From: a virus | DNA length: 44,374 bases | Strand: one strand, 5' to 3' | Virus record (IMG/VR): IMGVR_UViG_3300027973_000083 | Span: 1-44,374 of that record | Shown here: positions 1-44,374 of the stretch, in pieces | How positions within the stretch are numbered: the stretch's first letter is position 1 | Layout: every line of letters begins with the position of its first letter | Program-made: the position numbers and the translations under genes | The notes under the pieces: model-generated | Told to the model about the DNA's origin: nothing | Databases searched by the model: none | Seen by the model: the letters and a program-made list of their open reading frames with translations, nothing else

Positions 1-770
1 CCGAATGCATCTGTACCTGCGTAGAACTTAAGATTGTTCTTAAGTGCACGGTACTTACGTGGCATTGCATTGATGATGCCCTGCATTACATCAGGTGTCC
101 AAGCATTATCTGCTACGGTTACTACTGACTCATGTGCATCTCCGTTTGTCTTTACCTTCTTGATAAAGCCTGGCATGATTGACAAGAATGCTCCTGTTGC
201 ACCATCACCATTGATAGCGAGATCTTCGATATCATTTGCGAATGCGTTGGTCATCAAGCGTACTAAGTGATCTTCTAGAGCGTCACCTTCTACACCATCT
301 TCCAATGATTCTGCTGTTACTTCCCAATCAAGACGAATCTTCTTGGTAGTAAGTTCGACCTTAGAGAATGTTGCACCTGTGTTTGTGTAGTTACCAACTG
401 CTTGCGCTGCTGCTCTGATTACACGCTCACCGACGTTTACCTTCTCAAGTTCCATAGAATTAGCCTTCATTGTTACACGACGGCCATCCTTTGCTAATAC
501 TGTTGCATCCCAAACATAGTCGATAAAACGACGTGCCTGCTCGGGGCGCAAAATTCCAGAAGCCGCTGAACCACTAGGGTTAACAGCATTTGCTCCGCTT
601 GTTGATCCAAGAGTTGCTGTTGGAATATTACCAAGTGTCGATGCACCTGGATCTGTTACTCCACCAACACCACCTGATGCGAAAGCACCTTGACCCTGGT
701 AAAGTCCTGGTGCTGTTGCACCTAGATCTCCTGCAGCGCCTGGCTGGTTTTTGATTATTTCTTCTGACAT
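1..770 (-). CDS. major capsid protein, HK97 fold (3-prime end outside window)
   Basis: Forms the icosahedral shell. The start is the ATG at 770 behind a strong AGGAGGTGAC ribosome site. The first 70 or so residues are Gly/Ala/Ser-rich and flexible, followed by a typical capsid-family body: RPEQARRFIDYVWDATVL, KKIRLDWEVTAESLEDG, then FANDIEDLAINGDG. These resemble the HK97-like phage capsid family (E-loop and spine-helix regions). The gene directly follows the protease/scaffold gene, the usual order. The C-terminus lies beyond base 1. Confidence 0.85.
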   Translation of the reverse strand, partial: MSEEIIKNQPGAAGDLGATAPGLYQGQGAFASGGVGGVTDPGASTLGNIPTATLGSTSGANAVNPSGSAASGILRPEQARRFIDYVWDATVLAKDGRRVTMKANSMELEKVNVGERVIRAAAQAVGNYTNTGATFSKVELTTKKIRLDWEVTAESLEDGVEGDALEDHLVRLMTNAFANDIEDLAINGDGATGAFLSIMPGFIKKVKTNGDAHESVVTVADNAWTPDVMQGIINAMPRKYRALKNNLKFYAGTDAF

Positions 771-793
771 ATTGTCACCTCCTAGTGATTTGT

Positions 794-2134
794 TCATTTG
801 AATAGATCGGCTGTTTTGAGGAAACTACCGCCCCATAGGGATTTTTCAACCATTTCAGGTTGAGACTGAAAGATATCGCCGATATCTCCAGACTTTCGGA
901 ATGCGGTTTCTGCTTCCACAGCGTCTACTCGTTTTCCAAATTCATTAAATTCACCTGAAACTGCTGCAATATCTTTTGCAACTGCTTCAAACGAACTCTT
1001 TACTGTATCAACATCTACCTTTGAAGACTTAAGAAGTTCTACTTCTGCTTGCAAAGACTTAACTGTTGACAATAGATCGCTAAAGGCTGATGTTAGATTA
1101 TTCTTGATTTCGGTAATTGCTTCAGCAACTACGTCATCTGACTTAGATACATCTGCGTCTGCGTCTGCTACTTCTTCAACTGTTTCTGCAACTGGTGCTT
1201 CTTCAGTCTCTGCTGCTGGTGCTTCATCTGATTTAACAACATCTGTTGTTTCAATCTCTTCTGCTTTTGCAACCTCTTCTGTAACTTCTTCAACCACGGC
1301 ATCTGCCTCTGGAGCGACCACAACATCTTCAACTACATCAGTCTTTTCAACTTTTGCTTTTGCTTTTGTCATAGGACTTACCTCCTTGTTAATCTTAGAA
1401 GTATTAATGCCTTTAGCACTATCAACTAAGAATTTTATCATTTCTATTTTTTCATTATCCGTTTTTTCAACGAACCCTATATTTTCCATTGCTTCTCCAG
1501 AAGTTGGGCTGACTTCGGATTCATTTTCTGAAACCATAACGATACCAGATTCTTTATCATAAAAAACATTTTCTAATACTGTTTCATCTGCTTTAATAAC
1601 ATCTACGCCATCAACTTTTTCAACAGAAACAATATTTGCAAATTGATTTGCTGGTGAATCTACAAGACTTAACTCTACCAAATCATATTGCTTAATAATT
1701 CTAATTTGTGTGTCTGACTTTTCATCATATCCGTCATCCCACTTATTCATTCTTCCGCCAATAGAAAAACCAGCAAGAGTTCCATCTAGAACTTTTTCCC
1801 AAGTATCTTGTGCACCCTTTGAAACATATGCAGATACAAATACTCCATTATAGAATTTCTTTGTTTCTGGATCAAAGTATTTTTCTGCTTTGAAGTCTAC
1901 CATCTTGCCTACTGCTAATGGCTGATGCATTTCTCTAATGTTCCCACGGAATTTTGCAAATGCTTCCATAGATGCTTCTGCTGTTACAATATCATTTTGC
2001 TTATCAATGTTATCAAGGGACGCAAAACCAGATACGGTACGTCGCTCTTTGTCTACCTTGCTAAAAGGCATTGAAAGACGCAGATTGTCCCCATCTGAAT
2101 TCCAATGGGCCTTGGATATATTGCTCACCATCAT
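794..2134 (-). CDS. prohead serine protease fused to an acidic scaffold-like tail
   Basis: Residues 1-165 match the HK97 (U35) prohead protease: candidate triad His70 (REMHQP), Ser124 (AGFSIGG) and Glu154 (LVELSLVDSPAN). The family processes scaffold and capsid during head maturation. After about residue 180 the sequence becomes very acidic and Ala/Val/Glu-rich, ending in a predicted coiled coil (roughly 330-400) that could act as the scaffold. The start chosen is ATG at 2134, 8 bases after GGGG; an in-frame TTG at 2155 is less likely. 446 residues is long for a protease alone, which fits a protease-scaffold fusion upstream of the capsid gene. Confidence 0.82.
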   Translation of the reverse strand: MMVSNISKAHWNSDGDNLRLSMPFSKVDKERRTVSGFASLDNIDKQNDIVTAEASMEAFAKFRGNIREMHQPLAVGKMVDFKAEKYFDPETKKFYNGVFVSAYVSKGAQDTWEKVLDGTLAGFSIGGRMNKWDDGYDEKSDTQIRIIKQYDLVELSLVDSPANQFANIVSVEKVDGVDVIKADETVLENVFYDKESGIVMVSENESEVSPTSGEAMENIGFVEKTDNEKIEMIKFLVDSAKGINTSKINKEVSPMTKAKAKVEKTDVVEDVVVAPEADAVVEEVTEEVAKAEEIETTDVVKSDEAPAAETEEAPVAETVEEVADADADVSKSDDVVAEAITEIKNNLTSAFSDLLSTVKSLQAEVELLKSSKVDVDTVKSSFEAVAKDIAAVSGEFNEFGKRVDAVEAETAFRKSGDIGDIFQSQPEMVEKSLWGGSFLKTADLFK

Positions 2135-2183
2135 ATTATAAACCCCTTTTAACAATTATATCACAATGTGGACAAATCGGGCA

Positions 2184-3779
2184 TTAGGGAGTTTTTCTTC
2201 CCTCTCCCTTTGGGCCTCTTCCAGCAACTGTTGATGTGCTGTCTGAATTATTATTTGTTCGTTCCGAATCTCTTGCTCTTGTTGTATTTGCCTCTGCTGC
2301 TGCAGCAGGCTTGAGTTCAAGAACTTCATCTCCACCCTCACGCTGTGGCATATCAAGAACAACACGTGCCTCATTTGGAGTAATGATTTGATTTTTGACA
2401 TAGCGTTCAAGAATTTGAGACTGAGCAATTTCATCTGTAAGGGTGAGTTCATTAAATGCAAACTCAAGAATATCTGTCTTTTCTCTAATGACTTTATTGA
2501 TCATTTTCTCAAGTTGTCGCTGGGCTGGTCTTGCTACCTGCTCCTTAAAGGTGCGATCCTGTGCAAGTGCTGCTGCAATAGATCCAGAATCGCCACCTCC
2601 AAGTTTAGATAGTGGCACTTGATGTGCTACCAGGATATCATCACGGTTTTGTTTACGATACTCTTTAAATGAGCCGTCTTGTATACCGTCTTCGATGGGA
2701 TCCATCTTGAATTCAACTTTATTTGTATCGCTATCTCCTGGTAGTGGAATATATAGCGTTCTGTGTGATTGACCTTTTAGACTTGTCTGTAAGAATCTAA
2801 ACATCTTATCTTCTGCGTCACTTGATAGTTTAGCACCCTTTAAAGTAATAACATATCTTGGCACTGCCTTGTTAGCAAAATAATCAATATTGTACTGAGA
2901 CGCAAGAGAATCTCCATGTAGAGAATTTATTGCAGACATAATATCTGGCACACCATAAAATGTATTTAGTGGTGAGTATTGTTTAAAATGAATAATCTCA
3001 TTTGGTCTTGCATCTGTAGTTAATGGATTCTGATTCTTTGCACCAAAGTTACGGAAGTAAACAATCTTATTTCCAATAATCTGAACATATCCATCTTTAA
3101 TTCTTCTAACTCTCATAGTTGTGGAAGGAATATGTCCTACATATCCAATCTCTCCACGAATAGTTCTGCCAATTTCTAGATATCCGTTACCTGTAGACTG
3201 TAGATCTGTGTAAACCTTTTCCATTGTTGCAGTAAAAGAATCGTCATCATTTAATGACTCTAGCCAGTCTCTTACTTCAATCTTTGCTCTTTCAATTCTC
3301 TTACGTGCTTTTTGTGTAGCACTGTTATCTTCTGAAGATTCAAGCCTTAACATTGTTCTTGGAGAAACCTTGAACTCATATCCAAGTCCAACAATGTTTT
3401 CTACCTTGGCATCGATTGCTGCGTGGTTTGCAAATGATGTGTCATAGTAGTTTGCCAATTCATAAAGGTTCCATGGTGGTGTGATAACATCAAACATTCC
3501 GTAGCCGTTTACATATACTAGGCCTGGGTTTATTTCTTTTGACTGTGCTCCGTCAATACCGCTTTTTCCAGCAAGTGCTGCAGTTGTATATTGCGTTGTT
3601 GGCTCAACCATCTTTGTTGAAGATCTGCTTATGCGTCTTTTAAAATTTGCCTCTAGTCCGTCAAGGCCTTTTAGAGTATCCCAGTTTCCGTTAAAAGGAT
3701 CTGATTTTGAAAACAAGTCTTCTGTTCTATTTGATTCATCAATACTTGCTCCGATGATGTATTCGTTATCTTCTGACAT
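2184..3779 (-). CDS. portal protein
   Basis: 531 residues, of the HK97/PBSX portal type. Recognisable stretches are TDLQSTGNGYLEIGR around residue 185, the NEIIHFKQYSPLNTFYGVPD segment around 260, and VPLSKLGGGDSGSIAAAL near 390 followed by the C-terminal helix. It forms the dodecameric DNA gate at the capsid vertex. The start overlaps the stop of the upstream gene (TAATG), so translation is probably coupled. The C-terminus is low-complexity (Ala, Thr, Ser, Asn). The preceding gene in the operon is a small protein and the next is the protease, as expected in a head module. Confidence 0.85.
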   Translation of the reverse strand: MSEDNEYIIGASIDESNRTEDLFSKSDPFNGNWDTLKGLDGLEANFKRRISRSSTKMVEPTTQYTTAALAGKSGIDGAQSKEINPGLVYVNGYGMFDVITPPWNLYELANYYDTSFANHAAIDAKVENIVGLGYEFKVSPRTMLRLESSEDNSATQKARKRIERAKIEVRDWLESLNDDDSFTATMEKVYTDLQSTGNGYLEIGRTIRGEIGYVGHIPSTTMRVRRIKDGYVQIIGNKIVYFRNFGAKNQNPLTTDARPNEIIHFKQYSPLNTFYGVPDIMSAINSLHGDSLASQYNIDYFANKAVPRYVITLKGAKLSSDAEDKMFRFLQTSLKGQSHRTLYIPLPGDSDTNKVEFKMDPIEDGIQDGSFKEYRKQNRDDILVAHQVPLSKLGGGDSGSIAAALAQDRTFKEQVARPAQRQLEKMINKVIREKTDILEFAFNELTLTDEIAQSQILERYVKNQIITPNEARVVLDMPQREGGDEVLELKPAAAAEANTTRARDSERTNNNSDSTSTVAGRGPKGEGRKTP

Positions 3780-4165
3780 TAGTCTTCCTCTCCATAAAGA
3801 GCGATTGTGTCTTTGGCTGCTTGAACAGCACCAAGATCGTTTAGGTTTGGAAGAAGTCCAGACTTCATACGATCTACTTGTTCAGAATATTCTTCTTCTG
3901 AAACCCTTGTTAACCCTGGAACAAATACGCAAGTTCCGTCTCCTGGATCTCCGTAATGCATTGCAGTCTTTTTTAGTTCTGCCATTCTAGATATATCATT
4001 CTTATCTGAAGGAATGTTAAGCACAGAGCCATTCCCGTCTGTAAACCATTTTCCATTTGCCTTTTTGTATACATATAAACCCCAGTCATAGTTCTTTTCA
4101 ATGACTTGGCGTCTTACATTCTTTACAATTGGTTGACCAGTTTTTGGGTCTATTAGTGAATCCAT
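3779..4165 (-). CDS. conserved-looking phage protein upstream of portal
   Basis: 128 residues, no recognised domain; mixed alpha/beta composition with a hydrophilic N-terminus. I place the start at ATG 4165 rather than the GTG at 4171, because TATACT lies exactly 7 bases before this ATG with no Shine-Dalgarno, which looks leaderless. It overlaps the portal start by one base (TAATG), which suggests a role in head assembly or packaging, but nothing in the sequence proves it. Confidence 0.6.
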   Translation of the reverse strand: MDSLIDPKTGQPIVKNVRRQVIEKNYDWGLYVYKKANGKWFTDGNGSVLNIPSDKNDISRMAELKKTAMHYGDPGDGTCVFVPGLTRVSEEEYSEQVDRMKSGLLPNLNDLGAVQAAKDTIALYGEED

Positions 4166-4183
4166 AACCACAAGTATACCATA

Positions 4184-7100
4184 CTAGATTGCACTTAGGG
4201 TTTGCGCTGACCAGCCTACATCCGTAGAAATGAAATAATCATAATCTTTTAACGTAAACATGGAATCTGAATCAATAATAACCTTATTTGTTCCAACATA
4301 ACTCTTATAAATATCAGAAGGGTCTACTCCGTAGTAAGATTTTGAAGAAAGGACAAGAACTCCGTTCCATAATGCTGGGTACCAGAAAGTCCATGGGTAC
4401 TCTCCTTGGGGAGAATATCTAACTCTAAACCAAAGTCTTTTATTAGTCTTTTGAACTTCCTGTAAGTTTGTTGACTGATAATAAGAAATTGTATTCATCA
4501 TTAGTGGACCGTTAATATGAAGATATCCAGTTGTACCATAAAAGTATAGTAACTCTGGAAACGATATGCCAAGGAAAGACCATTCATCTATTGATATGAC
4601 TGGATTTGATACAAGTGCTCCATTAAGGTAAAAACCAACTCCATTTTCAAGCGCTCCAGTTTTTGCATTTATAGCGTAGATCTTTGCACGTGTACCATCA
4701 GGGTTGTTTGCAACAAGGTAAAACTTAATATGCTTATTTGAAGATTTTATCTCAAATATCTCAACTTCAGAAAATGGGAATGTGTCGTCTGAATATTTGA
4801 TGCATGCCTGTAAAACCATTAAGTTATAATCTAAAGATTTTGTCTGATTAAGTGGTATAGATATGCCACGGTTGATACTTGGGTTGTTTTGCCCTCTTAG
4901 TTCTATTCCGCTTCTTTTTGTCAAATAAAGATATGGCGAACTTCCTTTGTAAATAGAAAATGGATTATTAGACTTATAATCATAATAACTTCCAGTCTTT
5001 GTATAAGGATACATGGGTATTCCAAATCTTGTTCCTACAGCGTTAGGAGATGTATCATTTAATGCTTGAGAAGAATACTGCAAAAACTTAATCATTGGCT
5101 TTTTTATTTTTGCATCTTTAATAAAAAAATCAATATGAGTAACAATGGACACATCATTGACATTAGATGATTTTGGAGGATAAATAATTGAATTATTTAC
5201 AACTTCATATTTTGTATTTATCCAATTTGTTTCTGGATAAACTATTCCATCTTTAGGGACTGACTGTGTATTTTCAAAAAATAAGTCAGGCTGATTATAA
5301 GAAGATGCTGAAAACTTAAAAGAAATATAAGACTTGACTATAGATTTGCTAGTATCATAAGTATATGTTTTTACTGAGTTATTCTTTAAATCATCGTAGT
5401 CATCATAGCCAGTATAAAGATGATTATCTAAAGAAGAATATTTTTGTGATGTTGGAATTGAGTATTTTTCATATAAAGATTTTATTGTTTTTGTTGTTCC
5501 TTCTATAAAAACTGTATCACCATATTTCCACGATCCTCCTGAAGTATCGCTTTCTTTTAATTTTTGAGGTGAGTCATAGTCTAAATTAAACTGAATAAAG
5601 TCAAGATTATAATACTCATCTCCTTTTGCGTCTTTTACATATGTTGCTAAATTAGACAAAGGAACTGAATCTTCCCAGTATGAATTTATATCTAGTCCAA
5701 GCCTTAAAATGCCAAAATCTTCTTTTGGAAGCAAGGTGCAACTTGCCATGTGAGTTAAAAGACTATCGTTAATAAATGATGAAGCATTTCCTCCATCGTT
5801 AATATAGTCAAAATATCCAGACTGGCTACCAAAGTATTTGTCTCCTCCATCTAGTTCTACACTAGAAGGAAATGTTGCAAAAACATCTTCATAGTCTATT
5901 GGAAGTCCAGTTTCATTAAACAAATGCTTAATTTTTAAAGCATTTCTTGCATTGCAAAATCCAACAGTATATATGTTTCCAGAGAATGTTTGATCAAATG
6001 ACTTTGTTCCACCTATATAAATTGAAAGAGATCCAATATTGCCAAAAAATGAAGAAACATTTTGTGCATAGTAGTCAGATAAAACTCTGAGATCTATCCC
6101 TGCTGAAAAGATATCATTTACTAATATGTTTTTTGGTGATAGATAAATTATATCTTCCTGCCCACCATAAAACAAAGTATATTTTAATTTAAGATCAACT
6201 ATGTCTATTGAAAAATAATTTCCAGAAATTTCATCAACAATTCTAATTAATGACTGAGTTCCTTCTAAAGACTTTGCCTTAAATACTCCATAGATTATGC
6301 TGACTTCCTCATTTAAAAAACTTAAGTTGTTGTATCTTAAATATCCATTTTCTGAAGACCAACTTGTTATAGGCCTAAATGTGATAAAATTTTCAAATTC
6401 ATTTTGAATTGCCAAGCAAGCAGAAAAAAGATCAGACTCTGTTTTACTTGACAAAATAATTTCTGGTAAAGGATATTCTGGAACAGTCAACTTATTTTTA
6501 TCAATAGAAACATTATTGCCAATTCCTTGCGACCAAGTACCAAGAGAGGGGTACGAATAGTTATTAGCATAATTAGCAAAAGCATAATCTATGTAAACAG
6601 AAGAACCGCTATAGGCTGTATTGATATTTTCTGGAAACTCTACGCCTTGACCATAGATAAATCGTATCTTGCCTAGTTGATCAGAGATTTCATATGGATA
6701 GAGTCCAACGCAGTCAATTGATATATTTGGGATATCTTGGTGTGCATAAAAGCCAATCCAATCTTGATCTTTTGAGTTTGAGTCAAGTTTATTTTGTGGT
6801 ACGTAGTTATTTTCTGTTAATTGAAAATCTATAACTTTTTCTCCATTTAGAGATAATGTCGTTCTGCTCTTACTAACATATAAATGAAATAGCATAGGTC
6901 TTCCCCACTCAGCAACATAGTGTGTTTGATAGTTATCCCCAACCTTAAGACCTACAAAGTTTCCATCAACATATATTCCGTCTTCTGAGTTTAACGGGCC
7001 TACTATTCTTTTCCTATCATAAGTTTTTGAGTTTACATTAGCCCAAAATTCTAAAGTATATTGTTTATTTTTACCAGACTGATTTAAAAATCCATTTCCT

Positions 7101-7915
7101 GGCAATATCAAAGATGGATTTTCATTATTATAATAAATTTGAGTTGAGTTCTGGGATCCATATACAATAGGAACTCCAAAGTTTTTTGCCTTAAGATTCA
7201 TTAATCCATTAAGAAGATAGTATCCCTTTTGGTCAGATCTTGAGTATGCAAAAGCCTCAATTCCTTTTGTTGCTGTTGTAGAAATTGTTTCTGGTATATT
7301 AACAATAGAACTTCCCAAAGACCCTGAATGAAATTCTTCACACCATTGCCCAAAAGAAAAACCATTAAGAAGTACAACTATCTCGCTATTTTCTGCATCA
7401 CCAAAATAATCAATTTCAAAAACTAGACGCATTGTTACATCGTCTTCTGGTATCCTAAACGTATCACCAATAAATATCCAGGAATCAGTTATTGAAGTAT
7501 CAAAAGACTTTAACTTTGTAATAACAGTTCCTGAAGATTCATCAAAGTATTCATATCCTACTGAAAATCTAGAAGCGTTTTGACTAAAAGATTTAAAGTA
7601 TGCTCCTATTGCCATAGTCTTTAGAGACTGGTCAAGATCTTTGAAATTTTTAATATCGTCACTCAAATATCTTGTGACGCTTTTAATATTAACTGGAGAA
7701 GGATTGGCTGTTATTTTTGTTACGATGCTGTTTTCAAATGGAGCATCATCTGTTATGAATAACTCTTTTTGCCCATTATTTACTTTCCAAAAACTTAAGC
7801 CTCTTTGCTCTTCTGATATTTGAGAAACATAGTCTGCTTTATCATCTAAAGACCATAGGACAGTAGGGTGCTGTGCAAACACTTTTTCTGCATATAAATT
7901 TGAAGCAATAGACAT
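4184..7915 (-). CDS. large LamG/concanavalin-like virion protein
   Basis: 1243 residues, the largest protein of the window. At least two beta-sandwich LamG-like regions are visible: about residues 250-430 (YTLEFWANVNS, then IVGPLNSEDGIYVDGN, then TTLSLNGEKVIDF) and about 960-1160 (VEIFEIKSSNKHIKFYLV, GVGFYLNGALV, WSFLGISFPEL). Such domains bind carbohydrate in other proteins, so a receptor-binding or minor tail role is likely. No signal peptide or membrane segment. A strong AGGAGG site precedes ATG 7915 and a TAAAAT box lies just upstream, so it may have its own promoter. It sits between the oxygenase and head genes. Confidence 0.65.
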   Translation of the reverse strand: MSIASNLYAEKVFAQHPTVLWSLDDKADYVSQISEEQRGLSFWKVNNGQKELFITDDAPFENSIVTKITANPSPVNIKSVTRYLSDDIKNFKDLDQSLKTMAIGAYFKSFSQNASRFSVGYEYFDESSGTVITKLKSFDTSITDSWIFIGDTFRIPEDDVTMRLVFEIDYFGDAENSEIVVLLNGFSFGQWCEEFHSGSLGSSIVNIPETISTTATKGIEAFAYSRSDQKGYYLLNGLMNLKAKNFGVPIVYGSQNSTQIYYNNENPSLILPGNGFLNQSGKNKQYTLEFWANVNSKTYDRKRIVGPLNSEDGIYVDGNFVGLKVGDNYQTHYVAEWGRPMLFHLYVSKSRTTLSLNGEKVIDFQLTENNYVPQNKLDSNSKDQDWIGFYAHQDIPNISIDCVGLYPYEISDQLGKIRFIYGQGVEFPENINTAYSGSSVYIDYAFANYANNYSYPSLGTWSQGIGNNVSIDKNKLTVPEYPLPEIILSSKTESDLFSACLAIQNEFENFITFRPITSWSSENGYLRYNNLSFLNEEVSIIYGVFKAKSLEGTQSLIRIVDEISGNYFSIDIVDLKLKYTLFYGGQEDIIYLSPKNILVNDIFSAGIDLRVLSDYYAQNVSSFFGNIGSLSIYIGGTKSFDQTFSGNIYTVGFCNARNALKIKHLFNETGLPIDYEDVFATFPSSVELDGGDKYFGSQSGYFDYINDGGNASSFINDSLLTHMASCTLLPKEDFGILRLGLDINSYWEDSVPLSNLATYVKDAKGDEYYNLDFIQFNLDYDSPQKLKESDTSGGSWKYGDTVFIEGTTKTIKSLYEKYSIPTSQKYSSLDNHLYTGYDDYDDLKNNSVKTYTYDTSKSIVKSYISFKFSASSYNQPDLFFENTQSVPKDGIVYPETNWINTKYEVVNNSIIYPPKSSNVNDVSIVTHIDFFIKDAKIKKPMIKFLQYSSQALNDTSPNAVGTRFGIPMYPYTKTGSYYDYKSNNPFSIYKGSSPYLYLTKRSGIELRGQNNPSINRGISIPLNQTKSLDYNLMVLQACIKYSDDTFPFSEVEIFEIKSSNKHIKFYLVANNPDGTRAKIYAINAKTGALENGVGFYLNGALVSNPVISIDEWSFLGISFPELLYFYGTTGYLHINGPLMMNTISYYQSTNLQEVQKTNKRLWFRVRYSPQGEYPWTFWYPALWNGVLVLSSKSYYGVDPSDIYKSYVGTNKVIIDSDSMFTLKDYDYFISTDVGWSAQTLSAI

Positions 7916-7936
7916 AGGTCCTCCTAGTCTATTTTA

Positions 7937-8467
7937 TCACACAATCCGTGTAAACCAACGTGGTGTTGTATAGCGGATTCCATCTTCAATCCCTCTAACT
8001 CCGTGAACGTAGTCTGGATTATCTGGGAAACAAAGAAGATCTCCTGGTTCTGGCTTATGGGATATTCCTAATGCTGGGAAATAAATATCTCCACCAACAT
8101 AATCATTATTTAGATACAGGATAGTTGCAATGTCGTTAGGTCTATTCATATCATAGTGTTCGTGCATACCCTCGCCTGGAGTAAACTTTGCAATATGAGT
8201 TTTTTCATCTAAGAATGATTGAAAAGGACCTTCGTAACTACCAACAACAAAATCATAAACTTTTTTAGCATATTCCTGCATAATGTCTAAAATAGACTGA
8301 TCATTTCTTTGTATTTCGTGATAAGTATGAACTGTAAATTCTTTTTCTCCATTACCATATTCTGTAAAAAGAAGTGTGTGAGATTTAGAATATTCTGCAA
8401 TAGATAAAGCCAATTCTTTTGGCATAAACTCTTTTACATATATTACTTTTGATTTTAAGTCTTCCAT
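7937..8467 (-). CDS. 2OG-Fe(II) oxygenase, prolyl-4-hydroxylase-like
   Basis: 176 residues covering one double-stranded beta-helix domain. The iron ligands are visible as H104-Y-D106 (HEHYD) and distal H155 (DYVHGVRG), with R165 placed to bind 2-oxoglutarate. The family hydroxylates proline or lysine side chains or other substrates using O2 and 2-oxoglutarate. The start overlaps the reductase stop (TAATG), so the two are co-translated. The collagen-like protein and the Pro-containing fibre repeats encoded elsewhere are conceivable substrates; that is inference. Confidence 0.78.
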   Translation of the reverse strand: MEDLKSKVIYVKEFMPKELALSIAEYSKSHTLLFTEYGNGEKEFTVHTYHEIQRNDQSILDIMQEYAKKVYDFVVGSYEGPFQSFLDEKTHIAKFTPGEGMHEHYDMNRPNDIATILYLNNDYVGGDIYFPALGISHKPEPGDLLCFPDNPDYVHGVRGIEDGIRYTTPRWFTRIV

Positions 8468-10497
8468 TATTTCACCTTAATTTCGCAATAGTCTGTTGTG
8501 CAATATGCTTCACCTTGAGCCTCAAGATTATCTACACCGTCGTAAATTGCTCCAAAGTCAATGTGCTTCAATTTGCCAATATAACCATTATACTCCTCTT
8601 CGGTAATCTGAGTATAGGGTTGTTGTGGATATGTATGGTTTCCCATTGGAAGGAACGAGACTGCCTTTAGTTGTCCCTCATACATATTAAGCGCTGGGGC
8701 AACATGCTTAGATTCTGTTTCTTTATCAAATGAAAGTGTTACAGAAACTCCATTATCTGACCAGTATTTTTGAGCAGTTGCAGCAAGTGCAATCTTTTCA
8801 AATAATGTTACATCTTTTTCAGAACGTTTTTGTCCTGATTTGATTGGGAAATAAACTACTGATGTATTTGCTGATACTACGTCATCTTCAATTGTGTACC
8901 CTGCTGCTTTGAACAAATGAATCATTGGATCTGTGTTTCCAAAACGAACGGCACGAAGGAAGAACTCTCCTCCAGGACCCCAGTGAACTCCAGGAGTTGC
9001 ACCAGAAAGAATTGAAACTGATCCTGATGGCTTAACTGTTGTTACACGAATTGATTCACGAACACACAGCCATTCTGAATATTGGTGATCATAATGACGA
9101 ATCTTGTTGTATCCTTCGTCCATCCATTCACGAACTGTTGGCAAACCTTTTTGATCTGCAAATGATGCAATACCAGTAAGAGATGTCCCAATACGACGAT
9201 TACGTTGCATGATACCGTTTGTTTGTGGCCAGTGTGTTGGAAGAAGAGTAACAGTTTTACCATACAGGTAAGCAAACTTTAATGTCTTGAGGAAGTCCTC
9301 CTTAGATTCATGACGATTTAAGTGCACTTCTACAAGCGTACATAATTCGTATGACTCCAATGGCTGCTCCGCACAAGGATTAAAGCCCATAACTCGATAG
9401 TCTTTTCCATCTGCTGGATCTGCAAGACGACCATAGTTACGAGCAACATCAAGCCAAATAAAACCTGGCTCTCCGTTATTAACAATTAGATCAGTATACT
9501 TTTCGTATTCCATTCCAACTGTTGCAGAAATTGAATTGTTTGACATCCATGCCCATCCTGGATTTTCTGGGTCAAAAGAGTTCCGCTCTGGAAATACTTC
9601 TGAGTTCTTAAGATTAATAAAATCTTCGTCTCCTGCTGCGCCTAAAGCAAGTGTTGCTGAACGACGAACATTTCCTGATACTACGCAGGTACCAATAAGA
9701 TTAATGATATCTGTAATAGCACGAGAATCTAAGGTTTCTCCTACTCTACCGCCAATTACACGGTCTATCTGTGTATGTAGTTGAATAAGTGGTGCTGGAC
9801 CGCTGGCGACCCCTCCAAAGCCTTTAATTGGTGCTCCTAGAGGTCTGATAAGGTCGTAGTTAAACTTCTGAATAGACTGATTTGGTCTTAGGTAAGAGTT
9901 AAGAAGAATTCTTACTGACTCAACCCATCCTTCACGAGTGTCTGGAATTTCGAACACCTGTTCTGGCTCTGTTGGAGCAGAGATTAAGAAATTCTTTTCC
10001 TGTCCCACAGTGTCAAACCCTACACCGATTCCAAGCATAAGAGCATCCATAACCCAAGCAAATAGGGCTCCTGGATCATTTTTATCAAGGTCTTTTGTAG
10101 ATACCATTGCACAATTTTGAAGTGCTGCTGAGTTCTTCTTCTCCATTGTCATATGAGTTCCAAAAGTCCACATACCTCTTCCTGGTGGCGTCCACTTTAA
10201 TTCAAACATTCTCTGGAAGGCTTCTTGAGCAGACTTCTGAGCCTTGTAATCATTCCATGGAAGACGGTTTTCTTTAGCATGATTCTTTTGTACTGAATAC
10301 ATGCCCTCGATTACACGACGACAAACATCATGCCATCTTTCCTTAGTTCCATCTTCCTTCATGCGAGAATATGTACGAATAAAAGTAATCTCTCCAAGTG
10401 AATTTTCTGCTGCATCCTTAAACCCAAATGGGCTTTCTTGGCTCTTGTACTTTTCTACGAAGTCTTCTGGAAGTTTAAAACTAAAAAAATCTGACAT
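8467..10497 (-). CDS. nrdJ: adenosylcobalamin-dependent (class II) ribonucleoside-triphosphate reductase
   Basis: 676 residues, matching monomeric class II reductases of the Lactobacillus leichmannii type. Visible motifs are N-C129-AMVS (redox Cys of the active site), NPCAEQPLESYELC at about residue 375 (radical-site Cys and redox partner), the LLPTHWPQTNG...RNRRIG stretch, and the C-terminal C666-TTDY-C671 pair that re-reduces the active site. It makes dNTPs from rNTPs without oxygen but needs B12, so the host must supply or salvage cobalamin. Expression is helped by AAAGGACG before the ATG and an extended -10 (TGCTATACT at 10533-10541). Unusually for a nucleotide gene, it sits among virion genes. 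Confidence 0.92.
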   Translation of the reverse strand: MSDFFSFKLPEDFVEKYKSQESPFGFKDAAENSLGEITFIRTYSRMKEDGTKERWHDVCRRVIEGMYSVQKNHAKENRLPWNDYKAQKSAQEAFQRMFELKWTPPGRGMWTFGTHMTMEKKNSAALQNCAMVSTKDLDKNDPGALFAWVMDALMLGIGVGFDTVGQEKNFLISAPTEPEQVFEIPDTREGWVESVRILLNSYLRPNQSIQKFNYDLIRPLGAPIKGFGGVASGPAPLIQLHTQIDRVIGGRVGETLDSRAITDIINLIGTCVVSGNVRRSATLALGAAGDEDFINLKNSEVFPERNSFDPENPGWAWMSNNSISATVGMEYEKYTDLIVNNGEPGFIWLDVARNYGRLADPADGKDYRVMGFNPCAEQPLESYELCTLVEVHLNRHESKEDFLKTLKFAYLYGKTVTLLPTHWPQTNGIMQRNRRIGTSLTGIASFADQKGLPTVREWMDEGYNKIRHYDHQYSEWLCVRESIRVTTVKPSGSVSILSGATPGVHWGPGGEFFLRAVRFGNTDPMIHLFKAAGYTIEDDVVSANTSVVYFPIKSGQKRSEKDVTLFEKIALAATAQKYWSDNGVSVTLSFDKETESKHVAPALNMYEGQLKAVSFLPMGNHTYPQQPYTQITEEEYNGYIGKLKHIDFGAIYDGVDNLEAQGEAYCTTDYCEIKVK

Positions 10498-10570
10498 AAT
10501 ATGTATCGTCCTTTCAAAAACGGAATAGCCTAAGTATAGCAGAGTTTTTAAAAAAGTAAAACTCTACCTT
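10498..10570 (-). promoter_or_regulatory. promoter and leader of the reductase gene
   Basis: Reading the minus strand, TGC-TATACT (10533-10541) is a good extended -10; the -35 position is weak (TTTTAC). The leader then carries AAAGGACG before ATG 10497. Whether a cobalamin riboswitch is present was considered; the leader is too short for one. Confidence 0.5.
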
Positions 10571-10586
10571 AATCTATAGTTTAGAG

Positions 10587-10721
10587 TTAAGAGAAACTCA
10601 TACCTCTATCATGAGAAATAGGAAAACATCTTTCACAATAAGATCTTGATGCACTTGTAACTGGACAAGACTTAGTAACAACCTTGTGACCAAAAACAAA
10701 ACACAAAATCTTTTTAGATAT
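10587..10721 (-). CDS. tiny Cys-rich protein with a probable AUA (or TTG) start
   Basis: 44 codons with a zinc-knuckle look: LCFVFGHK, then KSCP, then YCERCFP. No ATG exists. The reading frame opens at ATA 10719-10721, which overlaps the upstream stop as TAATA, exactly where the neighbouring genes use TAATG. The next option is TTG at 10706 (39 codons). The coding character (conserved-type Cys/His spacing) makes it more than chance, but expression is unproven; it could be a gene that lost its ATG. Confidence 0.4.
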   Translation of the reverse strand: MSKKILCFVFGHKVVTKSCPVTSASRSYCERCFPISHDRGMSFS

Positions 10722-11392
10722 TAAAGTTCTACCCATAGTGAATCTACGCCAAGACCTCTTGGACAAATATCATATGCAATAGTAATTCTGCTCTTTTCAC
10801 TCCACCATAAATCTCTTGTATGAGGGTGACCAGTTTCTGAAACAATTGCTCTATTGTTAATATTAACATTGTCAAAATCTTTAACTCTATCAATTTGATA
10901 AAAAGTTACAGAAGGCTCTGCATTTACACAATAATAACCATGAAATACTGGAGCGCCTTGACCTCCCATATGGTCGTGCAAGTTCATTTTTACAGAAGAT
11001 TCATCTGGATTAGCAGCAAGCCATTGCTCTCTTGTTCCAGGTAGCATCTTCTTGTCTAAGTTATACCAGCCTTTAATTGCATATTCTTGCTCATTAAAAT
11101 CAATACCATAATAAGCAGATGCTTCAAAAACTAAGTCTCTCAGGGTGTCTTTTAGTTTATCTAATCCTGGGTGACTATATGTGTTTTTGTCAAATATGTT
11201 ATAGTGATGAGCCAGTTGTGTCGAAGGCCCATGATCTTCATTTACTCCAATTAGTTCTTCTTTTGGAATAAAATCTCTTTGTCCTGCAACCATCTTTTTT
11301 TGATCATCAACAAGGTAATCAAATAAAGAGTCTAAATCATTATCAATAATCTTATCAAAAAACTTATGTGGTGGTTTAGACATCGCTATCAT
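10721..11392 (-). CDS. 2OG-Fe oxygenase-like protein, paralogue A
   Basis: 223 residues from ATG 11392, which overlaps the upstream stop (ATGA). A His-rich segment NLHDHMGGQGAPVFHGYY, then SETGHPH, then RITIAYDI near the C-terminus, has the order expected of putative 2OG-Fe(II) oxygenases (first His cluster, distal His, Arg on the last strand). It is clearly paralogous to the adjacent gene over its whole length. The precise iron ligands are uncertain because the first motif is H-D-H rather than a clear HxD. Role unknown; modification of virion proteins or metabolites is possible. Confidence 0.6.
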   Translation of the reverse strand: MIAMSKPPHKFFDKIIDNDLDSLFDYLVDDQKKMVAGQRDFIPKEELIGVNEDHGPSTQLAHHYNIFDKNTYSHPGLDKLKDTLRDLVFEASAYYGIDFNEQEYAIKGWYNLDKKMLPGTREQWLAANPDESSVKMNLHDHMGGQGAPVFHGYYCVNAEPSVTFYQIDRVKDFDNVNINNRAIVSETGHPHTRDLWWSEKSRITIAYDICPRGLGVDSLWVEL

Positions 11393-12051
11393 GATAATGG
11401 GATCCAATGCTGTTCTTGACCCATGCCGTGAGTAATTAGGTCTCTTAATGGAATAACATCGTATGCAACAGTAATTCTTGGACCTTCCCAGTCCCAGTCA
11501 GCCATGGCGTGTGGATGTCCCATTTCAGAAAGAATTGCTCTATTATCAATATTAACATTCTCAACATTTTTATTGAATACACGATAATGTGTTGTTGATG
11601 GAGCAGCCTTTACACAATAGTATCCATGGAAGTTTGGGGCGCCTTCTGGACCATGATCATGCCAATCTAGTTTGCCTTTGCCTTTATTGGTAATGTTAAA
11701 CCATCCCTGAAGCATATATTGGTTTGCATTAAAATCAACACCATAATAGTCACATGCTTCTTTTGTCATATCTCCAATTGCCTTGTATAGGCTATAAAGT
11801 TCTTTACTGTGAAATTGGAAAACATTATATTGTCTCCACTTCATTGTTGAAACACTGTTTGACTGCTTCCATATTTCATTTTCTCCAACTGGAGTTACGC
11901 CAATAATTTCTGCGTTTTGAATTTTAGTATATCGATCTTGAAGATCTGCTGACAACTTGTTTAAATCATTACCAAGAAATCTCTCAAAAAACCTATGAGG
12001 TTGTGGAGACCTGCTTGTACTTTCCACCATCGGTGGGTAGTTTGAATTCAT
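11389..12051 (-). CDS. 2OG-Fe oxygenase-like protein, paralogue B
   Basis: 220 residues. Shares with its neighbour the WHDHGPEGAPNFHGYYCV motif, the LSEMGHPHA distal motif and PRITVAYDV near the end. The pair probably arose by tandem duplication and has diverged considerably. A TATACT box lies about 40 bases upstream and AGGGG precedes ATG 12051, so a promoter may start here. Together with the gene at 7937 it gives three oxygenase-like genes around the reductase. Confidence 0.6.
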   Translation of the reverse strand: MNSNYPPMVESTSRSPQPHRFFERFLGNDLNKLSADLQDRYTKIQNAEIIGVTPVGENEIWKQSNSVSTMKWRQYNVFQFHSKELYSLYKAIGDMTKEACDYYGVDFNANQYMLQGWFNITNKGKGKLDWHDHGPEGAPNFHGYYCVKAAPSTTHYRVFNKNVENVNIDNRAILSEMGHPHAMADWDWEGPRITVAYDVIPLRDLITHGMGQEQHWIPLS

Positions 12052-12092
12052 ATTTTTCCCCTATTCAACTAGTAAATAAAGTATATCACATG

Positions 12093-13655
12093 CTACGCTT
12101 GTGGTGTTTGAGTCTGATCGTAGAAGTCTTTACCATCATGAGTAAGTGAATGCTCAGTGAAGAATATGTCATAAGGCTCACAGTTAATTGTGATAACATT
12201 TGTTGTTCCCTCAAGAACTTCAAGTTCAGTAATAGGTGACCACGCTGATAAAGAGTAATCCCATACCAAGTCTGTTTGAACTATATCTTTAGCCCATTCA
12301 AATGTTGATACTCCTGCTCTTTGTACAAGAATTAGGTGGTTTGGAGAGAATGCGTCTCCATTTAGTCTAACTGTTGAGTCTACAGGGTGTGTGCTTATTC
12401 TATTAATTGTTGTTACAACATTTTCTGCTGTAGTTAAGTCTGCTGATGCTGACCAATCATAGATTGTTGCTGACTCTGTATTTTCAAGTCCTGGAAGAGA
12501 CAATGACTTTAATTCATCGCCAACATTAAGATCTTGAGCCTCTTTAAGGCTTCCATCAGACATTCTAACCTTAGTCTTAGGTCCAAGAGAGTAGTATCCT
12601 GACCATGGTGAGAATCCGAATACACCGAATGGTGAGAATCCGAATACACCGAATGGTGAGAATCCGAATACACCGAATGGTGAGAATCCAAACACTGAGA
12701 ATGGTGAGAATGGTGAGAATCCGAATACACTGAATGGTGAGAATCCAAACACGTAGAAAGGAGTAAATGAAAACACTGAAAATGGTGTTACAGGTGCAAA
12801 CGAAAATACGCTAAATGGAATAAATGAGAACACTCCGAATGGGGCAAACGAGAACACTCCAAATGGAGTAAACGAGAATATAGGTGTGAATGAAAACACT
12901 CCGAATGGTGTAAACGAGAATACGCCAAATGGTGCAAATGAGAACACTCCAAACGGTGCAAATGAGAACACTGGTGTAAACGAGAATACTCCAAATGGAG
13001 CAAACGAGAATACACCAAACGGTGTAAATGAGAATGTTGTTACGGATGCAGAGGCACTAGATAGTTCTGACCATCCCTTTGAGTTATAGGCACGAACACG
13101 ATATGTCTGTGATGTTCCTGCTTCTTGGTTTACATTTATAGATGTTCCAGAAGTATAAACTGTCTTTCCATCTGATGATGTAATTTCATAGTTTGTTATT
13201 GCTGCTCCGCCATTATCTGCAGGTGCTTGCCAAGATACGCTATCGTAGCCTGCTCCAGTTGGTGAAGAGGCTGTAACTGATGTTGGTGCATCAGGAACTG
13301 TAATAGATGCTACTGATCCAGCATTATATTCGCTTGAATCTCCATATGATGTGTTAACTGCTTTAATTGTCCATGTGTAGTTTGCTCCGCCACGAAGACC
13401 TGTGGCTACGTAAGGTGAAGAAGTTACACCAGGGAAAGTCTTATTTCCATAATTTGGGTTATATGCTGTAAGGGTATAGGATGTTGGTGCTGCTCCGTAT
13501 GTTGGGGCTGTAAATGTAATTGTAAACTGTCCACTTAAGTATGTAAAACCAGAGTTAACTACAGAAACAATCGTTGGTTCTGTTGGGCTAATCGCCTGAT
13601 ATCTTGGAACAGTCTTTGACTGCTTTCCTGCTTTACCACCTTTACGAATTGGCAT
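12093..13655 (-). CDS. fibre protein: two FnIII domains, FSFTPFGV repeats, C-terminal Hint domain
   Basis: 520 residues. About 25-120 and 122-207 are fibronectin type III domains (VPDAPTSVTASSPTG start of the second). About 208-353 is an aromatic repeat of period near 8, of the form [SG]F[TAS]PF[GS]VF. From Ser356 to the end is a Hint-type domain: SLGPKTKVRMSDGS start, LNVGDEL, SPNH (block B position), then CEPYDIFF and LTHD at the end. Hint domains carry out self-cleavage or splicing, but here Ser replaces Cys1 and the terminal HN is HD with no clear extein. AAAGGGG precedes the ATG. A virion surface role is inferred from its neighbours. Confidence 0.72.
   Translation of the reverse strand: MPIRKGGKAGKQSKTVPRYQAISPTEPTIVSVVNSGFTYLSGQFTITFTAPTYGAAPTSYTLTAYNPNYGNKTFPGVTSSPYVATGLRGGANYTWTIKAVNTSYGDSSEYNAGSVASITVPDAPTSVTASSPTGAGYDSVSWQAPADNGGAAITNYEITSSDGKTVYTSGTSINVNQEAGTSQTYRVRAYNSKGWSELSSASASVTTFSFTPFGVFSFAPFGVFSFTPVFSFAPFGVFSFAPFGVFSFTPFGVFSFTPIFSFTPFGVFSFAPFGVFSFIPFSVFSFAPVTPFSVFSFTPFYVFGFSPFSVFGFSPFSPFSVFGFSPFGVFGFSPFGVFGFSPFGVFGFSPWSGYYSLGPKTKVRMSDGSLKEAQDLNVGDELKSLSLPGLENTESATIYDWSASADLTTAENVVTTINRISTHPVDSTVRLNGDAFSPNHLILVQRAGVSTFEWAKDIVQTDLVWDYSLSAWSPITELEVLEGTTNVITINCEPYDIFFTEHSLTHDGKDFYDQTQTPQA
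12605..13035. repeat. in-frame 24-base tandem repeats inside the FnIII/Hint fibre gene
   Basis: Three perfect 24-base units lie at 12605-12628, 12629-12652 and 12653-12676, followed by degenerate units to about 13035. Because the unit is a multiple of three, gain or loss would lengthen or shorten the aromatic repeat without a frameshift. Some units are truncated (PVFSF, FSPFSV), which looks like past slippage. Confidence 0.85.
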
Positions 13656-13685
13656 TTTATTCCCCTTTTCTTATTTGTATTTTAA

Positions 13686-15635
13686 TTATGCTGTTAGATC
13701 GCCTGAAAGGATCCAGATATTGGTATCACGCTTTGTTAGCGTTCCACCTGAGTACTGAGCACGAAGTTTTAGTCCTGGAGTATAATAAATTGTTACTCCT
13801 GATGCTGCAGCAATTGTTGTTTGTCCAGTTCCCTTTTGGAAAACGTCAACAGATGTTCCTATTGGAAATGCTACTGTAGCATTAGTTGGAACAGTTATAG
13901 TTGTTGCGCTTGAAGAGTTTGTTTCAACCATATTTGTTGCATCAGATAGAGCAAGTGTATAACTTGTTGTCTGTGTATTAAATGATGACAGTGTTGCTGA
14001 ATCAAGTTCAGTTTTACTTGCCTTAAGAGCAAGAGCATTTGTCATTGTAGTTGAGAAGTTTGCATCGCTACCCAGTGCTGTTGCCAACTCATTTAATGTA
14101 TTAAGAGTTCCAGGTGCTGAAGCAACTAACGCTGCAATTGCTGAGTCAGCATATGCTGTTGTTGCTATCTGAGTATTATTTGTTCCTGCTGTTGCTGTAG
14201 GAGCAGTTGGTGTACCAGTAAATGCTGGTGATGCAACTGATGCCTTCAAAGCATCTGCAGTATCTACATATGTCTTAGTAGCCAAGGCTGCTGTATCAGC
14301 AATTCCGTGGATATCTGTAGTGTCTGTAGCATGTGATGACAATGCTGAATCAGAGTATGTCTTAGTAGCAAGTGCTGCTGTATCAGCAATACCATGAACG
14401 TTTGTTGTTGCTGAATTATGTGTTGTAAGTGCTGTTCCTGCTGCTGTTGCAGCATCTGCAATTGCTTCTGTTTTAGCAGTTGCTACGTTTGCTGTAGTTG
14501 CTAGAAGGGCTGTATTAGCAATTCCATGAACGTCAGTTGTGTCTGCTTGGTGAGATCCTACTGCTGAATCAGCGTATGTCTTTGTGGCAAGTGCTGAAGT
14601 ATCAGCAATACCATGAACATCAGTTGTATCTGATCCGTGAGCAAGAACTGCTGCATCTGCCTTAGCCTGTGCTCCAGAAGATGTTTCAAGAACTGAAGTA
14701 TCTGCAATTCCGTGAACAGAAGTTGTATCTGATGAGTGTGTTCCAAGAGCAGTAGTTGCAGCGGTATCTGCTGCTGCAATAGCCTCTGACTTTGCAGTTG
14801 CTACATTTGCTGTAGTTGCAAGAAGTGCTGTGTCAGCAATTCCATGAACGTTTGTTGTATCTGTTCCATGTGTTCCAATTGCTGTATCTGTATAAGATGC
14901 TGCTGTCTGTGTTGCTGCTGTCTCTGCTGCATCTGCTGCTGCATCTGCATATGCCTTTGTAGAAAGAAGGGCTGTGTCAGCAATTCCATGAACATTTGTG
15001 GTATCTGCAGTATGGGTATTAATTGCTGTCTCTATTTCAGTTGCAACATATGTATTTCTTGCAGTTGTCATACTTGTTTCTGATGCATCAATTTCAGACT
15101 CAACAAATGCTTTTGTTGCAAGCAATGTTGTATCTGCAATACCATGAATGTTTGTTGAGTCGTTGCTAAACTCTGTGATAGCAGTTGAAATTGCTGTAGC
15201 AACTGTTGCATTTGTAGCAAGAACAGTTGTATCTGTAATTCCATGGACATTTGTTGTATCCGCATTGTGTGTATTAACTGCACCATTAACTACGGATCCA
15301 ATCATGTCTACTGCACTGGCTAATTCTCCAAGAGTGTCGAGTGCTGCTGGGGCATTTGTTATAAGAGACCCTAGTTGTGAGATAGGAACTTGGCCTTGGC
15401 TATTAAGTGTGGCAACACCACCAGGTACAGCCATTTGTGAATCTAAAATAAAACCTGAAGTATCAAGGTCTCCAAAATCTTTAAAATACGACAGGGCAGA
15501 CCATTGGTTGGTACCGTCACCCATCTTAAACATACCTGAATCAGTTTCAAAACCAATTTCACCTGCTGCTAATACTGGGTTTGCTGCAGTCCATTGTGAC
15601 GCAGTACCTCTACGCTGTTGCATTCTAGTTGCCAT
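13686..15635 (-). CDS. long tail fibre with VHGIADT repeats
   Basis: 649 residues. The N-terminus (RMQQRRGTASQWTAANPVL, then GEIGFETDSGMFKMGDGTNQW) is the common phage fibre attachment module. The centre holds nine repeats of H-x7-[VI]HGIADT separated by Ala/Thr/Lys helical segments, a trimeric-fibre pattern. The last 75 residues (VTITVPTNA-like to WILSGDLTA) are shared with the protein at 24529. It is translated from AAGGAGAG. Probably a receptor-binding or neck fibre. Confidence 0.75.
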   Translation of the reverse strand: MATRMQQRRGTASQWTAANPVLAAGEIGFETDSGMFKMGDGTNQWSALSYFKDFGDLDTSGFILDSQMAVPGGVATLNSQGQVPISQLGSLITNAPAALDTLGELASAVDMIGSVVNGAVNTHNADTTNVHGITDTTVLATNATVATAISTAITEFSNDSTNIHGIADTTLLATKAFVESEIDASETSMTTARNTYVATEIETAINTHTADTTNVHGIADTALLSTKAYADAAADAAETAATQTAASYTDTAIGTHGTDTTNVHGIADTALLATTANVATAKSEAIAAADTAATTALGTHSSDTTSVHGIADTSVLETSSGAQAKADAAVLAHGSDTTDVHGIADTSALATKTYADSAVGSHQADTTDVHGIANTALLATTANVATAKTEAIADAATAAGTALTTHNSATTNVHGIADTAALATKTYSDSALSSHATDTTDIHGIADTAALATKTYVDTADALKASVASPAFTGTPTAPTATAGTNNTQIATTAYADSAIAALVASAPGTLNTLNELATALGSDANFSTTMTNALALKASKTELDSATLSSFNTQTTSYTLALSDATNMVETNSSSATTITVPTNATVAFPIGTSVDVFQKGTGQTTIAAASGVTIYYTPGLKLRAQYSGGTLTKRDTNIWILSGDLTA

Positions 15636-15688
15636 TTATCTCTCCTTATGGGGGCTGCCCATTATTCTCTTATTATAACATCAATTTA

Positions 15689-16138
15689 TTAATTGAAATT
15701 ATCTACTGCACTACCGCCATCGAATACTACTGTCCAAGTTGTATCACTTGGTCCACCAGCATCCAAACCTACACCCAATGGGCTATTAAAAGTTCCAGCA
15801 TTATAGAACTGCGAAACAATGAAACCTGTTCCATCAATTGCAGTATCGTGAATGTGCTCTGGAAGTGTGTTTGTATCATCAATAGTTGCTTGGGTATACC
15901 AAGAACCGTTGTAATAAAAATTAATTCTACTTGTTAAAGTGTCTAACCATTGTGTTCCATTAGTTGGTGAAGAAGGAGCAGTTGTGCCTACAGCCATTGA
16001 ACGACTATCGACATACTCCTTAGTTGCTGCATGTGAAGCAAGAGTTGGATCTCCCACTGTTACTGCATCTCCGAATGTACCGCCGTTTGATACGACTAAT
16101 CCATTCTTGACTCTGAAGTCTTTATCGACTGTTGTCAT
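15689..16138 (-). CDS. small fibre/virion protein
   Basis: 149 residues, beginning VDKDFRVKNGLVVSNGGTFG, the same start module as the neighbouring 597-residue fibre (VNKDFKIKSGLIVEG). It contains LASHAATKEYVDSR, a junction seen in many tail fibres, and INFYYNGSWYTQA, similar to a stretch of the 24529 protein. Preceded by GGGAG. A structural role is supported by shared modules; the exact position in the virion is unknown. Confidence 0.6.
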   Translation of the reverse strand: MTTVDKDFRVKNGLVVSNGGTFGDAVTVGDPTLASHAATKEYVDSRSMAVGTTAPSSPTNGTQWLDTLTSRINFYYNGSWYTQATIDDTNTLPEHIHDTAIDGTGFIVSQFYNAGTFNSPLGVGLDAGGPSDTTWTVVFDGGSAVDNFN

Positions 16139-16173
16139 TTACTACTCCCTCTTCCAACTATTTTTATTTTTTA

Positions 16174-17967
16174 TTACGCTACTAGTGTTCCGACAACAGT
16201 CACTGTTGAGGTGTTGTTGGCAGTTGTTACTAGAAGTTGTACATCTGTTCCTGAAATACCTGCTGAAATTGTTGATGCTGAACCATTAGTTCCAACAATT
16301 CCGTACTCAGTAATTGCAATATTGTCTGAAGTATCAAGTGTTAAAAGTACCTTTGAGATTTCAGTGTGTGTTCCGTAGGCAACCTTTACAAGGTATTCTG
16401 CTGAACGGTAGTCAGCCTTTGCAAAAGCATGTGCTACCTGAATTCCTGCTGTTGGTGCTGACAGTGTTGCTGCAACTTGCTTAGCAACCGAGTTTAACGC
16501 AACCGCTGTAAATGAACGAGTTGTTCCATCTACTGCAGCACGAGCACGAGCATCTGTAAAGTACTTGTTTGTACCTTCTGCAAGATCAGTTGTTGTAGAA
16601 TCTGCTACACCATTTTCTGCTGATATTACAAGACCGTTTTCATCACCTGTTATTGTAATGTTTGTCTTTGTAGCACCAACGATAAGTGCTGCTGCTGCAG
16701 TCTTAGCACGAGTTGTTGTAAAGTATTGAGAAGTTCCTTCTGCAACATCAGATGTTGTAAGTGCATCAGCATAAGCCTTTGCATCTACTTCAGCCTGATC
16801 TGCATATGTCTGATAAGCAGTTGTAATTGCTGTCTCACGAGTGTCTGTGTATGCCTTTGCATCTACTTCAGCCTGATCTGCATAGTTCTGGTAAGCAGTT
16901 GTGATTAAGCCTTCACGAGTGTCTGTGTATGCTTTAGCATCTGTCTCTGCGCCATCTGCATAACCTTGTGCTGCTGTATCAAGAGTTGAAATTTCTCCAT
17001 CTACATAACCCTTTGTTGCTGCATGTAGATTTAATGTTGGTGCTCCTGACAATGTCAAGGCTCCAGTCATTGTATCTCCAGCCTTTGCTACTCTTCCAGC
17101 AACTGCGTTAGCAGCGTCAGTAGCATAAGATGGGTTGTTAGCAATTGCTGCAGACAACTCATTCAATGTGTCAAGTAGTGCTGGTGCTGCTCCAACAAGA
17201 TCAGAAACTTCCTGATCTGTGTAAGCCTTAGAATCTACAAGTGCCTGTGCTGCTGCACCCTTTGCATCATATGTTGTTGCAAGGTTAAGACCTGTTATTG
17301 CTGTATCTGTGTAAGTTTCTGATGTTGAAATTGCATCTGCTTCTGCTTGATCTGCGTAAGCCTGAGTTGCAAGAACATCTGCACCCCACTTAACAGAAGA
17401 ACCTGCTGCTGGAGTAAGAACGATATGAGAATCAGAATTGATTGTCATTGATCCTGCGCCAGTGAAGTTAAGTGTATCTCCAATAGTCTTATTTGTTAAT
17501 GTTTGTGTGTCTGATGTTCCTACTACGTTACCAGTTACACCGTGTGCAGAAGTATCAGATTCGTGATCTGCAAGATCTCCTGCTACAAGTCCTGCTTCTG
17601 TTGCTGCAGTTCCTGCTGCATCGTATGCTGCTGCTGTAGCATCAAGTGCTCTTTGGTTTGTAAAGTACTTATTTGTTGCATTTTCTGCAAGGTCTGCAGT
17701 ATCGTGGTTTGAAAGGCTTGATACTGTTCCTGTTACGTTACCAGTTAAATCTGCTGTAATTGTTCCTGCAGCAAAGTTACCATTAGCATCACGCTTTACA
17801 ACCTTGTTTGCTTCGTTAGCAGATGTGGCTGTTCCGCCAATAAGACTAACAATGTAGTCTTGATCTGCTTGCTTCTTTGTAAGAACGTCAAAATTGTTAA
17901 CTGTCGCTGTTGTACCTTCAACAATGAGACCACTCTTAATTTTAAAATCTTTATTTACTGTTGCCAT
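16174..17967 (-). CDS. tail fibre with coiled-coil repeats
   Basis: 597 residues. N-terminal module VNKDFKIKSGLIVEG; then LTNKTIGDTLNF and HAATKGYVDGEIS fibre junctions; then about three 24-27 residue repeats around YADQAEVDAKAYTDTRE, typical of a trimeric coiled coil; then LAEGTNKYFTDARARAAV. The C-terminal 110 residues resemble the whole of the next gene's C-terminus (ITEYGIVGTNG versus VSEYGTIDNDG). AAGGAG precedes the ATG. Probably a receptor-contacting or structural fibre. Confidence 0.72.
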   Translation of the reverse strand: MATVNKDFKIKSGLIVEGTTATVNNFDVLTKKQADQDYIVSLIGGTATSANEANKVVKRDANGNFAAGTITADLTGNVTGTVSSLSNHDTADLAENATNKYFTNQRALDATAAAYDAAGTAATEAGLVAGDLADHESDTSAHGVTGNVVGTSDTQTLTNKTIGDTLNFTGAGSMTINSDSHIVLTPAAGSSVKWGADVLATQAYADQAEADAISTSETYTDTAITGLNLATTYDAKGAAAQALVDSKAYTDQEVSDLVGAAPALLDTLNELSAAIANNPSYATDAANAVAGRVAKAGDTMTGALTLSGAPTLNLHAATKGYVDGEISTLDTAAQGYADGAETDAKAYTDTREGLITTAYQNYADQAEVDAKAYTDTRETAITTAYQTYADQAEVDAKAYADALTTSDVAEGTSQYFTTTRAKTAAAALIVGATKTNITITGDENGLVISAENGVADSTTTDLAEGTNKYFTDARARAAVDGTTRSFTAVALNSVAKQVAATLSAPTAGIQVAHAFAKADYRSAEYLVKVAYGTHTEISKVLLTLDTSDNIAITEYGIVGTNGSASTISAGISGTDVQLLVTTANNTSTVTVVGTLVA

Positions 17968-17985
17968 TTTTTATATCTCCTTTTA

Positions 17986-18432
17986 TTATGCCTTAAGTCC
18001 CATACGAGCATATCGTACAGTGACTGGCTTGATCGCAGGATCTGGAGTGACTGTTAAGGCCACGGTATTTCCAGTGCGAGAGACATTAATGGTGCCAATA
18101 TTCCCATCATTGTCGATTGTTCCATACTCGCTGACTGATACATTTGCACCGTCAACAAGAATACTTAGTTCAGTTGCGTAGAACTTATTGTCCCCTGCGG
18201 AGGTCTTTGATATTGAAACAATATACTTAACCAAACGCCAAACTGTTGCATCAAAGTTATCAATAACAGTTACGTTCTCAATTCCATTGACTGTGTTTTC
18301 ATTGTTACCCGCTGATCCCAAATCTGTTGACTGAGAAACAAGGGTATCGATTAAATCTACGTAATTTTCTTGAGTAGGTCTATCACCTGTTTGAAATAGA
18401 CTCTTTACTCCTGGGACTGATATCTTTGCCAT
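17986..18432 (-). CDS. virion-associated protein sharing the fibre C-terminal domain
   Basis: 148 residues. The N-terminal part (SLFQTGDRPTQENYVDLIDTL) looks like a short helical attachment segment; the rest is the beta-rich module also found at the end of the 597-residue fibre. Its ATG lies exactly 6 bases after TATAAT (18439-18444 on the minus strand) with no Shine-Dalgarno, so it is probably leaderless with its own promoter. Confidence 0.6.
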   Translation of the reverse strand: MAKISVPGVKSLFQTGDRPTQENYVDLIDTLVSQSTDLGSAGNNENTVNGIENVTVIDNFDATVWRLVKYIVSISKTSAGDNKFYATELSILVDGANVSVSEYGTIDNDGNIGTINVSRTGNTVALTVTPDPAIKPVTVRYARMGLKA

Positions 18433-18453
18433 AGTGAGATTATAGCATGTATT

Positions 18454-18678
18454 TTAAAGTATATAGTTATTCAAACCAATTACAGCAATGCCAATTGGTG
18501 CTGGAGATGATGCGGAATAGCCTGGAATCTGAATGTTTGTTATACGTATTCTAAATGGTAATACTTCGTTAATCTTAACTATAGGGGAAGGCTTTGAAAT
18601 CTTTATAGCCCCGTAAGTTACAGCATTAATTGCTGAAACTTTTCTCTTAGTATTATTATTGATTATTGAAGTAGCCAT
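18454..18678 (-). CDS. small hypothetical protein in the fibre block
   Basis: 74 residues, beta-rich with a basic N-terminus (TKRKVSAINAVTYGAIKISK). The start overlaps the stop of the upstream gene (TAATG), so it is translationally coupled to the BppU-like protein. No family recognised; the location suggests a virion component. Confidence 0.5.
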   Translation of the reverse strand: MATSIINNNTKRKVSAINAVTYGAIKISKPSPIVKINEVLPFRIRITNIQIPGYSASSPAPIGIAVIGLNNYIL

Positions 18679-19085
18679 TAATCAGTTACATCTTCAATAA
18701 CAATTACGCTACCCTGGCAAACTGTCCAAACAGTCTCATTCCCTGGGGCAGACAACTGAATATCAAATATGTCTCCAGTCTGCAATGTTAAAGATTGTGT
18801 TGCTGATAAAAATACTGTAAATTCTCCTGGAAGGTCGTCTGGATCTGCAGCGGGACTTAGAGTCATAACAACCGAAGCATCGTCACTAATAAGTGCTGGA
18901 GTGGTATTGGGTCTTTTAATTTTCATAGCAATTGCCCAGTCTGGAACATTTAAAGGTGCTTCCAAATCATCCGTTACATAAACTTTAAATGAGGCAGTGT
19001 CCCCACGGACAAATGTCCAAGTAACCTGTGGTGGCTTTGAGCCAACATCGTACTGAGATTTTTGAGAATTTCTGCTTGTTGCCAT
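18678..19085 (-). CDS. BppU-N-like baseplate protein, copy 1
   Basis: 135 residues. The pattern VTWTFVRGDTASFKVYVTDD, a central beta sheet, FDIQLSA and a terminal GSVIVIEDVTD corresponds to the N-terminal domain of lactococcal-type baseplate upper proteins and their relatives. Two further copies lie at 26213 and 27483. Leaderless-looking: TATAAT (19092-19097) is 6 bases before the ATG. Confidence 0.6.
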   Translation of the reverse strand: MATSRNSQKSQYDVGSKPPQVTWTFVRGDTASFKVYVTDDLEAPLNVPDWAIAMKIKRPNTTPALISDDASVVMTLSPAADPDDLPGEFTVFLSATQSLTLQTGDIFDIQLSAPGNETVWTVCQGSVIVIEDVTD

Positions 19086-19112
19086 TTTTAAATTATACCA
19101 CGAATCTTTAGT

Positions 19113-20063
19113 TTATACCCAGTCTTTTGGAAACTCTGTGAAGTCATCATAGCCTATAAATCTAAAAGCATCTGACTTTTTAGAACAAAACATCTCTCTT
19201 TGAATATAGGCAGTAAAAGTGCTTCTAGGGGTTCCAATAAAATCCTTTGACTGACACATTACTAATAATCCAATCAGACCAAAAACAATTTCTGACTGAC
19301 TAGGTAAAGCCAAAAACTCATTTGAAAAATTATCTACAATGTAGTCATCTAAAAATACAATATCTTTATTTTTAAATATTTCATTGTTTACATCATCTGT
19401 TAATACTACAGTTTTTAAATCATTATTTTTAAGCGCTTTATCAAAATCTTTCTCTGAAAAACTAAATGTTCTTTCTGCATGATCTGTAAGCCTTACGTGC
19501 ATGCCACGAAATTCTCCAAGACTCTTAGCAACCTTGTTTGCTAAATCAACATACTCCTCTTTAAAAGTCACCTTTATCTTATTTAAAAATTCATCATCTT
19601 GATTGGCAAAAAAAGTTTCACGGTTGGCCAGGTTTGGACCAGACATATTATACGACTTGCCTTCTTCAAAAATTAATTCTTTTTTATTAAAATGCTCAGC
19701 CCCTACTTGAATTTCTTTATTAACATTTGCATAATCTAAAAATAAGTTATCAGATATTTTAATTTCATCTTTAGAAAACTGATCTATTTTTCCAAAAGCA
19801 ATATACTCCCAAACCAAAGATTTATCAAAATCTATTAACTCAAAAAAGTTTACCATTTCTCTTTTAACAATTGAATCTCTTTTTCCAAAAACAACATTAT
19901 CACTAATTGGAAAACTATCAAGCCAATTTTGTTGCTTATCAAGTAAATTATAGATAACAAGTTTTTTCTTTGTTATACAAGAAAGACCAAGTCCTACTTC
20001 TAAACTAAACAGTCTGTTTGTTAGTCCTGCATGGTGCAATCTGTAAAATAAAAAGTTATCCAT
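19113..20063 (-). CDS. fucosyltransferase-like glycosyltransferase
   Basis: 316 residues, soluble, no membrane segment. Pattern of GT-B fucosyltransferases (O-FucT/NodZ/GT11-like): HHAGLTNRLFSLEVGLGLS at residue 9, MHVRLTDH around 191 (the basic motif that binds the GDP-sugar phosphates), and KDFIGTPRSTFTAYIQRE near 285. These enzymes transfer L-fucose from GDP-fucose. The start overlaps the epimerase stop by 8 bases, so donor synthesis and transfer are coupled, which suggests GDP-L-galactose (an L-fucose analogue) as donor. The acceptor is unknown; neighbours are fibre genes. Confidence 0.62.
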   Translation of the reverse strand: MDNFLFYRLHHAGLTNRLFSLEVGLGLSCITKKKLVIYNLLDKQQNWLDSFPISDNVVFGKRDSIVKREMVNFFELIDFDKSLVWEYIAFGKIDQFSKDEIKISDNLFLDYANVNKEIQVGAEHFNKKELIFEEGKSYNMSGPNLANRETFFANQDDEFLNKIKVTFKEEYVDLANKVAKSLGEFRGMHVRLTDHAERTFSFSEKDFDKALKNNDLKTVVLTDDVNNEIFKNKDIVFLDDYIVDNFSNEFLALPSQSEIVFGLIGLLVMCQSKDFIGTPRSTFTAYIQREMFCSKKSDAFRFIGYDDFTEFPKDWV

Positions 20064-21081
20064 TTTGTTTTTTTATCCATTCATATGTTTGTTTGATTCC
20101 ATCTTTAAGAGACATTGAGTAATCCCAATCTAACTTTTCTCTAACTAAATCATTGTTAGAGTTTCTTCCTCTAACTCCAAGTGGGCCAGGAATATGCATT
20201 TTACTAAGAGTTTTACCTTCAATGCTACAAGCAATATCTACCAGTTGATTTATAGTAACCATTTCTTCAGAACCTATATTGACAGGACCAGTAAAATCTG
20301 ACTCCATAAGTCTTCTTGTTGCTTCTATACATTCATCTATGTATAGGAATGATCGAGTTTGTTCTCCATCCCCCCAAATTTCTATAAATCCATCTGCTTG
20401 TATAACTTTTCGACACATTGCTGCAGGAGCCTTTTCTTTTCCACCATCCCAAGTTCCTTCTGGTCCATAAATATTATGATATCTTGCAATGGCTACTGGG
20501 ATTTTATTATTTCTATTAAAGGCTAAAAACATTCTTTCGCTAAACAATTTTTCCCAGCCATACTCACTGTCAGGATCTGCAGGGTATGCATCAGACTCCT
20601 TAAGTCCAGGATTATTAACATCTAACTGCTTATAGTCAGGATACATACATGCAGAACTTGAATAAAATATTTTAGTTTTATTTATATTATATTTTTCATT
20701 AAGCCTGGACTGTGCTCTTAACAAATTAAGGTTTATCAGAGCAGAGTTTTCCATAATCTGAGAATCATTTAAACCAGTAAATATATATCCAGCCCCACCC
20801 ATATCGGCAGCAAATTGATATACCTCATCAAAAGAAGTTATAGAGCGATAAGGAACTTCGTGATAAAAGTTTCCTTGATATCCTTTAAACTGAATAACTT
20901 TTTCAACATTTTCATATACGGATAAATCTCTTTCAATAAACTCGTCTGCTTCTGTTTCTGAAAAGTCTGGATGTTTTAAATCAACACCACGAACCCAGTA
21001 TCCTTCTGATTTTAATCTTTTAACCATGTGGCTTCCAATGAAGCCTCCTGCACCAAAAACAAGTGCTGTTTTTTGTGTCAT
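20056..21081 (-). CDS. GDP-mannose 3,5-epimerase-like SDR enzyme
   Basis: 341 residues. Rossmann motif GAGGFIGSH at residues 10-18; SSACMYPD with C145; Y174-GWE-K178 (SDR YxxxK); GGKEKAPAAMCRK with K217; then IWGDGEQTRSFLYIDEC and HIPGPLGVRGRNSNN. This is the signature set of plant-type GDP-mannose 3,5-epimerase, including the Cys and Lys acid/base pair and Tyr/Lys. The reaction converts GDP-D-mannose to GDP-L-galactose (and GDP-L-gulose). The ATG at 21081 overlaps the upstream stop (TAATG). A related epimerase/dehydratase activity cannot be excluded, but the conservation is high. Confidence 0.85.
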   Translation of the reverse strand: MTQKTALVFGAGGFIGSHMVKRLKSEGYWVRGVDLKHPDFSETEADEFIERDLSVYENVEKVIQFKGYQGNFYHEVPYRSITSFDEVYQFAADMGGAGYIFTGLNDSQIMENSALINLNLLRAQSRLNEKYNINKTKIFYSSSACMYPDYKQLDVNNPGLKESDAYPADPDSEYGWEKLFSERMFLAFNRNNKIPVAIARYHNIYGPEGTWDGGKEKAPAAMCRKVIQADGFIEIWGDGEQTRSFLYIDECIEATRRLMESDFTGPVNIGSEEMVTINQLVDIACSIEGKTLSKMHIPGPLGVRGRNSNNDLVREKLDWDYSMSLKDGIKQTYEWIKKQNG

Positions 21082-21623
21082 TATGCTAAACCGTTTTTCA
21101 GTGCTCCCCAAGTGCCATTTCCTTTTGCTTGAACAATAACTATTCCAGGATTTCCTTGGTGTGCAACAATACCTACTGCAACTCCAGAGTTTGCTGGTTT
21201 TGCTCCTGATGAGTCATTGGCCCCAGCAACTAATCCACCAGTTTGTCCAACGTAGAGAATAGACCCACTTGCAAATGTTGAAGTATTTAAACCTTCAAGA
21301 ACTCCACCAACTACAACAACCCCGTTTGAATTATTTGCTATTGTTGTTTTTGATAAACCTAATAATGTTTGTGATGATGTTCCAGTTAGTCTTGTTATTA
21401 ATGTTCTTTCTGATCCAGAACTATAGCCAGAAGCATATACTGGATCCCCCGCTAAAATAGAAGATCCAGTTTCATTTCTTACACTAATTTGAAAATATGA
21501 AAGTCCTAATGGAGGAAGAATCTCTTCTAATTTAGTTACTAAATCTTCAATATCTCCGTGTACATTAACGTTATCGCTTGCTAAAGGATAAGGTAAGCCG
21601 AGACCGTTTAATTTTGTTGCCAT
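21081..21623 (-). CDS. virion structural protein upstream of the sugar genes
   Basis: 180 residues, beta-rich and Gly/Ser-rich (AGDPVYASGYSSG, then VVVVGGVLEGLNTSTFASGS). Resembles small decoration or fibre proteins. TATAAT lies 9 bases before the ATG, with no clear Shine-Dalgarno. It ends in TAATG overlap with the epimerase gene, so the sugar genes are expressed with virion genes. Confidence 0.5.
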   Translation of the reverse strand: MATKLNGLGLPYPLASDNVNVHGDIEDLVTKLEEILPPLGLSYFQISVRNETGSSILAGDPVYASGYSSGSERTLITRLTGTSSQTLLGLSKTTIANNSNGVVVVGGVLEGLNTSTFASGSILYVGQTGGLVAGANDSSGAKPANSGVAVGIVAHQGNPGIVIVQAKGNGTWGALKNGLA

Positions 21624-21651
21624 AGTACTTTTATTATACCATTGTTCAGAG

Positions 21652-21681
21652 TTGACTTTTAGAGAAATATCATGATATACT
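21652..21681 (+). promoter_or_regulatory. promoter of the plus-strand lysis-type gene
   Basis: TTGACT (21652-21657), 18 bases, TATACT (21676-21681). It faces against the surrounding minus-strand operon. Confidence 0.75.
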
Positions 21682-21687
21682 AGGTAG

Positions 21688-21707
21688 TAACACCTACCAA
21701 GGTGTTA
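21688..21707 (+). promoter_or_regulatory. inverted repeat at the transcription start
   Basis: TAACACC, 6 bases, GGTGTTA: a perfect 7-base dyad beginning at the expected +1. It could be an operator or a 5-prime hairpin protecting the mRNA. AAGGAGGAAACT follows just before ATG 21729. Confidence 0.6.
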
Positions 21708-21728
21708 TTGTTTTCTAAGGAGGAAACT

Positions 21729-22292
21729 ATGATTAAATTTATCGAAAGAAACAAAGAGATCATTAGCACACTCAGTATCGTAGTACTAGTAACGGTTTTG
21801 TCAAACTCTGCTAATGCTATTTCAGATCTTGATACAAAGAACAATCTTAGCCTGGAACAGGCTCAGACATCGGAAACCGCCTCGAAAGAGGTTTTTTTGG
21901 TTTCTAAGGCAAAAAAACTAGAGAGTTTTGAGAATAAGACATCTCTGACCGATATTGAACTAAAGGAACTTCTTTCTCTAGTAGGATTTAAGGGTAAAGA
22001 CCTTGTGGTTGCTTGGGCGGTTGCTAAAAAAGAATCTAATGGACGACCATTGGCTTTTAATGGCAATCATAAGACTGGAGACTCATCTTATGGCATGTTT
22101 CAAATTAATATGATCGATTCCCTTGGTCCTGACCGTAGAGACAAGTTTGATCTTGATTCAAATGCAGAACTATTTAATCCCGTCAAGAATGCAGAGATTG
22201 CATACTACATGACAAATGGTGGAGACGACTGGTCTTCTTGGAAAGGCATTACGCCAAAGACCAGAATGTGGATGAAGAAATTTCCTAAGTAG
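21729..22292 (+). CDS. secreted lytic-transglycosylase/lysozyme-like protein
   Basis: 187 residues. Signal peptide: basic KFIERNKE, hydrophobic 11-24, then SANA cleavage site after Ala30. The catalytic-like domain starts near 75: LVVAWAVAKKESNGRP gives a candidate Glu102, followed by GDSSYGMFQINMID, the SLT/goose-lysozyme signature. It would cut peptidoglycan glycan strands outside the membrane. It is the only plus-strand gene inside the late minus-strand block, has its own promoter, inverted repeat and AAGGAGG site, and overlaps the convergent gene end by 8 bases. This moron-like layout leaves open whether it acts in lysis, in entry, or on the host surface. Confidence 0.75.
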   Translation: MIKFIERNKEIISTLSIVVLVTVLSNSANAISDLDTKNNLSLEQAQTSETASKEVFLVSKAKKLESFENKTSLTDIELKELLSLVGFKGKDLVVAWAVAKKESNGRPLAFNGNHKTGDSSYGMFQINMIDSLGPDRRDKFDLDSNAELFNPVKNAEIAYYMTNGGDDWSSWKGITPKTRMWMKKFPK

Positions 22293-22527
22293 GCCATTTG
22301 TTTGCTGGGCAGGTTGCATGCAAAAGTTTTGATTTAGCAGCCATAAAACATCCACACAACTTGCATTGCTTGGTTGGCAAAAGGTTTGGACAAGACTTGC
22401 ATATCTCATATCTTTGGTCTGCAACATTTTTATGAGCATATTCCGTATTTGGTTTAATAAAATCCCACGGTCTTGTTTCTCCTAAGTTTTGTTTATATTT
22501 TTCCCAGGCTGAAAGTTCTTCACTCAT
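22285..22527 (-). CDS. small zinc-ribbon-like protein
   Basis: 80 residues. Cys pattern CKSCPNLLPTKQCKLCGC then ATCPANKW gives five or six candidate zinc ligands. This type of protein is common in phages of aquatic bacteria, near fibre genes, with unknown function. The start overlaps the upstream stop by 8 bases. Convergent with the transglycosylase-like gene. Confidence 0.65.
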   Translation of the reverse strand: MSEELSAWEKYKQNLGETRPWDFIKPNTEYAHKNVADQRYEICKSCPNLLPTKQCKLCGCFMAAKSKLLHATCPANKWPT

Positions 22528-22759
22528 TTACCCATTCCGTTCTATATTCATTTAGTATAGACTCTGCAATAATATCATTAATAATAACAGAATATGAATT
22601 TCCTTCAAAAAAATATTTTAGTATATGTGTTGCTTCTTTTTTTATATTTGGTTCAATTGTATATGTTGTATTTTCTCTATTTTTAAAAAAAGAAACTAAA
22701 ACATTTTCTCCAGGTAGAGAAAGAATTAAATTTTCTTTTTTATAAATATTTATTGTCAT
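22520..22759 (-). CDS. small hypothetical protein
   Basis: 79 residues, charged, no motif recognised. The ATG at 22759 lies 7 bases after TAGAAT on the minus strand and has no Shine-Dalgarno, so it may be leaderless. Coupled to the zinc-ribbon gene downstream. Confidence 0.5.
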   Translation of the reverse strand: MTINIYKKENLILSLPGENVLVSFFKNRENTTYTIEPNIKKEATHILKYFFEGNSYSVIINDIIAESILNEYRTEWVNE

Positions 22760-22789
22760 AGTACCAATTCTATCATATTACCGCAATCT

Positions 22790-24520
22790 TCAAGCCATAC
22801 CTGGACAACACTCATTATTGTCAGGATTAAATGCACCTGGGCATTGCTCTTCATTTGAAGCATAGTAACATCCTGGGCCATAACCTGATGGGGCAGGAGT
22901 AAACGAGAATGCTGGTGTAAATGTAAATGTAGCAGTAGGAGTAAATGTAAACACACCAAATGGTGAGAATCCAAATACATAGAAAGGTGTAAATGTAAAT
23001 ACTGAAAATGCTGGGACGGGTGTAAATGTAAATACTGTAAATGCATCAATTAAATCTCCACAGCATTGCATTCCAACTCCTATTTGATAGTCATTAGGCC
23101 CTCCAAGATATTCTCTTCCTAATTCTGCACAAGTATAATTACTTGCCCTAGTGGTCATTCCAGGACATTGAGGTTTGGCTACTGGAGTAAATGTAAACAC
23201 ACTAAATGGTACAAATGAAAAAACTCCAAATGGTGTAAAAGTAAATGCTGGAGTACAGGCTTCATTTTCTTCCCAAGGTCCAGACCTTCCTGCTATATAA
23301 AATGCTTGACTATAACTTGAAGTAGTGCAGTCTGCATTAGTAGTGGTTACTGTTCTTGTTGTAGCATATCTTCTTCTTGAGTCTACGTTACAGTTTCCCC
23401 AATCGCCCCAATCATAGGTATAGGTAGTAGAAGAATTGCAGGTCACTAAACAATCTCTTTGCTCTCTCCAAGGACCTGAATTTCCTACTGTATAAAAATA
23501 TTGAGTTCCAGTGCTGACAGAACAGTCTGCATTAACTGTAGAATAATCTCTATATGTTGCCCATCTAGACTGTGTTCCATTAGAGCATGTCTCCCATTCT
23601 CCCCAACCGTAAGTATATGTTGTTGCTACTGTACATCCTGCAGCAACGTAATTCCACATAGTTAAATTTACACTTGTTCCTGAAGCAACTGCAGTTCCTG
23701 ATGATGGTGATTGGCTTTGTACTTTGCCACTATTAGCAGCAGTGCTTGTAGTTGTTCCTGTTGCAAAACTTCCAGTAACTAATCCTGCTGCTGTGATTGC
23801 ACTTTGTGCTGCTGCAGATGTCATTCCTACAACATTTGGAACTGTTTTATCCAATATTGGTGGTGTGTCTGCATTTGTTTTTACCGTTCCTTGACCCAAA
23901 ACAGATTGACCAGTTCTTCCTGGTCCAGGGTATACAAAAAGAGTTATATCATGGACATTATCTGGCGTAAGGCCAGTTGCAGTAACAGTTGTTGCGGTGG
24001 TGCCTTCTACAGAAAAGCCTGGTTCATCATCTGAGAATCTTGGAACTACCATCAAGAAAAAAGAACCTTGTCCTGTTGACGTCCAACTAATTGTTGCTGT
24101 AGTTGTTCCAGTTGCAGTTCCTGATACGGTGCCAACTGTTGTACCTACTGGGGCAGGAGTAAATGTAAAAACAGTAAATGGAGTAAAAGAAAACACTGAA
24201 AATGGTACAAATGAAAACGTAACTGGTGTAAATGTAAATGGTGTAACTGGTGTAAATGTAAATACACTAAACGGAGTAAAAGAAAATATTCTATATGTAA
24301 AATCTATTGGGCTTTCATAATCAATTAAAACTCCTGGAGTTTTTGCTTGAGTTGCTACAGTATTTGTTTTTGTATTATCTTCTTGTGTTATTGTAGATGC
24401 AACACCTACAGTCAAACCGTTGGTTTGAATTAGTGCTTCTGCTGCTTCTTTTGATATCTCAAGAATGTTTGGTACTGATACCATTCCTTTTGAAGCAGAC
24501 CATTTGCTAATCCAACCCAT
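22790..24520 (-). CDS. Cys-rich fibre with PASTA domains, WxxWxxC modules and FTFTP repeats
   Basis: 576 residues. PASTA-like units occur at about 14-72 (SVPNILEISKEAAEALIQTNG) and 230-290 (TVPNVVGMTSAAAQSAI). Between and after them are aromatic FSFTPFSVF/FTFTPV repeats (about 78-135, 425-450, 495-545). Residues about 293-425 hold two modules with YGWGEWETC and YDWGDWGNC, each closed by GPWREQRDC or GPWEENEAC, a thrombospondin-like WxxWxxC look. The C-terminus is Cys-rich (MQCCGDL, CYYASNEEQCPG, ECCPGMA). PASTA domains bind peptidoglycan precursors in kinases, so wall adhesion is plausible. AGGGC precedes the ATG. Confidence 0.7.
   Translation of the reverse strand: MGWISKWSASKGMVSVPNILEISKEAAEALIQTNGLTVGVASTITQEDNTKTNTVATQAKTPGVLIDYESPIDFTYRIFSFTPFSVFTFTPVTPFTFTPVTFSFVPFSVFSFTPFTVFTFTPAPVGTTVGTVSGTATGTTTATISWTSTGQGSFFLMVVPRFSDDEPGFSVEGTTATTVTATGLTPDNVHDITLFVYPGPGRTGQSVLGQGTVKTNADTPPILDKTVPNVVGMTSAAAQSAITAAGLVTGSFATGTTTSTAANSGKVQSQSPSSGTAVASGTSVNLTMWNYVAAGCTVATTYTYGWGEWETCSNGTQSRWATYRDYSTVNADCSVSTGTQYFYTVGNSGPWREQRDCLVTCNSSTTYTYDWGDWGNCNVDSRRRYATTRTVTTTNADCTTSSYSQAFYIAGRSGPWEENEACTPAFTFTPFGVFSFVPFSVFTFTPVAKPQCPGMTTRASNYTCAELGREYLGGPNDYQIGVGMQCCGDLIDAFTVFTFTPVPAFSVFTFTPFYVFGFSPFGVFTFTPTATFTFTPAFSFTPAPSGYGPGCYYASNEEQCPGAFNPDNNECCPGMA
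22880..24290. repeat. dispersed FTFTPF-coding repeats in the Cys-rich fibre gene
   Basis: Three clusters (about 22885-23045, 23175-23255 and 24150-24290) encode the same aromatic unit as the fibre gene at 12093, with closely similar DNA (GTAAATGTAAA and GGAGTAAA units on the plus strand). Shared units could promote recombination between the two genes. Confidence 0.7.
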
Positions 24521-24528
24521 AATTAGCC

Positions 24529-25158
24529 CTACGCTGTCAAATCGCCAATAAGAATCCAGGTATCGTTTTCAGTCTTTACTAGCGAACCACCAGAATATCT
24601 TGCAGCAATTTTCTTATTCATATTTTTACTTAAAATAGTAACACCGCTTGCTTCGCTAATTAAGACCCCACCGCTTCCATATCTAACTAAATCTACACGC
24701 TGACCAACTACAATAGGAACCGATGCATTGGTTGGTACTGTTATAACAACATCGTTATTTGATGTAATTTTTAAGGTTTTTCCAACATCTGCCAAACTTA
24801 ATGTTTTGCTTGCAGTTACTGCAGTTAAATAAACAGAGTCAGAATATTCTCTCCAAGATCCATTATAATAATATTGAATCTGATTTATAATGTCTCCATT
24901 ATCAGTTTGCTGAATAAAGCAAACAAGACCATTAACTGGATTTGTAATAATGTCATTTCGTGATGATGGATTTAAAAAGTTATTTACTCCACCTTTTGCA
25001 CGTACAACAGTTTCATAAGTTGCTGAGTTCAAATATTTATGTGTTCCACTCCAAACATAGTTTGCAGTTGTGTTTGTACTTCCAGTTACTGGATACCATG
25101 TATCTAGTTCTGAATCGTATAGGTATGCTAACTTACCTTCATCGCTAACTATTGACAT
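24529..25158 (-). CDS. tail fibre protein with shared C-terminal domain
   Basis: 209 residues from ATG 25158 (AGGAG four bases upstream; the ATG overlaps the previous stop as TAATG). The C-terminal 75 residues (VVITVPTNASVPIVVGQRV to WILIGDLTA) match the end of the 649-residue fibre, suggesting a common tip or trimerisation domain. The middle has IQYYYNGSWREY, like the 149-residue protein. Virion role likely. Confidence 0.65.
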   Translation of the reverse strand: MSIVSDEGKLAYLYDSELDTWYPVTGSTNTTANYVWSGTHKYLNSATYETVVRAKGGVNNFLNPSSRNDIITNPVNGLVCFIQQTDNGDIINQIQYYYNGSWREYSDSVYLTAVTASKTLSLADVGKTLKITSNNDVVITVPTNASVPIVVGQRVDLVRYGSGGVLISEASGVTILSKNMNKKIAARYSGGSLVKTENDTWILIGDLTA

Positions 25159-25604
25159 TATACTCCTATCGGCTTCCATGCATTTGTTAATGAATCAAAA
25201 ATATACATTGTTAGTGGAACTGAGTCTCTATCAACCCAAAGTGCTCCGTCTGTTACTGTATTTGATGCTGGTGGAGTATTTGTAAAAATTGCACTTGGAA
25301 AAACAACAGAATTGGAAGCAGATGAATTTTTCTTCATCCAGACATATCCTTCTATTGGAGTTACTGGAGCATCATTTGTTACAGAAGATCCAATTCCTCT
25401 ACTATTAATTGCTGATATATCGTTTTTCATCAATTGTAAATGATGAGCAATTGATTTTTCTTGAATTTCTGAAGTTGATGTTGGAGGGGTTGTTGTTCCA
25501 TATAAAAAAAGCCTTAATGCTGCGACAATATCTGCAGCGTCACCGTATTCTGGTATCTGAGTATTAAAAGGTCCGTTTAAGTTCGGATTTATATCTTGAG
25601 CCAT
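25158..25604 (-). CDS. virion-associated hypothetical protein
   Basis: 148 residues. N-terminus MAQDINPNLNGPFNTQIPEYGDAADIVAAL, ending DSLTNAWKPIGV; the LWVDRDS...YIFDSLTNAW part resembles short fibre end segments. GAGGTGG precedes the ATG and a GGTATAAT box lies upstream, so a promoter may start here. No defined family. Confidence 0.55.
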   Translation of the reverse strand: MAQDINPNLNGPFNTQIPEYGDAADIVAALRLFLYGTTTPPTSTSEIQEKSIAHHLQLMKNDISAINSRGIGSSVTNDAPVTPIEGYVWMKKNSSASNSVVFPSAIFTNTPPASNTVTDGALWVDRDSVPLTMYIFDSLTNAWKPIGV

Positions 25605-25624
25605 TGTTAACCACCTCTAAAAAA

Positions 25625-26209
25625 TTATACCATACTAATAAAGAGATGAACAACTAAGTTTCCAGACAAATCTGACCAGATTCCAGACTGAAGGCTTGCG
25701 CCATTGACGGTTATTGGAAGTCCACGGGATGTGCCATTGGTTACTATATCTCCTATTAGAATAGAACTTGCTATTGGATTTTGACTTCCAGAAATATTAT
25801 GCATCACAGCAAAATCTGAAGACTGAACGGTAGTTATCATGTCTTCTGGGACTATATCTAGAAGGTTTACAATTATGTCAACTTTTCCAGCAACAAAAGT
25901 TCTTGATTCTGTTTCTGAATATTGATTTGTTGTCATTTTAAAGATTTTTTCCCAAATTTCTTCATTCCCAGAATTACTTATTCTTTGATATAAAAATTGA
26001 TAGTCTGGATCTGATGGGTTAACATTTATACATAAATCAAAAATCTTAAATGTTTGATTTCCACCTATAGATACTATGTTTGGATCTCCAACAGAAGTAA
26101 AAATTCTACTTCCTCTTTCTCCGCTTGGACCAACATCTAGGTCTACGTCTATTGAGTCTGGTCCTCCAAGAACAGTAATGTCTTCTGTATCAACTAAAAC
26201 ATCTACCAT
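25625..26209 (-). CDS. virion-associated hypothetical protein
   Basis: 194 residues, acidic beta-rich N-terminus followed by GPSGERGSRIF, a fibre-type junction also seen near collagen-like segments. Starts three bases after the upstream gene's stop with no Shine-Dalgarno, so it depends on coupled translation. Function unknown. Confidence 0.55.
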   Translation of the reverse strand: MVDVLVDTEDITVLGGPDSIDVDLDVGPSGERGSRIFTSVGDPNIVSIGGNQTFKIFDLCINVNPSDPDYQFLYQRISNSGNEEIWEKIFKMTTNQYSETESRTFVAGKVDIIVNLLDIVPEDMITTVQSSDFAVMHNISGSQNPIASSILIGDIVTNGTSRGLPITVNGASLQSGIWSDLSGNLVVHLFISMV

Positions 26210-26212
26210 TTA

Positions 26213-26623
26213 TCAAACTATCCATTCTTGAGGAGTAACATCTTCAACTACTGTTATAATTCCAGTTAAAACTGTAATAACTTTATCATATGGTTGCAAA
26301 TCAGAAACTCCCAAAGCAGGGTCTACTATCTGAATATCATAAACATATTGAACAACAGAACTTAGTCTTTCACCATCTCCTGGACGAATTGCACATGTTA
26401 GATATGTGTTATCTGGAGATATAGAAACATATGCTTTAATTTGAGCACTTTCAACTGCTCCTCTAACTGGGGCAATTGTAAATTTTGGTCCTTTTAGTGC
26501 GGTTGGATCATGTTCAAATTGCTGAAGGTTATATGCTGTTCCATCAGACTTTTTTGGGTATACCCGAAATTCATAGGTATCACCTTTATAGTATGTAATG
26601 TTCATTGTGCCTGGGAATGCCAT
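26213..26623 (-). CDS. BppU-N-like baseplate protein, copy 2
   Basis: 136 residues. YYKGDTYEFRVYPKKSDG start, YVYDIQIVDP, then GIITVVEDVTPQEW end follow the same order as the copies at 18678 and 27483. Probably leaderless: TATAAT (26630-26635) lies exactly 6 bases before the ATG. Confidence 0.6.
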   Translation of the reverse strand: MAFPGTMNITYYKGDTYEFRVYPKKSDGTAYNLQQFEHDPTALKGPKFTIAPVRGAVESAQIKAYVSISPDNTYLTCAIRPGDGERLSSVVQYVYDIQIVDPALGVSDLQPYDKVITVLTGIITVVEDVTPQEWIV

Positions 26624-26640
26624 GATTTTATTATACCATG

Positions 26641-27366
26641 TTACCTGACTGAAACTGCTATACTTTTTAACAAGACTATGGCGTCCATATCGGTTCTAAC
26701 TTGTGGACTGATACCAGAAATCTTGTCTGCATCTGAATTTAAAAATAGGTTTTGAGTGACAGAAAGTTCATAGGAATACTGATATTTTAAAGATGCTACA
26801 AAAGATATAACTTCAGACTTGCTTTCAGGAAAAAATGATCTAACCCATACTTCTGTATTTGAAGAATATGTAGTGATTTCAAAATCATAAGTTATTTGTA
26901 GTTGGGTGCCAAGTTCTAATCCTTTAAGATTAATTCTTTTTGTTTCTTTTCCATATAGACCCTGAGAATTTGATGGAAGATATTTTTCAACTGTTTCACG
27001 TGAAACATTTCCAAGAGTTAAGGATACCCATCCGTCTTCTCCCTGAGACGCTCCAGTTTTTGTTGGTATCAGGTTATCAGATACGTACTTTGCCCAACCT
27101 GCTGGCTGATTGTAGTTTGGTAAAGAACTTTTTCCATCCTGTCCTTTTTGTCCAGTATCTCCCTTTTGTCCTTTTTGTCCATCTTGTCCAGGTTCACCTT
27201 TAGGGCCTTGCTGTCCAGTTTCTCCTTGAAGACCTCTTGGTCCTTGAGGGCCTGGAACTGGAATATATCCAACAGAACTATCTGTAATTATACTTTGCTG
27301 GTTTTCAACTTGAGATGCGTATGCTGCCTTCTTGCTTATTGGAAAATCCATATTTTTAGAAACCAT
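26641..27366 (-). CDS. collagen-like fibre protein
   Basis: 241 residues. About 34-78 are Gly-X-Y repeats (GPQGPRGLQGETGQQGPKG onward), enough for a short triple helix, with Pro and Lys in positions that hydroxylases modify in collagens. The C-terminal 150 residues form a beta-rich domain. GGAGGG precedes the ATG. Collagen-like stretches are common in phage fibres. The oxygenase genes around 8-12 kb could conceivably act on it. Confidence 0.75.
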   Translation of the reverse strand: MVSKNMDFPISKKAAYASQVENQQSIITDSSVGYIPVPGPQGPRGLQGETGQQGPKGEPGQDGQKGQKGDTGQKGQDGKSSLPNYNQPAGWAKYVSDNLIPTKTGASQGEDGWVSLTLGNVSRETVEKYLPSNSQGLYGKETKRINLKGLELGTQLQITYDFEITTYSSNTEVWVRSFFPESKSEVISFVASLKYQYSYELSVTQNLFLNSDADKISGISPQVRTDMDAIVLLKSIAVSVR

Positions 27367-27381
27367 AAACCCTCCAGTAAA

Positions 27382-27483
27382 TTATTTTTTAACTTTAAAA
27401 ACTTTTACATTTCCATTTGTTGAAACTTTTATTGCTGACGGCAATTGGATGGGAGTTATATGGGATACTTTTATAATTGGCAT
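27382..27483 (-). CDS. 33-residue protein between fibre genes
   Basis: Short basic peptide (MPIIKVSHITPIQLPSAIKV start, VKVFKVKK end). Its ATG overlaps the BppU-like stop as TAATG, and GGAGGG for the next gene follows its own stop. The coupling and the lack of any other use for the gap support it; no family recognised. It resembles the pattern of the 74-residue protein at 18454, which also follows a BppU-like gene. Confidence 0.5.
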   Translation of the reverse strand: MPIIKVSHITPIQLPSAIKVSTNGNVKVFKVKK

Positions 27484-27860
27484 TAGATGGTACCTGTAAT
27501 ATCGCCAATCACATTTATTGTTCCAATAACTGGAGTCCAGACAGTATCGTCAATTTTAACTTGAAGATCAAAAATTAATTCAGAAACTATGCTTTTATAG
27601 GTTGTTCCCCAATAAGATGTTATATCTGGAGAAGCGGTAACAACTACATATCCAGGATGTGAAGAAACTACTAAATCATCAATTATCTGAGTTTTTGGAT
27701 CATAGGAACTTGCTTTAAAAATCCAGCCAGTAGTATCAAATAATGAGACTTCATCATTTTCTAAAAAGTCGATTCTTATAGTTGCAGTATCACCACGAAC
27801 TACAGACCACTTGATATTTATCGGGTCATAGCCAAAAACTTCAGGTCCACAGATAGTCAT
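27483..27860 (-). CDS. BppU-N-like baseplate protein, copy 3
   Basis: 125 residues. IKWSVVRGDTATIRIDF, a beta sandwich, LIFDLQVKIDD and VIGDITGTI match copies 1 and 2 in order. A GGTATAAT box lies 8 bases before the ATG with no Shine-Dalgarno. First fibre gene of the late block after the membrane protein. Confidence 0.6.
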   Translation of the reverse strand: MTICGPEVFGYDPINIKWSVVRGDTATIRIDFLENDEVSLFDTTGWIFKASSYDPKTQIIDDLVVSSHPGYVVVTASPDITSYWGTTYKSIVSELIFDLQVKIDDTVWTPVIGTINVIGDITGTI

Positions 27861-28128
27861 AATACTAGATTATACCATGAAAAATGACTAATACCATGAT
27901 CGGTGGGTATAGGACAAACCATGGTATTAGACTATAAAATTGTACCACAAAAAGGGACAATATAGACATGATATTAAAGTTTACCAAACTGTTATAATTG
28001 GATATGTCCGTTTTATTACCATAAGTCTTTTATGCCAGGATTGCGATAGTGTATACTTAAATATATATAAGAGAAAAGAACTATCTTTATAGTTTTAAAA
28101 GATATCTTTATATATAGTATATAGCAAA
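27861..28128. promoter_or_regulatory. AT-rich gap with dyad symmetry inside the late block
   Basis: 268 bases without a convincing gene. CTAATACCATG (27888-27898) and CATGGTATTAG (27920-27930) form a perfect 11-base inverted repeat around a 21-base centre. A second dyad AACTAT-CTTT-ATAGTT (28079-28094) follows the membrane-protein gene and may be a weak terminator. Several TATAAT-like boxes lie on both strands. Late promoters probably start here. Confidence 0.45.
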
Positions 28129-28395
28129 TTATTTATTGTTAGCAGCAATGTGCTTAATTAAAATTTCATACATTTCGTCGAGTTTCTTTTCCTGGCGATC
28201 TCTAGATTTAATAGAGTCAATTCTTTGGTCATCAACGGCGGTTTCTAATCTCGAAATTTGATCTTTCATCGATGATCCAGAATTCGGCTTAAGTTCGCTG
28301 AGATAATGTTTTACCATCCACTTGATTGCGAAGGCGATTGATGATACAATTGTAAGTATCGCTACGATTAAGGAAGCCCAGTCTTGCACAGTCAT
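28129..28395 (-). CDS. small membrane protein with coiled coil, holin-like
   Basis: 88 residues from ATG 28395. One N-terminal membrane segment (LIVAILTIVSSIAFAIKWMV) is followed by a charged helix (QISRLETAVDDQRIDSIKS, then RQEKKLDEMYEIL). Topology fits a one-span holin or spanin-like protein, or a tail-sheath membrane factor. TATAAT lies 6 bases before this ATG (28401-28406), so it is leaderless-looking; a longer start at 28434 would overlap the divergent gene. Head of the late operon. Confidence 0.6.
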   Translation of the reverse strand: MTVQDWASLIVAILTIVSSIAFAIKWMVKHYLSELKPNSGSSMKDQISRLETAVDDQRIDSIKSRDRQEKKLDEMYEILIKHIAANNK

Positions 28396-28424
28396 AACAT
28401 TATTATAAAGGACGTTTATACTAA

Positions 28425-29195
28425 ATGAAAACACAGATACTTAATACACTGGAGCATTCTAAGAATTTAATTATATCCCCTGACATGGATGGTTTTATGT
28501 CCGCAAAATTATTAGAGCGTTTTAACGGTTCAAAAATAGTGGGTTCGTACGATAAAAATCTTTTATGTCTCGCCGACGGGATCTCCCCAGAGGAATGCTT
28601 ATTTGTAGACTGTGACATGAATCGAGAAGGTTTTGTTTCACTCGGAAATCATATGCGCTTGATAGAGGATGCTATGTCTTCTAAGTCGTTCAATCCGAAT
28701 GTACACTTCGGCGTCACGACATATAGCGACAAGTTTCCTTACGCAACTGCGTTTTTAATTTCGTTCGCAACAGAGGTTCAAACCTCCGAATCTGACCTTA
28801 TACGCATGGCCTTTGCTGATTCAACTCTACGCAATATGGAAAAGTACAGCAATAACATGCGAAACTGGTCAACACGGATGGAACATCCTGCAACAAAGTA
28901 CATAACAGACAATTCGGACATTGCACGGGATAACGATAAGCAAGCAAGATTTGAATATGTTGATCAATCATTTACATCTAAGAGATACGGTAAGGAACGT
29001 TATCTCAATACCCTTAATACGGCCCTAGAAGCCCAAGAGATGAGTTTTGAGCCATTAGTCCAGGGTGTTAAGTATATGGCTGACAAAGTAGGCCGAAACA
29101 CCTTGGTAAGGTATCAAAAAGATATAATCTCATATGCTGAAATATTTACAGATGAATATAGCGTGACATATGACCAGGAAATAGAGTGGAAATAA
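28425..29195 (+). CDS. DHH-like phosphoesterase-type protein (early)
   Basis: 256 residues. LIISPDMDGFMSAKLL at residue 14 resembles motif I of DHH phosphoesterases, VDCDMN at about 61 motif II, and LGNHM at about 72 a degenerate DHH motif (GNH). The family cleaves phosphodiesters (RecJ, oligoribonucleases, cyclic dinucleotide hydrolases). The C-terminal half is charged and shows no DHHA1 signature. The start lies 29 bases from the divergent membrane-protein start. A role in nucleotide turnover or antisignal defence is possible but unproven. Confidence 0.45.
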   Translation: MKTQILNTLEHSKNLIISPDMDGFMSAKLLERFNGSKIVGSYDKNLLCLADGISPEECLFVDCDMNREGFVSLGNHMRLIEDAMSSKSFNPNVHFGVTTYSDKFPYATAFLISFATEVQTSESDLIRMAFADSTLRNMEKYSNNMRNWSTRMEHPATKYITDNSDIARDNDKQARFEYVDQSFTSKRYGKERYLNTLNTALEAQEMSFEPLVQGVKYMADKVGRNTLVRYQKDIISYAEIFTDEYSVTYDQEIEWK

Positions 29196-29198
29196 GGT

Positions 29199-29227
29199 TT
29201 GACGGATATTTGCCAATACGCTATAAT
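29199..29227 (+). promoter_or_regulatory. promoter for the HIT operon
   Basis: TTGACG (29199-29204), 17 bases, TATAAT (29222-29227). It begins right after the preceding gene and drives the genes from 29278. Confidence 0.75.
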
Positions 29228-29277
29228 AGTTATACAACCGTTTTCGGTTTAACATGTTAACACCAGAGGAGAATACA

Positions 29278-29463
29278 ATGAAGGATACAGCAGTAGAAAT
29301 TATGTCTGAAACTGTTGAACAGTTTAATAGACAAATGGCAGCACAGCAAAATATGGATCCCGCCGAAATTGAAAAAATCATTAACGAGCAGTCTTATCAA
29401 CTTCGTTATATGAATGGCATTATTTACGATGCATTAAAAGATAACGGTCATATTACAGAATAA
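29278..29463 (+). CDS. small helical protein
   Basis: 61 residues, strongly helical and acidic (ETVEQFNRQMAAQQNMDPAE). GAGGAG six bases before ATG 29278 fixes the start. It ends in TAATG overlap with the HIT-type gene. Function unknown. Confidence 0.6.
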   Translation: MKDTAVEIMSETVEQFNRQMAAQQNMDPAEIEKIINEQSYQLRYMNGIIYDALKDNGHITE

Positions 29464-29969
29464 TGACTGATGCCAAAAGTGGAGAAGACTTTTGTTTTCT
29501 ATGCCCCGAAAATTCTAAAGAATATAAAATTTGGAACCACGTAGGGGTCACTTTTGGACAAAATGATACCAGATATCTATCTGTGTATATAGATCATGAT
29601 TTTAAAGAATATCAAACCTTAAACCTTGACAATGAACATAATCCCATATACCAAAATGAAAAATACTTTGTGCATGAAGAGTTGTTTCCAAATACACCTT
29701 TTGAATTAGTTTTTATTCCAAATAAACATTATCGACAAACCAACGATATGTTAAATAGCCAAGAAGGACTTAGTACCTTTGCAGATATAGTTCAAACCAT
29801 AAATGACCTTAGAGTGTACTTGGATATAGATGAGATATCTATTCATTTTAATGATCGATCCCCGAATTTTATTGGACTTATGGAGCATCCTCATATTCAT
29901 ATAGCCACTCATAGCAAATCTGAAAATTTATATCAGAGAGCGAGAGACTTTTTTAATGAAAAACCATGA
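29463..29969 (+). CDS. HIT-superfamily protein
   Basis: 168 residues. N-terminal CFLCPEN matches the CxxC often seen at the start of HIT proteins; FELVFIPNKHYRQTNDML fits the central strand; HPHIHIATH near residue 145 is the H-x-H-x-H triad whose last His attacks the alpha-phosphate. HIT enzymes hydrolyse or transfer nucleotidyl groups (AMP, GMP, dinucleoside polyphosphates). The spacing between motifs is slightly longer than usual. Co-translated with its neighbours. Confidence 0.62.
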   Translation: MTDAKSGEDFCFLCPENSKEYKIWNHVGVTFGQNDTRYLSVYIDHDFKEYQTLNLDNEHNPIYQNEKYFVHEELFPNTPFELVFIPNKHYRQTNDMLNSQEGLSTFADIVQTINDLRVYLDIDEISIHFNDRSPNFIGLMEHPHIHIATHSKSENLYQRARDFFNEKP

Positions 29970-30129
29970 AAATAAAGAATGGTTAGAGATCCAATATGTA
30001 GACCAGGAAAAGTCTATTGATACATTAGCCAAGATGTGTAATGTGGATAGAAAAGTTATTATAAATGCTTTAAATAACTTTCAGATCTATAGAAAGTATA
30101 ATACGGACAAACATCCTAAGCGTTGGTAG
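29956..30129 (+). CDS. 57-residue helix-turn-helix protein
   Basis: Overlaps the HIT gene end by 14 bases. SIDTLAKMCNVDRKVIINAL has the helix-turn-helix spacing of small DNA-binding proteins, with a basic tail ending HPKRW. Likely a transcription regulator of early or middle genes. It ends convergently, overlapping the gene at 30116. Confidence 0.55.
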   Translation: MKNHENKEWLEIQYVDQEKSIDTLAKMCNVDRKVIINALNNFQIYRKYNTDKHPKRW

Positions 30130-30322
30130 GTCTTCCTAAGTCTTCCCAGAAAATTTCTCTACCCATGTTATCTGTTACTGGCATAGACTTTGATTCACAT
30201 TCTGAACAAACAGTTTCTGAAAATATTTTTACAGCAAGACTATCCATTTCTGGCTTATATAGTGAACTTTCAAAATTAAATTCATCATCCCAGGCATTTT
30301 CTAAATTATCTAAAATTCCCAT
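30116..30322 (-). CDS. small CxxC protein, minus strand
   Basis: 68 residues; VCSECESK is the only notable motif. TAAAAT (30328-30333) lies 5 bases before the ATG in the context ATGGTAAAAT, the same leaderless form used by late genes. An isolated minus-strand gene in the early region. Confidence 0.5.
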   Translation of the reverse strand: MGILDNLENAWDDEFNFESSLYKPEMDSLAVKIFSETVCSECESKSMPVTDNMGREIFWEDLGRPTNA

Positions 30323-30438
30323 AGTTCATTTTACCATAAATCTGAAAATATTGTTCAGATGTATGATACGTGTTTATAAAAATAAAATGACAAAAAAATA
30401 GTGCGCCCATAATAGACGCACTAAGATTTATTTACTTG

Positions 30439-30627
30439 TCAAACTTTTTTAGCCTTACCTTGTATCCAACCTGAGTGGATACCAGCAAGTGGTGCGTCTA
30501 TGTTGATAGCCGTACCTATTGGTAGCACTTCCGCATAGCGGTCAATGAAGGATAGTACATTCTCCTTGTTAGGAAATTGCATCTTCTTAGTAGTACCTGT
30601 AACGCTTGTTAGTGTTGCTGTTATCAT
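30439..30627 (-). CDS. small protein paralogous to the gene at 31230
   Basis: 62 residues. MITATLTSVTGTTKKMQFPN aligns with MITLTLTSYNGNTKKMPFVT of the plus-strand gene at 31230, and both end with a GxIxG-like strand. GGGGGT precedes the ATG. Part of a two-gene minus-strand operon driven by the TGTCAG promoter at 30781-30802. Function unknown. Confidence 0.6.
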   Translation of the reverse strand: MITATLTSVTGTTKKMQFPNKENVLSFIDRYAEVLPIGTAINIDAPLAGIHSGWIQGKAKKV

Positions 30628-30750
30628 TTAATTACCCCCAAATATAAAGCATAGCGCTATTGCTATACCTACGCCAATAAAGGCTCCTATTGGTGCGCCG
30701 AAGTCACCATTCTCGTCTATCCAATCGATTACTGCTGTAAATGGGTTCAT
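30628..30750 (-). CDS. 40-residue membrane peptide
   Basis: MNPFTAVIDWIDENGDF followed by a hydrophobic, Gly-rich span (GAPIGAFIGVGIAIALCFIFGG). AAAGGACAG precedes the ATG, and its stop abuts the next ATG. One membrane segment; could be a small anti-host peptide. Confidence 0.55.
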   Translation of the reverse strand: MNPFTAVIDWIDENGDFGAPIGAFIGVGIAIALCFIFGGN

Positions 30751-30780
30751 TTTCTGTCCTTTGTTAGTTTGTATAATGGA

Positions 30781-30802
30781 AGTATAGCAGGATAGACTGA
30801 CA
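30781..30802 (-). promoter_or_regulatory. TGTCAG-N10-TATACT promoter (minus)
   Basis: Box 30797-30802, 10-base spacer ending TGC, -10 at 30781-30786. Drives the genes at 30750 and 30627. The only copy of the family on the minus strand. Confidence 0.7.
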
Positions 30803-30968
30803 AAAGCAACTCGACACGCCGTATATAGAGCCTATGTCTATGTGATATACACCACATCGATCCCCTAGAAAAAAGTTATCCACAGGGTGATGTGTATAAG
30901 TAATGTGATGTACCTCATATGTGACTAATCTCACAATGTCCGATTTACACCATTTATACCCCTCAAAA

Positions 30969-30990
30969 TGTCAGACCCCCCTGCTACAAT
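30969..30990 (+). promoter_or_regulatory. TGTCAG-N10-TACAAT promoter
   Basis: Box 30969-30974, spacer ACCCCCCTGC, -10 30985-30990. No canonical -35 is present 17 bases upstream. Drives the operon from 31048. Confidence 0.75.
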
Positions 30991-31047
30991 TACAGTATAA
31001 AGAAAAACAAGCGGTAAAGAAATCCGCTAAAGAAAGGTGGTCATAAA

Positions 31048-31230
31048 ATGACTACATTAGAAAAAATGACAGTATGCGTTGAGCATAACCCTATGAAATC
31101 CGCTATCTCTGAGGTAATGGATACACAATACACTTTCTGCCAAGATTGTGAAAATAACATTGAGCGTTGGTATAACGATACCGACCCTGAGCGTCTGCCT
31201 ATGTGGACAGATTGGAAGGTGTCTAAGTAA
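31048..31230 (+). CDS. small Cys/His protein
   Basis: 60 residues; TVCVEHNPM and FCQDCENN could bind zinc. AAAGAAAGGTGG is the ribosome site. First gene of a seven-gene chain in which each start overlaps or abuts the previous stop. Confidence 0.6.
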   Translation: MTTLEKMTVCVEHNPMKSAISEVMDTQYTFCQDCENNIERWYNDTDPERLPMWTDWKVSK

Positions 31231-31406
31231 TGATTACTCTTACACTTACATCTTACAATGGCAACACTAAAAAAATGCCTTTCGTTACCGAAAAAAAATT
31301 GCGTGAGTTTATTTCTGCGCTACCTTTACAATTAAATAAATCAACAACTCTAAAAGTAGAGTGCGACCTGTTAGCAATTAACGGAATTATTAGAGGAGAA
31401 AAATAA
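31230..31406 (+). CDS. small protein, paralogue of 30439
   Basis: 58 residues, MITLTLTSYNGNTKKMPFVT start and LLAINGIIRGEK end. TAATG overlap with the previous stop. The shared fold with the divergent minus-strand gene suggests duplication and inversion. Confidence 0.6.
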   Translation: MITLTLTSYNGNTKKMPFVTEKKLREFISALPLQLNKSTTLKVECDLLAINGIIRGEK

Positions 31407-31574
31407 ATGAGTATTTGGACTAAGTTTGCTACTGTAAACGACTACCCTACGGGCTTAATGAACTTATGCCCTTGCGGTCAAGTGGTATTAGCACCCGCTA
31501 AGTATCACGAAGGATTTGCTTGGTGGGATAATCCTAACAAGTGTAAAGAATTATTTGAGGGAGTAACTAAATGA
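31407..31574 (+). CDS. small Cys-containing protein
   Basis: 55 residues; LCPCGQVVLAPAKYHEGFAWW, then NKCKELF, a zinc-ribbon-like half. Begins directly after the previous stop and overlaps the next start (ATGA). Confidence 0.55.
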   Translation: MSIWTKFATVNDYPTGLMNLCPCGQVVLAPAKYHEGFAWWDNPNKCKELFEGVTK

Positions 31575-31735
31575 GTACCTATGTACCTATCAAGTCAGTA
31601 TGCGGTGCGGTTAGCACTACCATTGACATCTATGACTATGACCTAAACCCTAATGGGGTTGTGTGTTGTGATAATTGCGAAAGCATACTGTTATGCCGTA
31701 AGGCTTGGGATTTCTTGTATAAGGTAGGCAAGTAA
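31571..31735 (+). CDS. small Cys-rich protein
   Basis: 54 residues; VVCCDNCESILLCRKAW holds four Cys in zinc-finger spacing. Start overlaps previous stop by 4 bases; ends TAATG with the next gene. Confidence 0.55.
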   Translation: MSTYVPIKSVCGAVSTTIDIYDYDLNPNGVVCCDNCESILLCRKAWDFLYKVGK

Positions 31736-31881
31736 TGATAAAAGATGAATTGCGTGATGAAGCAGTTAAATTAGCAAAAGAAAAATACGGTAATAACTGG
31801 TTAGCGGGTCTATGGGGTTGCGCTGGTGTATTGCTAACAGAAAAAGATTTTAAAGTTATAATTAGTGTAATGGAGAAATAA
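31735..31881 (+). CDS. small hypothetical protein
   Basis: 48 residues, helical basic N-terminus then a hydrophobic WLAGLWGCAGVLL segment. Translationally coupled. No family recognised. Confidence 0.5.
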   Translation: MIKDELRDEAVKLAKEKYGNNWLAGLWGCAGVLLTEKDFKVIISVMEK

Positions 31882-31883
31882 AA

Positions 31884-31976
31884 ATGAAAACACTTCAAGA
31901 AAAATTAGATGAAAGCGCATTAGCGTTAGAGCCAATACTTTGGGAATTACTAAATGAAATTGAGGAAAATAAATGA
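31884..31976 (+). CDS. 30-residue acidic helical peptide
   Basis: MKTLQEKLDESALALEPILW start, ending EIEENK. GGAGAAATAAAA precedes the ATG. Overlaps the next start (ATGA). Accepted because it fills the chain without gaps. Confidence 0.45.
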   Translation: MKTLQEKLDESALALEPILWELLNEIEENK

Positions 31977-32065
31977 GTAACTTTTTTGTAAGTGGCAACG
32001 CATTGTTTTGGTTTTCTTTTATTTGTTTATTCTATGGATCTTATTTATTCGTGAAAGGCGAATAA
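31973..32065 (+). CDS. 30-residue membrane peptide
   Basis: MSNFFVSGNALFWFSFICLF start with one hydrophobic span, ending VKGE. Last gene of the first chain; GAGG upstream. Could act on the host membrane; unproven. Confidence 0.45.
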   Translation: MSNFFVSGNALFWFSFICLFYGSYLFVKGE

Positions 32066-32146
32066 AAAAATCCTAGCAAAAAGTTATCCACAGGGGTGTG
32101 TATAACCAATGTGAGATTAATCACATACGACACGCCGTGTTTAGAT

Positions 32147-32175
32147 TTGACTTTTTGACATTTCTTTGCTATACT
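32147..32175 (+). promoter_or_regulatory. sigma70-type promoter
   Basis: TTGACT (32147-32152), 17 bases, TATACT (32170-32175), with TGC just before the -10. Confidence 0.65.
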
Positions 32176-32274
32176 TACATAGTAAGAACAATTAAATAAA
32201 GACATTAGCCAATGAGCCTAAGCAAATAAGTGTGAGATAAATCACAATGCGCCTTAGCAAATAAGTGGCAAAAA

Positions 32275-32296
32275 TGTCAGCCCCCCCTGATAAGAT
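32275..32296 (+). promoter_or_regulatory. TGTCAG-N10-TAAGAT promoter
   Basis: Box 32275-32280, spacer CCCCCCCTGA, -10 32291-32296. Confidence 0.7.
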
Positions 32297-32325
32297 AGTC
32301 TTATCACTTAAAGAAAGGTCAAATA

Positions 32326-32445
32326 ATGACACTTGATGAATACAAGCAAATGGTAGAGGCTCAACGCCTTGCCTCATTAGGTAAAGGCTTAGAAGCCCTA
32401 ATGAAATCAAAAGCAATACAAGACAAAATGAAAGAAGGAAAATAA
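32326..32445 (+). CDS. 39-residue helical peptide
   Basis: MTLDEYKQMVEAQRLASLGK start, basic end KMKEGK. AAAGAAAGG ribosome site, TAATG overlap with the next gene. Confidence 0.55.
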   Translation: MTLDEYKQMVEAQRLASLGKGLEALMKSKAIQDKMKEGK

Positions 32446-32645
32446 TGTCAGCAAATGTTTACACAATCGAAAACCTACTTGTAGGAAAAACTTATCACTC
32501 AAAAACTTTGACAGGTGAAATCGTATCTGCTCAAATCCACCCTAAAGCGGTTTGGTATGAAGGCGCAGAGGCTTATCTTGTAGAAGTACGCAAGCCTTAT
32601 GGCGGTTATACTTATCGCACTCTTGCCGTAAAGGTTGGTGACTAA
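32445..32645 (+). CDS. small beta-rich protein
   Basis: 66 residues; LLVGKTYHSKTLTGEIVSAQ then YTYRTLAVKVGD, an SH3-like barrel pattern. Contains a TGTCAG at its start that lacks a good -10, so I do not call a promoter there. Confidence 0.55.
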   Translation: MSANVYTIENLLVGKTYHSKTLTGEIVSAQIHPKAVWYEGAEAYLVEVRKPYGGYTYRTLAVKVGD

Positions 32646-32801
32646 ATGATAAACTCAGTTATGTCGATACCCTGCGAGGAATGCCACTCAACAGGTTTAA
32701 TCTTTTTTGGCGATAATGATAATTTCGATGTCGAAACTTGCGTATGCGATTTCGGTATGGAACAAGACTTAAACTTATTTAACACCCCCGAAGTAAACTA
32801 A
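32646..32801 (+). CDS. small Cys protein, zinc-binding-like
   Basis: 51 residues; IPCEECHSTG and ETCVCDFG resemble half of a DnaJ-type CxxCxG zinc finger. Starts directly after the previous stop. Confidence 0.55.
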   Translation: MINSVMSIPCEECHSTGLIFFGDNDNFDVETCVCDFGMEQDLNLFNTPEVN

Positions 32802-32820
32802 AGAATAGGAAATAAAATAA

Positions 32821-33027
32821 ATGACTAAAGTAGAACACACACTAAAGTTCGTAACCGAATTTGATGAAACTCATCCAATTGCGATGGAAGCACTTGCTAT
32901 CCCTCACTCAGAATTAATTGCTATGCTTGAAAGAATGCTAAAAGATTTACTTGTGCCTGCTATTATACCTGTACTTGATGAAATCAATGCTAACGGGTCC
33001 TACGCAATTCTAAAGGTGGCCGAATAA
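32821..33027 (+). CDS. small helical protein
   Basis: 68 residues; a central helix rich in Leu/Met (LIAMLERMLKDLLVPAIIPV). AGGAAATAAAATAA upstream. TAATG overlap with the next gene. Confidence 0.55.
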   Translation: MTKVEHTLKFVTEFDETHPIAMEALAIPHSELIAMLERMLKDLLVPAIIPVLDEINANGSYAILKVAE

Positions 33028-33119
33028 TGAGCGACTATTTAGACTACATTGATGAAATCTATGAAGAATTAGTAGATGAATTTGGACACGAATCAGAAAG
33101 CGAGTGTACTCACAAATGA
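33027..33119 (+). CDS. 30-residue acidic peptide
   Basis: MSDYLDYIDEIYEELVDEFG start, end ECTHK. Similar to the N-terminus of the peptide at 40122 (IDDLINEIYESN). Overlaps neighbours by 1 and 4 bases. Confidence 0.45.
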   Translation: MSDYLDYIDEIYEELVDEFGHESESECTHK

Positions 33120-33298
33120 TGACACGAAAAGACTATATCGCAACTGCTGATATTCTTAGCAATTATTCTTTTGGTATGGACTCTTTACTATTTGCAAATA
33201 TCGTAAATGATTTTGTTGATATGTTTGAAAAAGATAACGAAAGATTTAATGCTGATAAATTTATTGAAGCATCAATGACAATTGGTGGCAACGATTAA
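33116..33298 (+). CDS. small hypothetical protein
   Basis: 60 residues from ATG 33116, which overlaps the previous TGA. Helical, acidic (IVNDFVDMFEKDNERFNADK). Followed at 13 bases by a CCTGAGCA element. Confidence 0.55.
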   Translation: MMTRKDYIATADILSNYSFGMDSLLFANIVNDFVDMFEKDNERFNADKFIEASMTIGGND

Positions 33299-33310
33299 AT
33301 AAAATAAAAT

Positions 33311-33334
33311 CCTGAGCAAGATCTAAAACTGCTC
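33311..33334 (+). repeat. CCTGAGCA 3-prime element, copy 1
   Basis: CCTGAGCA and ACTGCTC flank an A-rich centre; GAGCA pairs with TGCTC. Lies 13 bases after a stop codon. Confidence 0.75.
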
Positions 33335-33475
33335 AAAGATTTTCCTAGCGTGTCGTCCACAGGTTATCCACAAGTCATTTAAGAAGTTATTTACGACACG
33401 CCCGAAATTTTGTGAATTTTATCACATAGATTGAGCGTCTTACTATTTGGAATTACTCAGCAGTAGGTAGATAAA

Positions 33476-33497
33476 TGTCAGCCCAAAATGATAGGAT
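33476..33497 (+). promoter_or_regulatory. TGTCAG-N10-TAGGAT promoter
   Basis: Box 33476-33481, -10 33492-33497, TGA before the -10. Drives the operon from 33531. Confidence 0.65.
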
Positions 33498-33530
33498 TAC
33501 ATAGTAATAAGATAAAGAAAGAAGGCAGAA

Positions 33531-33698
33531 ATGACCGCAGAAACAATAGACCAAAATGAGTTTTATTTTATCAAAGATGAAATGAGATTTTGTTGTGATG
33601 AGTCACAATTTAAGTATGTCTGTAAAGCCCACGGCGAGGCTATGGGTTGCTACTACCACGAGTTTGATTACACAGAGGATTGCGAGGAACAACACTAA
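33531..33698 (+). CDS. small Cys/His protein
   Basis: 55 residues; RFCCDESQFKYVCKAHG then MGCYYHEF and EDCEEQH. Possibly zinc-binding. AAAGAAGG ribosome site; TAATG overlap with next. Confidence 0.55.
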   Translation: MTAETIDQNEFYFIKDEMRFCCDESQFKYVCKAHGEAMGCYYHEFDYTEDCEEQH

Positions 33699-33841
33699 TG
33701 GGATACATTGAGATTTTTAGAATTGACAACGAAGGCGCAGGTTGGATAGACTTGGAGCAAGCAACACCAGATGAGTTATTTAACTTAGAGGTTGGATTGC
33801 TTAATGAAGGCGCACTATTTACCACTAAGGAGAACGACTAA
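33698..33841 (+). CDS. small hypothetical protein
   Basis: 47 residues, acidic (WIDLEQATPDELFNLEVGLL). Coupled at both ends by TAATG. Confidence 0.5.
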   Translation: MGYIEIFRIDNEGAGWIDLEQATPDELFNLEVGLLNEGALFTTKEND

Positions 33842-34056
33842 TGGAATACCTATACGCAGTAACAGTATCGTATGATAGCAAGCCCGTACATTGGACAGGG
33901 CGTTACTCAGACGCACTATCCGCAGTTAATACTTTTAATACTTTTGAGGATTGGGGATTTGCTGATGAGTACGCAACAGTTAATCTTTCAGAGCCTTCAG
34001 GTAAATTACACACTAAGACTTTCTATCGTGAAGGCAGAAGGGTTGTGACTAAGTAA
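33841..34056 (+). CDS. small hypothetical protein
   Basis: 71 residues; beta strand, then a short helix, then beta (YAVTVSYDSKPVHWTGRYSD), ending FYREGRRVVTK. TAATG overlaps on both sides. Confidence 0.55.
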   Translation: MEYLYAVTVSYDSKPVHWTGRYSDALSAVNTFNTFEDWGFADEYATVNLSEPSGKLHTKTFYREGRRVVTK

Positions 34057-34181
34057 TGCCATTATACGAATTTACTACTTTCATAACTATCGAGGCAGAC
34101 AACGAAGAAGATGCCGTCCGTTGGTTTGACTATAAAACCGAAGATTTAGAAACCTATGTCGCAGAAATTGAGGAGAAATAA
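34056..34181 (+). CDS. small strand-helix protein
   Basis: 41 residues. YEFTTFITIEADNEEDAVRW follows a pattern (beta strand, A-[DN]-EE-A helix) that recurs at 37744 (VTVNARNEEEAQ) and 39889 (ITNIKAKNAHHAEA), suggesting a small repeated fold in this phage. Confidence 0.5.
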   Translation: MPLYEFTTFITIEADNEEDAVRWFDYKTEDLETYVAEIEEK

Positions 34182-34183
34182 TA

Positions 34184-34471
34184 ATGGGAAGCGTAACAGC
34201 AATTGGATTAGCAGATAGCGTATTAGATTTAGAAACGCAGTTAGCCTATCACTTACAAGGTAATCACTACCCACCCGTACCACTTTCTATGGTACAACCT
34301 TGTATTGATGCTATTGACGCATACTATGATGAGGACTATGACCGATTTATTGCTATGCCCGAAGGCGTATTCTATAAGGGTATGAGTCACGCACCTGCCC
34401 ACGCTATTGTAGATCAACACCACCTATCTTGGTTCATTGACCCAGTAGATGAATACGAGGATAACGAATAA
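34184..34471 (+). CDS. hypothetical protein
   Basis: 95 residues, acidic and Tyr/His-rich (IDAIDAYYDEDYDRFIAMPE, then HAPAHAIVDQHH). GAGGAGAAATAATA upstream; TAATG overlap downstream. No family recognised. Confidence 0.55.
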   Translation: MGSVTAIGLADSVLDLETQLAYHLQGNHYPPVPLSMVQPCIDAIDAYYDEDYDRFIAMPEGVFYKGMSHAPAHAIVDQHHLSWFIDPVDEYEDNE

Positions 34472-34665
34472 TGTCTAAGGGCTATAAAGTAAGCATGTAT
34501 CATGAGTTTTATCTTGAAACTACCGACATTGAAGAGGTAATGAAAAATTACCAATTCCCTGATTTTTGCGACTGCGAGTCTATCATTGGCGAGCCTGAAT
34601 TTCTAATCAACAGTAACTCATGGGTAGAAATGTCAGACTCAGAATTAGATGCGGAGTTCGCATGA
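34471..34665 (+). CDS. small hypothetical protein
   Basis: 64 residues; YKVSMYHEFYLETTDIEEVM repeats the strand-helix pattern of its neighbours. CDCESI may bind metal. Overlaps the next start (ATGATGA). Confidence 0.5.
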   Translation: MSKGYKVSMYHEFYLETTDIEEVMKNYQFPDFCDCESIIGEPEFLINSNSWVEMSDSELDAEFA

Positions 34666-34787
34666 TGACAATAAATAAATGCCCTTGTGATGAACACGAC
34701 TGCCTTAATCAAGATGACTACACGAAGGACGGGGACACTTGCGAAGAGTGTTTTATGGATTGCGTAGAAATAGATGAGGATGAGTAA
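34662..34787 (+). CDS. 41-residue Cys-rich acidic protein
   Basis: NKCPCDEHDCLNQDD, then DTCEECFMDCVE: six Cys and one His in 30 residues, a probable zinc-binding mini-protein. ATG 34662 or 34665. Confidence 0.5.
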   Translation: MMTINKCPCDEHDCLNQDDYTKDGDTCEECFMDCVEIDEDE

Positions 34788-34964
34788 ATGCCGTCTAAAG
34801 CACCAACCGCACTTTCTTCAAAACACTTAGGTCAAAGTAGGTATCAAGGACAAAGTAAAATGTCAGAACTTAAAATGCTTTACTCAAAAGGCAATGGCTA
34901 TGAAGGTCGCTATGACTTTCCAGTAACAGTAACGAAAATTGAAGATAAGGATAATAATGCCTGA
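34788..34964 (+). CDS. small basic protein
   Basis: 58 residues; KHLGQSRYQGQSKMSELKML. Starts directly after the previous stop and overlaps the next gene by 8 bases. Confidence 0.5.
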   Translation: MPSKAPTALSSKHLGQSRYQGQSKMSELKMLYSKGNGYEGRYDFPVTVTKIEDKDNNA

Positions 34965-35202
34965 TACAATGAAAACTATGAAATTGATCCACGCAGATAA
35001 CTTAACACCAGACCAAGTAATGCTTGGTGATTTAATTAAAGTTGATGAGGACATTGTTGAAGTAATTTTTATTGAAAGTGATTCTACTGGAGATAACTAT
35101 GACATACAAACTCAAAACGAATTTGGTGAAAAAGAAGTTAATCAGTATAGTTACACTGATACAATTCCTCTCTATGTTTTTGTAGATGAGCATGACGAGT
35201 AA
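34957..35202 (+). CDS. small acidic beta-rich protein
   Basis: 81 residues from ATG 34957 (AAGGAT upstream). VMLGDLIKVDEDIVEVIFIE is SH3-like. Ends the third chain. Confidence 0.55.
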   Translation: MPDTMKTMKLIHADNLTPDQVMLGDLIKVDEDIVEVIFIESDSTGDNYDIQTQNEFGEKEVNQYSYTDTIPLYVFVDEHDE

Positions 35203-35315
35203 TAAGAATTAATTTTGTGTGCTTCCCCGCACAAAATTTTCCTAGCGTGTCGATGTGAGATTGATCACAGATTTAAGATTTGACATTTTAAGACGATGTA
35301 TGCTAAGATTAGTTT
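35203..35315 (+). promoter_or_regulatory. intergenic cassette 4: hairpin, palindrome, leaderless promoter
   Basis: TTTTGTGTGC-TTCCCC-GCACAAAA then TTTTCC (about 35214-35241) looks like an intrinsic terminator. Then CCTAGCGTGTCG (35241-35252), TGTGAGATTGATCACA (35254-35269), and a promoter TTGACA (35280-35285), N18, TAAGAT (35304-35309). ATG 35316 follows 6 bases later with no Shine-Dalgarno. Confidence 0.7.
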
Positions 35316-35459
35316 ATGACAACAAAGAAAAACGCTGAGGAATTACGCAGACTTATGGAACTCCGTAGGTCTAACGCTGCCTCTGCCGTACCTTCTAAAA
35401 AGGCTTACAACCGTAAGAAATGTCAGTCCGAACTGCTACAATTAAAATATAACAAATAA
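35316..35459 (+). CDS. 47-residue basic protein, leaderless
   Basis: MTTKKNAEELRRLMELRRSN start, then KKAYNRKKC. Highly basic, possibly nucleic-acid binding. TAAGAT is exactly 6 bases before the ATG. Its 3-prime end contains the next promoter. Confidence 0.55.
   Translation: MTTKKNAEELRRLMELRRSNAASAVPSKKAYNRKKCQSELLQLKYNK
35421..35442 (+). promoter_or_regulatory. TGTCAG-N10-TACAAT promoter inside a coding end
   Basis: Box 35421-35426, spacer TCCGAACTGC, -10 35437-35442. It lies within the last codons of the preceding gene, which read CQSELLQ. Confidence 0.65.
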
Positions 35460-35475
35460 GAAAGGTCGCCCCACT

Positions 35476-35652
35476 ATGACATTCGAAAACGATGAAATCT
35501 ATGATGAATACTACGCAACAACCTGCCCTGAATGTAAAGAAAATGCCGTTGACGCATATGAAGAAAAGTGTACACACTGCTTACTTGAAGAAATGTCTTA
35601 TACCTATAATGAAGACATTGCCTTAGAGATGAGCCTTGGTCTTGACTACTAA
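35476..35652 (+). CDS. small zinc-ribbon protein
   Basis: 58 residues; TTCPECKENAVDAYEEKCTHC is a typical CxxC-x14-CxxC zinc ribbon, followed by an acidic tail. AAAGGTCGCC upstream. Confidence 0.6.
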   Translation: MTFENDEIYDEYYATTCPECKENAVDAYEEKCTHCLLEEMSYTYNEDIALEMSLGLDY

Positions 35653-36376
35653 TACCCTTAAACTAAAAAGATCTAACGATAGAAAGGTGGCTAATCTTGT
35701 CACAAAAAATGGAAAGCAAGCCGCAATTGCCAACACCTTCGGATTACCTGCTGGAAAGGCTTTCTCGTGTCCTGGTGCCACTGGTGTTTGTGAAAGCGTA
35801 TGCTACGCAGGAAAACTCGAAAAGATCTTCCCTGGAGTAAGAACTAACTTACTACACAATTGGGCCCTGCTAAAAGACGCAGACTATTTAACTATGCTTA
35901 ATCTCATTGCTGAGATGATTGCTGAGTTTAAGGCTGATTGTGTAAAAAAGAATGCGCCTATGCTATTCCGTATTCACTGGGACGGTGACTTCTTTAATGA
36001 TACTTATACCACTGCCTGGTCCGATGTGATCAAACTTAATCCTGATATTCAATTCTGGGTTTACACTCGTGTTAAGTCTGCTGCTCTCATCCTTAAGGAT
36101 ATTGAAAACCTGTCTCTTTACTTTAGCACTGATAGTGAGAATGTAAAAACTGGTGTTGATCTAAAAATTAATCAAGGTGTTCGTTTAGCATACCTTGCTA
36201 AGAATTTTGCTATTGGCCAAACAGATATGAAAGAAATGATTGGTAAGCCTGGTGCTAAGTGTCCTGAAAATCTAAAATCAATTCCACTTATCTCAACTAA
36301 TGGAAGCGCTTGCGTTTCTTGCGGATTGTGTGTATACTCTAAAGCAGACATAGTTTTTTCTGCTACTAAGAAATGA
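35642..36376 (+). CDS. Cys-cluster protein with CxxxCYA motif
   Basis: About 244 residues from TTG 35642 (TTG 35636 also possible), overlapping the zinc-ribbon gene. FSCPGATGVCESVCYAGK around residue 42 and CPEN...GSACVSCGLCVYSKAD at the end give two Cys clusters; RIHWDGDFFNDTY and YFSTDSENVKTG lie between. The CxxxCYA form recalls phage proteins related to gp37/gp68 (DUF5131) that look radical-SAM-like. Iron-sulfur binding is likely, the reaction unknown. Widespread in phages of Actinobacteria. Confidence 0.6.
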   Translation: MTTNTLKLKRSNDRKVANLVTKNGKQAAIANTFGLPAGKAFSCPGATGVCESVCYAGKLEKIFPGVRTNLLHNWALLKDADYLTMLNLIAEMIAEFKADCVKKNAPMLFRIHWDGDFFNDTYTTAWSDVIKLNPDIQFWVYTRVKSAALILKDIENLSLYFSTDSENVKTGVDLKINQGVRLAYLAKNFAIGQTDMKEMIGKPGAKCPENLKSIPLISTNGSACVSCGLCVYSKADIVFSATKK

Positions 36377-36381
36377 GATAA

Positions 36382-36450
36382 ATGAAAATTGCATTTGTAA
36401 TGATACTGACGTACATTGTTATTATTACTTTTTTTTCAAGTCCCCGCTGA
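36382..36450 (+). CDS. 22-residue membrane peptide
   Basis: MKIAFVMILTYIVIITFFSS, one hydrophobic span. GAGATAA precedes the ATG. Could be a chance reading frame, but similar membrane peptides end other chains (31973). Confidence 0.35.
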   Translation: MKIAFVMILTYIVIITFFSSPR

Positions 36451-36706
36451 AAAGTGGAGGGCCTAGCAAAATCCTAGCGCAAAACTTTTGGTTTGTCAAG
36501 CATTTACGATGTGTTTAAGATCACACCCAAAACCCCTCCCGATTTGACATTTATGACATTTTTGTGCTACACTTATACTATAAACAAAACAAAGTAAAAC
36601 TAAATAAACAGTTCTCACATAATGAGATTATCAGATAATAATTTGATAAATGTCAGTAGGAAATGTTATACTTAGGTATTACCCAAACAGAAAAGGAAAA
36701 ACAAAA
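36451..36706 (+). promoter_or_regulatory. intergenic cassette 5 with stacked promoters
   Basis: Two CCTAGC motifs (36461 and 36473 on), GGTTTGTCAAG (36490 on), imperfect palindrome TGTGTTTAAGATCACA (36510-36525), TTGACA-N18-TACACT (36543-36572), then TGTCAG-N10-TATACT (36651-36672). AAAAGGAAAAAC precedes ATG 36707. A short alternative start at 36650 would lie on the promoter, so I reject it. Confidence 0.65.
36651..36672 (+). promoter_or_regulatory. TGTCAG-N10-TATACT promoter
   Basis: Box 36651-36656, spacer TAGGAAATGT, -10 36667-36672. Confidence 0.7.
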
Positions 36707-36874
36707 ATGGCAGTAACAAACGCAACTTACAAGGTAGGCGACCTATACACTTCACAGAAGTCAAAGGTAACAGGTACTATCCAAGAAATCTCACCAAGCA
36801 AGGACGGACAATCAGTTCGTATCAAGTTAGATGTCAATGGCGCAACACGCTACACAACTTGGACAGCCAAGTAA
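36707..36874 (+). CDS. small beta-barrel-like protein
   Basis: 55 residues; ATYKVGDLYTSQKSKVTGTI, then VRIKLDVNGATRYTTWTAK: an SH3/OB-like sheet. AAGGA ribosome site. A monocistronic unit, followed by its own CCTGAGCA element. Confidence 0.6.
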   Translation: MAVTNATYKVGDLYTSQKSKVTGTIQEISPSKDGQSVRIKLDVNGATRYTTWTAK

Positions 36875-36888
36875 TCTAATTACTTATT

Positions 36889-36914
36889 CCTGAGCAAGAA
36901 TTAAAAAGGCTCAC
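36889..36914 (+). repeat. CCTGAGCA 3-prime element, copy 2
   Basis: TGAGC and GCTCA pair; 15 bases after the stop codon and 6 bases before the next TGTCAG box. Confidence 0.7.
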
Positions 36915-36919
36915 TTAAA

Positions 36920-36941
36920 TGTCAGACCCCCACGCTATAAT
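36920..36941 (+). promoter_or_regulatory. TGTCAG-N10-TATAAT promoter
   Basis: Box 36920-36925, spacer ACCCCCACGC, perfect -10 36936-36941. Drives 36978. Confidence 0.8.
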
Positions 36942-36977
36942 AGATAAATACCCCACAAACAGAAAAGAGATAAAAAG

Positions 36978-37400
36978 ATGGCAAGAGCAAAAGCAATAAA
37001 TGTAAAAATCCCAACAGTTCGTGTAATCGCAGGATTAGAGGAAGCACTAACTAAGTTAGAGGCAGACTACGCAACACAAGAACAAAAAGAAGCAGAGTTC
37101 CAAATTGCTTACAAGGCTTGGCAGACAGAATTGGGAAAGTGGGCTATTGCTCATTTCTCAAAGGCTGAAAACCTCCGCACTAACTATCGTTCTTGGAACG
37201 AAACACTAAATGTTGATTTTGACATCAAGACAAAGGAAACAGACTTTCCAACAGAACCTGAAAAGGATTTTGAGGTTATTCACTCCAGCACTTATCGTGA
37301 GTCAAAGAAAGAAATGGCTAATGCTATTCGTATTCTAAAGATGACAGATGAGGAAACAGTAAATACCTCAACCTACAACGCAATCGCTCAGTACCTATAA
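36978..37400 (+). CDS. helical hypothetical protein
   Basis: 140 residues; long charged helices (LEEALTKLEADYATQEQKEA, then FQIAYKAWQTELGKWAIAHF). AAAAGAGA upstream. Monocistronic between two 3-prime elements. Might be a DNA-associated or inhibitor protein; no family recognised. Confidence 0.6.
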   Translation: MARAKAINVKIPTVRVIAGLEEALTKLEADYATQEQKEAEFQIAYKAWQTELGKWAIAHFSKAENLRTNYRSWNETLNVDFDIKTKETDFPTEPEKDFEVIHSSTYRESKKEMANAIRILKMTDEETVNTSTYNAIAQYL

Positions 37401-37438
37401 ATAATTAGGGTAGGAGGCTCAGAGCCTCTCCTAACTCT

Positions 37439-37464
37439 CCTGAGTATGAGATTAAACTGCTCAC
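37439..37464 (+). repeat. CCTGAGTA 3-prime element, copy 3
   Basis: CCTGAGTA start, AAACTGCTCAC end, follows the stem at 37411. Confidence 0.65.
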
Positions 37465-37657
37465 ATAATTAAATAAGTGTAGGGGTTCCAGAATAAGGAT
37501 CCTGCCTCTACATCACCTAAGTAAGTGTATAAACTGCTGAACCACGACCACAGAAATGCGTGGCTAAATAAATAGAGTGGAGAATTCGCCAGGCTGATTA
37601 GGGCGATCATAGAAATACTATAGAGTCAGTTCACACCAACTGTAAGAGGTGTAAATA

Positions 37658-37683
37658 CCTGAGTATGTATCAAAACTGCTCAC
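37658..37683 (+). repeat. CCTGAGTA element, copy 5
   Basis: CCTGAGTA start, AAAACTGCTCAC end; 7 bases before the TGTCAG box at 37691. A weaker copy 4 lies at about 37515-37541. Confidence 0.65.
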
Positions 37684-37690
37684 CTAAATT

Positions 37691-37712
37691 TGTCAGTGGT
37701 ACCCAGTACAAT
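37691..37712 (+). promoter_or_regulatory. TGTCAG-N10-TACAAT promoter
   Basis: Box 37691-37696, spacer TGGTACCCAG, -10 37707-37712. Confidence 0.7.
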
Positions 37713-37743
37713 TGAATTAACCAACTACAGAAAGAGGCCCCTT

Positions 37744-38172
37744 ATGGACCAGCAAGTAAGCACACCAGCACCAACAGTTAATGAAACACAAGAATTTCTT
37801 CGTGACTCTTTAGCCAAGACAACATTGCGTGTAACACAATTAGAAGAGCACATCCAAAAAGTAACTCAGCGCTCATATCAAGATTCTGCAGATAAAAATC
37901 GTATGGTTGAATCAATGCAAGAATGGACTCTTTGTGAATTAGAAAACCAAGACATCACAGAAGAGCAAGCCGAAGCAATTGCAGAAATTATGGGCTTTGA
38001 ATTAACAAAAGAATTCGAAGTTGAAGTTACTGTTATGTACTCAGTGACTGTTAATGCTCGCAATGAAGAAGAAGCACAAAATGCAATTCACGATATTGAT
38101 TTTGATACTGTGCAATACAATTCAGATTCAATTGGGTATCTATCGTCTTCAATTGATAGAATAGATATTTAG
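37744..38172 (+). CDS. coiled-coil plus strand-helix protein
   Basis: 142 residues from ATG 37744 (AAAGAGG upstream). Residues 18-75 form a coiled coil (LAKTTLRVTQLEEHIQKVTQ); the C-terminal VEVTVMYSVTVNARNEEEAQ repeats the fold seen in smaller early proteins. Function unknown. Confidence 0.6.
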   Translation: MDQQVSTPAPTVNETQEFLRDSLAKTTLRVTQLEEHIQKVTQRSYQDSADKNRMVESMQEWTLCELENQDITEEQAEAIAEIMGFELTKEFEVEVTVMYSVTVNARNEEEAQNAIHDIDFDTVQYNSDSIGYLSSSIDRIDI

Positions 38173-38190
38173 TAGGGGGCTACTAATAAA

Positions 38191-38214
38191 CCTGAGCACG
38201 TTTAAAAACTGCTC
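38191..38214 (+). repeat. CCTGAGCA 3-prime element, copy 6
   Basis: GAGCA pairs with TGCTC across an A/T centre; 18 bases after a stop codon. Confidence 0.75.
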
Positions 38215-38328
38215 CTCTTTTCCCTCAAAATTTTCCTAGCGTGTCGGTGTGATATTTATCACATATGTTTAAGATCACATTTAAGAAATGTCCGAATTGC
38301 CCTATGTCTGGCTATACGATTTGACTTA

Positions 38329-38350
38329 TGTCAGCCCATACTGCTATACT
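38329..38350 (+). promoter_or_regulatory. TGTCAG-N10-TATACT promoter with a -35
   Basis: Box 38329-38334, spacer CCCATACTGC, -10 38345-38350; TTGACT at 38321. Confidence 0.75.
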
Positions 38351-38379
38351 TGAAATTCAACAACAGAAAGAAGGAAATC

Positions 38380-39402
38380 GTGGCTCACGATATTGAAACT
38401 CAAAACGGCAAGGCATCATTCGCATCATTCCGTGAACCTGCTTGGCACGGATTAGGTACAGTCTTTACAGAAGAAAAGACAACCGCAGAAATGTTGGAAA
38501 CAGCAAATTTAAATGGTTGGAATGTTCGTCTTGAAGATATGGAAACACCTACACACTTAACAAGCGACAAGGCATACCAATATGTTTTGCGTACTAACCC
38601 TACAGATAACTCTCAGACCGACATTCTTGGAATTGTTGGCGAACGCTATCACCCACTACAGAATGAAGATTTATTCTCATTCGGTGACAATATTCTTGAC
38701 GGCGGGGGTCGTTGGGAAACGGCTGGCTCAATCAAGGGTGGTCGTGTTGTATTCGGTGCTTTAGCATTAGAGCGTGAAACAATTCTTGACCCTAACGGCG
38801 TGAGCGATAAGGTAAAAACTTATTTGCTCATCAACACATCACACGATGGTTCTATTGCCATTCAAGCAAGCATCACACCTGTTCGTGTTGTATGCGCTAA
38901 CACTCTTAACCTTGCGCTTGGTGGCGTAGGTCGTAAGAAGAATAAGGGCATCAAGCAATCTTTCAAGATTCGCCACACACAAACCGCTAACGGCAAGGTA
39001 CAAATTGCTCGTGAAACTCTTGGTCTTGCTAATGCTTATATGGACGAATTTGATATTATGGCTAAGGCTATGATTGAAAAAGAAGTTTCTGCTAAGCAAT
39101 TCAATGACATCATTCTTGCTGCTTATGCTAAGCCAGAAAAAGATTCTAAGGGTTCAATGAAAAAGTGGGAAAATAAAGTTGATGTCATCAACGATATTTA
39201 CACTGGTGAATTTAACGGAATGATTGCTGGTAATGCGTGGGGTGCTTTCAATGCGCTAACTGAACGCCTTGACTGGTATCGTTCTGCTCGTGGTGGTTCT
39301 AACGAATCCATTCTCGCATCAGCATCAGGATTTGACCCTGCTATTAACGCAGAAAAAAATCGTTTGCTAAAAGTTGTACAAAATGTTATGTCCTTAGCAT
39401 AA
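38380..39402 (+). CDS. DUF932/TIGR03299-type phage-plasmid protein
   Basis: 340 residues from GTG 38380 (AAGGA 5 bases upstream). REPAWHGLGTVFTEEKTTAE, LGIVGERYHPLQNEDLFSF, INTSHDGSIAIQASITPVRV-VCANTLNLAL and WGAFNALTERLDWYRSARG are diagnostic of this family, which is common in phages and plasmids with unknown biochemical role. Full length. Followed within 12 bases by a CCTGAGCA element. Confidence 0.85.
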   Translation: MAHDIETQNGKASFASFREPAWHGLGTVFTEEKTTAEMLETANLNGWNVRLEDMETPTHLTSDKAYQYVLRTNPTDNSQTDILGIVGERYHPLQNEDLFSFGDNILDGGGRWETAGSIKGGRVVFGALALERETILDPNGVSDKVKTYLLINTSHDGSIAIQASITPVRVVCANTLNLALGGVGRKKNKGIKQSFKIRHTQTANGKVQIARETLGLANAYMDEFDIMAKAMIEKEVSAKQFNDIILAAYAKPEKDSKGSMKKWENKVDVINDIYTGEFNGMIAGNAWGAFNALTERLDWYRSARGGSNESILASASGFDPAINAEKNRLLKVVQNVMSLA

Positions 39403-39446
39403 CAAAAAAATATCCTGAGCAAGATATAAAACTGCTCTCCATAACT
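39403..39446 (+). repeat. CCTGAGCA 3-prime element, copy 7
   Basis: The element itself is 39414-39436. It directly precedes the tRNA gene, so it might help to separate tRNA from mRNA. Confidence 0.7.
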
Positions 39447-39520
39447 GGAGTGTTAGCATAGTTGGTTAATGCGCTACCCTGTCACGGTAGAGATCACGGG
39501 TTCAAGTCCCGTACACTTCG
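39447..39520 (+). tRNA. tRNA-Asp (GTC)
   Basis: Full cloverleaf: acceptor GGAGTGT with ACACTTC, D stem GCAT/ATGC, anticodon stem CTACC/GGTAG around loop CTGTCAC (anticodon GTC), T arm ACGGG-TTCAAGT-CCCGT. Discriminator G; CCA is not encoded. The only tRNA found in the window. It probably shares transcript with the DUF932 gene. Confidence 0.95.
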
Positions 39521-39673
39521 CAAAATTTTCTAGTAAAAATATTTCTAGCGGTGTGACATTTATCACATTCTTTATTAAGATGATCAATAATATTTCCCTG
39601 ATTTAGGATTAAGATGGACTTAATATTTCCCCCAAACCTTGCATTTGTCAGACCCCTGCGCTATAATTAATAT
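39521..39673 (+). promoter_or_regulatory. intergenic cassette 7 after the tRNA
   Basis: CTAGCGGTGTGA (39545 on) runs into palindrome TGTGACATTTATCACA (39552-39567); then TGTCAG-N10-TATAAT (39646-39667). ATG 39674 follows the -10 by 6 bases: leaderless. Confidence 0.75.
39646..39667 (+). promoter_or_regulatory. TGTCAG-N10-TATAAT promoter, leaderless start
   Basis: Box 39646-39651, spacer ACCCCTGCGC, -10 39662-39667. Confidence 0.8.
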
Positions 39674-39892
39674 ATGACCAAACAAGTGGCAATATATGAA
39701 ATGAACTACTCCTGCTCTCCTGGTGGCGTTGACTGCTGGGAAGCAACTATTCAAGGTTATGGGGAGAGCACTACCGCCTCTGACTTTAAGACTGCTGGAC
39801 AGGCTCTTAATTGGGTACTTGACAGACACCCTGACGAAATGTTAGAATTAGTAGTAACCTCACTTCCAGCATACGAAAAGGAATATGTATGA
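39674..39892 (+). CDS. hypothetical protein
   Basis: 72 residues; WEATIQGYGESTTASDFKTA, then LVVTSLPAYEKEYV. Probably leaderless. First gene of an eleven-gene chain; overlaps the next by 4 bases. Confidence 0.6.
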   Translation: MTKQVAIYEMNYSCSPGGVDCWEATIQGYGESTTASDFKTAGQALNWVLDRHPDEMLELVVTSLPAYEKEYV

Positions 39893-40125
39893 CAACAGAA
39901 ACCATAGAAGACCCAACAATGTATGCAGATTACTACTCTTGCGACCTTGCTATCTCTATTACAAATATCAAGGCTAAAAATGCACATCACGCAGAAGCAG
40001 TTATGCAAACCTTCATAGATGAGATTGGCAAGATAATGACTGATGAACTTAGTTGGGATGACGCCCAATGGGATATACAAGAAAATGTGTTCCTACCTGA
40101 GTTAGGTGAGTGGCATACAAAGTGA
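39889..40125 (+). CDS. hypothetical strand-helix protein
   Basis: 78 residues; LAISITNIKAKNAHHAEAVM is the same strand-helix pattern as in 34056 and 37744. Overlaps neighbours by 4 bases each. Confidence 0.55.
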   Translation: MTTETIEDPTMYADYYSCDLAISITNIKAKNAHHAEAVMQTFIDEIGKIMTDELSWDDAQWDIQENVFLPELGEWHTK

Positions 40126-40274
40126 ATACCATTGACGACCTAATCAATGAAATCTATGAAAGCAATTACTCTCACTTAGAGTTTGAGGAAAATATGGGTG
40201 GAGACGCTTGTGACTGCCATATCCACACTACACTAAATACTATTGCACATTACGCAGGGATAGAGGTAGGCTAA
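40122..40274 (+). CDS. small acidic Cys/His protein
   Basis: 50 residues from GTG 40122, overlapping the previous TGA. GGDACDCHIHT could bind metal. TAATG to the next gene. Confidence 0.5.
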   Translation: MNTIDDLINEIYESNYSHLEFEENMGGDACDCHIHTTLNTIAHYAGIEVG

Positions 40275-40426
40275 TGTTAGGCTATACAGAAACAGATATT
40301 GCGGTAATGACAGATGCTATAGAAGATGCTATCAAATCAGGTAGACTATCTGATGAGATCACTGATGGTTTAGAGAAGGCTCAATCATTTCTTGATGGTC
40401 TATGGGCAGAAGGGTACTTTGACTAA
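40274..40426 (+). CDS. small helical protein
   Basis: 50 residues; TDIAVMTDAIEDAIKSGRLS. TAATG overlaps at both ends. Confidence 0.5.
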   Translation: MLGYTETDIAVMTDAIEDAIKSGRLSDEITDGLEKAQSFLDGLWAEGYFD

Positions 40427-40632
40427 TGAAAGTTAAGATTGCTATTGAACAGATTATAGATATCGATGACGCTATGTCTAATGATATAGGGTTTGAACTC
40501 TACGGTCCACCTGATATGAGCACTGATGATAAGGTTGATTATCTTATCAATAGATTTTGTGAGGACATAGATACCCTTGTAAAATATGATGAAGTCAGAG
40601 ATCAAATCCAAGTAGAATACATAGAGGATTAA
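40426..40632 (+). CDS. hypothetical protein
   Basis: 68 residues, acidic (KVKIAIEQIIDIDDAMSNDI). Coupled upstream by TAATG. Confidence 0.55.
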   Translation: MKVKIAIEQIIDIDDAMSNDIGFELYGPPDMSTDDKVDYLINRFCEDIDTLVKYDEVRDQIQVEYIED

Positions 40633-40633
40633 T

Positions 40634-40864
40634 ATGTGGAGTAAGTATACATTTGTTTGTGATCCTGATGAGTGTGATGCCCTGGTTGAGTTTACTGTCA
40701 GAGATGACTTTGGCTTTCCCCTGGGGGTAGTGCAGATGAAGTGCCCTTGTGGTAGGTTCTTAAACTATATTAGTTATGAAGAAGCCTACGCTCCGATCAT
40801 TACAGATGTGAGCAAGGTCACACCCCGTACAGTTGTCAAAATCGACTCCAACCCGTATAATTAA
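40634..40864 (+). CDS. zinc-ribbon-like protein
   Basis: 76 residues; FVCDPDECDALVEFTV and MKCPCGRFLNY give two Cys pairs of a zinc ribbon; the fold resembles small rubredoxin-like phage proteins. Starts one base after the previous stop. Confidence 0.55.
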   Translation: MWSKYTFVCDPDECDALVEFTVRDDFGFPLGVVQMKCPCGRFLNYISYEEAYAPIITDVSKVTPRTVVKIDSNPYN

Positions 40865-40868
40865 TACT

Positions 40869-41024
40869 ATGGACCTAAACACATTTATCGAATACATTAA
40901 ACTACATCTGATTAGTCTTGAACAAGACCTTGAAGAAAACCCTGCCTCTATCCATGTGGTAGATATCGAGGGACAAATCTATGCTACCCAACACCTTTTG
41001 TCAGTGGCAGAGGGTAGAATATAA
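40869..41024 (+). CDS. small hypothetical protein
   Basis: 51 residues from ATG 40869. DLNTFIEYIKLHLISLEQDL is a helix rich in Leu; earlier in-frame starts would overlap the zinc-ribbon gene. Confidence 0.5.
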   Translation: MDLNTFIEYIKLHLISLEQDLEENPASIHVVDIEGQIYATQHLLSVAEGRI

Positions 41025-41026
41025 CT

Positions 41027-41308
41027 ATGATGAATACAACCTTAGAACCAAGACTACAGAAACTTATTGATATGGGTGAGTCAGGTACTGACATCCTACA
41101 CGGGGAACTTAAGAACCTAATGCTGGAAGCCGAGAATGACTACATTGAAATTGAGAAAGAGGAGCGTGAGGGTGGATACTCTGACGCAATGCTTTCTATG
41201 GACCGCACACGAGCAGAAGGAAGAATGGACGCTCTTGTAGAAGTCTATGCCCTTACATATCAACTTGCATTTGCTATCAGTGACAGGATAAAGAACAATG
41301 AACAATGA
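41027..41308 (+). CDS. helical acidic protein
   Basis: 93 residues; LKNLMLEAENDYIEIEKEER. ATG 41027 or 41030. Overlaps the next gene by 11 bases. Confidence 0.55.
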   Translation: MMNTTLEPRLQKLIDMGESGTDILHGELKNLMLEAENDYIEIEKEEREGGYSDAMLSMDRTRAEGRMDALVEVYALTYQLAFAISDRIKNNEQ

Positions 41309-41741
41309 GCGCTTTATTGAAATGGACCTTGATGAGTGGGCCGCTACATACAAGCCAATCAAAAACCATATAGATACAAATGCTTCCTTTGACGGAGAGA
41401 TGTTTGAGACCTATGGTGATGAGGTTGACTTTGTAAAGCAGCAGGACCCTGCCTACATATGGATGTATGGCGACGGTGATGACGGTGGTTCTTATATCTG
41501 GAATGGTTGGCATTTTGTTAATCGAATAGGATACTTTATCACTGAGGTCCCCTGCCCTCCTGACACGACCATTCAGGTCTTGGTCAGTCATAACTGGTTC
41601 TACTGTGAGAACTGCAGCGCTGAGTTTGAGGACCCTGATAATATAATCAGAGATAAGTTTGATGAGGCCGATTTGGAAAAATGTCCTAATTGTGCTACAC
41701 TTGAAGAACTACTACTAATAGAAACGGATACCCCACAATGA
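41298..41741 (+). CDS. protein with C-terminal zinc ribbon
   Basis: 147 residues; WFYCENCSAEFEDPD and EKCPNCATLEEL are a CxxC...CxxC ribbon in the last 45 residues, after an acidic, aromatic N-terminal part (YIWMYGDGDDGGSYIWNG). Coupled to the next gene by a 4-base overlap. Confidence 0.6.
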   Translation: MNNERFIEMDLDEWAATYKPIKNHIDTNASFDGEMFETYGDEVDFVKQQDPAYIWMYGDGDDGGSYIWNGWHFVNRIGYFITEVPCPPDTTIQVLVSHNWFYCENCSAEFEDPDNIIRDKFDEADLEKCPNCATLEELLLIETDTPQ

Positions 41742-42058
41742 AACAACTAATAGGTTATTTTGCTGTTGACTCAGGGCAGGCTTTAATTGGCGACCCTTGC
41801 TACTTAGAAGAATGGAAGCCTTGGGAGTCAGACAAGATTGCTTTTGATGAGCACCATAACAAGGCAGGCGAGTACGGTTACCTTGGTGCTTGTAACGCTA
41901 CCTTGACAAAAGGATACGGGGAACTGAACAAAGGTTCTGCCGTTGTATTTAACACAGGGTACGGTGACGGAATGTATCCTGTATACGCTGAAATAGAAGA
42001 CGGCAGAGTACATAGTGTAACTGTTAACTTTGTTAATGATGAGGATGACGACAACTAA
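41738..42058 (+). CDS. conserved phage protein with IGDPCYL motif
   Basis: 106 residues; GYFAVDSGQALIGDPCYLEE, then VVFNTGYGDGMYPVYAEIED are strongly patterned and typical of a family seen in many phages and bacteria. Role unknown. TAATG to the next gene. Confidence 0.6.
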   Translation: MKQLIGYFAVDSGQALIGDPCYLEEWKPWESDKIAFDEHHNKAGEYGYLGACNATLTKGYGELNKGSAVVFNTGYGDGMYPVYAEIEDGRVHSVTVNFVNDEDDDN

Positions 42059-42420
42059 TGGGAGCAAGAATCAACTATGTCTTTAAAGACTCACTAACAA
42101 AGCCTTCAGTGGTCCTATATAGCCACTGGGGTGAGACCGAATGGCAGCGGGACCTTGCTATGGCCCTGCAGCATTCAAAACCACGGTGGATTGATCAGTC
42201 ATATGCCACGAGGATGATGATTAGTTATTTTATGCAAGACTCAGTCTTAGATGAGACAGGGTTTGGAATCTATGCTATTAATAACGATGAGTATGAATTT
42301 TGGGATACTACTGTAATCATCGACTTTAATACTAAAACTATCTATGAACTTGGCTCAGACATAAATGTCAATTGGGACGCTTTCATTAATGCATACGCCC
42401 CACAAAATGTAAGCGCTTAG
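42058..42420 (+). CDS. conserved-looking phage protein
   Basis: 120 residues; KPSVVLYSHWGETEWQRDLA, then DQSYATRMMISYFM, then TGFGIYAINNDEYEF. Frequently found beside proteins like the preceding one in phage early regions. Last of the chain. Confidence 0.55.
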   Translation: MGARINYVFKDSLTKPSVVLYSHWGETEWQRDLAMALQHSKPRWIDQSYATRMMISYFMQDSVLDETGFGIYAINNDEYEFWDTTVIIDFNTKTIYELGSDINVNWDAFINAYAPQNVSA

Positions 42421-42540
42421 GCGCCTTCAAATCAGGGGTTTGGTCACTTCCTGATTAAATAAATAAAGATAGGGTTGGCGTGACTGTGGGGGTTGCGCCA
42501 CCCTGTCCTTTAGGGTATAATGAATTGAGAGGAGTATGCT
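42421..42540 (+). promoter_or_regulatory. terminator-like stem and promoter
   Basis: Stem AATCAGG/CCTGATT (42430-42456) ends the chain. A second stem around GGCG/CGCC (42472-42503) overlaps the -35 of TTGCGC (42493-42498), N17, TATAAT (42516-42521). GAGAGGAG precedes ATG 42541. This promoter lacks TGTCAG. Confidence 0.6.
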
Positions 42541-42783
42541 ATGGCTTATAGTCTTAGGAGAGCGGAACATACCCCTGCCTCACGCTTAGCGCAGAGGTTG
42601 GCAAAGTTATTGACAGAAGATTTTTCTATTGACTTAGAGCAGGTGGGAATGTATTTAGTACAAAACCACCCAGCCATTGTCTTTAATAGATTTGATGTCC
42701 TTGCCTTGACGGCACAAGAGGAGTATGATAGAATGATGACAGACCAATTTGGAGAGGATTACAATGATAGATTTCGCAAATAA
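42541..42783 (+). CDS. hypothetical protein
   Basis: 80 residues; SLRRAEHTPASRLAQRLAKL basic N-terminus, acidic C-terminus. Overlaps the next gene by 20 bases. Confidence 0.55.
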   Translation: MAYSLRRAEHTPASRLAQRLAKLLTEDFSIDLEQVGMYLVQNHPAIVFNRFDVLALTAQEEYDRMMTDQFGEDYNDRFRK

Positions 42784-43048
42784 GGCAGGTATCTTGGGAC
42801 AGTTTTGGATTGAGTTCCGAGATGATGAGGATATGAAAAACTTTATCGAGTTCAACGATGTTGGACTACCTCTTGGATATTTTATTGCTGAGGGGTTAGT
42901 AAAAGAAACACCAATGGCAGAAACATTTATCTTAGAGACATTTGATCTGTTGCTAAAAGCATTAGAAGTTACAGAAGAGGAACTTGAAGGAGTTACTAAT
43001 ATGAACGAACTAATGGCGTATGTAGAAGAGAACCGACCAGAAGAATAA
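42764..43048 (+). CDS. acidic hypothetical protein
   Basis: 94 residues from ATG 42764 (GAGAGGA upstream). Two halves rich in Phe and Glu (FWIEFRDDEDMKNFIEFNDV). Could mimic DNA by charge, but no evidence beyond composition. Confidence 0.55.
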   Translation: MIDFANKAGILGQFWIEFRDDEDMKNFIEFNDVGLPLGYFIAEGLVKETPMAETFILETFDLLLKALEVTEEELEGVTNMNELMAYVEENRPEE

Positions 43049-43058
43049 TTTGTAGACA

Positions 43059-43087
43059 GGGAGCGCTTGCATAAGGGTGCTCCCTTT
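43059..43087 (+). terminator. intrinsic terminator
   Basis: GGGAGC (43059-43064) and GCTCCC (43079-43084) form a stem with a 14-base loop, then TTTC. Confidence 0.7.
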
Positions 43088-43129
43088 CGCATGCAAAAAA
43101 GCGCTAGAATTTTGATATGATACCATGGA

Positions 43130-43263
43130 CAAACCATTTTGTCAAACCTTATTACGATCCAATCCAAAAAAGTCCCTGAAGTTCCTAGCATATCAAACCA
43201 CATTTGTCAAACCTTATTACGAACGCAATCAAATTTTTCCCAAATCGTGCTATAATGGTTTGT
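43130..43263 (+). promoter_or_regulatory. CAAACC operators and promoter
   Basis: Two similar blocks, 43130-43165 and 43194-43231, each contain CAAACC twice and TTGTCAAACCTTATTACGA. TATAAT (43251-43256) is 7 bases before ATG 43264, with another GGTTTG between. Confidence 0.6.
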
Positions 43264-43518
43264 ATGAGTCCAAGATCACACTTTGCAGATTACGCTAAAA
43301 GAAGTCCTAAAGAATATCAGGCATTCACAGATTCTGTTTGGAACTCCTTTGTTAGTGTTACTCACATGATAGGTTTGTCTAAGTTCTTTTCTTTCACTCC
43401 CGCCCTAGAAATCATTAATGATCCTATCAAAGACGGCGAAGCCGTGGGCGCAGCCCTTGGGGAGATCTACCAATTTTCCAAGGGGATTCAAATAGATACA
43501 CCAAACCAACCCCTATAG
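43264..43518 (+). CDS. hypothetical protein under CAAACC control
   Basis: 84 residues from ATG 43264, leaderless-looking. HFADYAKRSPKEYQAFTDSV, then SKFFSFTPALEIIND. Could be a small regulator; no DNA-binding motif is evident. Followed by a strong terminator. Confidence 0.55.
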   Translation: MSPRSHFADYAKRSPKEYQAFTDSVWNSFVSVTHMIGLSKFFSFTPALEIINDPIKDGEAVGAALGEIYQFSKGIQIDTPNQPL

Positions 43519-43595
43519 AATAACAAACCTTTTCTCCTGGTTTTCTATAAATAACATATAGGTTTGTTTAAAAAACATTACGATTATCGACAATT

Positions 43596-43622
43596 TCTCC
43601 CTGGTTTTGGGAGATTTTTTTT
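43596..43622 (+). terminator. intrinsic terminator
   Basis: TCTCCC, loop of 7, GGGAGA, then eight T. The clearest terminator of the window. Confidence 0.85.
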
Positions 43623-43635
43623 GCATGAAATGGGC

Positions 43636-43716
43636 TTGACAAACCTTACAAGATAGGATACAATGCCCAAACCATGCATATTAAGGTTTGACAGATATGA
43701 AGGTTTGCGATATAAT
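43636..43716 (+). promoter_or_regulatory. tandem promoters overlapping CAAACC/GGTTTG sites
   Basis: Promoter A: TTGACA (43636-43641), N17, TACAAT (43659-43664); the -35 runs into AAACC. Promoter B: TTGACA (43688-43693), N17, TATAAT (43711-43716); its -35 is inside GGTTTGACA and another GGTTTG lies in the spacer. Further GGTTTG copies follow to 43756. Confidence 0.75.
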
Positions 43717-43722
43717 CCCGCT

Positions 43723-43839
43723 ATGAAGGTTTGGGGATATGAAGGTTTGAGGTTTGGGATTACGACGCCCCTTCGTATAAATGCTCCATCCTCCACTACT
43801 CTCCACAATGCTCCACTTCTACTCTGTCTAATAATATAA
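43723..43839 (+). CDS. possible 38-residue leaderless peptide
   Basis: ATG 43723 lies 6 bases after TATAAT of promoter B. The reading frame (MKVWGYEGLRFGITTPLRIN start) uses the operator repeats as codons and then a pyrimidine-rich stretch, so composition is not convincing. It may be a leader peptide or no gene. Confidence 0.25.
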   Translation: MKVWGYEGLRFGITTPLRINAPSSTTLHNAPLLLCLII

Positions 43840-43854
43840 TCAGTAAGATTATTC

Positions 43855-43875
43855 TGTGGATAAACCTGTGGATAA
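43855..43875 (-). promoter_or_regulatory. two DnaA boxes
   Basis: TGTGGATAA at 43855-43863 and 43867-43875, the reverse of TTATCCACA, 3 bases apart, just before the GNAT promoter. Confidence 0.65.
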
Positions 43876-43881
43876 CTATGA

Positions 43882-43910
43882 TTGACAAACCACATCTGCG
43901 AGTATATACT
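43882..43910 (+). promoter_or_regulatory. promoter of the GNAT gene
   Basis: TTGACA (43882-43887), N17, TATACT (43905-43910); the -35 again runs into AAACC. ATG 43917 follows 6 bases after the -10. Confidence 0.8.
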
Positions 43911-43916
43911 TAGAAT

Positions 43917-44374
43917 ATGACTATTCAAATATCCATTCGTAATCCACAAGACGATGAGATGATCGCAATTCTCCAAACTCATTTGGCTTTCTGTATGGCA
44001 TCAACCCCAATAGAACATGTTCATGCATTAGATGTTTCCAAATTAACAACTCCAGATGTGACTGTGTTTGGAGCACAATTGAATGGGGATCTGGTTGGAG
44101 TGGGTGCACTAAGAATACTTGAGTCAGATCATGCCGAATTGAAGTCCATGCATACAATTTCCAAGGCAAGAGGGCAGGGTGTGGGAAGAGCCTTAGTTGA
44201 GCACATCTCAAATTTTGCTATTGATAAGGGCCTGTCTCGTCTAAGTCTTGAAACTGGAACAGGTGAGAATTTCAAGGCAGCAAGGGCTCTATATACCTCC
44301 ATGGGCTTTGAACCTTGTGAAGCATTTGGTGACTATGAGAACACTCAAGATAACTTGTGCATGTCAAAGAGGCT
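43917..44374 (+). CDS. GNAT acetyltransferase (3-prime end outside window)
   Basis: At least 152 residues. KARGQGVGRALVEH is the acetyl-CoA binding loop; LSLETGTGENFKAARALYTSM-GFEPCEAFGDY matches YhdJ-type bacterial GNAT enzymes that acetylate small amines or protein termini. Full-length enzymes of this kind are about 150-160 residues, so only a few codons are missing. It looks like a bacterial metabolic gene carried by the phage, with its own repressible leaderless promoter; a host flank is also possible. Confidence 0.82.
   Translation, partial: MTIQISIRNPQDDEMIAILQTHLAFCMASTPIEHVHALDVSKLTTPDVTVFGAQLNGDLVGVGALRILESDHAELKSMHTISKARGQGVGRALVEHISNFAIDKGLSRLSLETGTGENFKAARALYTSMGFEPCEAFGDYENTQDNLCMSKR

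Follow-up and report, generated by a model that had tools for sequence, protein, structure and literature searches.

In phage L5, asymmetric sites are found at promoters and beyond them, with an orientation that follows transcription (PMC9283540), and the combination of repeated initiator sites with transcription is classical for lambda and for plasmids (PMC5043065). MraZ represses its own division gene cluster by binding repeated boxes at the promoter of that cluster (PMC8475190). Here we describe a locus that can be compared with each of these, a dense field of the hexamer CAAACC/GGTTTG at the right end of a 44,374-base virus record (IMGVR_UViG_3300027973_000083, hereafter the window), which is a 44-kb fragment of a genome, so that counts given for the window cover this fragment only.

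The portal protein is 47% identical to those of Streptomyces Stanwilliamsviridae such as Yaboi and Daubenski, the nearest cultivated relatives, which we take to be lytic phages. A WhiB-family regulator was present in 17 of the 21 contigs searched, which points to an actinobacterial host, and the longer relatives carry the DnaB-type helicase, DnaG-type primase and RecA families together with a Pol III alpha-like open reading frame, recognised by inspection. The phage is probably a large, lytic actinophage. The lake actinophage DSL-LC01 was considered as a carrier of the field and rejected, as its GC content is 54%, the clusters in it consist of simple repeats and no field was seen; one of its stretches, of about 900 bp, is CACGCA/ACACGC low-complexity sequence (L041:45900-46850).

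The first-pass annotation had counted about sixteen hexamers. The cluster is real and far above chance, as 3000 dinucleotide shuffles of the same 762 bp average 0.56 copies and never exceed 4, though the true count is 17, of which 8 read CAAACC and 9 GGTTTG on the plus strand (43130-43891). No comparable density occurs elsewhere, the highest count in any other 760 bp of the window being 4. Sites are often 7-8 or 14-17 bp apart, but the arrangement is irregular overall and uses both orientations. From 109 sites in seven genomes we derived the consensus (T/C/A)CAAACC(T/A)T. A second motif, ATTACG, is interspersed (0.16 copies expected in the field), and its copy at 43759 is invariant across 40 relatives. 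The triple MraZ box, the tandem DnaA boxes and the repeated motif ATTACGA, all within the same hub, had been overlooked in the earlier annotation (Table 1).

Table 1. Features of the hexamer field and of the early-gene region, in window coordinates; functional assignments are predictions from sequence
Feature	Position	Strand	Remarks
CRP/GlxR-type sites	30920, 32110, 32231, 33411, 35254, 38248, 39552, 40807		
Predicted leftward promoter PL	43117..43145	-	TTGACA-17-TATCAT, extended -10; GGTTTG fused to -35
CAAACC/GGTTTG hexamer field	43130..43891	.	17 exact copies in 762 bp
Left putative operator cluster	43130..43213	+	CAAACC at 43130, 43143, 43194, 43208; ATTACGA interleaved at 43151, 43216
Second motif ATTACG	43151..43764	+	43151, 43216, 43289, 43577, 43759
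Extended -10 of small gene, TGCTATAAT	43248..43256	+	Hexamer right at the start site (43257-43262)
Small gene, 84-aa protein (MSPRSHFADYAKR...)	43264..43518	+	Marker gene of the field
Predicted intrinsic terminator	43596..43622	+	Ends small gene, upstream of P1
Predicted promoter P1	43636..43664	+	TTGACA(AACC)-17-TACAAT; hexamer fused to -35
Second P1 hexamer	43668-43673	+	At about +1
Predicted promoter P2	43685..43716	+	GGTTTGACA-17-TATAAT; 12/12 consensus
Triple MraZ-box array	43791..43816	-	CTCCACN4 x3 on +; GTGGAG at 10-bp spacing on -
Conserved CAGTAAGAT	43841..43849	+	Within AT-rich stretch
Two tandem perfect DnaA boxes	43855..43875	-	TTATCCACA on -
Predicted promoter P3	43882..43910	+	TTGACAAACC-17-TATACT; six bases ahead of GNAT gene start
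GNAT acetyltransferase gene	43917..44372	+	Under P3; runs off contig

Three TTGACA boxes fused to the hexamer had also been reported; the fusion was confirmed, and the window holds five such boxes, TTGACAAACC at 43636 and 43882 (both on the plus strand) and GGTTTGACA at 43685 (plus), 43148 and 43213 (both minus). Four of the five have a -10 element at 17 bp and match the sigma-70-type consensus at 11-12 of 12 positions. Additional hexamers lie at P2 (43702, 43728, 43744 and 43751). Among the relatives, a hexamer is often fused to promoter-like sequences that point leftward; the relatives also retain the TGnTATAAT of the small gene, whose transcript is by inspection predicted to be leaderless. 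The AlphaFold model of the 84-aa product is helical with a mean pLDDT of 58.7, a confidence too low to judge the protein as a DNA binder. The gene downstream of the field varies between relatives.

Relatives were collected through the 84-aa gene, giving 74 IMG/VR loci, of which 73 were examined for hexamers. In about 69 of the 73, CAAACC ranks first or near the top among hexamers, mostly with 11-22 copies, and its positions shift and flip from one relative to the next while the density is kept. In the whole contigs of relatives, six of them long, exactly one cluster is seen per genome, with background levels elsewhere. Fusion to promoter-like TTGACA sequences is specific to the field, being found for 20 of 20 such sequences inside it against 7 of 161 outside it in seven genomes, and the best promoter, P1, is near-invariant in 40 relatives in the form TTGACAAACC-17-TATAAT. 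The orientation of the hexamer follows the direction of transcription: to the left of P1, 307 of 431 sites read GGTTTG leftward, and to the right 179 of 207 read GGTTTG rightward, while the operator at the -35 of P1 itself is oriented opposite to this general rule. In one relative (L112) the last base has drifted en bloc, with 13 CAAACA against 7 CAAACC, and no change is seen in its MraZ and DnaA sites. A gene that by inspection is 2OG-oxygenase-like has been inserted in the field of L109 (3165-3795) and of L112, where it lies between the small gene and P1; the coding sequence of the inserted gene in L109 contains 5 CAAACC (0.26 expected) and 2 ATTACG. Density kept despite turnover, promoter fusion, orientation, the drift in L112 and the insert in L109 together look like the pattern of a site for a co-evolving protein. 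The earlier proposal of an operator field on promoters is thus strongly supported by conserved density with turnover, field-specific -35 fusion, orientation and the joint drift of the last base. The field presents a phage operator system that would be able to hold its density while individual sites turn over and the last base drifts.

The most conserved part of the hub is a set of three CTCCAC motifs at an exact 10-bp spacing. Of 48 representative fields, 42 have a perfect CTCCACN4CTCCACN4CTCCAC and the few others an imperfect one; each genome has one such array, always inside the field. When 84,980 bacterial and archaeal genomes were searched, the pattern turned up in 89 stretches, with many from actinobacteria. 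Eighty of these were inspected; about 65 (counted from the listed sequences) have an MraZ-like open reading frame within about 100 bp downstream, and all ten of those tested were Pfam MraZ. With at least three GTGGAG-type repeats at 10 bp, in the same pattern as at bacterial mraZ, the phage array has the features of an MraZ operator, and binding by MraZ is predicted. The mraZ gene itself was absent from the 17 phage contigs searched, which rules out a phage-encoded MraZ among them. Within a limited open-access search of the literature we found no description of a phage MraZ operator.

The same pattern occurs in at least 119 stretches of the viral collection. Among the 117 analysed, 78 have eight or more CAAACC nearby; a second group is made up of 16 that have no more than one (L149, L151, L152, L157, L161, L163, L169, L172, L196, L204, L216, L217, L223, L226, L230 and L233). 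In this group the array is preceded by a TTGACA promoter without a CAAACC field, in several members a promoter of the form TTGACATTACG about 95 bp ahead, and the members sampled at gene level have, by inspection, early genes in common with the window. The second group suggests that the array is more widely shared and that the CAAACC layer is clade-specific.

Sites for other regulators are found in the early-gene region. All eight perfect CRP/GlxR-type sites (TGTGAN6TCACA; 0.1 expected) lie there, and most long relatives have similar numbers, which may be a further sign of early genes using host regulators. A recurrent early-promoter module was also seen (30870-31050, 32080-32320, 33360-33530, 36470-36680 and 38230-38360), made up of CCTAGC..., the TGTGAN6TCACA site and (A)AATGTCAG ahead of the -10, often with a DnaA box (30876, 32084 and 33364) or with a minus-strand TTGACAAACC (36499).

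We consider it moderately probable that the stretch is a promoter hub, in which clade-specific operators are combined with sites for host MraZ and DnaA for host-state control or titration. From sequence we infer binding, the proteins that bind and the outcome, control or titration, as follows. Divergent sigma-70-type promoters would fire leftward from PL and rightward from the small gene's promoter, P1, P2 and P3. The 17 asymmetric operators would serve one sequence-specific protein, probably encoded by the phage, which at the -35 and the start site would shut the promoters and along the flanks would hinder elongation. Transcripts from P1 and P2 would run into the three MraZ boxes and the two or three DnaA boxes, where host MraZ, the repressor of the cell-division operon, and DnaA may bind as roadblocks or as competitors at the -35, and both would be titrated as phage copies rise. 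Against this stands the fact that no CAAACC binder was found, WhiB being the only known transcription-factor family in the contigs searched. WhiB itself was rejected as the binder because sites that lie far from any -35 do not suit a partner of the sigma factor.

The main rival, which we regard as rather unlikely, is that the field is a replication origin and the hexamers are iterons for a phage initiator, with the AT-rich stretch containing CAGTAAGAT as the unwinding element, host DnaA assisting, and transcription from P1 and P2 activating the opening, as in phage lambda. In most relatives two or three TTATCCACA DnaA boxes follow the array and adjoin AT-rich DNA, each genome has a single field, and the replication genes named above would suit such a role; no initiator family was recognised among the proteins scanned, and helically phased repeats were not found. 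The third-position GC skew of co-directional genes is -0.07 to the left of the field and +0.05 to the right, a difference whose sign is shared by all eight relatives measured on both sides. This local shift does not amount to proof of an origin: the far flanks have a skew that contradicts a simple bidirectional origin placed at the field. Some relatives (L102-L104) lack the DnaA boxes, other DnaA boxes are located in early-gene intergenic regions, and the hexamers are promoter-fused and irregularly spaced, unlike phased iterons. Fusion to a -35 box is also seen for DnaA boxes: in seven relatives a downstream promoter is TTGACATGTGGATAAC, with a DnaA box in the place that CAAACC takes in P3 of the window, which favours DnaA as a putative operator-binding protein here, although an origin would be compatible with it too.

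It is less probable still, and we think improbable, that the main job of the stretch is that of a decoy, soaking up host MraZ, DnaA and a host CAAACC-binding protein as phage copies accumulate, so that division genes are derepressed and host replication stalls, with effects on phage promoters secondary. What would be expected of a decoy is seen in the three MraZ boxes, which are near-invariant although no mraZ gene accompanies them and are present in the second phage group without CAAACC, and in the many sites per genome, but the sites sit exactly on promoters instead of forming a bare, packed array, and three MraZ boxes per genome make a modest sponge. The hub, decoy and origin readings overlap.

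The field had also been likened in idea to stoperators. As an idea this stands, the asymmetric sites, at promoters and farther out, being oriented with transcription, whereas a true immunity repressor with stoperators, in a temperate or pseudolysogenic actinophage, seems very unlikely. The sites are clustered in one hub and not dispersed, the nearest relatives are of lytic type, 10 contigs searched for integrases of the tyrosine type had none, and the 84-aa gene of the field gave no homolog among the 84,980 bacterial and archaeal genomes. A search for a repressor found no HTH_3 protein above cut-off in eight contigs, which are incomplete and may encode a repressor of another, undescribed family. 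A partition site for a ParB- or ribbon-helix-helix-type protein is more improbable again, as, despite the frequent short spacings, ParB_N was absent from 10 contigs and RHH_1 above cut-off from eight (incomplete) contigs. A structured RNA or sRNA with CUCC repeats was rejected (0 conserved pairs, z-score 0.29, no Rfam match).

Returning to the promoter hub, we propose, tentatively and at somewhat below even confidence, that a widespread clade of aquatic actinophages captured the host MraZ operator and DnaA boxes in one hub, so that early transcription senses or overrides the division and replication state of the host through host proteins that the phage does not encode, with the fast-evolving CAAACC sites as its own layer. 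The hub would then predict that MraZ binds phage DNA and either controls it or is titrated by it. If true, the near-invariant MraZ operator in phages without MraZ would connect lytic infection directly, in cis, with the bacterial division programme.

Dense hexamer fields are also seen in Streptomyces Stanwilliamsviridae. Birchlyn, Daubenski, Tomas, Coruscant and Jay2Jay have a GTGACA field of 14-23 copies in both orientations over 600-800 bp, mostly in the C-terminal half of a DUF2637 gene (L137:11600-13400 in Birchlyn, and L140-L143 and L145), and the GC-rich phage Kromp has 21 CGGACA inside its DUF2637 gene. These fields suggest that phages of this wider group may commonly have a single dense hexamer field. 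Their likeness to the present field is the single dense hexamer in both orientations; the hexamer is another one, lies mostly in coding sequence and is found without DnaA boxes or an MraZ array. A search for DUF2637 as a link gave no hit in the CAAACC phages, and none in the control genomes either. The start of the terminal repeat in Birchlyn (L139, 115990-116700) has an inverted pair of DnaA boxes and several ATGTCTTATATAAGACA-like palindromes. A possible further parallel is the injection-stop region of first-step transfer in T5, a phage with long terminal repeats; this region has non-coding repeats and DnaA boxes.

Compared with L5 and the cluster A phages, the hub shares the many asymmetric, transcription-oriented sites at promoters and beyond. 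Their stoperators are 13 bp, belong to a temperate phage with a known repressor and are scattered over its genome, whereas here the sites are 6-8 bp and lie in one hub, with no repressor or integrase found. With the iteron and DnaA-box origins of lambda, P1 and RK2 it has in common a repeated motif, DnaA boxes, AT-rich DNA and transcription towards it, and it differs in irregular spacing, both orientations, promoter fusion and the lack of a recognised initiator. The hub thus resembles stoperators and lambda-type origins in idea, and lacks a tested defining feature of each. Unlike the operator of bacterial mraZ and the dcw cluster, its array follows phage promoters and is accompanied by no mraZ gene, nor does any gene lie directly behind it in the equivalent direction; the GTGGAG repeats at 10-bp spacing are the same in both, in a pattern identical to that found directly upstream of mraZ in many bacteria.
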